Assembly (NCBI RefSeq): GCF_034057115.1
Contig: NZ_CP139195.1
Location: forward strand, 1,736,001 to 1,800,000
Length of the DNA stretch: 64,000 nucleotides
Direction of reading: 5' to 3'
Source: Pseudomonas sp. AN-1
GTDB lineage: Bacteria; Pseudomonadota; Gammaproteobacteria; Pseudomonadales; Pseudomonadaceae
Part shown: piece after piece, positions 1 through 64,000 of the stretch
Numbering within the stretch: position 1 is the first letter of the stretch
Layout of the letters: each line of letters starts with the position of its first letter
Translations under genes and position numbers: made by a program
Notes under the pieces: model-generated
Databases searched by the model: none
Seen by the model: the letters and a program-made list of their open reading frames with translations, nothing else
What the model was told of the DNA's origin: nothing

Positions 1-1289
1 GCCGGCTTGACCGCTTCCTCGTAGGAGACCTGCTTGTCAGTGACATTGGCCTTTTGCAGGACAGTATCCACGACTTGTTCTTCCAGAACAACCGAGCGGA
101 CCTCGTCCAGCTGCTGGGCGTTCTTGTAGTACCAGGCCACCACCTGCTCCGGCTCCTGATAGGCGGACGCCATTTCCTCGATCAGCTCACGGACACGAGC
201 CTCGTCCGGCTTGATCTCGAACTGCTTGACCACCTCGGCGACGATCAGCCCCAGAGCGACACGACGCTTGGCCTGCTCCTCGAAGAGCTCTGCCGGCAGC
301 TGCTGCGGATCGATGCTGCCACCGAACTGCTGGACGGCCTGCACACGCAGACGGTTCACTTCGTTGCCGATCAGCGCCTTCGGCACCTCGACCGGATTGG
401 CTGCCAGCAGCCCCTCCATCACCTGGTTCTTGACCTTGGACTTGATGGCCTGACGCAGTTCGCGCTCCATGTTCTTGCGCACTTCGGCACGGAAGCCGTC
501 GACGCCACCTTCCTTGACGCCGAACAGGGCGAAGAACTCCTCGTTCAGCTCAGGCAGCTTCGGCTCGGCGACCGCGTTGACGGTCACGGAGAACTCGGCG
601 GCCTTGCCGGCCAGGTCGAGGTTCTGGTAGTCCTCGGGGAAGATCACGTTCAGCACGCGCTCTTCACCGGCCTTGGCGCCGACCAGGCCATCCTCGAAGC
701 CCGGGATCATGCGACCGGAGCCCAGCACCAGCAGGGTGCCCTTGGCGCTGCCGCCGGCGAACACTTCGCCGTCGACCTTGCCGACGAAATCGATGTTCAG
801 CTGGTCGCCATTCTGCGCTTCGCGCTCGACCGCCTCGAAGCGGGTGTTCTGCTTGCGCAGGATCTCGAGCATGTTGTCGACATCGGCATCACCCACTTCC
901 GCCTGCAGACGCTCGACGGCGATGGATTCGAAGCCGGCGGCCTGGAACTCGGGGAACACTTCGAAGGTGGCGACGTACTCCAGCGCCTGGCCTTTTTCGA
1001 AGACCTTGGGCTCGACGGACGGCGCACCTGCCGGATTCAGCTTCTCCTGCACCACGGCCTCATAGAAGGTGGCCTGGATCAGGTCGCCCAGCGCTTCCTG
1101 GCGGGCGGAGTCCTCGTAGCGCTGGCGGATGATGCTCATCGGCACCTTGCCGGGACGGAAGCCAGGAATCTTGGCGCGACGGGCGGTCTGCTGCAGACGC
1201 TTGTTGACTTCGGTCTCGATGCGCTCGGCAGGCACACCAACGGTCATGCGACGCTCGAGAGCGGAGGTGGCTTCAACAGAAACTTGCAT
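1..1289 (-). CDS. tig: Trigger factor (ribosome-associated chaperone), C-terminus cut by window edge
   Basis: Trigger factor binds the ribosome exit tunnel, shields nascent chains and has peptidyl-prolyl isomerase activity. The reverse-strand protein starts [14 protein letters not shown], followed by the N-terminal ribosome-binding segment with [10 protein letters not shown] (the GFRxGK docking signature) near residue 45, a central FKBP-like domain ([10 protein letters not shown], about residue 160) and the long helical C-terminal arms. About 429 codons are present against a usual length near 436 aa, so only a few residues lie beyond base 1. The start ATG is at 1287-1289. In many Pseudomonas genomes tig precedes clpP-clpX-lon, which would lie off the left edge. 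No interruption is seen. Confidence 0.97.
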
Positions 1290-1502
1290 GGATAATCCTC
1301 GTTGCACAGACAAAGCCGGCCCTACCGGCCCCATAAATAGGGCATGCATTCTATTAGGTGATTTCGCAGAAGTCACCCGGTGGCCGACAGAAAAGGCACA
1401 GGGCAAAAGCGTCAGGTGGAGGAATGCCGACCGCGCGGCAGAAGGACTGCCAGCCACGGAACGGAACGGAACCATCGAAAGAGCAGACATCCTGACGAGA
1501 GA

Positions 1503-1587
1503 TGGTGCGGACGGCGAGACTCGAACTCGCACACCTTGCGGCACTGGAACCTAAATCCAGCGTGTCTACCAATTTCACCACGTCCGC
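1503..1587 (-). tRNA. tRNA-Leu (anticodon UAG)
   Basis: The 85-nt reverse-strand cloverleaf starts GCGGACGTGG and ends with an encoded CCA at 1503-1505. The anticodon stem CTGGA/TCCAG encloses the loop TTTAGGT, giving anticodon TAG. The T-arm GTTCGAGTC is intact, and the length fits a class II tRNA with a long variable arm. It is last of three tRNAs transcribed leftward toward tig. Confidence 0.95.
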
Positions 1588-1638
1588 GCGACGGGAGCAG
1601 AAACGAAAACGCCAGGCTAGGCCTGGCGGTTCGGAATA

Positions 1639-1714
1639 TGGGGTGGACGATGGGAATCGAACCCACGACACCAGGAGCCACAATCCTGTGCTCTACCAAC
1701 TGAGCTACGCCCAC
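1639..1714 (-). tRNA. tRNA-His (anticodon GUG)
   Basis: The 76-nt reverse-strand cloverleaf starts GTGGGCGTAGCTC. Anticodon stem CAGGA/TCCTG holds loop TTGTGGC, giving GTG. The T-arm reads GGGTTCGATTCCC. The discriminator base is C, as expected for histidine tRNA, followed by encoded CCA at 1639-1641. It lies between tRNA-Arg and tRNA-Leu, probably on one transcript. Confidence 0.96.
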
Positions 1715-1744
1715 CATATTGCATCACTTACATCAAGCACCGAC

Positions 1745-1821
1745 TGGCGCGCCCGGCAGGACTCGAACCTGCGACCATCCGCTTAGAAGGCGGATGCTCT
1801 ATCCAGCTGAGCTACGGGCGC
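1745..1821 (-). tRNA. tRNA-Arg (anticodon UCU)
   Basis: The 77-nt reverse-strand cloverleaf starts GCGCCCGTAGCTC. Anticodon stem TCCGC/GCGGA encloses CTTCTAA, giving TCT. The T-arm CAGGTTCGAGTCCTG is intact and CCA is encoded at 1745-1747. It is the promoter-proximal tRNA of the Arg-His-Leu cluster. Confidence 0.96.
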
Positions 1822-1945
1822 GTTTGTGGCGGCAACCCTCTAGCCGGATCCGAGGGAAATCTTGCGACTCTCCTCGAGGTGTCTGACCACCGGACCAGCC
1901 ACCAGCTTCGTTTTGCTGAGGGGCTGTGCTTGTTAAGCGAGGCAC

Positions 1946-1974
1946 ATGTTATAGAGACCGCCACCTGTCGTCAA
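1946..1974 (-). promoter_or_regulatory. Sigma-70-type promoter of the tRNA cluster
   Basis: On the reverse strand TTGACG (1969-1974) is followed by TAACAT (1946-1951) at 17-bp spacing, or by the overlapping TATAAC at 15 bp. The bases after the -10 element are GC-rich (TGTGCCTCGC), a discriminator type typical of stable-RNA promoters. It lies about 125 bp upstream of mature tRNA-Arg, so a processed leader is expected. Confidence 0.6.
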
Positions 1975-1981
1975 CGGTTTT

Positions 1982-1997
1982 TTTGAAAATTTTCAAA
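1982..1997. repeat. Perfect 16-bp palindrome between tRNA promoter and folD
   Basis: TTTGAAAATTTTCAAA is its own reverse complement. It sits just upstream of the tRNA -35 element and about 110 bp before folD, in an otherwise GC-rich sequence. It could be a protein-binding or UP-like element; no binding protein is assigned. Confidence 0.5.
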
Positions 1998-2106
1998 CAC
2001 ATAGCTCCACCCGACGGGTTTGGCACACCAGCTGCCTTTGCCCGACCGCCGCCGCGTGCGAGAATACCCCACCTTCTTCACTGACTCTCACGGTTCTCCC
2101 AGCGTC

Positions 2107-2961
2107 ATGACCGCACAACTGATCGACGGCAAAGCCATCGCCGCCCGCCTCCGCCAACAGATCGCCCAGCGCGTAGCCGAGCGCCGCCAGCAAGACCTGC
2201 GCATCCCGGGACTGGCCGTCATCCTGGTCGGCAGCGACCCGGCCTCCCAGGTGTACGTCGCCCACAAGCGCAAGGACTGCGAGGAAGTAGGCTTCATCTC
2301 CCGCGCCTATGATCTGGATGCCAGCACCTCGCAGGAGGATCTGCTGCAGCTGATCGACACGCTGAACGCAGACCCGGCGGTCGATGGCATCCTGGTCCAG
2401 CTGCCGCTGCCGCGCCATCTCGATGCGTCCCAGCTGCTCGAACGCATCCACCCGGACAAGGACGTCGACGGCTTCCATCCGTTCAACATCGGCCGCCTGG
2501 CCCAGCGCATGCCCGTGCTGCAGCCGTGCACGCCGAAAGGCATCATGACCCTGCTGAAGAGCACCGGCGTCGACCTGCACGGCCAGCACGCAGTGGTCGT
2601 CGGCGCCTCCAACATCGTCGGCCGCCCGATGGCTCTCGAGCTGCTGCTGGCCGGCTGCACCACTACCGTGACCCACCGCTTCACTCGCGACCTCGCCAGC
2701 CACGTGCGCCAGGCGGACATCGTGGTGGTCGCTGTCGGCAAGCCGGGCCTGGTCAAGGGCGAATGGATCAAGGAAGGAGCCATCGTCATCGATGTCGGCA
2801 TCAACCGCCTGGTCGATGGCCGTCTGGTCGGCGACGTCGACTTCGAGGCCGCCGCTGCCCGCGCCAGCTGGATCACCCCTGTGCCGGGCGGCGTGGGACC
2901 GATGACCCGCGCCTGCCTGCTGGAGAACACCCTCTACGCCGCGGAGCAACTGCACGACTGA
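2107..2961 (+). CDS. folD: Bifunctional methylenetetrahydrofolate dehydrogenase / methenyltetrahydrofolate cyclohydrolase
   Basis: FolD interconverts 5,10-methylene-THF and 10-formyl-THF in the cytosol, using NADP, for purine and formyl-methionine synthesis. The 284-aa protein has the usual family length. Visible motifs are YVAHK near residues 50-54 (catalytic Tyr and Lys), the PLP segment ([10 protein letters not shown]), PCTPKGIM, the nucleotide-binding [11 protein letters not shown] stretch near 165, and the C-terminal [11 protein letters not shown] signature. I chose the ATG at 2107 because the encoded [12 protein letters not shown] matches the family N-terminus; the upstream in-frame extension does not look like FolD. 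It is a single gene ending in a strong terminator shared with oprF. Confidence 0.97.
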
Positions 2962-3020
2962 GCCGCGCCGCGCGTGCGTGGCGCCGGGACGCATGCCTCG
3001 CGCCACACATCCCGGAAAAG

Positions 3021-3048
3021 AAAAAACCCGGCCAAGGCCGGGTTTTTT
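3021..3048. terminator. Bidirectional rho-independent terminator (folD / oprF)
   Basis: AAAAAACCCGGCC-AA-GGCCGGGTTTTTT forms a perfect stem with A and T tracts on opposite sides, so it can stop both rightward folD and leftward oprF transcription. Confidence 0.9.
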
Positions 3049-3067
3049 CATGCGCGGTCCGCAGGGA

Positions 3068-4036
3068 TTACTGCTGGACCTGCGCTTCCACTTCCGCTTC
3101 CACGCGACGGTTGATGGCGCGACCGGCATCGGTGGCGTTGTCGGCCACCGGACGGGACTCGCCGTAACCCACGGAGCTCACGCGAGAGGAGGACACGCCA
3201 TACTGGTTGACCAGCACCTCGCGCACGGCAGCGGCGCGACGCTCGGACAGCTTCTGGTTGTAGGCGTCGGTACCCACGGAGTCGGTGTGACCTTCCACGG
3301 TGGTGGAGGTCTGCGGGTACTGGTTCATGAAGTCGGCCAGGTTCTGGATGTCGGCATAGCTTTCCGGCTTGACCTTGGCCTTGTCGAAGTCGAACTTCAC
3401 ATCCAGCTCGACACGCACCACTTCCGGAACCGGTTCGGCGACCGGGGCCGGCTCTTCAGCCACCGGAGCGGCAGCGACCGGAGCCGGTGCCGGGGCGGAG
3501 CCGCCACCGAAGTTCATGCCGACGCCGACGCCGGCCATCCACTCGGAATTGCCCTGATCGATGTTGTGCATGCCGTCGACACCGGCCTTGGCGAACAGGT
3601 TCTCGGTGAAGTAGTACTTCACACCAGCGCCGAGGTTGGCGAAGGTGCTGGTGTCACGACCGCTGCGATCCGGCTGACCGATGCTCTGGTGGGCAGCACC
3701 GGCGGAAACGTAGGGGCGCAGACCCACACCCGGGGTACCGAAGTGGTAGGCCGCATCGAGAGAAGTCAGCTCGCCTTCGATGTTCTTGCTGCCGCTAACC
3801 GCGCCCACACCATCGTAGACGCCATGCGACAGGTTCAGGGAGACATCGTCGGTCAGGAAGTAACCGATACCGGCACCGTAGAGCGCACCCTCATCAAGGC
3901 CGGTCTGAGTATCGGGCTCGTAGTACTTGGCGAACGCGTCCACTTCTACCGCGCCCTGGCCCTGGGCCATTGCGCCAATGGAAGAAGCGGCAATCAGGGA
4001 GCCGATGACTACGCTCAAGGTGTTTTTCAGTTTCAT
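3068..4036 (-). CDS. oprF: Major outer-membrane porin OprF (OmpA family)
   Basis: OprF anchors the outer membrane to peptidoglycan and forms a low-efficiency general porin. The 322-aa precursor has a signal peptide (MKLKNTLSVV... cleaved after GAMA, about residue 24), an N-terminal eight-stranded barrel domain (about 25-175), a Pro/Ala/Glu-rich hinge (APAPAPVAAAPVAEEPAPV, about 180-205) and a C-terminal OmpA peptidoglycan-binding domain with VEGHTDSVGTDAYN and LSERRAAAV. It contains no cysteine, unlike P. aeruginosa OprF, which has four near the hinge, and is about 20-25 residues shorter. It lies just downstream of sigX on the same strand, the arrangement in which SigX contributes to oprF transcription in Pseudomonas. 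Confidence 0.96.
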   Translation of the reverse strand: MKLKNTLSVVIGSLIAASSIGAMAQGQGAVEVDAFAKYYEPDTQTGLDEGALYGAGIGYFLTDDVSLNLSHGVYDGVGAVSGSKNIEGELTSLDAAYHFGTPGVGLRPYVSAGAAHQSIGQPDRSGRDTSTFANLGAGVKYYFTENLFAKAGVDGMHNIDQGNSEWMAGVGVGMNFGGGSAPAPAPVAAAPVAEEPAPVAEPVPEVVRVELDVKFDFDKAKVKPESYADIQNLADFMNQYPQTSTTVEGHTDSVGTDAYNQKLSERRAAAVREVLVNQYGVSSSRVSSVGYGESRPVADNATDAGRAINRRVEAEVEAQVQQ

Positions 4037-4059
4037 CCGTTAAATCCCCAGCAGGAAAA

Positions 4060-4065
4060 ATTATA
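4060..4065 (-). promoter_or_regulatory. Candidate -10 element of oprF
   Basis: A perfect TATAAT on the reverse strand lies 24 bp before the oprF ATG, in the 103-bp sigX-oprF gap. No convincing -35 at 16-18 bp is visible, so an alternative or extended element is possible. A SigX-dependent promoter is expected in the same gap from work on P. aeruginosa, but I cannot place it with confidence. Confidence 0.35.
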
Positions 4066-4139
4066 GCTGCATGATTTCGACAGGCAGCCAAGCGAAAAGT
4101 TTAGCACGACATCAATCCGGTCGAAATTTCTCGCGACAA

Positions 4140-4730
4140 TCACTCTGCGGCAGGATCGGCAAATTTCTCGCGCAGACGATCCAGCGCCCGCTTGTAGCGC
4201 ATCTTGGTGGCACTCAGCCCCATGTGCATGATGTCGGCGATTTCCTGGAACTCCAGCTCGGCGACGAAGCGCAGCACCAGGATTTCCCGGTCGATCGGAT
4301 TGACATGCACCAGCCAGCGGTCCAGCCCACCCCGCTCCTCGGCCTTCGGCGCACGCTCCTCGGAGGCCTCCTCCTGAGGATCGAGGCTGAGCGCATCCAG
4401 CAGGCGGCGCTTGCGGCGCTCCTTGCGGTACTGGGTGATGCACTCGTTGTAGGTGATGCTGTACAGCCAGGTCTTGAACTTCGACTTGCCCTCGAAGTTC
4501 TTCAGGCCGTAGAGAACCTTCAGCATGACCTCCTGGCAGACATCGTCGGCATCCCGCTCGTTGCCCAGGTAGCGCGCACAGACATTGAACAGAGTGCGCT
4601 GGTAGCGGCGCATCAGCTCCTCGTAGGCACGGGTGACGTGGAACAGCTCGCCATGCGCCCGCTGCACCAGCTCCTCGTCGGTGAGCTGGTGCGGGTCGTA
4701 GCGCGGAGACAGGGAGTGGGGCTTGTTCAA
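4140..4730 (-). CDS. sigX: ECF sigma factor SigX
   Basis: SigX is an extracytoplasmic-function sigma factor linked to envelope and fatty-acid homeostasis and to oprF expression. The 196-aa protein carries region 2 (RTLFNVCARYLGNERDADDV and KFKTWLYSITYN, about 45-100) and region 4 (DREILVLRFVAELEFQEIAD then a recognition helix SATKMRYKRAL, about 145-190). The length equals that of P. aeruginosa SigX. The start is a TTG codon at 4728-4730, giving MNKPHSLSPRYDP; the bases before it (GGTCTGCCTCGC) hold no clear Shine-Dalgarno sequence, so translation may be inefficient. No anti-sigma gene is adjacent; cmpX and crfX lie upstream, as in other pseudomonads. Confidence 0.95.
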   Translation of the reverse strand: MNKPHSLSPRYDPHQLTDEELVQRAHGELFHVTRAYEELMRRYQRTLFNVCARYLGNERDADDVCQEVMLKVLYGLKNFEGKSKFKTWLYSITYNECITQYRKERRKRRLLDALSLDPQEEASEERAPKAEERGGLDRWLVHVNPIDREILVLRFVAELEFQEIADIMHMGLSATKMRYKRALDRLREKFADPAAE

Positions 4731-4831
4731 GCGAGGCAGACCGGCCGCGATTCGGAAAAGGCAGCCTGCACGAGACAGATCTGCCGGGATGGTCGCCTAA
4801 TTTAGCAGAAAAGGGCCGGCACCGCCGCGCC

Positions 4832-5656
4832 TCAGCGACTGACGACCCGCCGCGACAGCAGCAGCCGGTTGCACAGCGTGACCAGCTCGCCATCGCCGGT
4901 ATGCAGGATGGTCTTGACCGTGCCGATCTCCTCGATCACCCCTTCGACGTCGCCGACGCGGATCCGCTGCCCCACCTCGTAGAGTTCGCGCAGGTAGATC
5001 CCGGCGATGATCTGTCCGACCACCTCGCGGCTGCCCAAGCCCAGGGCCAGGGCCAGGGCCAGGGCGACCGCCGACAGCACGATGGCGATGACCAGGTTGA
5101 GCAGATCGGTCTTCACCTCGAGCTGACCGATGGCCACCGAGATGCTGATGATGATCACCAGCCCCTGGGCCAGACGCCCCAGGCTGCCGCCGTACTCGAG
5201 CCCCACGCCGTCGGCGGCGCCGCGCACCAGACGCCCGGCCAGCTGAGCCAGCAGCACGCCAGCCAGCAGCACCATGGCGGCGCCGAACACCTTGGGCAGG
5301 TAGAGGGCGAACAGGTCGAGGGTCGCCGAGACCCGCTGCAACCCCAGCGACTCGGCGGCCGAGACGAGGAACACCAGCAGCACGAACCAGTAGACCACCT
5401 TGCCGACCAGGGTCGACACCGCGGCCTGGATGCCGCCGCGGGCCAGCAGCTTGGTCAGCCCCGCGCCTGCCATCAGGCGGTCGAGGCCGAGCTTGGCCAG
5501 CAGCTTGGAGAACAGGGTGTCGAGCAGCTTGGCAACGATGAAGCCGAGCAGCACCACCACCAGCGCGCCGAGCAGATTGGGGATGAAGCCCGCCAGCTTG
5601 CTCCACAGGGTGCTCATCGCACTCAGCAGACTCTGGGTCCAGATATCGAATTCCAT
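4832..5656 (-). CDS. cmpX: Small-conductance mechanosensitive channel-like membrane protein CmpX
   Basis: The 274-aa inner-membrane protein begins MEFDIWTQSLL. It has about five hydrophobic segments (about residues 25-50, 85-105, 115-145, 160-180, 185-210), then an MscS-like beta domain with GLGSREVVGQIIAGIYLRE and the IRVGDVEGVIEEIG stretch. The gene neighbourhood (crfX-cmpX-sigX-oprF) matches P. aeruginosa, where CmpX influences SigX activity and membrane-stress responses. A 101-bp gap separates it from sigX. The 3-bp gap from crfX implies co-transcription. The in-membrane ALALALALGLG repeat is encoded by a GC-rich short repeat (5037-5064) but remains in frame. Confidence 0.92.
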   Translation of the reverse strand: MEFDIWTQSLLSAMSTLWSKLAGFIPNLLGALVVVLLGFIVAKLLDTLFSKLLAKLGLDRLMAGAGLTKLLARGGIQAAVSTLVGKVVYWFVLLVFLVSAAESLGLQRVSATLDLFALYLPKVFGAAMVLLAGVLLAQLAGRLVRGAADGVGLEYGGSLGRLAQGLVIIISISVAIGQLEVKTDLLNLVIAIVLSAVALALALALGLGSREVVGQIIAGIYLRELYEVGQRIRVGDVEGVIEEIGTVKTILHTGDGELVTLCNRLLLSRRVVSR

Positions 5657-5659
5657 GCG

Positions 5660-5908
5660 TCACTCAGCCTTATGCGCCGCACGCGCGGCAGGATGCAGTC
5701 GCCGGGTCGCCGGCACCTTGCGGACCGTGCCACTCTCGAGGCCGATCATCAGTGCCTCGAACCAGTGCCCCAGCAGCTTGAACAGGTCGCCCGCACCGAC
5801 CTGGCGGTTGGCGGCCTTGAGCACGCGATCCAGCCGGGCGCTGTCGGCCGACTCGGCCGGAGCGCCACGCAGCAGGTCGCGCAGTGATTCTTCGAAGGGA
5901 TCGTGCAT
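5660..5908 (-). CDS. crfX: CrfX, small conserved protein of the sigX locus
   Basis: This 82-aa soluble protein of unknown biochemical function begins MHDPFEESLRDLLR and is recognised mainly by its position between cmaX and cmpX. I chose the ATG at 5906-5908 because GGAGG lies about 7 bases upstream; the in-frame GTG at 5920 would place that ribosome site inside the gene. There are no membrane segments. The sequence is rich in Leu and Arg, with an amphipathic middle (LFKLLGHWFEALMIGL). Confidence 0.88.
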   Translation of the reverse strand: MHDPFEESLRDLLRGAPAESADSARLDRVLKAANRQVGAGDLFKLLGHWFEALMIGLESGTVRKVPATRRLHPAARAAHKAE

Positions 5909-5962
5909 ACCGACCTCCACGGTGTCTCAGCACAAGACGTCACAGGCGTGAGCCGGGTCACA

Positions 5963-6961
5963 TCAGAGCCAGCGCATGCGGCGAAACAGCCAGCCCTGGA
6001 ACAGGGCGATGCCAGCCATCAGCAGGCAGACCAGCAGGAAGCCGTAGGGATGCTCGGCGCCGGGCACCCCGCCGACGTTGATGCCGAGCAGGCCCGTGAC
6101 GAAGGTCATCGGCATGAAGAAGCCGGTGATGATGCCGAGCAGATACATGGTGCGGTTCATCCGCTCGGTCACCCGCCGATGCTCGGCCTCCTGCAGCAGG
6201 CTGACCCGCTCGCGCACCAGCTCGAGTTCCTCGAGGTGGCGGGTCAAGCGGTTGTGCAGCTCGTTCCAGTAGGCGGTATCGCTGTCCGCGAACCAGGACA
6301 GCGGGTTGCGCGCCAGCTGGGCATAGATCTCGCGCTGCGGCGCCAGGTAACGGCGCAGGCTGGCAGCCCGCCGCCGCAGGGCCAGCAGCAGATGACGGTC
6401 GGGCACCCCCTTCTCGTTCTGCTCGAGGGTTTCCTCGAGTTCGTCGAGCTGCTCGGCGATGCCCGCGACCAGCACATCCACCCCGTCGGTCAGCGCATGG
6501 GCGAGAAACAGCATGGCCTCCGAGGCCGTCTTCGGCCCGTCGCTGCGCTCGAAGGCGTCGCACAACGCGCCAGCCGCCTTGACCGGCCGCATGCGCAGGG
6601 AGATCACCTGGCGGGCATCGGCATAGATGCGCAGCGCCACCATGTCTTCCGGCGCAGCACCGGGATTGAGATTGACCCCGCGCAGGAACAGCAGCAGGCG
6701 CTCCCCCCCCAGCAGCACCAGGCGCGGGCGCGTCGCCTCTTCCAGCAGCAGGTCGCAGGCGAATTCGCCGAGGCCGCCGGACGCGCGCAGCCAGCGCTGC
6801 GCCGCAGGCACGCTGCGATCCCAGTGCAGCCAGAGGCTTTCCTGGGGGCGCAGATCGAGCACCGTCAGCTCGTTGCGACGGATCCGCTGCGCACCGCCCT
6901 CGCCGTCCAGCACGAAGCCGTAGACCAGCCCGCGCTCGTCGTCACCCTCGAAGGACTGCAT
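5963..6961 (-). CDS. cmaX: CorA/ZntB-family divalent cation transporter (CmaX)
   Basis: This 332-aa inner-membrane transporter belongs to the CorA superfamily. It has a long cytoplasmic N-terminal domain, a coiled stalk helix (about 180-270) and two C-terminal transmembrane helices (about 270-292 and 300-325). The pore-entry motif reads GINVGG rather than CorA GMN, which matches ZntB-type proteins that move Zn2+ rather than Mg2+. Its position next to crfX-cmpX-sigX corresponds to cmaX of P. aeruginosa. The substrate is inferred from the motif only. It is separated by 54 bp from crfX on the same strand and probably belongs to the same expression unit. Confidence 0.9.
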   Translation of the reverse strand: MQSFEGDDERGLVYGFVLDGEGGAQRIRRNELTVLDLRPQESLWLHWDRSVPAAQRWLRASGGLGEFACDLLLEEATRPRLVLLGGERLLLFLRGVNLNPGAAPEDMVALRIYADARQVISLRMRPVKAAGALCDAFERSDGPKTASEAMLFLAHALTDGVDVLVAGIAEQLDELEETLEQNEKGVPDRHLLLALRRRAASLRRYLAPQREIYAQLARNPLSWFADSDTAYWNELHNRLTRHLEELELVRERVSLLQEAEHRRVTERMNRTMYLLGIITGFFMPMTFVTGLLGINVGGVPGAEHPYGFLLVCLLMAGIALFQGWLFRRMRWL

Positions 6962-7023
6962 CGTCTCTCCAGCGGCTGCAGCCGCCAGGCCGGGTCAGCC
7001 CGGGCTGGCGGAGCCCTGCCCGC

Positions 7024-7509
7024 TTATTCGGGCATCTTCAGCTCTTCGTGGGACACGATGATGCCGTTGTTGTCGGCGTAGATGTAGTGGCCCGGGGTGA
7101 AGGTGACGCCACCGAAGGTGACCTCGACGTTGAGGTCGCCGATGCCGCGCTTCTCGGTCTTCATCGGGTGGGCGGCCAGCGCCTGCACGCCGAGATCGGT
7201 CTGTGCGATCACGTCGACATCACGGATGCAGCCGTACACCACGATGCCTTCCCAGCCGTTCTTCGCCGCCTTCTCGGCCAGCATGTCGCCGAGCAGGGCG
7301 CGACGCAGCGAGCCGCCGCCGTCGACCACCAGCACCTTGCCGCGACCATCCTGCTCGACCTGCTCCTTGACCAGCGAGTTGTCCTCGAAGCACTTGATGG
7401 TGACGATCTGGCCACCGAAGGAATCACGGCCGCCGAAGTTGCTGAACATCGGTTCGACCACGTCGACGTAGGGGTAGGCATCGCACAGATCGGGGGTCAC
7501 GTATTGCAT
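7024..7509 (-). CDS. rraA: RraA family protein (RNase E activity regulator / DMK methyltransferase-like fold)
   Basis: This 161-aa cytosolic protein is recognised from [13 protein letters not shown], the [18 protein letters not shown] segment (about 80-100) and YGCIRDVD (about 110-117), all diagnostic of RraA. In E. coli RraA binds RNase E and slows RNA decay; related proteins with the same fold are oxaloacetate decarboxylase/HMG aldolases, and the GD-x20-RD pattern of aldolases (GD near 94, RD near 115) is present here too, so enzyme activity cannot be excluded. It lies downstream of the esterase-like gene, separated by 179 bp. Confidence 0.92.
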
Positions 7510-7688
7510 GTCAGGTTCCTTGCGTTAGAGATCGACGCCACTGCGACTGCCATCATGGAGCGGCGGCAACCGCGGCAGCGGCGAACAGACAGCATTGATG
7601 GCACAAGCCCTGGCCAGCACAACCTCGCCAGCCCGGACACAGCACCATTCCTGCCGACGATCCTAGCCACAACGGCGCCAGCAGGGAA

Positions 7689-8672
7689 CTAGGCAAACGT
7701 ATGGGATTCCTCGCCCATCGTCTGCGGCAGCTGCCGGTGACGCAGCCAGTGCTCGAGCAGCGGCCAGATCTCGCGCGCGGCATGGCGCCCTGCCAGCAGC
7801 CCGGCATGACCATAGTCCTCGGCGAAACCTTCGGCCCGCCCCAGGCGCAGGTAGGCGCGCCGCGAGGAGCCGAAGCACTCGAGCAACTGCCGGCAGGCCT
7901 GTGCCGGATCGGTGTGATCGCCCGCCCCGGCCAGCGCCAGCACCGGTACCTCCACTGCAGCCAGCGCTGCCGCCCAGTCCTGGCGCCCGTCGGCGAAGCG
8001 ACCGAACGGACCGTACCAGCGCAGGGCGTCGCAGGCGATGCCGGCAGGCTCGTCCTCGGGACCGAGGCCAAGCCAGCCACCGCCCACCTGTTCGCGGCGG
8101 CGCAGCCACAGGCGCGCCCCCCAGCTCAGCGGCGGCAGCTTGAGCGACCAGTGCAGGTGACGGATCTGGCAACCCAGCAACACCAGCGAGGCCACCCGCA
8201 TCGCCGCCAGGTGCGCACCGGCCAGGGCGGCGGCGATGCTCAGGCCGCCCAGCGAGTGGCCCAGCCAGTGCGCCGGTTGCGCGCACTGCTCGTCGACGAA
8301 AGCGGCGATGGCCGGCAGATCGAAGCGCGCGTAATCCGCCACGCGGTTGCTCCGATACAGGCGATTGCGCGGCGACAGACCGTGGCCGCGCATTTCCGCC
8401 AGCCAGACGTCGAAGCCGGCCCGCGCCAGCCAGGCGCCCAGGCCATGGCCATGGGCCGTGTACCAGCAGCGCCGGTTGGCGAAGGCGCCATGCAGCAGCA
8501 CCAGTGGCTCGCCGCGCCGCGCGGCGGCCGCGTGACCGAGACGGGTCAGCGCCAGCGCAACAGAGCCGTCGGGGCTGTTGCCGGGCTTGAGGAGATAGAC
8601 GTCTTCGGTGAGGTCGCCACGCAGCTCGGCGCTGACCAGGGCGACGGGAAAGAGTTTGCTGCTGCTCTGCAT
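7689..8672 (-). CDS. Alpha/beta-hydrolase fold protein (esterase/lipase-like)
   Basis: The 327-aa protein has the oxyanion-hole segment LVLLHGAFANRR (about 58-68), the nucleophile elbow GHSLGG with Ser140, an acid-loop Asp near VLALAGAGDHTDPA and a late His in AEDYGHAGLLAG. No signal peptide or membrane helix is evident, so it is probably cytosolic. In P. aeruginosa a probable esterase gene occupies the same place between ppsA and rraA. The substrate is unknown. Its start lies 71 bp downstream of the ppsA stop, after a terminator, so it has its own transcript or depends on read-through. Confidence 0.8.
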   Translation of the reverse strand: MQSSSKLFPVALVSAELRGDLTEDVYLLKPGNSPDGSVALALTRLGHAAAARRGEPLVLLHGAFANRRCWYTAHGHGLGAWLARAGFDVWLAEMRGHGLSPRNRLYRSNRVADYARFDLPAIAAFVDEQCAQPAHWLGHSLGGLSIAAALAGAHLAAMRVASLVLLGCQIRHLHWSLKLPPLSWGARLWLRRREQVGGGWLGLGPEDEPAGIACDALRWYGPFGRFADGRQDWAAALAAVEVPVLALAGAGDHTDPAQACRQLLECFGSSRRAYLRLGRAEGFAEDYGHAGLLAGRHAAREIWPLLEHWLRHRQLPQTMGEESHTFA

Positions 8673-8695
8673 GCCATTCTTTTTCTGTACGCACG

Positions 8696-8722
8696 AAAAG
8701 GGCGGGATTGCCCCGCCCTTTT
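8696..8722 (-). terminator. Rho-independent terminator of ppsA
   Basis: AAAAGGGCGGG-ATTGC-CCCGCCCTTTT is a perfect 11-bp stem with a 5-base loop, lying just past the ppsA stop. The A/T ends make it functional leftward. Confidence 0.88.
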
Positions 8723-8743
8723 CCTACCGCTTCAGGACCTTGC

Positions 8744-11110
<2,367 letters not shown>

Positions 11111-11276
11111 GGTGACCTCTCCCCTATGTGGTGTATGCGCAAACCGCATTCTGGTCGGGCCCTGCTTGTGGCCGAGCCCCGGAAAATAAGTGACAATGCC
11201 GCCGTACGGCACACCGGGCGCTCCTGCGCGTCCGTGGATCCAGCCGGGACAACTCCCATCGCAAGGCCAGGCGCCC

Positions 11277-12095
11277 ATGAAACGCACCGCTTTCTTCATC
11301 TCCGACGGCACCGGCATCACCGCCGAAACACTCGGCCAGAGTCTGCTGGCGCAGTTCGAGAACATCAACTTCCACAAACTGACCCGGCCGTACATCGATA
11401 CCGTGGAAAAAGCCCGTGCGATGGTACAACAAATCAACGCCGCTGCCGAGGCGGACGGCGTGCGGCCGATCATCTTCGACACCATCGTCAACCGCGACAT
11501 CCGCGAGGTGCTGTCGCACTGCAACGGCTTCATGGTCGACATCTTCTCGACCTTCCTCTCGCCGCTGGAGCAGGAACTGGCCTCGCACTCCTCCTACTCG
11601 GTGGGCAAGTCGCACTCGATCGCGCACAACCCCAACTACATGGAGCGCATCGACTCGGTGCACTTCGCCCTCGACAACGACGACGGCGCCCGCACCCACT
11701 ACTACGGCAAGGCCGACCTGATCCTGGTCGGCGTGTCGCGCTGCGGCAAGACCCCCACCTGCCTGTACATGGCCCTGCAGTACGGCATCCGCGCCGCCAA
11801 CTACCCGCTGACCGAGGACGACATGGAGCGCCTGCAGCTGCCTGCCGCCCTCAAGGAGCACAAGGGCAAGCTGTTCGGCCTGACCATCGATCCCGACCGC
11901 CTGGCGGCGATCCGCAACGAGCGCAAGCCCAACAGCCGCTACGCCAGCTACGCCCAGTGCGAGTTCGAGGTCCGCGAGGTGGAGAGCCTGTTCCGCCGCG
12001 AGAACATCCCGTTCATCAATTCCACGCACTTCTCGGTGGAGGAAATCGCCGCCAAGATCCTGGTGGAAAAGGGCGTCGAACGCCGCCTCAAGTAA
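11277..12095 (+). CDS. ppsR: PEP synthase regulatory protein (bifunctional kinase/pyrophosphorylase)
   Basis: PpsR uses ADP to phosphorylate a threonine next to the catalytic histidine of PpsA, inactivating it, and uses Pi to reverse this by phosphorolysis. The 272-aa protein starts [13 protein letters not shown] at the ATG 11277 and has the P-loop-like GVSRCGKT at residues 152-159. The in-frame upstream extension from about 11190 lacks family similarity and overlaps the promoter region. The partner is present: Thr416-Cys-free context GGRTCH of the adjacent ppsA carries the Thr before the active His. The 166-bp divergent gap holds both promoters and the 10-bp palindrome GCCGTACGGC (11201-11210). 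Confidence 0.95.
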
Positions 12096-12118
12096 CTCCG
12101 GCAGGTTCGACGGCACCG

Positions 12119-12155
12119 AAGGAAAAGGCCCGAAACCCGGGCCTTTTCCTTTTTT
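12119..12155. terminator. Bidirectional terminator (ppsR / prpF)
   Basis: GGAAAAGGCCCG and CGGGCCTTTTCC form a long stem followed rightward by TTTTTT (12149 on). It lies between the convergent ends of ppsR and prpF. Confidence 0.9.
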
Positions 12156-12173
12156 GCAGCGCAGGCGCGTCGC

Positions 12174-13352
12174 TTAGAAGACGTCGCCCGGCACGCGGAC
12201 GAAGCCTTCCATCAGCACGCGGGCGCTGCGGCTCATCACCGCCTTGGTGGCGGTCCACTCGCCGCCCACGATCTCGGCCGCCGCGCCGACGCGCAGGGTG
12301 CCGGACGGATGGCCGAAGGTGACCGCGTCGCGCTGGCCGCCACCGGCCGCCAGGTTGACCAGGGTGCCCGGCACCGCCGCGGCGGTGGCGATGGCGACCG
12401 AGGCGGTGCCCATCATGGCGTGGTGCAGCTTGCCCATCGACAGCGCGCGCACGCAGCAGTCGATCTCGCCGGCGGCCACGGTCTTGCCGCTGGAGGCGAC
12501 GTAGTCGGTGGCCGGCGCGACGAAGGCGATCTTCGGCGTGTGCTGGCGGGCAGCCGCTTCGGCGATGTCGGCGATCAGGCCCATCTTCAGCGCGCCGTAG
12601 GCACGCATGGTCTCGAAGCGGGCCAGCGCCTCGGCGTCGGCGTTGATGTCCTTCTGCAGCTCGGTGCCGGTGTAGCCGATGTCGGCGGCGTTGACGAAGA
12701 TGGTCGGGATGCCGGAGTTGATCATGGTGGCCTTGAAGGTGCCGACGCCCGGCACTTCCAGGTCGTCCACCACGTTGCCGGTGGGGAACATCGAACCTTC
12801 GCCGTCGGCCGGATCCATGAACTCGATGACCACCTCGGCGGCCGGGAAGGTCACGCCGTCCAGTTCGAAGTCGCCGGTTTCCTGCACCTGGCCGTCGGTG
12901 ATCGGCACGTGGGCAATGATGGTCTTGCCGATGTTCTTCTGCCAGATGCGCACGGTGCAGATGCCGTTCTGCGGGATACGCGCAGCATCGACCAGACCGC
13001 CGGCGATGGCGAAGGCGCCGACCGCCGCGGTCAGGTTGCCGCAGTTGCCGGACCAGTCGACGAACGCCTTGTTGATCGCCACCTGACCGAACAGGTAGTC
13101 GACGTCATGCTCCGGCTGCTCGCTCCTGGCGACGATCACGGTCTTGGAGGTGCTGGAGGTCGCGCCACCCATGCCGTCGATCTGCTGGCCGTACGGATCG
13201 GGGCTGCCGATCACCCGCAGCAGCAGCTTGTCGCGGGCCTCGCCCGGCACCTGACAGGCCTGCGGCAGGTCCTGCAGACGGAAGAACACACCCTTGCTGG
13301 TGCCACCACGGATATAGGTGGCAGGAACGCGAATCTGGGGTACATGCGCCAT
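12174..13352 (-). CDS. prpF: 2-methylaconitate cis-trans isomerase PrpF
   Basis: PrpF isomerises the AcnD product (trans-2-methylaconitate) to the cis form used by aconitase in the 2-methylcitrate cycle. The 392-aa protein has the diaminopimelate-epimerase-like fold signatures YIRGGTSKGVFF (about 13-24), WSGNCGNLTAAVGAF (about 99-113) and LHHAMMGTASVA. It starts MAHVPQIRVPATY at 13352, 106 bp after acnD. It is last in the operon. No prpD follows; the next gene downstream is the convergent ppsR. Confidence 0.95.
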   Translation of the reverse strand: MAHVPQIRVPATYIRGGTSKGVFFRLQDLPQACQVPGEARDKLLLRVIGSPDPYGQQIDGMGGATSSTSKTVIVARSEQPEHDVDYLFGQVAINKAFVDWSGNCGNLTAAVGAFAIAGGLVDAARIPQNGICTVRIWQKNIGKTIIAHVPITDGQVQETGDFELDGVTFPAAEVVIEFMDPADGEGSMFPTGNVVDDLEVPGVGTFKATMINSGIPTIFVNAADIGYTGTELQKDINADAEALARFETMRAYGALKMGLIADIAEAAARQHTPKIAFVAPATDYVASSGKTVAAGEIDCCVRALSMGKLHHAMMGTASVAIATAAAVPGTLVNLAAGGGQRDAVTFGHPSGTLRVGAAAEIVGGEWTATKAVMSRSARVLMEGFVRVPGDVF

Positions 13353-13458
13353 GGGAATCTCGTCCTCATGAGACCGCGCCGCCGGACGGCGGCGCGGGGA
13401 TGGAAGTGCGCGGACTGCCGGCCCGGCCGCCGTGCGCGGACCGGACCGGCAGGAGCGA

Positions 13459-16062
13459 TCAGGCCTGGCCGAGGAAGTCCTTGGCGAAACGCTGCAGCAC
13501 GCCGCCGGCCTGGTACACGCTGACTTCGGCGGCGGTGTCGAGGCGGCAGGTCACCGGCACGCGGGTTTCTTCGCCAGTGCGCTTGCGGATGACCAGGGTC
13601 AGGTCGCAGCGCGGCGACAGCTCGCCCTCGATGTCGTAGGTCTCGGTGCCGTCGAGGCCGAGGGTCAGGCGGGTGGTGCCCGGCTTGAACTCGACCGGCA
13701 ACACGCCCATGCCGACCAGGTTGGTACGGTGGATGCGCTCGAAGCCTTCGGCGACGATCACTTCCACGCCGGCCAGGCGCACGCCCTTGGCCGCCCAGTC
13801 GCGCGAGGAACCCTGACCGTAGTCGGCACCGGCGACGATGATCAGGTTCTGCTTGCGGTTCATGTAGGTTTCGATGGCTTCCCACATGCGCATGACCTGG
13901 CCTTCCGGCTCGACGCGGGCCAGCGAGCCCTTCTTCACCTGGCCGTCGACCACGCACATCTCGTTGACCAGCTGCGGGTTGGCGAAGGTGGCGCGCTGGG
14001 CGGTCAGGTGGTCGCCGCGGTGGGTGGCGTAGGAGTTGAAGTCCTCCTCCGGCAGGCCCATCTTGGCCAGGTACTCGCCGGCCGCCGAGCTGGCCAGAAT
14101 GGCGTTGGACGGCGACAGGTGGTCGGTGGTGATGTTGTCCGGCAGGATCGCCAGCGGACGCATGCCCTTGAGGGTACGCTCGCCGGCCAGCGCACCTTCC
14201 CAGTACGGCGGACGGCGGATGTAGGTGGACATCGGGCGCCAGTCGTACAGCGGGCTCTTGGCTTCCTCGATGCTGCCCAGGTCGAACATCGGGATGTAGA
14301 CCTGCTTGAACTGCTCCGGCTTCACCGAGGCGGCGACGATGGCGTCGATCTCCTCGTCGGACGGCCACAGGTCCTTCAGGGTGATCGGGTTGCCGTTCGC
14401 ATCAAAGCCCAGCGCGTCCTTCTCGATGTCGAAGCGCACGGTACCGGCGAGGGCGTAGGCGACCACCAGCGGCGGCGAGGCCAGGAAGGCCTGCTTGGCG
14501 TACGGGTGGATACGGCCGTCGAAGTTGCGGTTGCCGCTCAATACGGCGGTGGCGTACAGGTCGCGGTCGATGATTTCCTGCTGGATCTGCGGATCCAGGG
14601 CGCCGGACATGCCGTTGCAGGTGGTGCAGGCATAGCCGACGATGCCGAAGCCGAGCTTCTCCAGCTCCGGCAGCAGGCCGGCCTCTTCCAGGTACAGCCT
14701 GGCGACCTTGGAGCCCGGGGCGAAGGAAGTCTTGACCCACGGCTTGCGCACCAGACCCAGCTCGTTGGCCTTCTTGGCCAGCAGGCCGGCGGCGACCACG
14801 TTGCGCGGGTTGGAGGTGTTGGTGCAGCTGGTGATGGCGGCGATGATCACCGCGCCGTCCGGCAGCAGGCCCTCGGCCTCTTCGGCGCGGGCGGCGGCCA
14901 GCTTGGCCTCGTCGGCGATGCCGCGCTCGTGCAGGGCCGAGGTCGGCAGGCGACGGTGCGGGTTGGACGGGCCAGCCATGTTGCGTACCACGCTGGACAG
15001 GTCGAACTCGAGCACGCGCTCGTATTCGGCGCCGGTCAGCGCGGAGGCCCACAGGCCGGTCTCCTTGGCGTACTGCTCGACCAGGGCGACCTGCTCCGGC
15101 TCGCGACCGGTCAGCTTGAGGTAGTCGATGGTCTGCTGGTCGATGTAGAACATCGCCGCGGTGGCGCCGTACTCCGGGCACATGTTGGAGATGGTGGCGC
15201 GGTCGCCGATCGACAGGCTGTCGGCGCCCTCGCCGAAGAACTCGACGTAGGCACCCACCACGCGCTCCTTGCGCAGGAACTCGGTCAGCGCCAGGACGAT
15301 GTCGGTGCAGGTGATGCCGGGCTGGTGCTTGCCGGTCAGCTTGACGCCGACGATGTCGGGCAGGCGCATCATGGACGGATGGCCGAGCATCACGGTCTCG
15401 GCTTCCAGGCCGCCGACGCCGATGGCGATCACGCCGAGGGCGTCGACGTGCGGGGTGTGCGAGTCGGTACCGACGCAGGTATCCGGGAAGGCCACGCCTT
15501 CGCGGGCCTGGATCACCGGCGACATCTTCTCCAGGTTGATCTGGTGCATGATGCCGTTGCCGGCCGGGATCACGTCGACGTTCTTGAATGCGGTCTTGGT
15601 CCACTCGATGAAGTGGAAACGGTCTTCGTTGCGGCGGTCTTCGATGGCGCGGTTCTTGGCGAAGGCGTCCGGATCGAAGCCCGGGGCTTCCACGGCCAGC
15701 GAGTGGTCGACGATCAGCTGGGTCGGCACCACCGGATTGACCTTGGAGGGGTCGCCGCCCTGTTCGGCAATCGCATCGCGCAGACCGGCCAGGTCGACCA
15801 GCGCGGTCTGACCGAGGATGTCGTGGCAGACCACGCGGGCCGGGTACCACGGGAAGTCCAGGTCACGCTTGCGCTCGATGATCTGCTTCAGCGAGTCGGT
15901 CAGCATGGCCGGCTCGCAGCGGCGCACCAGTTGCTCGGCCAGCACACGCGAGGTGTACGGCAGCTTGTCGTAGGCACCGGGCTGGATGGCTTCGACGGCC
16001 GCGCGGGTGTCGAAATAGTCCAGGCTGGTGCCGGCCAGTTGCTTGCGATATTCAGTATTCAT
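13459..16062 (-). CDS. acnD: Fe/S-dependent 2-methylcitrate dehydratase AcnD
   Basis: AcnD dehydrates 2-methylcitrate using an aconitase-type [4Fe-4S] cluster. The 867-aa protein has the aconitase layout: GTDSHTPHVDALG, cluster ligand regions [10 protein letters not shown] and GYACTTCNGMSG, then the swivel domain with [15 protein letters not shown] and [17 protein letters not shown] chose the ATG at 16060-16062 (MNTEYRKQLAGT) because the family begins there; an in-frame TTG 15 bases earlier would add MSLRP. It is placed between prpC and prpF, which distinguishes it from the housekeeping AcnA at 39402. Confidence 0.95.
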   Translation of the reverse strand: MNTEYRKQLAGTSLDYFDTRAAVEAIQPGAYDKLPYTSRVLAEQLVRRCEPAMLTDSLKQIIERKRDLDFPWYPARVVCHDILGQTALVDLAGLRDAIAEQGGDPSKVNPVVPTQLIVDHSLAVEAPGFDPDAFAKNRAIEDRRNEDRFHFIEWTKTAFKNVDVIPAGNGIMHQINLEKMSPVIQAREGVAFPDTCVGTDSHTPHVDALGVIAIGVGGLEAETVMLGHPSMMRLPDIVGVKLTGKHQPGITCTDIVLALTEFLRKERVVGAYVEFFGEGADSLSIGDRATISNMCPEYGATAAMFYIDQQTIDYLKLTGREPEQVALVEQYAKETGLWASALTGAEYERVLEFDLSSVVRNMAGPSNPHRRLPTSALHERGIADEAKLAAARAEEAEGLLPDGAVIIAAITSCTNTSNPRNVVAAGLLAKKANELGLVRKPWVKTSFAPGSKVARLYLEEAGLLPELEKLGFGIVGYACTTCNGMSGALDPQIQQEIIDRDLYATAVLSGNRNFDGRIHPYAKQAFLASPPLVVAYALAGTVRFDIEKDALGFDANGNPITLKDLWPSDEEIDAIVAASVKPEQFKQVYIPMFDLGSIEEAKSPLYDWRPMSTYIRRPPYWEGALAGERTLKGMRPLAILPDNITTDHLSPSNAILASSAAGEYLAKMGLPEEDFNSYATHRGDHLTAQRATFANPQLVNEMCVVDGQVKKGSLARVEPEGQVMRMWEAIETYMNRKQNLIIVAGADYGQGSSRDWAAKGVRLAGVEVIVAEGFERIHRTNLVGMGVLPVEFKPGTTRLTLGLDGTETYDIEGELSPRCDLTLVIRKRTGEETRVPVTCRLDTAAEVSVYQAGGVLQRFAKDFLGQA

Positions 16063-16097
16063 TGGGCGGAGACTCAATCGGTTAACGATCGTTTGTG

Positions 16098-16137
16098 GAA
16101 CCGGCAGGGGAGCCCCTCGTAGGGACTCCCCCGTTCC
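16098..16137 (-). other. Strong intercistronic hairpin between prpC and acnD
   Basis: On the transcribed strand GGAAC...GGGGAG...CCCT-ACG-AGGG...CTCCCC...GTTCC folds into a long stem with a few bulges and a 3-base loop, immediately after the prpC stop. No U-tract follows, so it is more likely an RNA-stability or partial-attenuation element than a full terminator. Confidence 0.5.
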
Positions 16138-16140
16138 AGA

Positions 16141-17268
16141 TCAGCGCTGCGCCAGCGGCGGCACGGCGCGCGGCTCGACGCCGATGTACTCGGCGCTCGG
16201 ACGAATGATGCGGTTGTTGGAACGCTGCTCGAACACGTGGGACGCCCAGCCGGTGACCCGCGAGCAGACGAAGATCGGGGTGAACAGCTTGGTCGGGATG
16301 CCCATGAAGTTGTAGGCAGACGCATGGTAGAAGTCGGCGTTGGGGAACAGTTTCTTCTGCTCCCACATGACCTTGTCGATGGCTTCGGAAACCGGGAACA
16401 GCACGGTGTCACCGACTTCCTCGGCGAGCAGCTTGGACCAGCCCTTGATCACCTCGTTACGCGGATCGGAGACGCTGTAGATGGCGTGACCGAAGCCCAT
16501 GATCTTGTCCTTGCGCGCCAGCATGGCCAGGGTGCCTTCGGTGGCCTCTTCCGGGGTGGCGAACTTCTCGATCATCTCCATCGCCGCCTCGTTGGCACCA
16601 CCGTGCAGCGGGCCGCGCAACGAGCCGATGGCGCCGGTGATGCAGGAGAACAGGTCGGACAGGGTCGAGGCGCACACGCGGGCGGTGAAGGTCGAGGCGT
16701 TGAACTCGTGCTCCGCGTAGAGGATCAGCGACACGTTCATCACCTTGCGGTGCAGCTCGCTCGGCGCCTTGCCGTGCAGCAGGGTCAGGAAGTGGCTGCC
16801 CAGATCCGGCGCGTCACTGGTGCACTCGATGCGCACGCCTTCGTGGCTGAAGCGGTACCAGTAGCACATGATTGCCGGGAAGGCGGCCATCAGGCGGTTG
16901 GCCTTCTCCAGCTGCTGCGCGAAGCTCTCTTCCGGCTCCAGGTTGCCGAGCATCGAGCAGCCGGTGCGCATGACGTCCATCGGGTGGGCGCTAGCCGGAA
17001 TGCGCTCGAGCACTTCCTTGAGGGCCTGGGGCAGGTCGCGCTGGGTCTGCAGCTGAGTCAGGTAGGCGTCCAGCTGGGCCTGGGTGGGCAGTTCGCCGTA
17101 GAACAGCAGGTGGGCGACTTCCTCGAACAGGCAGTCCTTGGCCAGCTCGCGCACGTCATAGCCGCGGTAGGTCAGGCCGGCACCTTCCTTGCCGACGGTG
17201 GACAGGGCAGTCTGTCCGGCGATCTGACCACGCAGACCAGCGCCACTCAGTACTTTTGCTTCAGCCAT
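16141..17268 (-). CDS. prpC: 2-methylcitrate synthase
   Basis: PrpC condenses propionyl-CoA with oxaloacetate to give 2-methylcitrate. The 375-aa protein is a short (type I) citrate-synthase-fold enzyme. The substrate-binding His lies in SLRGPLHGGANEAA (about 213-226), another active-site His in IMGFGHAIYSVSDPRN (about 252-268), and the catalytic Asp in FPNADFYHASAYN (about 305-318). The start MAEAKVLSGAGLRGQ is well conserved. It follows prpB after 93 bp, a gap containing a 7-bp hairpin, and precedes acnD. Confidence 0.96.
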   Translation of the reverse strand: MAEAKVLSGAGLRGQIAGQTALSTVGKEGAGLTYRGYDVRELAKDCLFEEVAHLLFYGELPTQAQLDAYLTQLQTQRDLPQALKEVLERIPASAHPMDVMRTGCSMLGNLEPEESFAQQLEKANRLMAAFPAIMCYWYRFSHEGVRIECTSDAPDLGSHFLTLLHGKAPSELHRKVMNVSLILYAEHEFNASTFTARVCASTLSDLFSCITGAIGSLRGPLHGGANEAAMEMIEKFATPEEATEGTLAMLARKDKIMGFGHAIYSVSDPRNEVIKGWSKLLAEEVGDTVLFPVSEAIDKVMWEQKKLFPNADFYHASAYNFMGIPTKLFTPIFVCSRVTGWASHVFEQRSNNRIIRPSAEYIGVEPRAVPPLAQR

Positions 17269-17319
17269 TGCGTTGTTCCTCTTTTCGAATTTTTAGACGG
17301 ATACAGCAACCAACAACAG

Positions 17320-17339
17320 GAGTCTCAATCGGGAGACTC
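17320..17339 (-). other. Short inverted repeat before prpC
   Basis: GAGTCTC-AATCGG-GAGACTC is a perfect 7-bp stem with a 6-base loop in the prpB-prpC gap. A related GAGACTCAATCGG stretch occurs again at 16069-16081, just before acnD. The role is unknown. Confidence 0.35.
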
Positions 17340-17361
17340 GAATCCTTCCATGCTGCTTTAG

Positions 17362-18270
17362 TTAGCATTCCCGCGGTTGGATCTTTTCCTGCTTCTTCTG
17401 GGCGAACAGCTCGTCGAGCTTGTCCTCGTAGGCGTGGTAGCCGAGGTATTTGTACAGATCGGCGCGGGTCTGCATGATCTCGACCACGTTCTTCTGGGTG
17501 CCCTGCTCGCGGATCGCCTGGTAGACCTTCAGCGCCGCGGCGTTCATCGCCCGGTAGGCGCCGCAGCAGTACAGCACCATGTCCACGTCGACCGAGGCCA
17601 GCTCGTCGCAGGTGAACAGCGGGGTGTGGCCGAACTCGGTGATGTTGGCGAGGATCGGCACGTTCACCGCGGCGCGGAACTGCTTGTACATCGGCAGCTC
17701 GGTCATCGCCTCGGGGAAGATCATGTCGGCGCCGGCCTCGACGTAGGCGCAGGCGCGGTCGATGGCGGCCTGCAGGCCCTCGCCGGCCAGCGCGTCGGTA
17801 CGCGCCATGATCACGAAGCTGTCGTCCTGACGGGCGTCGACGGCGGCCTTGATGCGGTCGACCATCTCCTCGGTGCTCACCACTTCCTTGCCCGGACGAT
17901 GGCCGCAGCGCTTGGTGCCGACCTGGTCCTCGATGTGCACGGCGGCCACGCCGACCTTCTCGAACGAGCGGATGGTGCGGGCGATGTTGAAGGCGCCGCC
18001 CCAGCCGGTGTCGATGTCGACCAGCACCGGCAGGGTGGTGGCATCGGTCAGGCGGCGGGCGTCGGTCAGCACGTCTTCCATGGTGCTGATGCCGAGATCG
18101 GGAATGCCCAGCGAGTTGGCGGCCACACCGCCCCCGGAGATGTACAGCGCCTTGAAGCCGGTGGCCTCGGCCATGCGCCCGGCGTAGGCGGTGATGGCAC
18201 CGACGATCTGCAGCGGGTTCTCGCTGGCGACGGCGTCGCGGAACTTCTGGCCGGGAGTCTTCTTGGTCAT
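17362..18270 (-). CDS. prpB: 2-methylisocitrate lyase
   Basis: PrpB cleaves 2-methylisocitrate to pyruvate and succinate, the last step of propionate catabolism. The 302-aa protein has the isocitrate-lyase/PEP-mutase TIM barrel with [13 protein letters not shown] (about 43-55), the metal-binding VDIDTGWGG and the catalytic-loop signature KRCGH (about 124-128). The ATG overlaps the TGA of the upstream GntR gene (ATGA at 18267-18270), indicating translational coupling of regulator and first enzyme. Confidence 0.96.
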
Positions 18271-19001
18271 GACTTACCTCGTTGCTTGGCGTTCTTGGGG
18301 GAAGCGTCCTGGAAGTGACGCTCGACGTTGCGCTTGGATGCCGCGATGTGCCGGCGCATCAGCAGCTCGGCCAGCTCGCCGTCACGCTCGGCGATGGCGT
18401 CGAGAATGCGATGGTGCTCGGCGAAGGCCTGGCGCGGCCGGTTCGGCATGGTGGAGAACTGGATGCGGTACATGCGCACCAGCTGGTACAGCTCGTTGCA
18501 CAGCAGATTGGCCAGGGTGCGGTTGCCGCTGCCCTGGATGATCCGGTAGTGGAAGTCGAAATCGCCTTCCTGCTGGTAGTAGCCGCGGCCCGCCTGGAAC
18601 GCCTCGTCGCGCTCGTGGGTGTCGAGCACCCGGCGCAGCTCGTCGATCTCCGCCTCGCTCATGCGCTCGGCGGCCAGGCGGCAGGCCATACCCTCCAGCG
18701 ACTCGCGGATCTCGTACAGCTCGAGCAGCTCGGCCGGGCTCAGCGACACCACCCGCGCACCGGCATGCGGCACGCGCACCAGCAGGCGCTGGCCTTCCAG
18801 GCGGCGGATCGCCTCGCGCAGCGGTCCGCGACTGATGCCGTAGGCGCGCGCCAGCTCCGGCTCGGAAATCTTGCTGCCCGGGGCGATCTCGCCGCGCACG
18901 ATGGCCGACTGGATGCAGCGGAACACGTGGTCGGAGAGAGTTCCGGACTCCTCGTCCGCCAGCAGGCTTTCGGCAAGGGCTTCGCTCATGATTGTCGACA
19001 T
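18267..19001 (-). CDS. GntR-family (FadR/VanR-type) regulator of the 2-methylcitrate operon
   Basis: This 244-aa transcription factor has an N-terminal winged helix ([26 protein letters not shown], recognition segment [17 protein letters not shown], about residues 30-75) and an all-helical FCD effector-binding domain with the metal-type residues of the family (about 95-225). By position it should control prpB-prpC-acnD-prpF in response to a pathway intermediate; the effector is inferred. The start is uncertain: ATG at 19001 (MSTIMSE) or 18989 (MSEALAE). Neither has a clear Shine-Dalgarno. The palindrome-like ATTGTCGACAT overlaps this start, suggesting autoregulation. Confidence 0.85.
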
Positions 19002-19002
19002 A
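18991..19002. promoter_or_regulatory. Imperfect operator copy at the GntR start codon
   Basis: ATTGTCGACATA matches 10 of 12 positions of the perfect palindrome at 19065-19076 and overlaps the probable GntR start. Two similar sites 74 bp apart (about seven helical turns) could allow looping repression of the prp promoter. Confidence 0.5.
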
Positions 19003-19064
19003 TCAACGATTCGGATGACCAAAAACTAGGGCAAACCCCATTTCATGTCAAACCCACTTAGACG

Positions 19065-19076
19065 ATTGTCGACAAT
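19065..19076. promoter_or_regulatory. Perfect palindromic operator candidate for the prp GntR regulator
   Basis: ATTGTCGACAAT is a perfect 12-bp palindrome 64 bp upstream of the GntR ATG, with the TTGT/ACAA half-sites common to FadR-subfamily operators. Binding by the adjacent regulator is inferred from location and symmetry. Confidence 0.6.
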
Positions 19077-19279
19077 TGGGTGATGGGCGCCCATCCCGTC
19101 ACGATTCTTGCGTGCCCCTGTCACAGGCCGTGCCAGAGTGGGCAGCCAGCCGGTACCGGCTGTCGCCCACCCCAGACCCGCGTGCTAGAATGCAGCCCGC
19201 CCGCGCGGCAGCCGGCCGAGCATCGCCGCCCGCTGCCGCCCCGCCCTTCGGCCCCATCACGCGCCATCGCACAGGACCT

Positions 19280-19816
19280 ATGAGACTCAAGCCCCTCGTC
19301 TTGCTACTCAGCCTGCTGATGCCCTGCAGCCTTAGCCTGGCTGCCGAAAAGACCGTCTACGGTCTCAACGAATATGCCCAGCTGCCGGAACTCGGCAGCG
19401 TTCTGGCTGCCAAACTCGACACCGGCGCCAAGACCGCCTCGCTCAGCGCGCGCAACATCAAGCGCTTCAAGCGCAACGGCGAGGCTTGGGTACGCTTCAA
19501 CCTCGGCACCGACGAGGACAGCGCGGCGCCGCTCGAGAAACCCCTGGCCCGCATCAGCAAGATCAAGCGCCGTGCCGGCGACTTCGATCCTGACGAGGGC
19601 AAGACCTACACGGCAAGGCCTGTGATCGAACTGGATGTCTGCATGGGCAACACGCTACGCACCATCGAAGTGAACCTGACCGACCGCAGCGCCTTCCAAT
19701 ACCCGCTACTGATCGGCTCCGAGGCGCTCAAGCGCTTCGGCGCCCTGGTAGACCCCAGCCTCAAGTACGCAGCCGGCAAGCCCGCCTGTTCCAACGTTGC
19801 ACACTCGAACGAGTAA
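19280..19816 (+). CDS. Secreted retropepsin-like (putative ATP-dependent zinc protease family) protein
   Basis: This 178-aa protein has a signal peptide (MRLKPLVLLLSLLMPCSLSLAA, about residues 1-22), so it is probably periplasmic. The mature part carries AKLDTGAKTASLSA, the D-T-G motif of retropepsin-like aspartyl proteases, in the family that databases often title ATP-dependent zinc protease. A second conserved block, VNLTDRSAFQYPLLIGSEALKRF with DPS, is typical of this family. It is the first of three close genes (5-bp gap to the next). The substrate is unknown; the cassette pairs it with a transglutaminase-like membrane protein and an ATP-grasp ligase. The ATG at 19280 is preferred over upstream in-frame starts because only it gives a clean signal peptide. 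Confidence 0.75.
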   Translation: MRLKPLVLLLSLLMPCSLSLAAEKTVYGLNEYAQLPELGSVLAAKLDTGAKTASLSARNIKRFKRNGEAWVRFNLGTDEDSAAPLEKPLARISKIKRRAGDFDPDEGKTYTARPVIELDVCMGNTLRTIEVNLTDRSAFQYPLLIGSEALKRFGALVDPSLKYAAGKPACSNVAHSNE

Positions 19817-19821
19817 ACTCG

Positions 19822-21348
19822 ATGCGCTCTCTCACACTGCACCTGAAAGTCCTCATCGCCATATTGGTGAGCCTGGGCGTGGCGATCACCGCCTACCAGA
19901 TTTTCGTTCTCGGCATCCCGGTGACCGAGGCGGAAACCGACAATGTCTGGAACATCGACGCCAAGGTGGAATTCCAGGCCAACCCGCGCAACCCGGTGAA
20001 GGTGCAGATGTTCGTGCCGCCGCTGGGCCAGGACTTCGTCAGCCTCAACGAGAGCTTCATCTCCAACAACTACGGCGTCAGCGTCAACAACGTCGACGGC
20101 AACCGCCGGGTGACCTGGTCGGCACGCCGCGCCAGCGGCCCGCAGACCCTGTACTACCGCATGGTGCTGACCCAGCGCTACAGCACGGAAAAGCCCAAGG
20201 AAACCGGGCCGATCTACCGCGAAAGCCTGCCGATCGCCGGCCCCGAGCAGATTGCAGCCGAAGCCCTGCTGGCACCCATCCGCCAGCACTCGGCCGACGT
20301 CGAGACCTTCGTCACCGAGACCATCAAGCGCGTCAACAACCTGAATGACGACAACGTCAAGCTGCTGCTGGCCGGCGACACCTCCATCGAGAAGCGCGCC
20401 CGCGTGATCGACCTGCTGTTGTCCATCGCCCACGTGCCGCTGGAGCAGGTCCGCACCATCCGCCTGATCGAGAACCAGGCGCAGACCCCGGAGCTGTGGC
20501 TGCGCAGCTTCAACGGCGAGAACTGGCTGTACTTCAACCCGGCCAACGGCCAGCAGGGCCTGCCGCGCGACCGCCTGATCTGGTGGCTGGGCGATGCCCC
20601 GCTGCTCAGCATCGACGGCGGCAAGCAGGCGCAGGTCAGCTTCACCCTCAACACCAGCGAGCTGAACGCCATCCGCCTGGCCAAGCAGTCCGACGAGTCG
20701 GCCGACGCCGGCTTCCTCGAGTACTCGCTGTACGGCCTGCCGCTGCAGACCCAGCAGACCTACCAGATCATGATCATGATCCCGATCGGCGTGCTGGTGA
20801 TCCTGATCCTGCGCAACCTCGGCGGCCTGCAGACGCTCGGCACCTTCACCCCGGTACTGATCGCCCTGGCCTTCCGCGAGACCCAGCTGGGCTTCGGCAT
20901 CGTGCTGTTCACCATCATCACCGCGCTGGGCCTGTCGCTGCGCTCCTACCTCGAGCACCTCAAGCTGCAGATGCTGCCGCGCCTGTCGGTGGTGCTGACC
21001 TTCGTGGTGGTGCTGATCGCGGTGATCAGCCTGTTCAGCCACAAGCTCGGCCTCGAGCGCGGCCTGTCGGTGGCGCTGTTCCCGATGGTGATCCTGACCA
21101 TGACCATCGAACGCCTGTCGATCACCTGGGAAGAGCGCGGCGGCAGCCATGCCTTCAAGGTCGCCGTCGGCACCCTGATCGCCGCCACCCTGGCGCACCT
21201 GCTGATGAGCATCCCGGAGCTGACCTACTTCGTGTTCACCTTCCCGGCGGTGCTGCTGATCCTGGTGGGCTTCATGCTGGCGATGGGTCGCTACCGCGGC
21301 TACCGCCTGACCGAACTGTTCCGCTTCAAAGCCTTCCTCAAGGACTGA
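19822..21348 (+). CDS. Inactive-transglutaminase / seven-helix membrane protein
   Basis: The 508-aa membrane protein has one N-terminal helix (about 8-28), a periplasmic domain of about 210 residues with a transglutaminase-like region (LLSIAHVPLEQVRTIRLIE, WLRSFNGENWLYFNPANG) and a C-terminal bundle of about seven helices (about 318-500). The usual transglutaminase catalytic Cys is not evident: the RVIDLLLSIAHVP segment has no Cys. That fits the inactive-transglutaminase 7TM family. It is 5 bp after the protease gene and 4 bp before the ATP-grasp gene, so the three are almost certainly co-translated. The function is not established to my knowledge. Confidence 0.75.
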   Translation: MRSLTLHLKVLIAILVSLGVAITAYQIFVLGIPVTEAETDNVWNIDAKVEFQANPRNPVKVQMFVPPLGQDFVSLNESFISNNYGVSVNNVDGNRRVTWSARRASGPQTLYYRMVLTQRYSTEKPKETGPIYRESLPIAGPEQIAAEALLAPIRQHSADVETFVTETIKRVNNLNDDNVKLLLAGDTSIEKRARVIDLLLSIAHVPLEQVRTIRLIENQAQTPELWLRSFNGENWLYFNPANGQQGLPRDRLIWWLGDAPLLSIDGGKQAQVSFTLNTSELNAIRLAKQSDESADAGFLEYSLYGLPLQTQQTYQIMIMIPIGVLVILILRNLGGLQTLGTFTPVLIALAFRETQLGFGIVLFTIITALGLSLRSYLEHLKLQMLPRLSVVLTFVVVLIAVISLFSHKLGLERGLSVALFPMVILTMTIERLSITWEERGGSHAFKVAVGTLIAATLAHLLMSIPELTYFVFTFPAVLLILVGFMLAMGRYRGYRLTELFRFKAFLKD

Positions 21349-21352
21349 TGCC

Positions 21353-22339
21353 ATGTTCGGCCTGATCAAAACCTGGAAGGCCCTGAGTGCCAAGGGCATC
21401 ATGGGCATCAACCGGCGCAACGCGGACTACGTGCTGAAGTACAACAAGCGCAGTCTGTACCCGGTGGTGGACGACAAGATCCTCACCAAGGAGCGCGCCA
21501 TCGCCGCCGGCATCCACGTGCCGGAGATGTACGGCATCATCTCCACGGAGAAGGAGATCGAGAACCTCGACAAGATCATCGGCGAGCACAACGATTTCGT
21601 GATCAAGCCGGCGCAGGGCGCCGGCGGTGACGGCATCCTGGTGATCGCCGACCGCTTCGAGGGGCGCTTCAAGACCGTCTCCGGCAAGATAGTCAGCCGC
21701 GACGAGATCGAGCAACAGCTGTCCAGCATCCTCTCCGGCCTGTACTCGCTGGGCGGCGGCCGCGACCGCGCGCTGATCGAGTACCGGGTGACCCCGGACC
21801 CGATCTTCAAGAGCATCAGCTACGAGGGCGTGCCGGACATCCGCATCATCGTGCTGATGGGCTACCCGGTGATGGCCATGCTGCGCCTGCCGACCCGCCA
21901 GTCCAACGGCAAGGCCAACCTGCACCAGGGCGCCATCGGCGTCGGCGTCGACCTGGCTACCGGCCTCACCCTGCGCGGCACCTGGCTGAACAACCGGATC
22001 ACCAAGCACCCGGACACCGCCAATGCGGTGGACGGCGTGCAGCTGCCCAACTGGGACGGCTTCATGAAGCTGGCCGCCGGCTGCTACGAGCTGTGTGGGC
22101 TGGGCTACATCGGCGTGGACATGGTGCTCGACGTCGACAAGGGCCCGCTGATCCTCGAGCTCAACGCCCGCCCCGGCCTGAACATCCAGATCGCCAACGA
22201 CTGCGGCCTGACCCATCGCGCCCACGCCGTGGAAGCGCGTCTGGAGGAGCTCAAGGCCAAGGGCATCAAGGAAACCCCGGAACAGCGCGTGCGCTTCTCC
22301 CAGGAAGTGTTCGGCCACGTCAAGCCGGTCGAACTCTGA
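21353..22339 (+). CDS. ATP-grasp alpha-L-glutamate-ligase-like protein (RimK-related)
   Basis: This 328-aa soluble protein has an ATP-grasp fold. DDKILTKERAIAAGIHVPE (about 42-60) is followed by the ATP-binding Lys in DFVIKPAQGAGGDGILV (about 80-97), DIRIIVLMGYPVMAMLRLPT (about 163-182) and the metal-binding GVDMVLDVDKGPLILELNARPGLN motif (about 248-272, given here in part). These enzymes join an amino acid or peptide to a carboxylate through an acyl-phosphate. The start MFGLIKTWKAL lies 4 bp after the membrane-protein stop. The acceptor substrate is unknown; a product processed by the cassette retropepsin is a reasonable guess. Confidence 0.8.
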   Translation: MFGLIKTWKALSAKGIMGINRRNADYVLKYNKRSLYPVVDDKILTKERAIAAGIHVPEMYGIISTEKEIENLDKIIGEHNDFVIKPAQGAGGDGILVIADRFEGRFKTVSGKIVSRDEIEQQLSSILSGLYSLGGGRDRALIEYRVTPDPIFKSISYEGVPDIRIIVLMGYPVMAMLRLPTRQSNGKANLHQGAIGVGVDLATGLTLRGTWLNNRITKHPDTANAVDGVQLPNWDGFMKLAAGCYELCGLGYIGVDMVLDVDKGPLILELNARPGLNIQIANDCGLTHRAHAVEARLEELKAKGIKETPEQRVRFSQEVFGHVKPVEL

Positions 22340-22344
22340 CCTGC

Positions 22345-22374
22345 CAGGCGGGTAGCCTCCGGGCCACCCGCCTG
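22345..22374 (+). other. Hairpin after the ATP-grasp gene
   Basis: CAGGCGGGT and ACCCGCCTG form a perfect 9-bp stem, with an inner GCC/GGC stem, six bases past the stop. No T-run follows. It may stabilise the mRNA end ahead of the real terminator at 22480. Confidence 0.5.
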
Positions 22375-22479
22375 CCCTCCCCCGTTGCCGGGCGCCAGCC
22401 CCGGCACCGCCCTGCGACCCCTCCTGTGCAAACCGCACACGCCACAGCGGCCGGAGCTCCGGCAGGCCTGCCGACGGCA

Positions 22480-22502
22480 AAAGGCGCCTCACGGGCGCCT
22501 TT
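22480..22502. terminator. Terminator between ATP-grasp gene and azoR
   Basis: AAAGGCGCC-TCACG-GGCGCCTTT is a perfect 9-bp stem between convergent genes. The T tract is short, so efficiency may be modest. It is preceded by two abutting palindromes, CCGGAGCTCCGG (22451-22462) and GGCAGGCCTGCC (22461-22472). Confidence 0.65.
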
Positions 22503-22518
22503 CCTTCTGCGGTGGCGG

Positions 22519-23118
22519 TCAGGCGATCAGCGCCTCGATCTGCTCCTGCGCCGCGGCGAAGGCCTTGTCGACACCGACCGCTCCCATGGACAGGCCTTCG
22601 GCATAGACGAACTCGACCTCGGTCATGCCGAGGAAGCCCAGCATCGTCTTCAGGTACGGCACCTGGGAATCGGCCGGGGTGTCGCGGTAGATGCCGCCGC
22701 GGGCCAGGGCGACGTAGACGCGCTTGCCCTTGAGCAGGCCTTCCGGGCCGTTCTCGGTGTAGCGGAAGGTCACCCCGGCGCGGGCGATGGCATCGAACCA
22801 GGCCTTCAGCTGCACCGGCACGCCGAAGTTGTACATCGGCACGCCGAGCACCACGACGTCGGCGGCCTGCACCTGGGCGATCAGCGCGTCGTCGAGGGCC
22901 ACGCGGGCGGCCTGCGCGGCGTCACGCTGCTCGGCGGGCGTGAACAGCGCGCCCAGCGCGGCCTCGTCGAGGACGGGATGCGGCTCGCTGGCCAGGTCGC
23001 GCAACTCGACCACGGCGGCCGGGCGCTGCGCCAGCAGGCGCGCGACAATCGCATCGGCCAGGCGGGTGGAATTGGCGCCGGCGGAGCGGGCGCTGGCGTT
23101 GATCTGCAGGATTTTCAT
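22519..23118 (-). CDS. azoR: FMN-dependent NADH-azoreductase / quinone reductase
   Basis: This 199-aa flavodoxin-fold oxidoreductase reduces azo compounds and quinones by two electrons with NAD(P)H. Motifs are [11 protein letters not shown] (beta-1 and phosphate-binding SARSAGANS, about 9-18), [18 protein letters not shown] (FMN-binding, about 92-109) and ALARGGIY. The gene ends 17 bp from a terminator. It lies 20 bp downstream of the pirin gene and is probably in one operon with it, divergent from the LysR regulator, a common layout for electrophile- or quinone-inducible genes. Confidence 0.92.
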
Positions 23119-23138
23119 GGTGATTTCTCCTCTGGGGT

Positions 23139-23858
23139 TCAGTACATCGGCAATTCGTGGGGACGCAGGTCGAACAGCAGCACCTCGGCGCTCTCGCCGG
23201 CGCCGAAATCGATCGCGCGGACATCGCGCAGGCGGGCGCCATCGCCGGCCGCCAGGCGCCGGCCGTTGACGGTCAGCGCGCCGCGGGCGACCTGCACGTA
23301 GGCGTGGCGGCCGGCCGGCAGCTCGAAGCGCTGCGCCTCGGCGCCGTCGAACAGCCCGGCGTAGACGCGCGCGTCCTGGTGGATCGACAGCGAGCCCTGG
23401 GCACCGTCCGGCGAGATGATCAGGCGCAGCCGGCCGCGCTTCTCCGCGGCGGCGAAGTGGCGCTGCTGATAGCGCGGGGCGACGCCGCGCCGGCTGGGCA
23501 CGATCCAGATCTGCAGGAAGTGCACCGGCTCCTCCCGCGAGGCGTTGAACTCGCTGTGCCGCACGCCGGTGCCGGCGCTCATCACCTGCACGTCGCCGGG
23601 ACGGATCACCGAGCCGTTGCCCATCGAGTCCTTGTGCTCCAGCGCCCCGTCCAGCACATAGGAGAAGATCTCCATGTCGCGATGGGGATGGCTGCCGAAA
23701 CCGCGTCCCGGCCGCACGCGGTCGTCGTTGATCACCAGCAGGTCGGAAAACCCCATGTGCTCCGGGTCGTAGTAGCTGCCGAAGGAAAAGCTGTGCTGGG
23801 AGTGCAACCAGCCGAAGTTGGCGAGGCCGCGCTCCGCGGCAGGTCTGATGTCCAGCAT
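23139..23858 (-). CDS. Pirin-family bicupin protein (YhhW-like)
   Basis: This 239-aa cupin protein has the metal site [21 protein letters not shown] (about 57-77), with the two His of HPH plus a downstream His/Glu pair near TGVRHSEFN (about 97-106). Pirins of this type bind Fe or Zn and some show quercetin 2,3-dioxygenase activity; the natural substrate is usually unknown. The start [11 protein letters not shown] at 23858 is followed by azoR 20 bp downstream. The divergent LysR gene probably controls both. Confidence 0.9.
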
Positions 23859-24005
23859 GTCGATCTCCTCTGTATCGGTTCGATACGCGCCGCGCCGAGC
23901 TTCGGGGCCTGGCGCTGCGTCATTGGCGATGGAGTCACTCTACCTGCGCACACTGATGCTAAATAGAGGACAATCAAGAACACTATGTTGCCATTGGAAT
24001 CAACA

Positions 24006-24911
24006 ATGAACCGACTCGAGGCCATGAGCCTGTTCGCGCGGGTGGCCGAGCTGGGCAGCTTCACCGCGGCGGCCAGCCAGCTCGGCGTGGCGCGCTCGGT
24101 GGTCACCCGCCAGATCGCCGCACTGGAAGAGCACCTGGGCGCCAAGCTGATGGTGCGCAGCACCCGGCGCCTGTCGCTGACCTCGGCGGGCAGCGCCTAC
24201 CTGGAGAAATGCCGGACGATTCTCGCCCTGGTGGAGGAAGCCGAAGCCGGCGTGATGGAGGAGCGCCTGACGCCCAGCGGCCAACTGCGCATCAGCCTGC
24301 CGCTGAGCTTCGGCCTGCGCCGGCTGGCGCCGCTGCTGCTGGAGTTCACCCGCAGCTACCCGGCGATCCGCCTGGCGATGGACTTCAGCGACCGCCAGCT
24401 GAACCTGATCGAGGAAGGCATCGACCTGTCGATCCGCATCACCGGCCAGCTCGCCCCGGGGGAGATCGTGCGCCGGCTCGGCAGCAGCCGCCTGCTCACC
24501 GTTGCCGCCCCGCAGTACCTGGCCGAACATGGCCGGCCGCAGCACCCCGGCGAGCTCGCCGGCCATGCCTGCCTGGGGTACTCGCCGCAGGCCAACAACC
24601 GGCCATGGACCTTCCAGGTGGAAGGCCGCCCGGAGTCCTTCTACCTCCCCTTCCGTCTGCAGGCCAACAACGGCGATGCCCTGGCCGCGGCCGCCGTGGA
24701 GGGACTGGGCATCAGCATGCAGCCGGACTTCATCGTCGCCGAGCCGCTCGCCGCGGGAAGGCTGGTCACCCTGCTGGACGACTACGCCCCGCCGCCGCTG
24801 GGCATCTACGCGGTGCTGCCAAGCAACCGCTACCTGCCCCACCGCGTGCGGGTGCTGATCGACTTCCTGTCCAGCCGGCTGGCGGATGCCCCGGCCGCGG
24901 CCGGCGGCTGA
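24006..24911 (+). CDS. LysR-family transcriptional regulator
   Basis: The 301-aa protein has the classic N-terminal winged HTH (MNRLEAMSLFARVAELGSFT, recognition region LGVARSVVTRQIAALEEHLG, about 1-60) and a periplasmic-binding-protein-like effector domain. I chose the ATG at 24006 because LysR proteins of this subfamily begin M-x-R-L-E-A-M; an in-frame ATG at 23985 would add seven residues. It is transcribed away from pirin-azoR across a 147-bp gap, the usual geometry for a LysR regulator and its target. The effector is unknown; an aromatic or quinone electrophile is a guess from the target genes. Confidence 0.9.
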   Translation: MNRLEAMSLFARVAELGSFTAAASQLGVARSVVTRQIAALEEHLGAKLMVRSTRRLSLTSAGSAYLEKCRTILALVEEAEAGVMEERLTPSGQLRISLPLSFGLRRLAPLLLEFTRSYPAIRLAMDFSDRQLNLIEEGIDLSIRITGQLAPGEIVRRLGSSRLLTVAAPQYLAEHGRPQHPGELAGHACLGYSPQANNRPWTFQVEGRPESFYLPFRLQANNGDALAAAAVEGLGISMQPDFIVAEPLAAGRLVTLLDDYAPPPLGIYAVLPSNRYLPHRVRVLIDFLSSRLADAPAAAGG

Positions 24912-24970
24912 GCCGCCGACGCCCGGCCTGGGGTAGAATTGCGCCGGCCTGCGTTCTTCCGAGCCACACC

Positions 24971-26320
24971 ATGCCCACCTGCGTCATCCATCCCCTGCCC
25001 TATCACGCCGACCCGCGCCCGCGTTTCGCCCGCGTGCACGCCGCACCCGGCGCCTGCCTGTTCGACGGCGGCCGGCCGGCCAGCCAGCGCAGCCGTTTCG
25101 ACCTGTTCAGCGCCTGGCCCGAACGGACCCTCGCGCCCGAAACCGGCGAGGACGGCCGTGCCTTCCTCGGCCGCTGCCGGGAGGCGCTGGCGCAGCTTGG
25201 CCGCGCCGAGGCGCCGGCGGGCGTCGACCTGCCGTTCACCGGCGGGCTGCTCGGCTATCTGGCCTACGACTTCGGCCGGCGCCTGGAGCGCCTGCCCGAA
25301 CAGGCCGAGGACGACCTCGCCCTGCCTGACGCCGCCCTCGGTCTGTACGCCTGGGCGCTGGTCAGCGACCACGTGCGGCGGACCTCGCAGCTGGTGTTCC
25401 ACCCGAGCCTCGCCGCCGAACGGCGCGCGGAGCTGATCGCCCTGTTCGAGGCCGATGCGGCCGGCCCGGCCGGCGACTTCCGCCTGCTGGCTCCGTTCGC
25501 CGCGGCCATCGATGCCGCGCAGTACCGCGCCGCCATCGGCAAGGTGCAGGACTACATCCGCGCCGGCGACTGCTACCAGGTCAACTTCACCCAGCGCTTC
25601 CAGGCGCCCTGCCAGGGCGACCCGTGGCTCGCCTATACCCGCCTGCGCGACGCCTGCCCGACCCCATTCGCCGGCTACCTGGCGCTGGACGACGGCGCCG
25701 TGGTCAGCCTGTCGCCGGAGCGCTTTCTCAGCGTGCACCAGGGACAGGTGGAAACCCGGCCGATCAAGGGCACCCGCCCGCGCGGACACGACGAAGCGGA
25801 GGACCGGCTGCTGGCGGCGCAGCTGCAGGCCAGCACCAAGGACCGCGCCGAGAACCTGATGATCGTCGACCTGCTGCGCAACGACCTGGGGCGCAGCTGC
25901 CGGATCGGCTCGGTGAAGGTGCCCGAGCTGTTCGCCCTGGAGAGCTACCCCAACGTCCACCACCTGGTGAGCAGCGTGACCGGCGAGCTGGCAGCGGGCC
26001 TCGACGCCTTCGACCTGCTGGCCGGCGGCTTCCCCGGCGGCTCGATCACCGGCGCGCCGAAGATCCGCGCCATGCAGATCATCGACGAGCTGGAGCCGAC
26101 CCGCCGCGCGATCTACTGCGGCTCGCTGCTGTACGTCGACTGCCGCGGCGAGATGGACAGCTCGATCTGCATCCGCACCCTGCTGGTCCGCGGCGGCCGC
26201 GCCAGCTGCTGGGGCGGCGGCGGCATCGTGCTGGACTCGGACTGGCAGGCCGAATATGAGGAGTCGAAGACCAAGGTCCGCGTGCTGCTGGAAACCCTGC
26301 AGGCTACCCTGCCCGCCTGA
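24971..26320 (+). CDS. pabB: Aminodeoxychorismate synthase component I
   Basis: PabB aminates chorismate to 4-amino-4-deoxychorismate for folate synthesis, using ammonia from a PabA-type glutaminase not seen here. The 449-aa protein has the chorismate-binding fold: PIKGTRPRG (about 264-272, with the Lys typical of PabB), DRAENLMIVDLLRNDLGR, GGSITGAPKIRAMQIIDELEP and WGGGGIVLDSD. The ATG is at 24971, 59 bp after the LysR gene. Its last 17 bases overlap the convergent msrQ gene. In P. aeruginosa pabB and thrH are neighbours; here msrPQ and the SMC operon sit between them. Confidence 0.95.
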   Translation: MPTCVIHPLPYHADPRPRFARVHAAPGACLFDGGRPASQRSRFDLFSAWPERTLAPETGEDGRAFLGRCREALAQLGRAEAPAGVDLPFTGGLLGYLAYDFGRRLERLPEQAEDDLALPDAALGLYAWALVSDHVRRTSQLVFHPSLAAERRAELIALFEADAAGPAGDFRLLAPFAAAIDAAQYRAAIGKVQDYIRAGDCYQVNFTQRFQAPCQGDPWLAYTRLRDACPTPFAGYLALDDGAVVSLSPERFLSVHQGQVETRPIKGTRPRGHDEAEDRLLAAQLQASTKDRAENLMIVDLLRNDLGRSCRIGSVKVPELFALESYPNVHHLVSSVTGELAAGLDAFDLLAGGFPGGSITGAPKIRAMQIIDELEPTRRAIYCGSLLYVDCRGEMDSSICIRTLLVRGGRASCWGGGGIVLDSDWQAEYEESKTKVRVLLETLQATLPA

Positions 26321-26903
26321 ACACGCCGCTCAGGCGCGCCAGCAGCCAGGGCCAGCGCAGCGCCAGCAGCAGCGCCGCCACCGCCGCATAGACCAGCCAC
26401 TCGCCGAGGTCCGAGCGCACCACCCAGAGAAAATGCAGCAGGGCCAGCATGAGGGCCGGGTAGACCAGCCGGTGCAGGCGCTGCCAGCCAGCGCCGAGGC
26501 GGCGCATGCTGGCGCGATTGGAGGTCAGCGCCAGCGGCAGAAGCAGCGCCCAGGCGGCAAAGCCGACCAGGATGTAGGGCCGCTCGGCCAGCTCCGTGCC
26601 CAGCGCGCCCGGATCGAAGCCGAGCAGGAACGCCAGCCAGGCGAGCAGGTGCAGGCAGGCATAGGCGAAGCACCACAGGCCGAGCTGGCGCCGCAGGCGC
26701 AGCCAGCCGGGCCAGCCGCTCAAGCGGCGCAGCGGCGACAGCGCCAGGGTCAGCAGCAGCAGGCACAGGGCGCCCTGCCCCAGTCGCTCCAGCAGCACCT
26801 TGCCCGGATCGGGACCGAGCAGCCCGCCCAGCGCCTGATACAGCCAGAACCCCGGCACCGCCAGGGCGGCGGCAAACACCGCCAGACGCACGGCCAGCAA
26901 CAT
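26304..26903 (-). CDS. msrQ: Heme-binding membrane subunit MsrQ of the MsrPQ methionine sulfoxide reductase
   Basis: This 199-aa inner-membrane protein has about six helices and passes electrons from the quinone pool or a flavin donor to periplasmic MsrP. Conserved heme-ligand His residues are visible in FAYACLHLLAWLAF (about 80-93), QRLHRLVYPALMLALLHFLW (about 146-165). It starts 2 bp after the msrP stop, so the pair forms an operon. The 3' end overlaps pabB by 17 bp on the opposite strand, leaving no space for a terminator between the two. Confidence 0.93.
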   Translation of the reverse strand: MLLAVRLAVFAAALAVPGFWLYQALGGLLGPDPGKVLLERLGQGALCLLLLTLALSPLRRLSGWPGWLRLRRQLGLWCFAYACLHLLAWLAFLLGFDPGALGTELAERPYILVGFAAWALLLPLALTSNRASMRRLGAGWQRLHRLVYPALMLALLHFLWVVRSDLGEWLVYAAVAALLLALRWPWLLARLSGVFRRAG

Positions 26904-26905
26904 GC

Positions 26906-27913
<1,008 letters not shown>

Positions 27914-28073
27914 GCGGCACTCCGAAGAACAGTAAGAATCAACGGCCGATGGTAGCCAAGCCCACCCGGCCGCGCATCCGCCGCCGCGAATCCCGGCGAT
28001 GAGACGAACAGCATTCCCCCCGCGCCGGCGGATGCCTAAAATCAGTGCTTTTGCCGCCCAGCAAGGGAGCTGC

Positions 28074-31000
28074 ATGCCCAGCCTCAACCGCATCATCCTG
28101 ATCAACACCCACCTCGCCGGCGTGGTCGAGCTGCTGGTCGACGACCACACCAACATCTGCGGTACCAACGCCTCCGGCAAGACCACCCTGCAGCGCCTGG
28201 TGCCGGTGTTCTACGGCGAATACCCGAGCCGCGTGGTGCCGGCCACCCGCGACAGCTTCGAGCGCTGGTACCTGCCGACCGAGCAGAGCTTCATCGTCTA
28301 CGAATACCAGCGCATGGACGGCGAGGCCTGCCAGACCATCCTCGCCGCCAGCAGCGACGGCCGCGGCGTCGACTACCGCCTGGCGCACAAGGCCTTCGAG
28401 CTGGACGACTACATCAGGAGCCGCCAGGGCGATGTCGTGGTCTGCCGCAGCATGGCCGAGCTGGGCCGCCACTTCCGCCAGAGCGGCGTGGCGGTCAGCA
28501 ACCAGCTGAACACCCGCCAGTACCGGGCGATCATCCAGAACGACCGCAGCCTGCTGGCCGCCGACAGCCAGCGCGGCGAGCTGCGCCAGCTGGCCCGGCA
28601 GTTCTCGCTGTGCGCCGGCGAGCACAGCCTGCGCCACATCGAGAAGCTGGTGCGCGCCGTGCACTCGCGCGAGGGCAAGATGGAGACGGTCAAGTCGATG
28701 GTCGCCGCGATCCTCGAGGAGGACGGCGTGGCGCCGCCGACCACCGGGCTCAGCCCGCAGCGGGTCGAGGACTGGATCCGCGACAGCCAACTGATCCAGG
28801 GCTTCGCCGCGCTGCGCCCGCAGTTCGCCCGCCTGGAGCACGACTTCGCCGAGCTGCAGGCCGGCGAGACGCGCCTGGCCGGCCTACTGCAGGCCTTCCA
28901 GACCGACCAGCCGCTGCTGTTCGCCCGCCAGGAGCAGCTGCGCCTGGCACTCGAGCAGAGCGGCTTCGAACTCAAGCTGCTGGAGGACGACTGGAAGGAC
29001 CAGCGCGATGCCCTCAGCCTCGAGCTGTCGCAGGTACAGGCACGCATCGGCAGCGCGGAAACCCAGCTGCAGCACATCGAGGAGCAGTACCAGCAGTACC
29101 TCGACGCCGACATCGACCAGGCCAAGGCCGACCTGGAGAAGCTCGACGGCTGGCGCCTGGAGCTGGACAACCACAAGGAACGCCTGCGCCTGCTCACCGA
29201 ACAGCACGCCGATGTGCAGAACGCCTACCTGGAGCGCAAGCAGATCGTCCAGGAGCGCCAGCAGGAAGCCGTCGACCGCCTGCACGAGCAGGAAAGCCGG
29301 GTGCGCGACGAACTGGCCGAGCGCACCCAGCACAAACACGAGGCCCTCGCCCAGCTCGACCGCGCCTTCGCCAACCGCCGTCAGGAGGCGGAAAGCGCCA
29401 GCCGCGAGCGACGCCACGCCCTCGAACTGGAGAAGAGCCGCCAGGAACAGCTGATCGCCAGCTTCGCCTACAGCGAGGAGGAAGCGCTGAGCCTAGAGAT
29501 TCTCGACCGCCGCCAGGAGGAGGCCGAGGAGCAGCGCGACGCCGCCGCCCAGCAGCTCGACGCCCTGCAGCAGCAGGAGCGCCTGCTGCTGCGCCAGCGC
29601 GAGGAGGCTGCCCGGCAGCTCGCCCAGGCCAGCCGCCGGGTCGGCGAACGCCAGCGCGAGCTGGACGACGCCGAGCGCCTGCTCTACCCCGGCCAGCACA
29701 GCCTGCTGGAGTTCCTGCGCCGCGAGCAGCCGGGCTGGGAGCAGCAGCTCGGCAAGGTGATCGAGCCGAGCCTGCTGCAGCGCAGCGACCTCAAGCCGGC
29801 CCTCAGCGAGGCGCCGGCCGACAGCCTGTACGGCGTGCAGCTCGATCTCGCCGCGCTGGCCACCCCGGAGCACGCCGCCGGCGAGGCCGAGCTGCGCCAT
29901 CGCGTGCAGCTGGCCGGCGACAACCTGCAGGACGCCCGCAACCAGCAGGAGCAGGTGGAGAGCCAACTGGGCGAACACGGCGCCGCGCTGGAAGAGCTGA
30001 ACACCCGCCTGGTGCTGGCGCGCACCGCCGTGCAGACCGCCAAGGACAACCGCCAGCGCCTCAGGGAGGAACGCGCCGCGCTCAAGGAGCGCCTCGACGC
30101 CGCGCTGGCCGAGCGCCGCCAGAGCGCGCGCCAGCAACTCGCCGGCCTGGATGCCGCCCTCGCCCAGCTCAAGCTGGAGCACGCCAGCCTGCTGGAGGAG
30201 CTGGACAGCCAGCACCGCGAGGCGCGCCTGGACACCAGCGCGCACTGGCAGCAGGTGATCGGCGACCTGGAACAGCGCCTGGCCCATCTGCGCGGCCAGC
30301 TGGAGGAGCAGCGCGCCCAGGGCAAAGCCGAGCTGGCCGCCTGCGAGAGCTGGTACCGCAACGAGCTGAAGTCGCGCGGCGTCGACGAGGCGCAACTGAT
30401 CCAGCTGAAGAGCGGCATCCGCGAGCGCGAGCAGCGCATCCGCGACACCGAGGCGCGGCGTGCCGAGGTGCACCGCTTTGATGAGTGGTACGCGCTCACC
30501 TGGCTCAAGCGCAAGCCGCAGCTGCAGGAGGATCTGATCGAGCACCGGCGCGAAGCGACCGACCTCAAACTGCGCCTGGACACCGCCACCCAGGCCTTCA
30601 AGAGCCGCCGCGACGCACTGGAGCAGCAGCGCCGCGAGGCCCTGCAGGCCCAGGGCCGGCTCGGCGAGCAGCTCGACAGCCTCAAGGGGCTGATCAAGCG
30701 CCTCGGCGAACTCAAGCTGCCGCGCGACGGCCAGACGCCGGCCGGCGAGCTGGACGAGCGCCTGCGCCTGGCCCAGGAGCTGCTGCACGGCCGCGAGAAC
30801 CTGCTCGCCGCCATCCGGCAGCACGTCGAGCGCTTCGACAGCCTGATCGCCGGCAAGGCCGGCTCCAGCCTGACCGAGACCTGGGAGCGCAGCCGCGAGG
30901 AGTGCAGCCTGGTCAGCGAGCGCGGCGTGCCGACCCTCGACTACCGCCGCCTGGTGCCGGCGCTGGCCCAGTTGCTCAACGTGCTGGTGCCGCAGAGCAT

Positions 31001-31748
31001 CACCGCGCTGCGCGAGCAGGGGCGGATCTTCGGCAAGGACCTGTTCGACTACTTCGCCGTGCTGGCCGACATCGACCAGCGCATCGCCAGCCAGAGCGCG
31101 CGGATCACCCGCGAGGTCGGCGAGGAGCTGTTCCTCGACGGCGTGTCCAACTCGGCGGTGACCATCCGCTCGAAGATCACCGAACTGGAGTTCTGGCCGG
31201 AGCTGCGCGCCTTCGTCGCCGCCTACCGCGAATGGGAGGACAGCGGCTTCAGTGATCTGCCCGGCGAGGACTACACCGGCAGCATGCGCCGCGCCCTCGA
31301 GGTGCTCGGCCGCTCGGCGCTGACCAGCGGCATCGCCGGCCTCCTGGAGATCGAGCTGCGTCTGCGCGAGGGCAACAGCGACCTGGTGATCCGCACCGAC
31401 CGCCAGCTCAACGAGTCGTCCAGCCACGGCATGGCCTACCTGATCCTCTGCAAGTTCCTGCTCGCCTTCACCCGCCTGCTGCGCGGCCGCGCCCCGGCGA
31501 CCATCCACTGGCCGATCGACGAGCTGGGCACCCTGCACCACAGCAACGTGAAGAAGATCTTCGACGCCTGCGCCAGCAACGCCATCCGCATCCTCGGCGC
31601 CTTCCCCAACCCGGACTCCGAGGTGCTGGCGCTGTTCAAGAACCGCTACATCGTCGACAAGCAGAGCCGCCGGCTGCAGGTGGTCAAGCCGCGCCTGGAC
31701 GTGGTCGGCGAACGCCTGAAAGCCCGCCTGAGCGAGGAGACCGTCTGA
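28074..31748 (+). CDS. SMC-like ATPase of a Wadjet/MksBEFG-type system (JetC/MksB-like)
   Basis: The 1224-aa protein has an ABC-type head split by a very long coiled coil. The N-terminal Walker A is GTNASGKTT at residues 30-38. The coiled coil spans roughly 230-980, rich in Glu, Gln, Arg and Leu. The C-terminal signature-like segment [12 protein letters not shown] lies near 1113 and Walker B HWPIDELG near 1146-1153. The C-terminus ends [15 protein letters not shown]. It resembles MukB/MksB/JetC ATPases that load on DNA and extrude loops. AAGGGAG precedes the ATG at 28074. It is first of four overlapping genes, whereas canonical Jet and Mks operons put the ATPase after the kleisin and MukE-like genes. 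Confidence 0.8.
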
Positions 31749-32389
31749 TGCTGTCGAACAAGGGCAAGGTCATCGAGCGCCTGCTGCAGGGCGCCTTCAT
31801 CTGCCGCACCAGCGACGAGGAAGGCTGGCGCTTCTTGAAGAACCCGGCCAACCGCGAGCAGGTCGACGACTACCTGGCCACCCTCAACCGCAGCGTGGCC
31901 GCAGTCGGCGCCGGCAGCGAGGCCGAGGTGTTCTACTGTGCGTATCGCCAGCTCGGCGAGACCGAGCGGCGGGTGGTCGGCCAGCAGTTCCGCGACGTCT
32001 GCAACGCCCTCACCCCGCTGGTCGAGTGGCTGCTGCTGGTCCAGCAGGCCGGCGCCCAGGACGCGCCGCTCACCGAGGGCAGCCCGATCCGCCTCAACGA
32101 GCTGCAGAGCATCGTCGAGGACACCCCTGCGTTCCGCGAGCAGCTGGCGCGCATCAGCCACTACCGGCTGTTCGGCTCGACCAGCGCCAGCGTCGACGCG
32201 CAGATCAAGCAGGTGTTCAAGCGCCTGTGCGAACTCGGCTACCTGCTGCGCCCCAACCCGGAGAAGCAGATCTACCTCGGCACCGGCAAGCTGGACTACC
32301 TGTACGAGGTGATCCGCTTCATCGACGAGGCCGAGGGCCTCGCGCTCGAGGAGCGCGCCGAGCTGGCCAGCCAGGGGAGCCTGCTGTGA
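31748..32389 (+). CDS. MukE/MksE/JetB-like small subunit
   Basis: This 213-aa protein begins [25 protein letters not shown] and contains tandem winged-helix-like segments (EEGWRFLKNPANREQVDDYL, about 24-43; QIKQVFKRLCELGYLLRP, about 152-169). That size and predicted fold are typical of MukE/JetB subunits, which bridge the kleisin and the ATPase heads. The ATG shares its A with the stop of the ATPase gene (TGATG at 31746-31750). The assignment rests on length, gene order and the WH pattern rather than on a diagnostic motif. Confidence 0.6.
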   Translation: MLSNKGKVIERLLQGAFICRTSDEEGWRFLKNPANREQVDDYLATLNRSVAAVGAGSEAEVFYCAYRQLGETERRVVGQQFRDVCNALTPLVEWLLLVQQAGAQDAPLTEGSPIRLNELQSIVEDTPAFREQLARISHYRLFGSTSASVDAQIKQVFKRLCELGYLLRPNPEKQIYLGTGKLDYLYEVIRFIDEAEGLALEERAELASQGSLL

Positions 32390-33603
32390 GCGGCAACCTG
32401 CACCAGGCCGGGGTGCGCTTCCTGCGCCAGCTGGGCCGCCACGCCGAGACCATCATGGACGCCTACCTGGCCGGTGCGGTCGGCGACGACGCCCTCGAGC
32501 CCGGCGTGCAGGAGCGGCTGGTCAAGGACGGCGTGCTCTACCGCCCGGAGCCGGGCGCCGACCTGCACCTGCGCCGGGTGGTGCGCGCCCTGCTCGAGGA
32601 GGCCCTGCGCGACGACCGCAACCGGCAGATCGACGCCAACACCGGCAGCACCCTGGCCACCTTCAAGACCCTCGCCGCCCACTACAAGGAGGCGCGCCAC
32701 CAGGGCGACTTCGCCGCCGCCGACGCCTACCTGGCCGACCTGCGCGAGCACGTCTACAGCTTCTGCGAGGGCCTCGGCCACAGCGTGCGGGTGCTGTGGG
32801 GGCGGATCAACAACGAGTTCGGCTACGTCGGCAGCCTCGGCGCCAAGATCCGCGAGAACGAGCTGGCCCAGGCCCAGGTCAGCGAGCTGCTGGCCGGCCT
32901 GGAGCTGATCGACTTCAGCGAACTGGCGGAAACCGCCGGCGAACTGCGCGAGCTGCGCCGCCTGCTGGTCACCCGCCTGCAGCGCCAGGTCAGCGGCTGC
33001 TGCCAGGAGCTGGGCGTGGTGCAGGCTCGCCTGCTCGAACTGCTCGGCCGCTTCCGCAAGATCCAGGGCCGCACCCGCCTGCTGCGCGGCTGGCTGCTGC
33101 ACGCCGAACAGCAGCCCGACTACCGCCCGGGCAGCCACACTGCGCGCCCCGAGATGCCGCAGCTGCTCAACCTCGCCGAGGCGCTGATCGCCCCGGCGAC
33201 GGCCAACCTTCACGACGGCAGCCAGGAGGCCGAGCTGCTCGCCCTCGCCGCGCAGATCCGCGCCCAGCGCGAGGAACGCCCGGCCGCGCCGCTGGCCGAG
33301 GCCGGCGAGCTGACCCTGGGCGAGGTGGAAAGCTTCGAGGTACAGCCGAGCCCCATCCAGCTCGCCGTGCAGGAGTACCTCTGCGCGGTGATCGAGAGCG
33401 GCCAGCCGGTGTCGGCGCTGACCTGGTGGCGCGAGCACGAGCTGTCCTGCGATCCCGAGAGCTGGCTGTACCAGGTGATCGGCGGCTACGAGGCGCTGCC
33501 CGACGAGCAGCGCGCCTGCTTCCAGCTCGACCCCGACGGCGAGCCGCACCCGGTGTTTTCCGGCAACTTCATCGTGCGGGACCTCTCGCTGTGGCTGGCC
33601 TGA
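32386..33603 (+). CDS. Kleisin-like subunit (MukF/MksF/JetA-like)
   Basis: The 405-aa protein is mostly helical, with an N-terminal part (LHQAGVRFLRQLGRHAETIMDAYL) that could form a winged-helix/dimerisation region, central helices (about 95-220, for example ETAGELRELRRLLVTRLQRQ) and a C-terminal winged-helix-like part (PIQLAVQEYLCAVIESGQPVSALTWW, about 320-345). I chose GTG at 32386-32388, which overlaps the preceding TGA and has GGGGAG 8 bases upstream. The frame is open further upstream, but that part lies wholly inside the MukE-like gene. As third gene of the cassette the kleisin role is inferred from context and size. Confidence 0.55.
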   Translation: MSGNLHQAGVRFLRQLGRHAETIMDAYLAGAVGDDALEPGVQERLVKDGVLYRPEPGADLHLRRVVRALLEEALRDDRNRQIDANTGSTLATFKTLAAHYKEARHQGDFAAADAYLADLREHVYSFCEGLGHSVRVLWGRINNEFGYVGSLGAKIRENELAQAQVSELLAGLELIDFSELAETAGELRELRRLLVTRLQRQVSGCCQELGVVQARLLELLGRFRKIQGRTRLLRGWLLHAEQQPDYRPGSHTARPEMPQLLNLAEALIAPATANLHDGSQEAELLALAAQIRAQREERPAAPLAEAGELTLGEVESFEVQPSPIQLAVQEYLCAVIESGQPVSALTWWREHELSCDPESWLYQVIGGYEALPDEQRACFQLDPDGEPHPVFSGNFIVRDLSLWLA

Positions 33604-34421
33604 GCCGCAGCCACCACAACGCCGTGCACCGCCTGCTGCGCGAGCGTCTGGACAAGGTGGAACTCAACCGCACCTGGCAGCAGCTGCACGCCCACTTCGA
33701 GCTGGGCCGCCCCTCGGGCAAGTGGCTGCACTTCGACGCCGAGACGCGCCGGCTGCTGCAGCGCCTGGCGCGGGACGAGTGGGGCTTCGATCCGCTGGCG
33801 GGCGTACCGGAGGGCAGCCGCCGCGAGGTCGCCTCGCGCGCCGTCGACGAGAAGATCGCCCGCCGCCGCCCCGACGACGACTTCGTGCTGGTCAAGGGCA
33901 CCCTGCCCGCGCCGCTGCCGACCCTCGCCCGCGGCCTGAGCCTGCGCGTGGCGCTGCCGCAACTGGACACCGCGGCCATCGCCCGGCTGGTGCTGATCGA
34001 GAACCTCGACAGCTTCGACGACTGGGAGGACTACCCGGCACCGCCCGAACTGGCCGGCAGCCTGATCGTCTACCGCGGCCATCGCGGCCTGGCCCGCGGC
34101 GCCCGCCAGTTGCTGGAACGGCTGCCGGCGGCCACGCCGGTGGTGGTCTTCCCCGACTACGACCCGGCCGGCCTGGCCATCGCCGCCAGCCTGCCGCGCG
34201 CCGATGCACTGCTGCTGCCGGAGCTGGACGAGGCACTGCTGGCTTGCGGCAGCCGAGCCCACTTCGACCGCCAGTTCCGCCAGGCACGCCAGCTGGAGGA
34301 AGCCGAGCTGGGCGGCTGGCGGGCCGTATGGGAGGAAATGAAGGGGCAGCGGGTCAGCATCAAGCAGCAGCACATGCTGGCGCTGGGTGCGCACCTGCGC
34401 CTGGTGCCGCTGCGGGCCTGA
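33591..34421 (+). CDS. Toprim nuclease-like subunit (JetD/MksG-like)
   Basis: This 276-aa protein has a C-terminal Toprim-type pattern: an acidic Glu137 in LIENLDSF, then IVYRGHRG (about 159-166) and the DxD motif in VVFPDYDPAGLA (Asp189, Asp191). In Wadjet and MksBEFG systems the equivalent subunit cleaves plasmid DNA trapped by the SMC complex. The N-terminal half (RSHHNAVHRLLRERLDKVELN) is basic and could contact DNA. I chose GTG at 33591, overlapping the previous stop by 13 bp; GTG at 33624 is an alternative. The end is followed by a strong terminator. Confidence 0.65.
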   Translation: MAGLSRSHHNAVHRLLRERLDKVELNRTWQQLHAHFELGRPSGKWLHFDAETRRLLQRLARDEWGFDPLAGVPEGSRREVASRAVDEKIARRRPDDDFVLVKGTLPAPLPTLARGLSLRVALPQLDTAAIARLVLIENLDSFDDWEDYPAPPELAGSLIVYRGHRGLARGARQLLERLPAATPVVVFPDYDPAGLAIAASLPRADALLLPELDEALLACGSRAHFDRQFRQARQLEEAELGGWRAVWEEMKGQRVSIKQQHMLALGAHLRLVPLRA

Positions 34422-34445
34422 GCGCCGCTTCCCTCCCCCGGAAAC

Positions 34446-34474
34446 AGCGAGGCCCGCACTGGGCGGGCCTCGCT
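34446..34474. terminator. Terminator of the SMC-Toprim operon (and thrH)
   Basis: AGCGAGGCCCGC-ACTGG-GCGGGCCTCGCT is a perfect 12-bp stem between convergent genes, followed by TTT rightward. Confidence 0.8.
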
Positions 34475-34493
34475 TTGACGTTCGACGCAGCGC

Positions 34494-35111
34494 TTACAGG
34501 CTGAGCTTGCGGCTGGACGCCTTGAGGAACTCCTGCTTGAGGTCCTCGTAGGTGTGCACCGCCGGGAACTGCGGGAACTCGCGGATCACGTTGTCCGGGG
34601 CATGGAACAGGATGCCGGCGTGGGCCTCGCTGAGCATGGTGGTGTCGTTGTAGGAGTCGCCGGCGGCGATCACGCGGTAGTACAGGCTCTTCAGGGCGAT
34701 CACCGACTGGCGCTTGGGATCCTTCTGGCGCAGCTGGTAGTCCACCACGCGGTCGGTCTCGTCGGTGACCAGCTTGTGGCACAGCAGGGTCGGGAAGCCG
34801 AGCTGGCGCATCAGCGGCTGGGAGAACTCGTAGAAGGTGTCGGAGAGGATGATCACCTGGAAGCGCTCGCGCAGCCAGTCGACGAACTCCACCGCGCCGT
34901 CCAGCGGCTTGAGGGTGGCGATCACTTCCTGGATGTCGCGCAGCTTGAGGCCGTGCTCGTCGAGGATGCGCAGGCGCTGCTTCATCAGCACGTCGTAGTC
35001 GGGAATGTCGCGGGTAGTCGCCTTGAGCGCGTCGATTCCGGTTTTTTCGGCGAAGGCGATCCAGATTTCCGGGACCAGTACGCCCTCGAGATCAAGGCAG
35101 GCGATTTCCAC
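34494..35111 (-). CDS. thrH: Bifunctional phosphoserine phosphatase / homoserine phosphotransferase ThrH
   Basis: ThrH is a HAD-superfamily enzyme that dephosphorylates phosphoserine and can transfer the phosphate to homoserine, bypassing ThrB. The 205-aa length matches P. aeruginosa ThrH. Motif I is ACLDLEGVLVPE (nucleophile Asp7), motif II ILSDTFYEF, motif III the Lys in RQKDPKRQS, and motif IV AAGDSYNDTTML. The start is GTG at 35109-35111 with GAGGAG about 7 bases upstream; the long N-terminal in-frame extension is not part of the family. It is divergent from cysH across 223 bp. Confidence 0.95.
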   Translation of the reverse strand: MEIACLDLEGVLVPEIWIAFAEKTGIDALKATTRDIPDYDVLMKQRLRILDEHGLKLRDIQEVIATLKPLDGAVEFVDWLRERFQVIILSDTFYEFSQPLMRQLGFPTLLCHKLVTDETDRVVDYQLRQKDPKRQSVIALKSLYYRVIAAGDSYNDTTMLSEAHAGILFHAPDNVIREFPQFPAVHTYEDLKQEFLKASSRKLSL

Positions 35112-35334
35112 AGCAGACTCCTCGATGAACAGACAGAAATTGAGGCGGCACTCTAGCCGCTTGCCCGGCGGGGCGCAACGCGGCGCAGGGAGGCGCGCGA
35201 CAGAAATTCGCCCGAACCGGCGCCACATATTCCACATGGTTAGGTGAATAGCGGCATTTGGTTATTTCATCGCATAAACAGCTTGCTGGTACCATCGCTG
35301 CCACGCCTTACCCACGAATCTACCGGACATCCCG

Positions 35335-36069
35335 ATGAGCCAGACCCTCGATGTTGCCGCCCTGGCGGCCGCCTATGCCGACAAATCCCCGCAGGAGGTG
35401 CTCAAGCTCGCCTTCGAGCACTTCGGCGACGACCTGTGGATCTCCTTCAGTGGCGCCGAGGACGTGGTGCTGGTGGACATGGCCTGGAAGCTGAACAGCA
35501 ACGTCAGGGTGTTCAGCCTGGATACCGGCCGCCTGCACGCGCAGACCTACCGCTTCATCGAGCAGGTCCGCGAGCACTACGGCATCCAGATCGAGGTGCT
35601 GTCCCCCGATCCGCGCCTGCTCGAGCCGCTGGTGCGCGAGAAGGGCCTGTTCAGCTTCTACAAGGACGGCCACGGCGAGTGCTGCGGCATCCGCAAGATC
35701 GAGCCGCTCAAGCGCAAGCTGGCCGGCGTCAGCGCCTGGGCCACCGGCCAGCGCCGCGACCAGAGTCCCGGCACCCGCAGCCAGGTGGCGGTGCTTGAGC
35801 TGGACGGCGCCTTCTCCACGCCCGACAAGCCGCTGTACAAGTTCAACCCGCTGGCCAACATGAGCAGCGAGGAAGTGTGGGGCTACATCCGCATGCTGGA
35901 GATCCCCTACAACCCGCTGCACGAGCAGGGCTACATCAGCATCGGCTGCGAGCCCTGCACCCGCCCGGTGCTGCCCAACCAGCACGAGCGCGAGGGCCGC
36001 TGGTGGTGGGAGGAAGCCACCCACAAGGAATGCGGCCTGCACGCCGGCAACCTGATCGCCAGGAACTGA
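35335..36069 (+). CDS. cysH: [4Fe-4S] adenylylsulfate (APS/PAPS) reductase
   Basis: CysH reduces APS to sulfite in assimilatory sulfate reduction, using thioredoxin. The 244-aa protein has the PP-loop [12 protein letters not shown] (about 37-48), the cluster cysteines Cys116-Cys117 ([10 protein letters not shown]) and Cys205-x2-Cys208 (GCEPCTRP), and the catalytic Cys233 in KECGLH. The paired CC and CxxC mark the Fe-S APS-reductase type rather than the E. coli PAPS type. The upstream region is expected to be under CysB control, but I see no certain site. Confidence 0.95.
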
Positions 36070-36086
36070 GTCAGGGCGCTACCAAC

Positions 36087-36115
36087 AAGGCCCGGGCGTT
36101 CTGCGTCCGGGCCTT
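36087..36115 (+). terminator. Probable terminator of cysH
   Basis: AAGGCCCGG and CCGGGCCTT form a 9-bp stem with an 11-base loop 17 bp past the cysH stop. No strong T-run follows, so it is a weak candidate. Confidence 0.5.
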
Positions 36116-36195
36116 GGCGTTTCCGGGCCGCTGTAACCCGGCGTTAACCTGGGCGCTCTAGACTGCCGGGCATCGGCAGATCAGGAGAGACCGCC

Positions 36196-36375
36196 ATGCA
36201 TCGCGAACAACCGCAAGCCACCCCCATCCAGACCGCACGCAAGCTGCGCCACCTGCACCTGGGCGCGATCATCGACGCCCAGGGCCGCGAGATTCCGATC
36301 ACCGAACAGATGATCCTGCAGGCCTGCCGCCAGCTGGAGAAGGACAGCCAGCCACGCCGCCGCCTGTTCGGCTGA
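36196..36375 (+). CDS. Small conserved hypothetical protein (59 aa)
   Basis: The frame at 36196-36375 encodes MHREQPQATPIQTARKLRHL and continues with GAIIDAQGREIPITEQMI and ACRQLEK before a basic tail (SQPRRRLFG). AGGAGAG lies 6 bases before the ATG, a strong ribosome site. The GAIID-x-GREIPITE-x-MI pattern reminds me of the short Pseudomonas proteins annotated as PA1571 family, of unknown function; I hold that link loosely. There is no membrane segment or cysteine pair, only one Cys. The stop is 1 bp from the convergent pdxB stop. It is too short for many gene callers. Confidence 0.65.
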   Translation: MHREQPQATPIQTARKLRHLHLGAIIDAQGREIPITEQMILQACRQLEKDSQPRRRLFG

Positions 36376-36376
36376 T

Positions 36377-37519
36377 TCAGACCAGCTGCACGCCCAGCGC
36401 CGCCAGCTGGCGGCGCAGCTCCTGCCCCTCCCCTTCCAGCCGTACCCGCAGCTCGGGCAGTTCGCGGCGCATCGGGTAGTGCTTGCGCAGCGCATCGAAG
36501 CCGGCGCGGCGCGCCTCGGCAGCGCCGACGAGGCTGCGGCGGAAATCGGCATCGTCGCGGCGCGGGTCGTACACCGCCCGGCACAGGGTGGCCAGCGCCC
36601 AGGCCGGATCGGCCGACTCGTGCAGCACCAGCTCGCCCAGCCAGGGCGTCGGCAGCAGCTCGGCCAGGCGCACGCTCGCCGGCTCGCCGCGCCAGGCGCA
36701 GAACGCCTGGTAGATCTGCTCGGTGCCACGCAGCTTGCCGTCCAGGCTGTAGCCGGCGATGTGCGGGGTGGCCAGCCGGCACAGCGGCGCCAGTTCGGCA
36801 TCCACCAGCGGCTCGCCTTCCCAGACATCCAGCACCACCTCCAGATCGGCGCCGCCGGTGAGGTGCGCCTTGAGCGCGGCGTTGTCGACCACCGCGCCGC
36901 GGCTGGCGTTGATCAGCCAGCAGCCGGGCTTGAGGCTGTCGAGGCGTGCACCATCCAGCAGGTGCCAGGTGGCATCGCTGCCCTCGCGAGTCAGCGGGGT
37001 GTGCAGGCTGATCACGTCGCAGCGGCGGATGATCTCCTCCAGCGCGACGAAGTCGCCGCCCTCGGCGGCCTGGCGCGGCGGATCGCAGACCAGCACCTGC
37101 CAGCCCAAGCCGCGCAGCAGCTCGACCAGCCGGCCGCCGACCTGGCCAGCGCCGATCACGCCATAGGTACGCGCGGCCAGGTCGGCGCCGTGGCGCTCGG
37201 CCAGCGCCAGCAGCGCGCCGAGCACGTACTCCACCACGCCGCGGGCGTTGCAGCCCGGGGCGCTGGACCAAGCGATGCCCGCCTCGGCGAAGTACGCCAG
37301 GTCCAGATGGTCGGTGCCGATGGTGCAGGTGCCGACGAACCGGACCGGGCTGCCCTCCAGCAGCGCGCGGTCGACACGGGTCACCGAGCGCACCAGCAGG
37401 GCGTCGGCGTCCATGACGGCGGCACGGTCGATGCTGCGCCCCGGCAGGCGGCGGATCTCGCCGAAGGACGCGAAGAAGGGGTCGAGCAGGGGGATGTTTT
37501 CGTCGGCCAGCAGGCGCAT
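36377..37519 (-). CDS. pdxB: Erythronate-4-phosphate dehydrogenase
   Basis: PdxB oxidises 4-phosphoerythronate in the DXP-dependent pyridoxal-phosphate pathway. The 380-aa protein is a D-2-hydroxyacid dehydrogenase with the NAD-binding [14 protein letters not shown] (about 120-133), the catalytic Arg in [12 protein letters not shown] (about 200-211), Glu in [10 protein letters not shown] (about 228-237) and His in ATPHIAGYS (about 250-258). A C-terminal dimerisation domain typical of PdxB follows. The ATG at 37519 gives [16 protein letters not shown], the family start. Confidence 0.96.
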
Positions 37520-37639
37520 GGGGGTGTCCGTCAGGAAATTTGTCCAACTTTAGCGCAGATGGCCCGGCCGGCGGCAGCCGCGCGCTGGCCCCATTGCGGT
37601 GCATGGCCTAGACTGGCCGCCTGCTTTCCGAGGCCCGTC

Positions 37640-39025
37640 ATGTCCGCCCTGCCCGCTCCACCCGCGCTCTCCCCCGCCCGCCGCACCCTCACCGAAGTCA
37701 AGGCCCTGCTCGCCCTCGCCGGGCCGATCATCATCGCGCAGCTGGCCAACACCGCCATGGGCTTCGTCGACACCCTGATGGCCGGGCGGGTCAGCCCGCG
37801 CGACCTGGCGGCAGTGGCGCTGGGCAACTCGATCTGGATTCCGGTGCTGCTGCTGATGAACGGCATCCTGATGGCCACCACCGCCAAGGTGGCGCGCAAG
37901 GTCGGCGCCGGCAGCCATGCGCTGATCGGCCCGCTGGTGCGCCAGGCCCTGTGGCTGGCGCTGGGCATCGGCCTGCTCGCCACCCTGCTGCTGTTCGGCG
38001 CCGAACCGGTGCTGACGCTGATGGGGGTGGAGGACTCCCTGCGCGCCACCGCCATGGGCTACCTGCAGGCGGTGGCGGTCGGCTTCCCGGCGCTGGCGCT
38101 GTACCAGGTGCTGCGCGGCTTCAGCGACGGCCTGGGCAGCACCCGGCCGAGCATGGTGATCGGCATCCTCGGCCTGCTGCTGAACATTCCGGCCAACTAC
38201 ATCTTCATCCACGGCAAGCTCGGCCTGCCGGCCATGGGCGGCGTCGGCTGCGGCTGGGCCACTGCGCTGGTCATGTGGTTCATGCTCAGCGCCATGCTGT
38301 GGTGGGTGCGCTGGGCACCGGTGTACCGCTCGAGCCAGCTGTTCGCTCACCTGGAGCGACCGCAGTGGCCGGCGATCCGCGACCTGCTGGCCATCGGCCT
38401 GCCGATCGGCATCGCCATCTTCGCCGAGGCCAGCATCTTCTCGGTGATCGCCCTGCTGATCGGCAGCCTGGGCGCCAGCGTGGTGGCCGGCCACCAGATC
38501 GCCCTGAACTTCTCCTCGATGGTGTTCATGATCCCCTACTCGCTGGCGATGGCCGCCACGGTGCGGGTCGGCCAGGCGCTGGGCCGCGGTGCGCCGCGCG
38601 CGGCGCGCTTCTCGGCGGGGGTGGCGATGGCCACCGCGCTGGCCTACGCCTGCGTCTCGGCCAGCCTGATGCTGCTGCTGCGCGAGGACATCGCCCGCCT
38701 GTACACCCCGGATGCCGAGGTGCTGGCAGTGGCCGGCGCGCTGCTGGTGTATTCGGCACTGTTCCAGTTCTCCGACGCCATCCAGGTCACCGCCGCCGGC
38801 GCCCTGCGCGGCTACCAGGACACCCGGGCGACCATGCTGATCACCCTGCTGGCCTACTGGGGCATCGGCCTGCCGATCGGCTACGGGCTGGGGCTCAGCG
38901 ACTGGCTGGGGGTACCCAGCGGCCCGCAGGGCCTGTGGCAGGGACTGGTGGTGGGGCTGACCTGCGCTGCCGTGCTGCTCGGCGTGCGCCTGCAGCGCAT
39001 CGGCCGGCGCGCGGTGCGGGCATAG
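37640..39025 (+). CDS. MATE-family multidrug exporter (NorM/PmpM type)
   Basis: This 461-aa inner-membrane protein has twelve predicted helices in two related halves. It couples Na+ or H+ entry to export of cationic drugs and dyes. Family marks are GPIIIAQLANTAMGFVDTLMAG (about 28-49, quoted here only as a landmark), LRGFSDGLGSTRPSM (about 157-171), and the second-half LGASVVAGHQIALNFSSM (about 280-297). A Trp-Val-Arg-Trp loop separates the halves. It is monocistronic, 120 bp from the divergent pdxB. The exact substrate cannot be read from sequence. Confidence 0.92.
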   Translation: MSALPAPPALSPARRTLTEVKALLALAGPIIIAQLANTAMGFVDTLMAGRVSPRDLAAVALGNSIWIPVLLLMNGILMATTAKVARKVGAGSHALIGPLVRQALWLALGIGLLATLLLFGAEPVLTLMGVEDSLRATAMGYLQAVAVGFPALALYQVLRGFSDGLGSTRPSMVIGILGLLLNIPANYIFIHGKLGLPAMGGVGCGWATALVMWFMLSAMLWWVRWAPVYRSSQLFAHLERPQWPAIRDLLAIGLPIGIAIFAEASIFSVIALLIGSLGASVVAGHQIALNFSSMVFMIPYSLAMAATVRVGQALGRGAPRAARFSAGVAMATALAYACVSASLMLLLREDIARLYTPDAEVLAVAGALLVYSALFQFSDAIQVTAAGALRGYQDTRATMLITLLAYWGIGLPIGYGLGLSDWLGVPSGPQGLWQGLVVGLTCAAVLLGVRLQRIGRRAVRA

Positions 39026-39030
39026 CCCCC

Positions 39031-39270
39031 TCAGTCGAGCTTCTTGCGGATCCAGTACAGGTAGGTGCCGGCGTCCTGCTGCTGCTCGAGCAGCTCGTGG
39101 CCGAGGAACAGGCAGAACTTGGGGATGTCGCGCCAGGTCGAGGGATCGGTGGCGATCACCTTGAGCAGACCGCCGGCCGGCAGGTCACGCACCTTGTTGT
39201 GCAGCAGCATCACCGGCTCGGGGCAGCTCAGGCCGGTGGCGTCGAGGATGGCGTCGGGTTGCTGGGACAT
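39031..39270 (-). CDS. tusA: Sulfurtransferase TusA
   Basis: TusA carries persulfide sulfur from IscS to the TusBCD relay for tRNA 2-thiouridine, or to molybdenum-cofactor enzymes. The 79-aa protein has the signature [15 protein letters not shown] with active Cys16 in Cys-Pro-x-Pro. I chose the ATG at 39268-39270 ([10 protein letters not shown]), matching the family; a further in-frame start 36 bases upstream adds an unconserved leader. It lies 5 bp from the convergent MATE stop and is divergent from acnA. Confidence 0.94.
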
Positions 39271-39401
39271 GGGGGCTCCTGTGGGCAGGCGGGCATTGTC
39301 GCGCAAAGCGCAGGCGCGGCCAACCGGACGGCAAGCGGGTGGCGAACCGACTAGGCTTGAGGATCGAGTCCCGCCGCCCGGCCCGCCTGGAGGACACCGC
39401 C

Positions 39402-42074
<2,673 letters not shown>

Positions 42075-42091
42075 AGCCCGGGGCAGCGGGC

Positions 42092-42745
42092 CTACGAGCT
42101 GCCGCCCGCTCCGCCCTGCGCGGCCAGAAAATCTGCGACCGCCTCCGCGGCGCGCTGCAGATGCTGCGCGTGGCTGAAGCCGGAGGCCTTGAGCGGCTTG
42201 AGGTCGTGATCGGCCGCCTCCAGCCAGAGCAGGCGGATGGCCGGCGCCAGCGCATAGCCGGCCACCCGCTCGCGGTTGCCCAGGGCGTCGCGTTCGCCCT
42301 GCACGATCAGGGTCGGCGTCCGCAGGCCGGCCAGGTGCTCGACCCGCGGCCGCTCCGGCTTGCCGGCGGCATGGAAGGGGTAGCCCAGGCAGACCAGCCC
42401 GGCCGCCCCCAGTTCGTCGGCCAGCAGGCTGGCCATGCGCCCGCCCATCGACTTGCCGCCGATCGCCCAGGCGCCCGGTTCGCGTGCGTTCACCGCACGC
42501 CAGACCGCGCGCCAGCAGTCGAGCAGTTGGGCCTGAGGATTGGGCGGGCGCTTGCCGCCGCCCTGGCGGCGGCTGGCCATGTAGGGGAACTCGAAGCGCA
42601 CCACGCGCACGCCCAGCTCGCCCAGGCGCGCGGCCATCTCGTGCATGAACGGACTGTCCATCGGCGCCCCCGCGCCATGGGCCAGGATCAGGTGCCCACG
42701 GGCGCCGGTGACCGGGCCGGAGCACAAAAGTTCGGAATTTTCCAT
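42092..42745 (-). CDS. Small alpha/beta-hydrolase (KANL3/Tex30-type)
   Basis: This 217-aa protein has [19 protein letters not shown] (about 17-35) typical of the KANL3/Tex30-like hydrolases, a nucleophile elbow [11 protein letters not shown] with Ser99, an acid in [10 protein letters not shown] and His in [10 protein letters not shown]. No signal peptide is seen; the substrate is unknown. It starts at 42745, with an Anr box centred 34 bp upstream, so its promoter shares the ccoN2 regulatory region and it may respond to oxygen too. Confidence 0.8.
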
Positions 42746-42772
42746 GCAAAAGACCTCACGCCCCCTAGGGCC

Positions 42773-42786
42773 TTGATTTGTATCAA
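42773..42786. promoter_or_regulatory. Anr/FNR box upstream of the first cbb3 operon
   Basis: TTGATTTGTATCAA matches the Anr consensus TTGAT-N4-ATCAA perfectly. Its centre is about 83 bp before the ccoN2 ATG, leaving room for a class II (-41.5) promoter with a start near 42821. The divergent hydrolase could be affected as well. Confidence 0.92.
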
Positions 42787-42862
42787 CATCTATCCGAGGC
42801 AGTTTATCCATGCTGATGCTGATCTTTTTCCGATCAAGCCCATTAGTCGTGGAACCTCGAAA

Positions 42863-44304
<1,442 letters not shown>

Positions 44305-44305
<1 letters not shown>

Positions 44306-44914
44306 TGAACAAGCACGAAATCATCGAGAAGAACATTGGCCTGATGGCGCTGCTGATGGTGCTCGCCGTCAGCATCGGCGGCCTGACCCAGATCGTGCCG
44401 CTGTTCTTCCAGGACGTGGTCAACGAGCCGGTGGAAGGCATGAAGCCCTACACCGCGCTGCAGCTGGAAGGCCGCGACATCTACATCAAGGAAGGCTGCG
44501 TCAGTTGCCACTCGCAGATGGTCCGTCCGTTCCGCGCCGAAACCGAGCGCTACGGCCACTACTCGGTCGCCGGCGAGAGCGTCTGGGATCACCCGTTCCT
44601 GTGGGGCTCCAAGCGTACCGGTCCGGACCTGGCCCGCGTCGGCGGCCGCTACTCCGACGACTGGCATCGCGCCCACCTGTACAACCCGCGCAACGTGGTG
44701 CCGGAATCGAAGATGCCCTCCTACCCCTGGCTGGTGGAGCACAAGCTGACCGGCTCGGACACCGCCGCCAAGATGCAGGCCATGCGCACCCTGGGCGTGC
44801 CGTACCGATGCCGACATCGCCGGCGCCCGCGACGCGGTCAAGGGCAAGACCGAAATGGACGCGCTGGTCGCGTACCTGCAGGTCCTCGGCACCAGCCTCA
44901 AGAACAAGCGCTGA
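44305..44914 (+). pseudogene. ccoO2: cbb3 oxidase mono-heme subunit II with a 1-base deletion near the 3' end
   Basis: CcoO is a membrane-anchored c-type cytochrome (CVSCH heme motif, N-terminal helix [16 protein letters not shown]) that delivers electrons to CcoN. The frame is normal to ...TLGVPY (44805). There, compared with the second copy, which reads TAC-ACC-GAG, this copy reads TAC-CGA-TGC, as if one A were lost between 44805 and 44806. Restoring it gives [19 protein letters not shown] and a normal end ...LKNKR at 44914. As written, the frame instead runs to 44937 with a basic tail ([12 protein letters not shown]). The lost part is about the last 35 residues, after the heme domain. Real mutation and consensus error cannot be separated here. 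Confidence 0.85.
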
Positions 44915-44943
44915 TGCGCGGCCTCAGCCAGGAGTAATCATCC

Positions 44944-45867
44944 ATGACAGGCTTTTGGAGTATCTACGTCAGCATCCTCACCATCGGTACCCTGGTGGTG
45001 CTGTGGTGGCTGATCTTCGCGACCCGCAAGGGCCAGCGCCCCGACACCACCGACCAGACCATGGGTCACTCGTTCGACGGCATCGAGGAGTACGACAACC
45101 CGCTGCCGCGCTGGTGGTTCCTGCTGTTCATCGGCACCCTGATCTTCGGCGCCGTCTACCTGGCCCTCTACCCGGGCCTGGGCAACTGGAAGGGCGTCCT
45201 GCCGGGTTACGAGAACGGCTGGACCCAGGTCAACCAGTGGCAGCGCGAGATGGACCGCGCCGACGCCGAGTACGGCCCGCTGTTCGCCAAGTACGCCGCC
45301 ATGCCGGTGGCCGAGGTGGCCAAGGATGAGCAGGCCCTGAAGATGGGCGCGCGCCTGTTCGCCTCCAACTGCTCGGTGTGCCACGGCTCCGACGCCAAGG
45401 GCAGCTACGGCTTCCCCAACCTGACCGACGCCCACTGGCGCTGGGGCGGCGAGGCCGACACCATCAAGACCTCGATCCTCGGCGGCCGTCACGGCATCAT
45501 GCCGGCCTGGGCCGCGGTCATCGGCGAGGATGGCGTGAAGAACGTCGCCGCCTACGTGCGCAGCGAGCTGGCCGGCCTGAAACTGCCGGAAGGCCACGGT
45601 GCCGACGTCGCCGCCGGCCAGAAGATCTTCGCCACCAACTGCGTCGCCTGCCACGGCCCGCAGGGCAAGGGTACTCCGGCCATGGGCGCCCCGGACCTGA
45701 CCGCCAGCGCCGGCTGGCTGTACGGCTCGAGCCTGACCCAGCTGCAGCAGACCATCCGCCTCGGCCGCCAGGGCCAGATGCCGGCCCAGCAACCCTACCT
45801 GGGCAACGACAAGGTGCATCTGCTGGCTGCCTACGTGTACAGCCTGTCGCAACAGTCCGCCAAGTAA
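44944..45867 (+). CDS. ccoP2: cbb3 oxidase di-heme subunit III (first copy)
   Basis: CcoP is a membrane-anchored di-heme cytochrome c that accepts electrons from soluble cytochromes. The 307-aa protein has an N-terminal helix pair (about 5-25 and 57-78) and two CxxCH motifs, CSVCH (about 142-146) and CVACH (about 232-236). GGAG precedes the ATG by about 9 bases. No ccoQ lies between ccoO2 and this gene; the 29-bp gap holds only ATGCGCGGCCTCAGCCAGG with a short seven-codon frame. Bases 45250-45785 are identical to the second ccoP except for one silent difference. Confidence 0.95.
45250..45785 (+). repeat. Near-identical ccoP tract, copy A
   Basis: This 536-bp stretch matches 48787-49322 with one difference that I can see (C at 45354, T at 48891, both Arg codons). 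Neighbouring parts of the two ccoP genes differ clearly, which points to recent gene conversion. Confidence 0.85.
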
Positions 45868-45873
45868 GACCGG

Positions 45874-45903
45874 GGGCGCGCCGCGCAATGCGGCGCGCCC
45901 TTC
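45874..45903 (+). terminator. Terminator of the first cbb3 operon
   Basis: GGGCGCGCCGC-GCAAT-GCGGCGCGCCC is a perfect 11-bp stem, six bases past the ccoP2 stop, followed by TTCTCC. The U-content is modest. Confidence 0.7.
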
Positions 45904-46239
45904 TCCTCGCCGCCCTTCCCCCCCCCCTTCTCGAAGCCCCTCGCCACGCGCGACCAAGTGTCGCACCTATCCCGAAGTTTCCTTCACAGCCTCGGCGCCG
46001 AGGGCTAAGCTCTCCCCCCAGTCGCACGCCGTTACAAAAACAACGCGACAGCACCCTTGCGGCGTCTTTCGAGACTCCGTTCTGCGCCACAGTGACGACG
46101 ACAACATGGCGGGAGACGGCCTTTTTCTCCGGCGCGCAATCCCTTGCACGACAAGAGGTTGCGTTGCAATGGCTACCTCCTTTCTCCATACTTGCCGCCG
46201 TTTTTTGTCCCGAAAGTCCATAACCGTGGAACCCCTGCA
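45904..46239 (+). promoter_or_regulatory. Leader/promoter region of the second cbb3 operon
   Basis: This gap of more than 300 bp holds no gene I can support. I find no TTGAT-N4-ATCAA site, in contrast to the first operon. A partial palindrome TTGCGTTGCAA (46159-46169) and a C-rich tract (46013-46020) are present; no confident -35/-10 pair is visible. The likely reading is an Anr-independent promoter. Confidence 0.5.
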
Positions 46240-47680
<1,441 letters not shown>

Positions 47681-47681
<1 letters not shown>

Positions 47682-48292
47682 TGAAGAATCATGACATTGT
47701 CGAGAAGAACATCGGCCTGATGGCGCTGCTGATGGTCATCGCCGTCAGCATCGGCGGCCTGACCCAGATCGTGCCGCTGTTCTTCCAGGACGTGGTCAAC
47801 GAGCCGGTGGAAGGCATGAAGCCCTACACCGCGCTGCAACTGGAAGGCCGCGACATCTACATCAGGGAAGGCTGCGTCGGCTGCCACTCGCAGATGGTCC
47901 GTCCGTTCCGCGCCGAAACCGAGCGCTACGGCCACTACTCGGTCGCCGGCGAGAGCGTCTGGGATCACCCGTTCCTGTGGGGCTCCAAGCGTACCGGTCC
48001 GGACCTGGCCCGCGTCGGCGGCCGCTACTCCGACGACTGGCACCGCGCCCACCTGTACAACCCGCGCAACGTGGTGCCGGAGTCGAAGATGCCCTCCTAC
48101 CCCTGGCTGGTGGAGCACAAGCTGACCGGCAAGGACACCGCCGCCAAGCTGCAGGCCATGCGTACCCTGGGCGTGCCGTACACCGAGGAAGACATCGCCG
48201 GTGCCCGCGACGCGGTCAAGGGCAAGACCGAAATGGACGCGCTGGTCGCGTACCTGCAGGTCCTCGGCACCAGCATCAAGAACAAACGGTAA
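47681..48292 (+). CDS. ccoO1: cbb3 oxidase mono-heme subunit II (second copy, intact)
   Basis: The 203-aa CcoO is complete: an N-terminal membrane helix ([16 protein letters not shown], about 10-25), the CVGCH heme-c motif (about 65-69) and a full C-terminal part, [20 protein letters not shown], that is frameshifted in the first copy. The ATG overlaps the ccoN1 stop by one base (TGATG). It would be able to supply a subunit to either CcoN if the first copy is truly broken. Confidence 0.96.
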
Positions 48293-48298
48293 CGCACC

Positions 48299-48484
48299 AT
48301 GGATATCGGGACTCTGCGTGGACTGGGCACAGCCATCGTACTGATCGCCTTCGTGGGCCTGCTGCTCTGGGTCTTCAGCGGCAGGCGCAAGAAGAGCTTC
48401 GACGAAGCGGCCAATCTGCCGTTCGCCGATGAGCCCAAATCCGAAAAGCGTGAAGAAGAAGCTTCTAGGAGTAAGCACGAATGA
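48299..48484 (+). CDS. ccoQ1: cbb3 oxidase small subunit IV
   Basis: CcoQ is a small single-helix protein that stabilises the cbb3 complex. The 61-aa product has one membrane helix ([19 protein letters not shown], about 10-28) and a charged C-terminal tail ([13 protein letters not shown]). The start is 6 bp after ccoO1, and the stop overlaps the ccoP1 ATG (ATGA at 48481-48484). There is no counterpart in the first operon. Confidence 0.93.
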
Positions 48485-49395
48485 CCAGTTTCTGGAATTG
48501 GTACGTCACCGTACTCAGCCTCGGCACCATAGTGGCGCTGACCTGGCTGCTGTTCGCGACCCGCAAGGGCCAGCGTCAGGACACCACCGATCAGACCGTG
48601 GGCCACAGCTTCGACGGCATCGAGGAGTACGACAACCCGCTGCCCAAGTGGTGGTTCCTGCTGTTCGTCGGCACCGTGATCTTCGCCCTCGGCTACCTGG
48701 TGCTCTACCCGGGCCTGGGCAACTGGAAGGGCGTCCTGCCGGGCTATGAGAACGGCTGGACCGGCGTCAACCAGTGGAAGAAGGAAATGGACCGCGCCGA
48801 CGCCGAGTACGGCCCGCTGTTCGCCAAGTACGCCGCCATGCCGGTGGCCGAGGTGGCCAAGGATGAGCAGGCCCTGAAGATGGGCGCGCGTCTGTTCGCC
48901 TCCAACTGCTCGGTGTGCCACGGCTCCGACGCCAAGGGCAGCTACGGCTTCCCCAACCTGACCGACGCCCACTGGCGCTGGGGCGGCGAGGCCGACACCA
49001 TCAAGACCTCGATCCTCGGCGGCCGTCACGGCATCATGCCGGCCTGGGCCGCGGTCATCGGCGAGGATGGCGTGAAGAACGTCGCCGCCTACGTGCGCAG
49101 CGAGCTGGCCGGCCTGAAACTGCCGGAAGGCCACGGTGCCGACGTCGCCGCCGGCCAGAAGATCTTCGCCACCAACTGCGTCGCCTGCCACGGCCCGCAG
49201 GGCAAGGGTACTCCGGCCATGGGCGCCCCGGACCTGACCGCCAGCGCCGGCTGGCTGTACGGCTCGAGCCTGACCCAGCTGCAGCAGACCATCCGCCTCG
49301 GCCGCCAGGGCCAGATGCCGGCGCAGCAGGAGCTGCTCGGCAACGACAAGGTGCACCTGCTGGCTGCCTACGTGTACAGCCTGTCGCAGAAGTAA
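48481..49395 (+). CDS. ccoP1: cbb3 oxidase di-heme subunit III (second copy)
   Basis: The 304-aa di-heme protein has two CxxCH sites, CSVCH and CVACH, and the N-terminal helices [20 protein letters not shown] and the [20 protein letters not shown] region. It differs from the first copy mainly in the first about 100 residues and the last 15 ([10 protein letters not shown] versus [10 protein letters not shown]). TAGGAG lies upstream within ccoQ1, and the overlap suggests translational coupling. Confidence 0.96.
48787..49322 (+). repeat. Near-identical ccoP tract, copy B
   Basis: Partner of 45250-45785 at a constant offset of 3537 bp; one silent difference seen. Confidence 0.85.
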
Positions 49396-49417
49396 GCGCC
49401 AGGGTCGTAACCGACAA

Positions 49418-49452
49418 CGCCGCCCCCCGGCCTCCGGAGGGCGGTGTTTTTC
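49418..49452 (+). terminator. Terminator of the second cbb3 operon
   Basis: CGCCGCCCCCCGG-CCT-CCGGAGGGCGGTG folds into a long stem with one mismatch and a G-U pair, followed by TTTTT (49446-49451). Confidence 0.85.
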
Positions 49453-49623
49453 ATTGCGCGCGAATCACAAAAACCACGCCAACGCGATACCCCACCAGGT
49501 ATCGCGCGACGACCCGTCGCATGCAGCCCGTCGCCATTAGGCGTACCATTGCACCCATGGTGAACAGCCCCCGTGGCCATGTACCGCGAGGCACCTCTCC
49601 TCCTCCAGCCGTGGTAGAGACCG

Positions 49624-51039
49624 ATGAGCGACAAGATTCCCGTACAGGATGTAACCCCCGCCCCTGTCAAGAAAGGCGAAAGCGTGGACCTCTACGCCAA
49701 GCGCGAGATGATCTACACCAAGTCCTTCACCGGGCTGTTCCGCAACATCCGCCTGGTCAGTGGCGCCTTCCTGTTCCTGATGTTCTTCGGCACCGCCTGG
49801 CTCAACTGGGGCGATCGCCAGGCCGTCTGGTGGAACCTGCCGGAGCGCAAGTTCTACATCTTCGGCGCCACCTTCTGGCCGCAGGACTTCATGCTGCTGT
49901 CCTGGCTGCTGATCATCTGCGCCTTCGGCCTGTTCTTCATCACCGTGTTCGCCGGCCGCGTCTGGTGCGGCTACACCTGCCCGCAGAGCGTGTGGACCTG
50001 GGTGTTCATGTGGGCGGAGAAGGTCACCGAAGGTGACCGCAACCAGCGCATGAAGCTCGACAAGCAGCCGATGAGCGCCGAGAAGTTCCTGCGCAAGACC
50101 GCCAAGCACGCCATCTGGCTGGGCGTGGCCCTGCTCACCGCGCTGACCTTCGTCGGCTACTTCACCCCGATCCGCCAGCTGGTGGTAGATCTCGCCACCT
50201 TCAACCTCGAGGGCTGGGCGCTGTTCTGGGTCGGTTTCTTCACCCTGGCCACCTACGGCAACGCCGGCTGGCTGCGCGAGCAGGTGTGCATCCACATGTG
50301 CCCCTACTCGCGCTTCCAGAGCGTGATGTTCGACAAGGACACCCTGATCGTCTCCTACGATGCCAACCGCGGTGAGAGGCGCGGCCCGCGCAAGAAGGAT
50401 GCCGACTACAAGGCCCAGGGCCTCGGCGACTGCATCGACTGCAAGATGTGCGTGCACGTCTGCCCGACCGGCATCGACATCCGCAACGGCCTGCAGATCG
50501 CCTGCATCGGCTGCGCCGCCTGCGTCGACGCCTGCGACAGCATCATGGACAAGATGGGTTATCCGCGCGGCCTGGTCGGCTACACCACCGAACACAACCT
50601 CAACGGCCACAAGACCCATATCGTCCGCCCCCGCCTGATCGGCTACGCCATCGCCCTGCTGATCATGATGGGCGCCTTCGGTACCGCCCTGCTGATGCGC
50701 CCGCTGGCCGAGCTGGACGTGCTCAAGGACCGCGTGCTCTATCGCGAGAACGAGGAAGGCCGCATCGAGAACGTCTACACCCTGCGGATCATGAACAAGG
50801 ACCAGCGCGAGCACGTCTACACCATCGGCGTCGAGGGGCTCGACGGCCTGGCCCTGGAAGGCAGCCGTGAGGTGCGCGCCGCCGCCGGCGAGGTGCTGTC
50901 GGTACCGATCGAGCTGTCCATCGATCCGGAAAAGCTGCCTTCCACCACCAACGAGATTCTCTTTACAATCCAGGCCGCCGATCTTCCCGGCAAGACCTTC
51001 GACGCCGAAAGCCGCTTCATCGGCCCGCGCGTCCGCTGA
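49624..51039 (+). CDS. ccoG: cbb3 oxidase accessory protein CcoG (RdxA/FixG), Cu reductase
   Basis: CcoG is a membrane [4Fe-4S] protein that reduces Cu(II) to Cu(I) for oxidase assembly. The 471-aa protein has about five helices (first near 45-65) and a ferredoxin-like cluster block CIDCKMCVHVCPTG and CIGCAACVDACD (about 269-302); another Cys pair is in GYTCPQSVW. The C-terminal about 120 residues form an Ig-like FixG domain. The ATG is at 49624. No Anr box is found in the 228-bp gap before it. Confidence 0.95.
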   Translation: MSDKIPVQDVTPAPVKKGESVDLYAKREMIYTKSFTGLFRNIRLVSGAFLFLMFFGTAWLNWGDRQAVWWNLPERKFYIFGATFWPQDFMLLSWLLIICAFGLFFITVFAGRVWCGYTCPQSVWTWVFMWAEKVTEGDRNQRMKLDKQPMSAEKFLRKTAKHAIWLGVALLTALTFVGYFTPIRQLVVDLATFNLEGWALFWVGFFTLATYGNAGWLREQVCIHMCPYSRFQSVMFDKDTLIVSYDANRGERRGPRKKDADYKAQGLGDCIDCKMCVHVCPTGIDIRNGLQIACIGCAACVDACDSIMDKMGYPRGLVGYTTEHNLNGHKTHIVRPRLIGYAIALLIMMGAFGTALLMRPLAELDVLKDRVLYRENEEGRIENVYTLRIMNKDQREHVYTIGVEGLDGLALEGSREVRAAAGEVLSVPIELSIDPEKLPSTTNEILFTIQAADLPGKTFDAESRFIGPRVR

Positions 51040-51054
51040 CAGTAGAGAGAGAGC

Positions 51055-51561
51055 ATGCAGCAGCCCGAGATCACCAGTCGCTGGTACAAGCAGTTCTGGG
51101 CCTGGTTCGTCATCGCCATCCTGGCCATCGCCGTGGTGCTGGGGGTGACCCTGGTGGTGGTATCCGTACGTACCGCCGACACCCTGGTGGCCGACAACTA
51201 CTACGACGTCGGCAAGGGCATCAACCAGTCGCTCGAGCGCGAGCAACTGGCCAAGCGCCTGGGCATGCAGGCCGGCCTGACCCTCGACGAGCAGGCCGGC
51301 AGCGCCGAGCTGCGCCTGAGCGGCATCAGCCAGCCGGCGCAGCTGGTGCTCAACCTGATCTCGCCGACCCAGCCGGAGCGCGACCGCCGCGTCATTCTCC
51401 AGCCGGTGGTCGGCGAGGCCGGGCTGTACCGCGGCCAGATGCAGGACGCGGTCAGCGGCCGCCGCTTCGTCGAGCTGATCGGCAGCGAGGGCGGTAAGGA
51501 CTGGCGCCTGTTCGACGAATTCGTCTTGGAAGACGGCCGTCCGATCCAGCTCGCGCCCTGA
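51055..51561 (+). CDS. ccoH: cbb3 oxidase maturation protein CcoH (FixH)
   Basis: This 168-aa membrane-anchored protein has one helix ([20 protein letters not shown], about 12-31) and a periplasmic FixH domain with [18 protein letters not shown] (about 45-62). It interacts with CcoN during assembly in known systems. The start follows GAGAGAGAG by a few bases, 15 bp after ccoG. The operon continues to ccoI after 10 bp. Confidence 0.92.
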
Positions 51562-51571
51562 TCGCCGCGGC

Positions 51572-54046
51572 ATGACCACGCCCCTGCCCTGCTTCCACTG
51601 CGGGCTGCCGGTTCCCGACGGCAGCCCCTACCACACCCACGTGCTCGGCGAATCGCGGGCCATGTGCTGCCCGGGCTGCCAGGCGGTGGCCGAGGCCATC
51701 GTCGCCGGCGGTCTGGAAAGCTACTATCGCCACCGCAGCGAAACCGCCGCCAACCCCGAGGCGCTGCCCAAGGCCCTGAGCGACGAACTGGCCCTCTATG
51801 ACCGTGCCGACGTGCAGCAGGGCCTGGTCCAGCACAACGGCGAACAGGCGCAGACCTGCCTGCTGATCGAGGGCATCAGCTGCGCCGCCTGCGGCTGGCT
51901 GATCGAGCACCACCTGAAGAAGCTGCCCGGCGTCAGCGAGGCCAGCCTCAACCTGTCCAACCAGCGCCTGCAGGTACGCTGGGATGACGCCCGCCTGCCG
52001 CTCAGCCAGCTGCTCGCCGAGCTGCGCCGGATCGGCTATGCCGCGCACCCCTACCAGGCCGACGCAGCCGCCGAGCAGATGCAGCGGGAGAATCGCCGAG
52101 CCATGCGCCAGCTCGGCGTCGCCGGCCTGCTGTGGATGCAGGTGATGATGGCCTCGATGGCCACCTGGCCGGAGTTCAACCTCGACCTCAGCCACAGCTT
52201 CGACCGCATCCTGCGCTGGACCAGCCTGTTCCTCACCACACCGATCGTCTTCTACTGCTGCGGGCAGTTCTTCCGCGGCGCCCTGCGCGACCTGCGCACC
52301 CGCCACCTGACCATGGACGTCTCGGTATCGCTGGCCATCGGCGGCGCCTACGTCGCCGGCCTGTGGGCCACCGTCAGCGGCGAGGGCGAGCTGTACTTCG
52401 ACGCCGTCGGCATGTTCGCCCTGTTCCTGCTCGCCGGCCGCTACCTGGAGCGCCGCGCCCGCGAGCGCACCGCCCAGGTCACCGCCCAACTGGTCAACCT
52501 GCTGCCGGCCTCCTGCCTGCGCCTGGACGACCAGGAGCAGAGCCAGCGCATCCTGCTCAGCGAGCTGCAACTCGGTGACCGCGTGCTGGTGCCGCCCGGC
52601 GCGGTGATCCCGGCCGACGCCACCATCCTCGCCGGCCAGTCGAGCATCGACGAGTCGCTGCTCACCGGCGAATACCTGCCGCAGCCGCGCGGCGTCGGCC
52701 AGCGCGTCACCGGCGGCACCCTCAACGTCGAGGGGCCGCTGACCCTGCAGGTCGAGGCGCTCGGCGACGACACCCGCCTGTCCGCCATCGTCCGCCTGCT
52801 CGAGCGCGCCCAGGCCGACAAGCCGCGCCTGGCGCAGCTGGCCGACAAGGTGGCGCAGTGGTTCCTGGTCATCGTGCTGCTCACCGCCGCCGTGGTCGGC
52901 GCAGTCTGGTGGCAGATCGACAGCGAGCGGGCGTTCTGGATCGTCCTCGCCCTGCTGGTCGCCACCTGCCCCTGCGCCCTGTCGCTGGCCACCCCCACCG
53001 CGCTGACCACCGCCACCGGCAGCCTGCACCAGCTCGGCCTGCTGGTGACCCGCGGCCACGTGCTGGAAAGCCTCAACCAGATCGACACCCTGATCGTCGA
53101 CAAGACCGGCACCCTCACCGAAGGCCGCCTGACCCTGCGCGAGGTGCGCCCGCTCGGCGCCCTCGACAGCCAGGCCTGCCTGGGCCTGGCCGCCGCTCTG
53201 GAAAACCGCTCCGAGCATCCCATCGCCCGCGCCTTCGGCCGCGCCCCGCTGGCTGCCGAGGAAGTGCACAGCGAGCCCGGCAAGGGCCTCGACGGGCGGG
53301 TCGACGGCCGTTGCCTGCGCATCGGCGAGCCGGTCTTCGTCAGCCAGCTGGCCGGCCAGACGCCGCCGGCCATGCCGGCCGAACCGGGCCAGTGGCTGCT
53401 GCTCGGCGACCAGCAGGGACCGCTGGCCTGGCTGCGCCTCGACGACCGCCTGCGCGGCGACGCCCGCGCGCTGGTCGACGCCGCCCGCGCCCGCGGCTGG
53501 CAGGTGCTGCTGCTGTCCGGCGACAGCTCGCCGATGGTCGCCAGCGTCGCCGCCGAACTGGGCATCGACGACGCCCGCGGCGGCCTCACTCCGGACGCCA
53601 AGCTCGCCGTGCTGCGCGAGCTGCACCAGCAGGGACGCCGCGTGCTGATGCTCGGCGACGGCGTCAACGATGTGCCGGTACTGGCCGGCTCCGACATCAG
53701 CGTGGCCATGGGCAGCGCCACCGACCTGGCCAAGACCAGCGCCGATGCCGTGCTGCTGTCCAACCGCCTGGCCAGCCTGGTGCAGGCCCTGGACGTCGCG
53801 CGCCGCACCCGTCGCATCATCGTCGAGAACCTCGCCTGGGCCTGCCTGTACAATGGCCTGATCCTGCCGTTCGCCGCCCTCGGCTGGATCACCCCCGGCT
53901 GGGCGGCCATCGGCATGTCGGCCAGCTCGCTGGTGGTGGTGCTCAATGCCCTGCGCCTGAGCCGGGTGAAAGCCGGCAGCCGGCCGGTCGCCGCCGCCAC
54001 CGGCCACGCCCCCGCGGTCCTGGCCGACGCCAGCAGCCACCCCTGA
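51572..54046 (+). CDS. ccoI: Cu(I)-exporting P-type ATPase for cbb3 assembly
   Basis: CcoI (FixI/CopA2) moves Cu(I) into the periplasm for insertion in CcoN. The 824-aa protein has an N-terminal Cys-rich zinc-ribbon-like part (Cys7, 10, 32, 33, 36), a heavy-metal domain with GISCAACGW (CxxC at 104-107), eight helices, the actuator TGE (LLTGEYLP), the transmembrane CPC (TCPCALSLATPTAL), phosphorylation site DKTGTLTEG and hinge GDGVNDVPVL. The C-terminal end is TDLAKTSADAVLL then two helices. No frameshift is seen. Confidence 0.95.
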   Translation: MTTPLPCFHCGLPVPDGSPYHTHVLGESRAMCCPGCQAVAEAIVAGGLESYYRHRSETAANPEALPKALSDELALYDRADVQQGLVQHNGEQAQTCLLIEGISCAACGWLIEHHLKKLPGVSEASLNLSNQRLQVRWDDARLPLSQLLAELRRIGYAAHPYQADAAAEQMQRENRRAMRQLGVAGLLWMQVMMASMATWPEFNLDLSHSFDRILRWTSLFLTTPIVFYCCGQFFRGALRDLRTRHLTMDVSVSLAIGGAYVAGLWATVSGEGELYFDAVGMFALFLLAGRYLERRARERTAQVTAQLVNLLPASCLRLDDQEQSQRILLSELQLGDRVLVPPGAVIPADATILAGQSSIDESLLTGEYLPQPRGVGQRVTGGTLNVEGPLTLQVEALGDDTRLSAIVRLLERAQADKPRLAQLADKVAQWFLVIVLLTAAVVGAVWWQIDSERAFWIVLALLVATCPCALSLATPTALTTATGSLHQLGLLVTRGHVLESLNQIDTLIVDKTGTLTEGRLTLREVRPLGALDSQACLGLAAALENRSEHPIARAFGRAPLAAEEVHSEPGKGLDGRVDGRCLRIGEPVFVSQLAGQTPPAMPAEPGQWLLLGDQQGPLAWLRLDDRLRGDARALVDAARARGWQVLLLSGDSSPMVASVAAELGIDDARGGLTPDAKLAVLRELHQQGRRVLMLGDGVNDVPVLAGSDISVAMGSATDLAKTSADAVLLSNRLASLVQALDVARRTRRIIVENLAWACLYNGLILPFAALGWITPGWAAIGMSASSLVVVLNALRLSRVKAGSRPVAAATGHAPAVLADASSHP

Positions 54047-54059
54047 CCCGGAGGTTCCC

Positions 54060-54284
54060 ATGTCCGCCCTCTACCTGCTGATCCCGGTCGCCGTGGTGCT
54101 GGTCGCCCTGGCCATCTGGATGTTCTTCTGGGCCGTCGACAACGGCCAGTACGACGACCTCGACAGCCCGGCGCACAGCATCCTGTTCGACGACGAAGAT
54201 CCCCAGCACCAGGCCGGCATCGACGAAGCCAGCTCCGGCCACGGCGATGGCAAACGCGGCGACGGGGAGCCGCCGCGTGGCTGA
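54060..54284 (+). CDS. ccoS: cbb3 oxidase assembly protein CcoS
   Basis: This 74-aa protein has a single N-terminal helix (LYLLIPVAVVLVALAIWMFFWAV, about 4-26) followed by NGQYDDLDSPAHSILFDDE, the CcoS signature. It is needed for cofactor insertion in cbb3 oxidases. CGGAGG precedes the ATG by 4-9 bases. The unusually long tail (DEASSGHGDGKRGDGEPPRG) continues into the start of the next gene, overlapping it by 8 bp. Confidence 0.93.
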   Translation: MSALYLLIPVAVVLVALAIWMFFWAVDNGQYDDLDSPAHSILFDDEDPQHQAGIDEASSGHGDGKRGDGEPPRG

Positions 54285-54993
54285 ACTGCTGCCCCTGCTG
54301 GTCTCGGCCCTGGTCCTCGGCCTGCTCGGCGGCGGGCACTGCATCGGCATGTGCGGCGGTCTGATGGGCGCGCTGACCATGGCCATCCCCGCCGAGCAGC
54401 GGCCGCGCCGCCTGCAGCTGCTGCTGGCCTACAACCTGGGGCGCATCGCCTCCTACGGCCTCGCCGGGCTGCTGCTCGGCACCGCCGGCTGGGCGCTGGC
54501 CAGCGGCCCGGCGGCGACCGTGCTGCGCGCGCTCGCCGGCCTGCTGCTGATCGCCATGGGCCTGTACCTGGCCGGCTGGTGGGGCGGCCTGACCCGCATC
54601 GAAGGCGCCGGCCGCCTGCTCTGGCGCCACATAGAACCGCTGGCCCGCCGCCTGCTGCCGGTACGCGACGCACGACGCGCCCTGCTGCTCGGCGGCCTGT
54701 GGGGCTGGCTGCCCTGCGGCCTGGTCTACAGCACACTGCTGTGGGCCGCCAGCCAGGGCGACGCCCTCGACAGCGCCCTGCTGATGCTGGCCTTCGGCCT
54801 CGGCACCCTGCCGGTGCTGCTGGCCACCGGACTGGCCGCCGAGCGGCTGACCGCCCTGCTGCGCCGCCGCGGCGTGCGCATCGCCGGCGGAATGCTGGTG
54901 ATCCTGTTCGGCCTGTGGACCCTGCCCGGCCCGCACCAGGACTGGCTGATGGGCCACGGCGGCGGCCACGCCAGCCTGCAAGGCGCACACTGA
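54277..54993 (+). CDS. TauE/SafE-type membrane protein of the cco cluster
   Basis: This 238-aa protein has six to seven helices and the GGHCIGMCGGLMGAL motif (about 19-33) and WGWLPCGLVYSTLLW (about 140-154), the Cys-containing segments of the SafE/CcoA-adjacent family found beside ccoS in Pseudomonas. It may move copper or sulfur compounds; its role is unknown. I chose GTG at 54277 with GGGGAG 7 bases upstream; ATG 54247 would lack a ribosome site. It ends 5 bp before the Anr box of hemN. Confidence 0.8.
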   Translation: MAELLPLLVSALVLGLLGGGHCIGMCGGLMGALTMAIPAEQRPRRLQLLLAYNLGRIASYGLAGLLLGTAGWALASGPAATVLRALAGLLLIAMGLYLAGWWGGLTRIEGAGRLLWRHIEPLARRLLPVRDARRALLLGGLWGWLPCGLVYSTLLWAASQGDALDSALLMLAFGLGTLPVLLATGLAAERLTALLRRRGVRIAGGMLVILFGLWTLPGPHQDWLMGHGGGHASLQGAH

Positions 54994-54998
54994 AGCGG

Positions 54999-55012
54999 TT
55001 GATGCAAGTCAA
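54999..55012 (+). promoter_or_regulatory. Anr/FNR box upstream of hemN
   Basis: TTGATGCAAGTCAA matches TTGAT-N4-ATCAA with one mismatch in the right half. It is 67 bp from its centre to the hemN ATG. hemN is a known Anr target in Pseudomonas. Confidence 0.85.
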
Positions 55013-55072
55013 CACCCCCCCGCAGCCCGGACTCTAGACTGCAAAGCACGTCTGATAATCCGAGACAACCGC

Positions 55073-56455
55073 ATGCTCGACGCCATCCGCTGGGATACCG
55101 ATCTGATCCGCCGTTACGATCTGGCCGGGCCGCGGTATACCTCTTACCCGACCGCCGTGCAGTTCCACGACGGCATCGGTCCCTTCGACCTGCTCCACGC
55201 CCTGCGCGACAGCGCCCAGGCCAGACGCGCGCTGTCGCTGTACGTGCACGTGCCGTTCTGCGCCCACATCTGCTACTACTGCGCCTGCAACAAGGTCATC
55301 ACCAAGGACCGCGGGCGCAGCGCACCCTACCTGCAGCGCCTGCTGCGCGAGGCGGAACTGATCAGTCGCCACCTCTCGCCCGACCAGCTGGTCGAGCAGC
55401 TGCATTTCGGCGGCGGCACGCCGACCTACCTCAGCCACGACGAGCTGCGCCAGCTGATGACCGGCCTGCGCCAGCACTTCCACCTGCTGGACGACGACAC
55501 CGGCGACTACAGCATAGAGATCGACCCGCGCGAGGCCGACTGGGCGACCATGGGCCTGCTGCGCGACATCGGTTTCAACCGCGTCAGTCTCGGCGTGCAG
55601 GACTTCGACCCGGCCGTGCAGCGCGCGGTCAACCGCCTGCAGAGCGTCGAGGAAACCCGCGCCATCGTCGAGGCCGCCCACACCCTGCAGTTCCGCTCGG
55701 TCAACATCGACCTGATCTACGGCCTGCCGCTGCAGACCCCCGAGTCCTTCGCCAGGACCGTCGAGGAAGTCATCGCCCTGCAGCCCGATCGCCTGTCGGT
55801 GTTCAACTACGCGCACCTGCCCGAGCGCTTCATGCCGCAACGGCGGATCAACGCCGCGGACCTGCCCAGCCCCGGCGCCAAGCTGGAGATGCTGCAGCGC
55901 ACCATCGAGCAACTGACGGCCGCCGGCTATCGCTACATCGGCATGGACCACTTCGCCCTGCCCGACGACGAACTGGCCATCGCCCAGGAGGAAGGCAGCC
56001 TGCAGCGCAACTTCCAAGGCTACACCACCCACGGCCACTGCGACCTGATCGGCCTCGGTGTGTCGTCGATCAGCCAGATCGGCGACCTCTACTGCCAGAA
56101 CAGCAGCGACATCGCCGACTACCAGAGCACCCTCGACTCCAACCAGCTCGCCACCCGCCGCGGCCTGCACTGCACCAGCGACGACCGCATCCGCCGCGCG
56201 GTGATCCAGCAGCTGATCTGCCACTTCCGGCTCGACTTCGCCGAGATCGAGGAGCAGTTCAACATCGACTTCCGCGGCTACTTCAACGACGTCTGGCCAA
56301 GCCTGCAGCGTGTCGCCGAGGACGGCCTGATCCAGCTGGACACCCGGGGCATCGACATCACCGCGGCCGGCCGGCTGCTGGTGCGCTCGGTGTGCATGCT
56401 GTTCGACCGCTACCTGCCGATGCTCGACACCCAGCGCTTCTCCCGCGTCATCTGA
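55073..56455 (+). CDS. hemN: Oxygen-independent coproporphyrinogen III oxidase
   Basis: HemN is a radical-SAM enzyme that converts coproporphyrinogen III to protoporphyrinogen IX without oxygen. The 460-aa protein has the cluster motif CAHICYYC (Cys63, 67, 70), the family YVHVPFCA stretch before it, and HFGGGTPTYL (about 111-120). The length fits HemN (about 457-460). The ATG at 55073 gives MLDAIRWDTDLIRRYD. It lies upstream of anr, which activates it in turn. Confidence 0.96.
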   Translation: MLDAIRWDTDLIRRYDLAGPRYTSYPTAVQFHDGIGPFDLLHALRDSAQARRALSLYVHVPFCAHICYYCACNKVITKDRGRSAPYLQRLLREAELISRHLSPDQLVEQLHFGGGTPTYLSHDELRQLMTGLRQHFHLLDDDTGDYSIEIDPREADWATMGLLRDIGFNRVSLGVQDFDPAVQRAVNRLQSVEETRAIVEAAHTLQFRSVNIDLIYGLPLQTPESFARTVEEVIALQPDRLSVFNYAHLPERFMPQRRINAADLPSPGAKLEMLQRTIEQLTAAGYRYIGMDHFALPDDELAIAQEEGSLQRNFQGYTTHGHCDLIGLGVSSISQIGDLYCQNSSDIADYQSTLDSNQLATRRGLHCTSDDRIRRAVIQQLICHFRLDFAEIEEQFNIDFRGYFNDVWPSLQRVAEDGLIQLDTRGIDITAAGRLLVRSVCMLFDRYLPMLDTQRFSRVI

Positions 56456-56543
56456 GCCAAATGGTCGCGGCGGCACACTGGCAGCCTCCGGCTGGCTGGG
56501 GTAACCTTGCCCAACTTTCTGTTGTATTAGGTAAGGATTCGCC

Positions 56544-57287
56544 ATGACTGCCGGCCAAGACACCATCAAGGCACGCAACCTGCCGCAGGCGCACTGCAAG
56601 GAATGCAGCCTCGCCCCGCTGTGCCTGCCGCTGTCCCTCAATCTCGAGGACATGGACGCGCTGGACAACATCGTCAAGCGCGGCCGGCCGCTGAAGAAGG
56701 GCGAGTTCCTGTTCCGCCAGGGTGACAGCTTCAATTCGGTGTTCGCCGTGCGCACCGGCGCGCTGAAGACCTTCAGCGTCACCGACGGCGGCGAGGAGCA
56801 GATCACCGGCTTCCACCTGCCCAGCGAGCTGGTCGGCATGTCGGGGATGGATGGCATGGCCTACCCGGTGTCGGCCCAGGCGCTGGAAACCACCTCGCTG
56901 TGCGAGATCCCCTTCGAGAAGCTCGACGAGCTGTCGGTACAACTGCCGCAGCTGCGCCGCCAGCTGATGCGCATGATGAGCCGCGAGATCCGCGACGACC
57001 AGCAGATGATGCTCCTGCTGTCGAAGAAGACCGCCGACGAGCGCATCGCCACCTTCCTGGTCAACCTCTCCGCACGCTTCCGCGCCCGCGGCTACTCGGC
57101 CAACCAGTTCCGCCTGGCCATGTCGCGCAGCGAGATCGGCAACTATCTGGGTCTGGCCGTGGAAACCGTGTCGCGGGTGTTCACCCGCTTCCAGCAGAAC
57201 GGCCTGCTGCTGGCCGAAGGCAAGGAAGTGCAGATCCTCGACTCGGTCGAGCTGTGCAGTCTGGCCGGCGGCCGCCTGGAAGGCTGA
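56544..57287 (+). CDS. anr: Anaerobic transcriptional regulator Anr (FNR family)
   Basis: Anr senses oxygen through a [4Fe-4S] cluster and activates anaerobic genes. The 247-aa protein has N-terminal Cys18, Cys21 and Cys27 ([10 protein letters not shown]) plus Cys120 (TSLCEIPF), the four ligands of FNR-type proteins. A cAMP-binding-like domain precedes the helix-turn-helix [19 protein letters not shown] (about 190-210), whose E..SR pattern recognises TTGAT. It is located 88 bp after hemN, with a probable promoter near TTGTATTAGG (56523-56532). It is the natural regulator of the boxes at 42773 and 54999. Confidence 0.97.
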
Positions 57288-57310
57288 GCCACACGGCAGC
57301 ACGCAAAGAA

Positions 57311-57344
57311 CAACGCCCGCTCCGGCAAGCCGCAGCGGGCGTTG
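57311..57344. terminator. Terminator between anr and recR
   Basis: CAACGCCCGCT and AGCGGGCGTTG form a perfect 11-bp stem between convergent genes; the T-content is low, so it may act mainly as a hairpin. Confidence 0.65.
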
Positions 57345-57359
57345 TGCATTTCCGGTGGC

Positions 57360-57959
57360 TTACAGGCCGATCGGCCGGCGCCCCGCCATGGCATGCGCCA
57401 GGGTACCGCCATCGACCAGCTCCAGCTCGCCACCCAGCGGCACGCCATGGGCGATGCGCGACAGCACCAGGCCGCGTGGCGCCAGCAGCTGCGCGATGTA
57501 GTGGGCCGTGGCCTCGCCCTCGACCGTCGGGTTGGTCGCCAGGATCACCTCCCTGAACGCGCCGGCGGCGACGCGCGCCTCCAGCTCGGGAATGCCGATG
57601 GCTTCCGGCCCCAGACCGTCCAGTGGTGACAGGTGGCCCTTGAGCACGAAGTAGCGCCCGCGATAGCCGGTCTGCTCCACGGCGAACACGTCCAGCGGCC
57701 CCTCCACCACGCAGAGCAGCTCGTCGTCACGGCGCGGATCGCTGCACTGCGGGCACAGCTCGTCCTCGCTCAGCGTGCGGCACTGCCGGCAATGACCGAC
57801 CCCCTCCATCGCCCGGCTCAGCGCCTGGGCCAGGCGCAGGCCGCCGCTGCGGTCGCGCTCGAGCAGGTGCAGCGCCATGCGCTGGGCGGTCTTCTGACCG
57901 ACGCCCGGCAGGATGCGCAGGGCGTCGATCAACTGGCGGATCAGGGGGCTGAAACTCAT
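57360..57959 (-). CDS. recR: Recombination mediator protein RecR
   Basis: RecR forms a ring with RecO that loads RecA on gaps. The 199-aa protein has the N-terminal HhH, the zinc finger [16 protein letters not shown] (Cys57, 60, 69, 72), and a Toprim domain with [14 protein letters not shown] (about 81-94). It follows ybaB by 13 bp, in the classic dnaX-ybaB-recR order. Confidence 0.96.
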
Positions 57960-57972
57960 CGGGACCTATCCG

Positions 57973-58299
57973 TCAGAACGGCATCTTGAAGCCGGGCGGC
58001 AGCTGCATGCCGGAGGTCATGCCCGCCATCTTCTCCTGGTTGTTCTGCTCGATCTTGCGCACGGCGTCGTTCACCGCCGCGGCGATCAGATCCTCGAGGA
58101 TCTCCTTGTCTTCCTGCATCAGGCTGTCGTCCAGGGAGACGCGCTTGACGTCGTGGCGACCGGTCATCACCACGCTCACCAGGCCGGCACCGGACTGGCC
58201 GGTCACCTCGGCGTTGGCCAGCTCCTCCTGCATCTTCTGCATCTTTTCCTGCATCTGCTGGGCCTGCTTCATCAGCGCGGCCATGCCACCTTTCATCAT
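57973..58299 (-). CDS. ybaB: Nucleoid-associated protein of the YbaB/EbfC family
   Basis: This 108-aa basic/acidic helical protein binds DNA as a dimer. The sequence [26 protein letters not shown] is typical, with a C-terminal [19 protein letters not shown] tail. It lies 9 bp after dnaX and 13 bp before recR in one operon. Confidence 0.95.
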
Positions 58300-58308
58300 G
58301 GGATCACC

Positions 58309-60294
<1,986 letters not shown>

Positions 60295-60785
60295 CGAATC
60301 GGTTCGCTACTGCTGTGTTGAGCGTGGGTCACCATGCTAGCGAAGCGCGGGGCAAATTGCACTGACGAGGGCCGAGCGGCCGGGCAATTGCACTCCCCGG
60401 CCAGCCGGGAGACGAATGCAGTGCGCCCCCTGCGAACGCACGCCAGGCGCAAACCCCAGCCGTCAAGCCTGCCTCCGACAGCCCATTGACCGCGCCAGCG
60501 GCGGAGCGATAACCTCCGCCACCTCCCGATTCCCACGCCACCGGACACACCAACGGCCCGGCCGCCCAGCTGCAGCCGGACGCCAGGTGCTTCGCTGCAT
60601 TTGCCGGAATAAATCAAACAATTAGCGGCAAGGAGATCTGACGCCCACGAATATCAATAACTTAATAATCATCAGAACAATAACAAGCTAATAAATACAG
60701 GATCGGCAGCTATCCCTGTCGGCCCCACAGACTCCAGGAGAACAGCTCCACAAGAGCCCGCTTCCCCTGACCGAGGTTCCTCCCC
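60295..60785. other. 491-bp intergenic region between dnaX and the chemoreceptor
   Basis: I support no gene here. It contains a direct repeat (GGCAAATTGCACT at 60351, GGGCAATTGCACT at 60382) near the dnaX promoter side and an unusually AT-rich stretch of about 100 bp (about 60605-60705, with TAATAATCATCAG and AATAACAAGCTAATAAAT) ahead of the chemoreceptor, a likely promoter zone. No clear -35/-10 or sigma-28 motif is recognised. Confidence 0.6.
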
Positions 60786-62654
60786 ATGTTTTTCTCCCTG
60801 AAAGCCCGCATCCAGCTCACCAGCCTGGCCATCATCGCCCTAGCGATGACCCTGGTATCCGTGGTCAGCTATTTCACTATCAAGTCCCACTACGAGGATA
60901 CGATCAAAAGCAACCTTGATGCCGTCATCAAGAGCAACGTCGACAACATCGAGCACTGGGTGAGTTCCAGCATCACCATGGTCGAGGCCGCCCGCAGCCG
61001 CATGCGCGAAGCGGACCAGCTCCCAGCGCTGCTGCAACTGGCCGAATCCGGCGGTTTCGCCATGGCCTACATGGCCAGGACCGACGGCAGCCTCATCAGC
61101 AGCGACGGCTGGCAGCCCGGCAGCGACTACGATCCGCGCCAGCGCATCTGGTACCAGGAGGCCGTCAAGGCCGGCAGGACCGTGCTGACCATGCCCTACA
61201 CCGACATCAACACCGGCGCACTGGTGGTCACCATCGCGACCCCGGTGACGCAGGATGGCCAGTTGCGCGGCGTCCTCGCCGGCGACATCACCCTGGCCAG
61301 CATCATCGCCAGCGTCGCGGCGATCCGCCCGACCCCGGAGAGCTTCGCGTTCCTGAGCCGCAAGGGCGAAACACTGATCGCCCACCCCGACGCCAAGCTG
61401 TCCCTGCAGCCGGTCACCATCCTGAATCCGCTCCTGACCCCGCAACTCCTCGCTGCCGCGACCCGGGACGACCACTGGCAGCAGATGGAACTCGGCGGTC
61501 GCAGCAGGCTGCTGCGCGTGACACCGATCGCCGGCAGCGAATGGGAGCTGGGCGTCGCCCTTGACAGCCACGAGGCGACCAGCGGCCTGCGCGCCATCAT
61601 CCAGTCCTCGCTGGCAACCCTGCTGATCGTCACCCTGAGCGCCGCCGTCCTGCTCGGCCTGTGGCTCAAGCGCGCCTTCGTCGGCCTGATCCACGCCCGC
61701 GACGCCATGGAAAACATCGCCAGCGGCACCGGAGACCTCACCCGGCGCCTGCCCGTCAGCGGGCGCGACGAAGTGGCCCAGATCGCCGGCGCATTCAACC
61801 GCTTCGTCGGCAAGGTCGAGCAGGTGCTCATCGACATCCGCGACAGCAGCGAATCGATCCGCCTGGCCTCCGACGAGATCGCCCAGGGCAGCCAGGACCT
61901 CTCCGCGCGCACCGAATCCACCGCCGCCAACCTGCAGGAAGCCTCGGCCTCGATGGAGCAGCTCACCGGCACGGTAGGCCTCACAGCGGAATCCTCGCAG
62001 CAGGCCAGCCAGCTGTCCCAGGGAGCGACCCGGGTCGCCTCGCAGGGCAGCGAAGTCGTCGCGCAGATGGTCCAGACCATGGGCGACATCGATGCCGCCT
62101 CGCAGCAGATCGCCGAGATCGTCAGCGTCGTCGACGGCATCGCCCTGCAGACCAACCTGCTGGCGCTCAATGCCTCGGTCGAAGCCGCCCGCGCCGGCGA
62201 GCAGGGCCGCGGCTTCGCCGTAGTCGCCAGCGAGGTGCGCCAGCTGGCCAGTCGCAGCGCCGCCGCCGCACAGCAGATCCGCCAGCTGATCGACGCCTCG
62301 GCCGACAAGACGCGCAACGGCGCGGGGCTGGCGCAGAACGTCGGCGAAAGCATGGAGCGGGTCGTGGCCAGCGTAGACCAGGTCGCCGGGGTACTCGGCG
62401 AGATCAGTGCAGCCACCCGCGAGCAGAGTCAGGGCATCGCCCAGGTCAACCTCGCCGTCGCCGAGCTGGACCGCATGACCCAGCAGAACGCCCTGCTGGC
62501 CGGCGAGTCCACGGCCGCCGCCGCCCACCTGCGCGAACAGGCACGCCGCCTGAGCCTTTCCGTAGGGGCATTCAAGCTGTCCGGCGCCGCGCCCGAGCCC
62601 GCCCCGCTGCGCTCGACTCCGCAGCAGCAGGAGGAGGAAGCCGTGTTCCTGTGA
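60786..62654 (+). CDS. Methyl-accepting chemotaxis protein with an amino-acid-type dCache sensor
   Basis: This 622-aa transducer has TM1 (about 10-30), a periplasmic double-Cache domain (about 35-270), TM2 (about 275-295), HAMP (about 296-350) and a signalling domain with the tip EIVSVVDGIALQTNLLALNA. The membrane-distal pocket has Y115, R120, W122, Y123, D140 and D167, with spacing equal to the amino-acid motif of PctA-like receptors, so it probably senses amino acids. There is no NWETF-like C-terminal CheR tether; it ends QQQEEEAVFL. No chemotaxis kinase genes adjoin it. Confidence 0.93.
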   Translation: MFFSLKARIQLTSLAIIALAMTLVSVVSYFTIKSHYEDTIKSNLDAVIKSNVDNIEHWVSSSITMVEAARSRMREADQLPALLQLAESGGFAMAYMARTDGSLISSDGWQPGSDYDPRQRIWYQEAVKAGRTVLTMPYTDINTGALVVTIATPVTQDGQLRGVLAGDITLASIIASVAAIRPTPESFAFLSRKGETLIAHPDAKLSLQPVTILNPLLTPQLLAAATRDDHWQQMELGGRSRLLRVTPIAGSEWELGVALDSHEATSGLRAIIQSSLATLLIVTLSAAVLLGLWLKRAFVGLIHARDAMENIASGTGDLTRRLPVSGRDEVAQIAGAFNRFVGKVEQVLIDIRDSSESIRLASDEIAQGSQDLSARTESTAANLQEASASMEQLTGTVGLTAESSQQASQLSQGATRVASQGSEVVAQMVQTMGDIDAASQQIAEIVSVVDGIALQTNLLALNASVEAARAGEQGRGFAVVASEVRQLASRSAAAAQQIRQLIDASADKTRNGAGLAQNVGESMERVVASVDQVAGVLGEISAATREQSQGIAQVNLAVAELDRMTQQNALLAGESTAAAAHLREQARRLSLSVGAFKLSGAAPEPAPLRSTPQQQEEEAVFL

Positions 62655-62689
62655 CCTGTGCGCCTGGCGGATAGCGCCAGGCGCACAGG
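62655..62689. other. 15-bp perfect hairpin after the chemoreceptor stop
   Basis: CCTGTGCGCCTGGCG-GATAG-CGCCAGGCGCACAGG begins the base after the TGA at 62652-62654. No U-tract follows. Confidence 0.7.
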
Positions 62690-62699
62690 CCCGCGACGT

Positions 62700-62722
62700 G
62701 GCGCCTGAAACCGTCAGGCGCC
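62700..62722. other. Second hairpin in tandem
   Basis: GGCGCCTGA-AACCG-TCAGGCGCC is a perfect 9-bp stem 10 bp after the first. With it the region 62655-62722 is a tandem stem-loop array; the remaining 62723-62967 shows no gene I can support. Confidence 0.65.
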
Positions 62723-62967
62723 GCGCTTCGGCCTGGCGCACCCGGCAGCGCAGCCAGCAAGCGCAGGCGAAACGGTCGTGCCACAAACCGGCGGACAGGG
62801 GCCGTCCGCAGACGCCATGAGCAAACGGTGGCGCATGGCAATGCAGGACGAGAGGGACAGACGGGAAAGGTGCGTCAACCGCCACCAGGGGCGATCACGT
62901 CAAATCGGAGCGTAGGCTGGCCTGCGGAAAAGGCCGGGGAGAAAAGCTGCAGAGGGGCAGAAATGGA

Positions 62968-63077
62968 GGTGGCCCCACCAGCCACACCCCGGCACACGAT
63001 GTCACCGCTACGGCTGCTCCCTTCCGGGCCTGACCGGGTTTACGGCTGATCGTTGCGGGGGGACCGATGGAGCCACC
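62968..63077 (-). ncRNA. ffs: 4.5S signal recognition particle RNA
   Basis: The reverse strand from 63077 reads GGTGGCTCC... with the conserved apical loop GTCAGGCCCGGAAGGGAGCAGCC (the SRP core GGCCCGGAAGGGAGCAGCC is given in part here) and closes with GGGGCCACC, which pairs with the 5' end. The fold is a long single hairpin of about 110 nt, the bacterial small SRP RNA that binds Ffh. It sits a few kb from dnaX, as in P. aeruginosa. Confidence 0.95.
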
Positions 63078-63108
63078 ATAACGTACCCGCCAGTCGGCGA
63101 GCCGCGCC

Positions 63109-63136
63109 ATTGTAGCGAGTCGCGCGCAAGTTACAA
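63109..63136 (-). promoter_or_regulatory. Promoter of ffs
   Basis: TTGTAA (63131-63136) and TACAAT (63109-63114) on the reverse strand are 16 bp apart. Transcription would begin near 63102, giving a leader of about 24 nt before the mature 5' end, consistent with RNase P-type processing. Confidence 0.7.
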
Positions 63137-63362
63137 CCCGGCAAGCGAAAAACTCTGCGCCACGATCTGGCGGCCGGGCGGATCGCCATTACCTGCAGCG
63201 GGTCTGACCTGCATCAATATGCAAAGTGGATCACAAAACAAGCGCATTGAATTATCATCGCACCGCAAGATTCGCCGTTCTCGCCCCCCAGGCGACCGAC
63301 AACGCCTCGGCAGCCGATCCCTTGCCTGAGCAGAGCCCCCAGCGCGACCGAGAGCCCAAGGA

Positions 63363-64000
63363 ATGCAGGACAACAAGAAAACCACCCTCCGCGGCTGGAT
63401 GTGGCGTGCTTTCGTGCAGAGCGCACTGATTCCGCTGGTCCTGGTGGAGACCGTGCTGATCGCCGCCTACCTGCTGACCAACAGCTCGATTCGCGAGGCA
63501 CAGATCGAGCACCTGCGCGAAACCGCGCTGGGCGATCTGAAGACCGCCGCCCAGCAGGAAGCGCACCTGGTCAGCGAGCGGCTGGCCGCCATCGCCAAGC
63601 TCACCGACGTCTACCGCCACCAGATCGACAGCGTCCTGCGCGCGCCGGGCTACCTGGTCGACGAAGCGGAGCGCCAGCGCCACACCCGCACCGAGGATGG
63701 CGTGCTCTATACCCGCACCGACGACGGCCGGGCCGCCTCCTTCTACGCCAACAGCACCCCGCCCGAACGCCAGGACCTCGAACGCGTCCTGCGCCTGGCC
63801 CAGCTCGACCCGCTGATGAAGAGCCTGCACAGCGCCAATCCGCTGATCGCCTCCATCTACTTCAACACCTGGGACAGCTACAACCGGATCTACCCGTGGT
63901 TCCACACCCCGTCGCAGTATCCCCACGACATGGTGATCCCCAACTACAACTTCTACTACCTCGCCGACACGCGTCACAACCCGCAGCGCAAGGTGGTGTG
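63363..64000 (+). CDS. N-terminus of a membrane sensor with a Cache-like extracellular domain (cut by window edge)
   Basis: The open frame from ATG 63363 gives MQDNKKTTLRGWMWRAF, a transmembrane helix (SALIPLVLVETVLIAAYLL, about 20-38), then a periplasmic Cache-like region with LIASIYFNTWDSYNRIYPWF (about 160-179) and PNYNFYYLADTRHNP near the edge. At least 212 codons are present without a stop. It could be a histidine kinase, a diguanylate cyclase or a chemoreceptor; the output domain lies beyond base 64000. The start is tentative because AAGGA lies only 0-5 bases before the ATG; the next ATG is 36 bases downstream. Confidence 0.7.
   Translation, partial: MQDNKKTTLRGWMWRAFVQSALIPLVLVETVLIAAYLLTNSSIREAQIEHLRETALGDLKTAAQQEAHLVSERLAAIAKLTDVYRHQIDSVLRAPGYLVDEAERQRHTRTEDGVLYTRTDDGRAASFYANSTPPERQDLERVLRLAQLDPLMKSLHSANPLIASIYFNTWDSYNRIYPWFHTPSQYPHDMVIPNYNFYYLADTRHNPQRKVV

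Follow-up and report, generated by a model that had tools for sequence, protein, structure and literature searches.

A predicted SMC-first operon of Pseudomonas sp. AN-1, akin to MksBEFG and Wadjet, whose nuclease gene is recurrently absent among its relatives

Wadjet JetABCD and MksBEFG are plasmid-fighting complexes built from SMC, MukE-like, kleisin and Toprim subunits, and MukBEF is a chromosome organiser. The nuclease MksG has been described as a homolog of Topo VI A, with domains named DUF3322/DUF2220 (PMC10123090). A review (PMC10586767) asks whether chromosome condensins such as MukBEF and MksBEF arose from defence complexes armed with a nuclease.

The window analysed here is a stretch of 64,000 nt from Pseudomonas sp. 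AN-1 (GCF_034057115.1, contig NZ_CP139195.1, positions 1,736,001 to 1,800,000), and operon positions are given as positions in this window. A sequence-only reading had described four overlapping genes at 28074–34421, with the ATPase gene first, and an ORF check confirmed these ORFs (Table 1). The start codon of the SMC gene is preceded by AAGGGAG, and the successive genes are joined by a TGATG overlap (SMC/MukE-like), a GTGA overlap (MukE-like/kleisin-like) and a 13-bp overlap (kleisin-like/nuclease), the last of which recurs identically in 20 of the 41 Shewanellaceae loci that have the nuclease. The ATPase-first order proved to be a trait of the whole family, with SMC first in 137/137 loci that have the three core genes.

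Table 1. Features of the operon, in window positions
Feature	Position	Strand	Details
SMC ATPase gene, DUF3584, MksB/MukB/JetC-like	28074..31748	+	ATG 28074, stop 31748, 1224 aa (ORF check)
KITE subunit gene, MukE/MksE/JetB-like	31748..32389	+	213 aa
Kleisin-like subunit gene	32386..33603	+	GTG start, 405 aa
Toprim nuclease gene, DUF7281, JetD/MksG-like	33591..34421	+	GTG start, 276 aa
Possible terminator hairpin	34446..34476	.	12-bp perfect inverted repeat with TTT end (sequence read), between operon and thrH

The SMC ATPase has N- and C-terminal head motifs flanking a long coiled coil, as is typical of the MukBEF/Mks/Wadjet superfamily, and it matched PF12128 (DUF3584) with 1197.8 bits over residues 8–1195 in a Pfam search. 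The Walker A and Walker B motifs claimed earlier for this protein are both there (i.e., GTNASGKT at residues 30–37, and a Walker B ending at D1149-E1150), and both are conserved across an alignment of 134 SMC rows, with K36 kept in 133/133 readable rows and D1149 and E1150 in 134/134. The earlier account did not mention a signature-like SSSHG (S1116, S1117 and G1119, at about residues 1115–1119), of which S1116 is kept in 132/134 rows. The tree was based on these 134 rows after five of 139 (L059, L077, L109, L255 and L265, each shorter than 1100 aa) had been dropped; two genomes are present twice (L053/L069 and L071/L206) and are therefore counted double both in the 134 rows and in the 108-row clade discussed below.

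The nuclease, in turn, matched PF23947 (DUF7281) with 185.1 bits, and with Pfam scores of this size neither the SMC nor the nuclease assignment can be ascribed to chance. Profile–profile comparison by hhalign against JetD of type I yielded an E-value of 5e-8 in which the Toprim part alone aligned, in keeping with the earlier remark that the nuclease is short. One member of the nuclease family exceeded the DUF2399 cut-off and fell slightly under that of JetD_C, and a TOP6A-Spo11 Toprim match was marginal and below cut-off. The window nuclease carries the E + DxD residues of JetD-type Toprim nucleases, and the Toprim-like pattern noted before holds throughout the family: E137 is kept in 86/86 readable rows, D189 in 87/87 and D191 in 87/87, the 87 rows taking in three DUF7281 genes that lie outside this operon (L098, L099 and L100).

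The second gene product showed matches below cut-off to PF13835 and PF21980, the latter of which was above cut-off in two KITE members of the family, one on a phage and one on a plasmid. Together with collinear hhalign alignments to MksE (4.8e-4) and JetB of type I (7.4e-4), these family members identify it as a KITE subunit of the MukBEF/Mks/Wadjet superfamily. The third product is probably a kleisin, an identity to which one weak N-terminal profile match and a constant operon position point weakly. It had no Pfam match above cut-off, and its N-terminal profile matched MksF weakly at an E-value of 1.2e-4 (0.14 for the reversed control), a value obtained with a set of all ten proteins and compared with 0.032 for one MksF, 0.0034 for the L098/L099 proteins and 0.0019 for eight MksF. 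The hhalign values against JetA of type I (0.13; reversed 0.12) and MukF (0.26) were at chance level, and no kleisin match was found when the profile was compared with the PDB; PDB sequence searches with four family profiles gave either no matches or weak ones judged to reflect coiled coils or chance. The gene occupies the same operon position throughout the family loci. Of the SMC, MukE, kleisin and Toprim set originally proposed, the SMC, KITE and Toprim members were therefore borne out by Pfam and hhalign, and the kleisin is a probable one.

In a tree of SMC heads, the family formed a clade of its own (support 99.9/100), apart from MksB (100/100), MukB, JetC-I and JetC-II. This tree covered 16 of the 134 family rows, with the most divergent ones (L065, L106, L107, L108 and L186) left out, and the order of its deep branches is unresolved; a second tree comprised 44 of the 134 rows plus 5 mobile members. 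Type III Wadjet is missing from the comparison, since a JetC3 search gave only weak and mostly coiled-coil matches, several of them ORFs that read as Smc by eye. The earlier suggestion of a distinct lineage is hence upheld with respect to MukB, MksB, JetC-I and JetC-II. Moreover, the PADLOC JetA-D models of types I–III produced only marginal partial matches to the operon (the best, for JetD/JetB/JetC, at an E-value of 5e-4). A complete type II Wadjet operon is present elsewhere in the same genome, and the models recognised it fully. The operon is predicted to encode a four-subunit SMC-KITE-kleisin-nuclease complex in a lineage separate from Wadjet I/II, MksBEF and MukBEF.

Among the closest known systems is MksBEF(G), which likewise joins an SMC to an MksE-type KITE and an MksF-type kleisin, with a nuclease present or absent, and which provided the best profile matches for the window KITE, kleisin and full-width SMC heads, the head profiles resembling MksB-type SMCs. 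The window operon differs from it in gene order (B-E-F-G vs. F-E-B-G), in SMC length (1224 vs. ~944 aa) and clade, and in having a DUF7281 nuclease instead of the DUF3322/DUF2220 domains named for MksG (PMC10123090). Several distant MksBEF families have been discovered (PMC7485682), and, given that the KITE, kleisin and most head profiles fit MksE, MksF and MksB types best, the family may be one of the MksBEF families described in 2011 if these are broadly defined, so that the nuclease-loss pattern alone would be new. While compatible with the explanation favoured below, this is a tentative reading, against which stand an order unlike mksFEB(G) and an SMC clade separate from MksB. The nearest relatives of the nuclease itself (hhalign 3.4e-21) are found in two operons, L098 and L099, that couple DUF7281 to an MksB-type SMC, but these are kleisin-first and their SMC measures 917–924 aa.

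Wadjet type I has the same four kinds of subunit and provided the Toprim and KITE profile matches given above, but its JetA-B-C-D order is kleisin-first, its DUF3375 kleisin was not found in the window genome and gave no kleisin profile match, and the window nuclease is ~100–130 aa shorter; the SMC match was limited to 31 columns at Walker A for the N-head and reached 0.046 for the C-head. Type II (TIGR02680) shares an SMC-type ATPase and a Toprim nuclease, but has its own subunit families (DUF2397, DUF2398), an A-B-C-D order and a separate SMC branch, the latter judged from one sequence only. Finally, MukBEF shares the trio of SMC, KITE and kleisin but has no nuclease and a MukB SMC of 1486 aa, and PF04310, the MukB N-terminal family, had no match at E ≤0.001 across the window's genome.

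Within the window's clade, the nuclease gene is missing from 50 of 108 rows (49 without and 57 with it among the 106 rows left after removal of duplicates), a pattern that takes a minimum of 14 changes, or 20 losses on the assumption of an ancestral nuclease. L256 was excluded from these counts, as only 815 bp remain there after the kleisin gene; it is the only nuclease-less locus for which a contig-edge artefact is possible. Of the 53 loci without the nuclease, 3 retain gene remnants that indicate loss there, and at the 50 lacking a remnant the direction of change is inferred. The nuclease is also lacking in 10/10 Alteromonadaceae-type rows, and in L110 and the broken L059 (of the same genus), both outside the core clade. 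Nuclease-less cores retain the ATPase motifs and show a dN/dS of 0.019–0.053 (9 of 11 pairs computable). The nuclease, at 0.111–0.292 (10 of 12 pairs), evolves at several times the rate of the core, and pairs in which one member has the nuclease and the other does not include core values of 0.264 and 0.101. In L197/L201 and L199/L200, nuclease presence differs while the SMCs are 97–100% identical.

The notion of a simply plasmid-cutting system is therefore not supported, since about half of the clade rows lack the nuclease while their core is intact and conserved, and since 75 of the 77 Shewanellaceae genomes sampled carry the SMC. The related view that the family is purely defensive in the manner of Wadjet plasmid restriction, with nuclease-less copies being decaying leftovers or users of an unlinked nuclease, appears unlikely. 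It would fit the retention of all four genes in 4/4 plasmid operons and 1/1 phage operon examined, the full set of catalytic residues in the window copy, and the 11 of 75 Shewanellaceae carriers that have a deep-branching copy only (nuclease-bearing in 10, not judged in one). However, the constraint on nuclease-less cores and their retained ATPase motifs speak against it, as do the Alteromonadaceae-type rows and the presence of the SMC in nearly all Shewanellaceae sampled. As to unlinked nucleases, scoring considered only genes adjacent to the core, and five nuclease-less genomes were searched whole with PF23947, a profile that can miss divergent copies (G367): two carry a DUF7281 gene elsewhere, inside another SMC operon, as this view would predict, and three had no match genome-wide.

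The Shewanellaceae copies are spread over several clades, with 63 genomes having one inside the window's clade. Among 44 genomes tested for MukB, 41 of which carry the window-type SMC, a single one exceeded the cut-off (1/41 carriers); that genome (G801) has both. Similarly, MksE occurs together with a deep-branching family member in G010, and an MksB-type operon with a core-clade member in G005, and in the Pseudomonadaceae the evidence that the family and Mks-type complexes exclude each other is equivocal (Fisher p of 0.057 counting the Mks-type operon of G005). Two scans of viral contigs revealed no relatives, a search of plasmids no near-identical DNA, and a Shewanella oneidensis locus-tag search with guessed tags nothing.

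The window operon has pabB, msrQ, msrP, thrH, cysH and pdxB as neighbours, which rules out a surrounding defence island. Its pabB/thrH/cysH site is common to six further Pseudomonadaceae genomes, and a chromosomal site is shared within part of the Pseudomonadaceae and Shewanellaceae. Such adjoining housekeeping genes, the marginal TOP6A-Spo11 match and the homology to Topo VI A described for MksG (PMC10123090) would also suit a chromosomal DNA-processing complex whose Toprim protein, like a topoisomerase VI A or repair nuclease, targets the chromosome rather than plasmids. We consider this improbable, as a nuclease missing from about half of the core-clade rows and evolving at several times the core's rate does not behave like a core repair enzyme.

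We favour, at a probability of somewhat under 60%, descent from a Wadjet/MksBEFG-like ancestor whose core has become a resident chromosomal condensin in the window's clade, with the nuclease now optional. Counting against this reading are the single weak kleisin match, the spread of Shewanellaceae copies over several clades, the 11 carriers whose only copy is deep-branching and mostly nuclease-bearing, the nuclease-less L110 and L059 outside the core clade, the co-occurrences in G801, G010 and G005, and the higher core dN/dS of the mixed pairs. The DUF3584 dimer, closed by kleisin and KITEs, would load onto DNA and extrude loops with ATP, and a substrate that can be extruded fully (for instance a plasmid or another small closed circle) would be cut by the kleisin-held Toprim nuclease. 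In the window's clade, the SMC-KITE-kleisin core may also act as a chromosome-organising condensin, parallel to MksBEF, and the nuclease would be a fast-evolving option, retained in some species and repeatedly lost in others. That the motor is kept and the cutter dropped in many of the closest relatives suggests a defence machine turning into a chromosome organiser. It is plausible, at slightly less than even odds, that this transition is still in progress, with a four-gene nuclease system, which plasmids and a large phage still carry in complete form, becoming a condensin in one gammaproteobacterial clade and then losing the nuclease on a dozen or more occasions.

An SMC complex that is unnamed in the families searched is hence present in nearly all sampled Shewanellaceae genomes, and a resident complex of this kind may influence how certain Pseudomonadaceae use plasmids. 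The close species pairs that differ in the nuclease make the question of condensin descent directly testable and, if the transition reading is true, such sister species would be natural nuclease-plus/minus pairs.

Reading the window for open reading frames bore out the four genes described from the sequence alone, and the gene overlaps (TGATG, GTGA and 13 bp) were all confirmed; a Shine-Dalgarno-like AAGGGAG lies upstream of the SMC start. The ATPase-first order, initially noted as a departure from the usual layout, proved to be a family-wide trait rather than an oddity of the window's genome, since SMC, KITE and kleisin genes followed one another on one strand in 137/137 loci with all three core genes (two genomes entered twice), with the nuclease in fourth place wherever present.

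Features of the operon in the window, and the phage-borne operon
Feature	Coordinates	Observation
SMC	28074-31748	PF12128 (DUF3584), 1197.8 bits, nearly whole length
MukE-like (KITE)	31748-32389	PF13835 and PF21980 (MksE) matches, both below cut-off
Kleisin-like	32386-33603	Pfam: nothing above cut-off
Toprim nuclease	33591-34421	PF23947 (DUF7281), 185.1 bits
12-bp inverted repeat, TTT end	34446-34476	3' of nuclease, read from sequence
Phage operon, Dolichospermum phage Dfl-JY45 (209 kb)	86907-93262	SMC-KITE-kleisin-nuclease complete

Profiles of the family were aligned to proteins of four known systems (Wadjet types I and II, MksBEF, MukBEF) retrieved from fetched loci, and reversed alignments served as controls. 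The SMC matched the MksB type over most of the N-head (5.7e-11 and 1.4e-6) and a wide stretch of the C-head (5.6e-6 and 2e-6), whereas the JetC-I match (4.8e-7) spanned just 31 columns at Walker A (C-head, 0.046); MukB scored 3.6e-5 and 1e-4, and JetC-II 1.2e-5 and 0.29, against the family heads. In line with the suggestion of a distinct lineage, the 16 family rows formed a single clade (99.9/100) in a head tree, outside MksB (100/100), MukB (100/100, two sequences) and JetC-I (100/100); JetC-II and Smc entered this tree, which covered Wadjet types I and II, by one sequence each, and the tree did not settle the order of the deep branches. The Walker A lysine, Walker B D/E and signature glycine were intact in all readable SMC rows, including those of nuclease-less loci. 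Two SMC genes were broken, one split by a stop (L059) and one lying in two frames (L255).

The KITE profile aligned collinearly and over nearly its full length with JetB type I (7.4e-4; reversed, 0.32) and MksE (4.8e-4; reversed, 0.31), on a scale set by 4.3e-3 for MksE against JetB type I, an accepted pair; there was little signal against MukE (0.043) or JetB type II (0.3). Together with the KITEs of the Marinobacter plasmid member (49.2 bits) and the phage member (28.8 bits), which exceeded the PF21980 cut-off (27), these matches upheld the prediction of a MukE-like second gene. The kleisin-like profile matched MksF over 98 columns of its N-terminal segment (1.2e-4; reversed, 0.14), the best of the four comparison sets, and gave nothing against JetA type I (0.13; reversed, 0.12) or MukF (0.26), where accepted pairs scored 0.065 (MksF/JetA type I) and 0.77 (MksF/MukF). 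This N-terminal match is suggestive, though no proof, of the third protein being a kleisin.

The nuclease profile matched JetD type I (5e-8, confined to the Toprim part) and JetD type II (1.3e-3), and the Toprim-like pattern first noticed in the window's protein was conserved in all readable rows (E137 in 86/86, D189 and D191 in 87/87, the 87 including three DUF7281 genes from outside the SMC-first operon). The nuclease of the Acinetobacter plasmid relative exceeded the DUF2399 cut-off and fell just below that of JetD_C. The nuclease profile matched more strongly (3.4e-21) the DUF7281 nuclease encoded in an operon of canonical order (kleisin-KITE-SMC-nuclease) found at two loci (L098, G005:C19:31000-50000, 9449-14938; L099, G176:C8, 3678-9227), in which the same nuclease family is joined to a different, MksB-type SMC of 917-924 aa; PADLOC gave weak, partial matches only at both. 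Elsewhere, DUF7281 pieces lay amid genes that by eye read as transposases (L100), and a broken copy had its nuclease spread over two frames (L052).

On the window's operon, PADLOC likewise returned short or marginal matches only (best JetD, JetB and JetC at E 5e-4 to 3e-3), and it recognised as complete a type II Wadjet operon of the same genome. The latter (L187, G000:C1 about 1297294-1312428) comprises JetA2-D2 and lies close to genes of type III-B CRISPR-like character (Cas6 and Cmr1). At 1e-5, PADLOC found no match for either MksE or MksB where a Pseudomonadaceae genome carries canonical MksBEF (L188, 7033-10619). No NCBIfam family exceeded its cut-off for any of the four proteins, and PDB searches with the four family profiles yielded no informative relative.

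A tblastn search (E up to 1e-10) matched 32 of 72,556 plasmid records (six covering 80% or more of the query) and one of 50,697 phage records; two viral-contig scans found no relatives. Four plasmid operons from these records (Marinobacter pMAQU02, Acinetobacter pB18-1, a Vibrio vulnificus plasmid and Aromatoleum plasmid 1) and the phage operon shared the four-gene order and the DUF7281 nuclease. In the SMC tree the plasmid members branched outside the window's clade and the phage member at its base (SH-aLRT, 100), on a long branch that makes its place unsure. The four phage genes (L286, PP438435.1, 5974-12329; a cyanobacterial phage) are annotated as hypothetical proteins.

The SMC exceeded the Pfam cut-off in 7/8 genomes of the window's genus, 38/198 sampled from the Pseudomonadaceae (the window's family), 10/369 from its class and 22/398 from its phylum. 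Among the 23 distinct Pseudomonadaceae loci within a set of 59 loci examined, the window and six others shared the pabB-thrH/cysH site, and one further locus had pabB alone in common. In Shewanellaceae, 75/77 sampled genomes carried the SMC, the two without it both belonging to genus g491 (2.3 Mb, 95% complete; 1.3 Mb, 62% complete), and one downstream ORF was common to 49/76 loci within the short stretches fetched. The carriers comprised 63 with a copy in the window's clade and 11 with a deep-branching copy only, and one (L255, with a split SMC) that was left unplaced. In one Shewanellaceae genome (G974; L218/L264), a core-clade copy that lacks the nuclease coexists with a distant-clade copy that has it.

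The nuclease was present in 41/76 Shewanellaceae loci and missing in 35, one of which (L256) stops 815 bp past the kleisin and does not count as evidence. It was also missing from all ten Alteromonadaceae-type rows (three Alteromonadaceae and seven interleaved from family f141) and from a locus of the window's genus (L050, in G005), where thrH follows the kleisin directly on the other strand. Remnants of 37-41 residues were found in three of 53 nuclease-less loci (L200, L070, L115), indicating loss as the direction of change there, and in none of the other 50. When nuclease presence was mapped onto an SMC tree of the 133 rows left after removal of L256, the window's clade had 58 nuclease-bearing and 50 nuclease-less rows. 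This pattern calls for a minimum of 14 changes, or for 20 losses under an ancestral nuclease; outside the clade the nuclease was present in 24/25 rows.

Were the family purely a Wadjet-like plasmid restriction system, nuclease-less copies would be decaying leftovers or would use an unlinked nuclease. A whole-genome PF23947 search of five nuclease-less genomes found no match in three (G183, G336, G544) and one in another SMC operon in G005 and G176, although PF23947 may miss divergent copies, as with a G367 neighbour matched weakly by the family profile only. Pairwise dN/dS (Nei-Gojobori script, pairs chosen from the tree), rough because dS was often near or above 1, was 0.019-0.053 for the SMC in 9/11 nuclease-less pairs (the other two saturated), 0.013-0.185 in 12 nuclease-bearing pairs (the top two, 0.127 and 0.185, from Pseudomonadaceae) and 0.013-0.264 in 5/6 mixed pairs, and 0.111-0.292 for the nuclease in 10/12 pairs, above the matching SMC value in 10/10. 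Nuclease divergence was 23% (median, 17 pairs) where the SMC differed by 2-5%. The core is kept up without the nuclease.

MukB exceeded its cut-off in one genome (G801, itself a carrier of the family SMC) of 44 tested, 41 of which are carriers; one further match lay below cut-off (G836), and none above it occurred in the set's 20 Shewanellaceae and seven f141 genomes. Among 17 Pseudomonadaceae genomes, MksE (E < 1e-39) was present in seven (G002, G008, G010, G012, G014, G015, G017) and the family SMC, above cut-off, in nine, the two co-occurring only in G010, whose SMC is deep-branching (Fisher p 0.015; 0.0023 without that copy). G005 combines a core-clade member with its MksB-type operon (KITE, 5.7e-34); counting the latter gives p 0.057 (0.015 without G010's copy), all these values being indicative only because of kinship among the genomes. 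G005's two operons and the 11 Shewanellaceae genomes with deep-branching copies only favour pure defence, and have raised our estimate of that explanation, which we still consider unlikely, at the expense of the following one and of the more tentative proposition after it.

Two modes appear to fit best (probability roughly 0.57). One is an ancestral four-gene nuclease complex, which would still be carried about by plasmids and a phage; in the other, a derived form on the chromosome, the motor would be resident and the nuclease shed again and again. That the family has been caught in transition from defence to condensin is a more tentative proposition, with the odds slightly against it. Since the window's copy has an intact nuclease, plasmid cutting in its host is plausible.

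A literature search, whose coverage excluded the 2011 MksB and 2022 Wadjet structure papers, returned no description of an SMC-first DUF3584/DUF7281 family and nothing on DUF7281 or on MksBEF in Shewanella; among the matches listed, no condensin paper named Shewanella. DUF3584 was named in what read as tables, and several distant MksBEF families are said to have been discovered (PMC7485682), so an earlier mention of the SMC-first family is possible. Published work further describes MksG as the nuclease of plasmid-restricting MksBEFG (PMC10123090), MksG/JetD as activated by circular DNA (PMC10512200), and MksBEF without a nuclease as having a role in P. aeruginosa chromosome segregation (PMC7485682). 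According to a review, MksBEF of P. aeruginosa may descend from JetABCD through loss of JetD; the review also speculates on a like direction for MukBEF (PMC10586767). The nuclease-loss step proposed for MksBEF appears here many times over, between near relatives.
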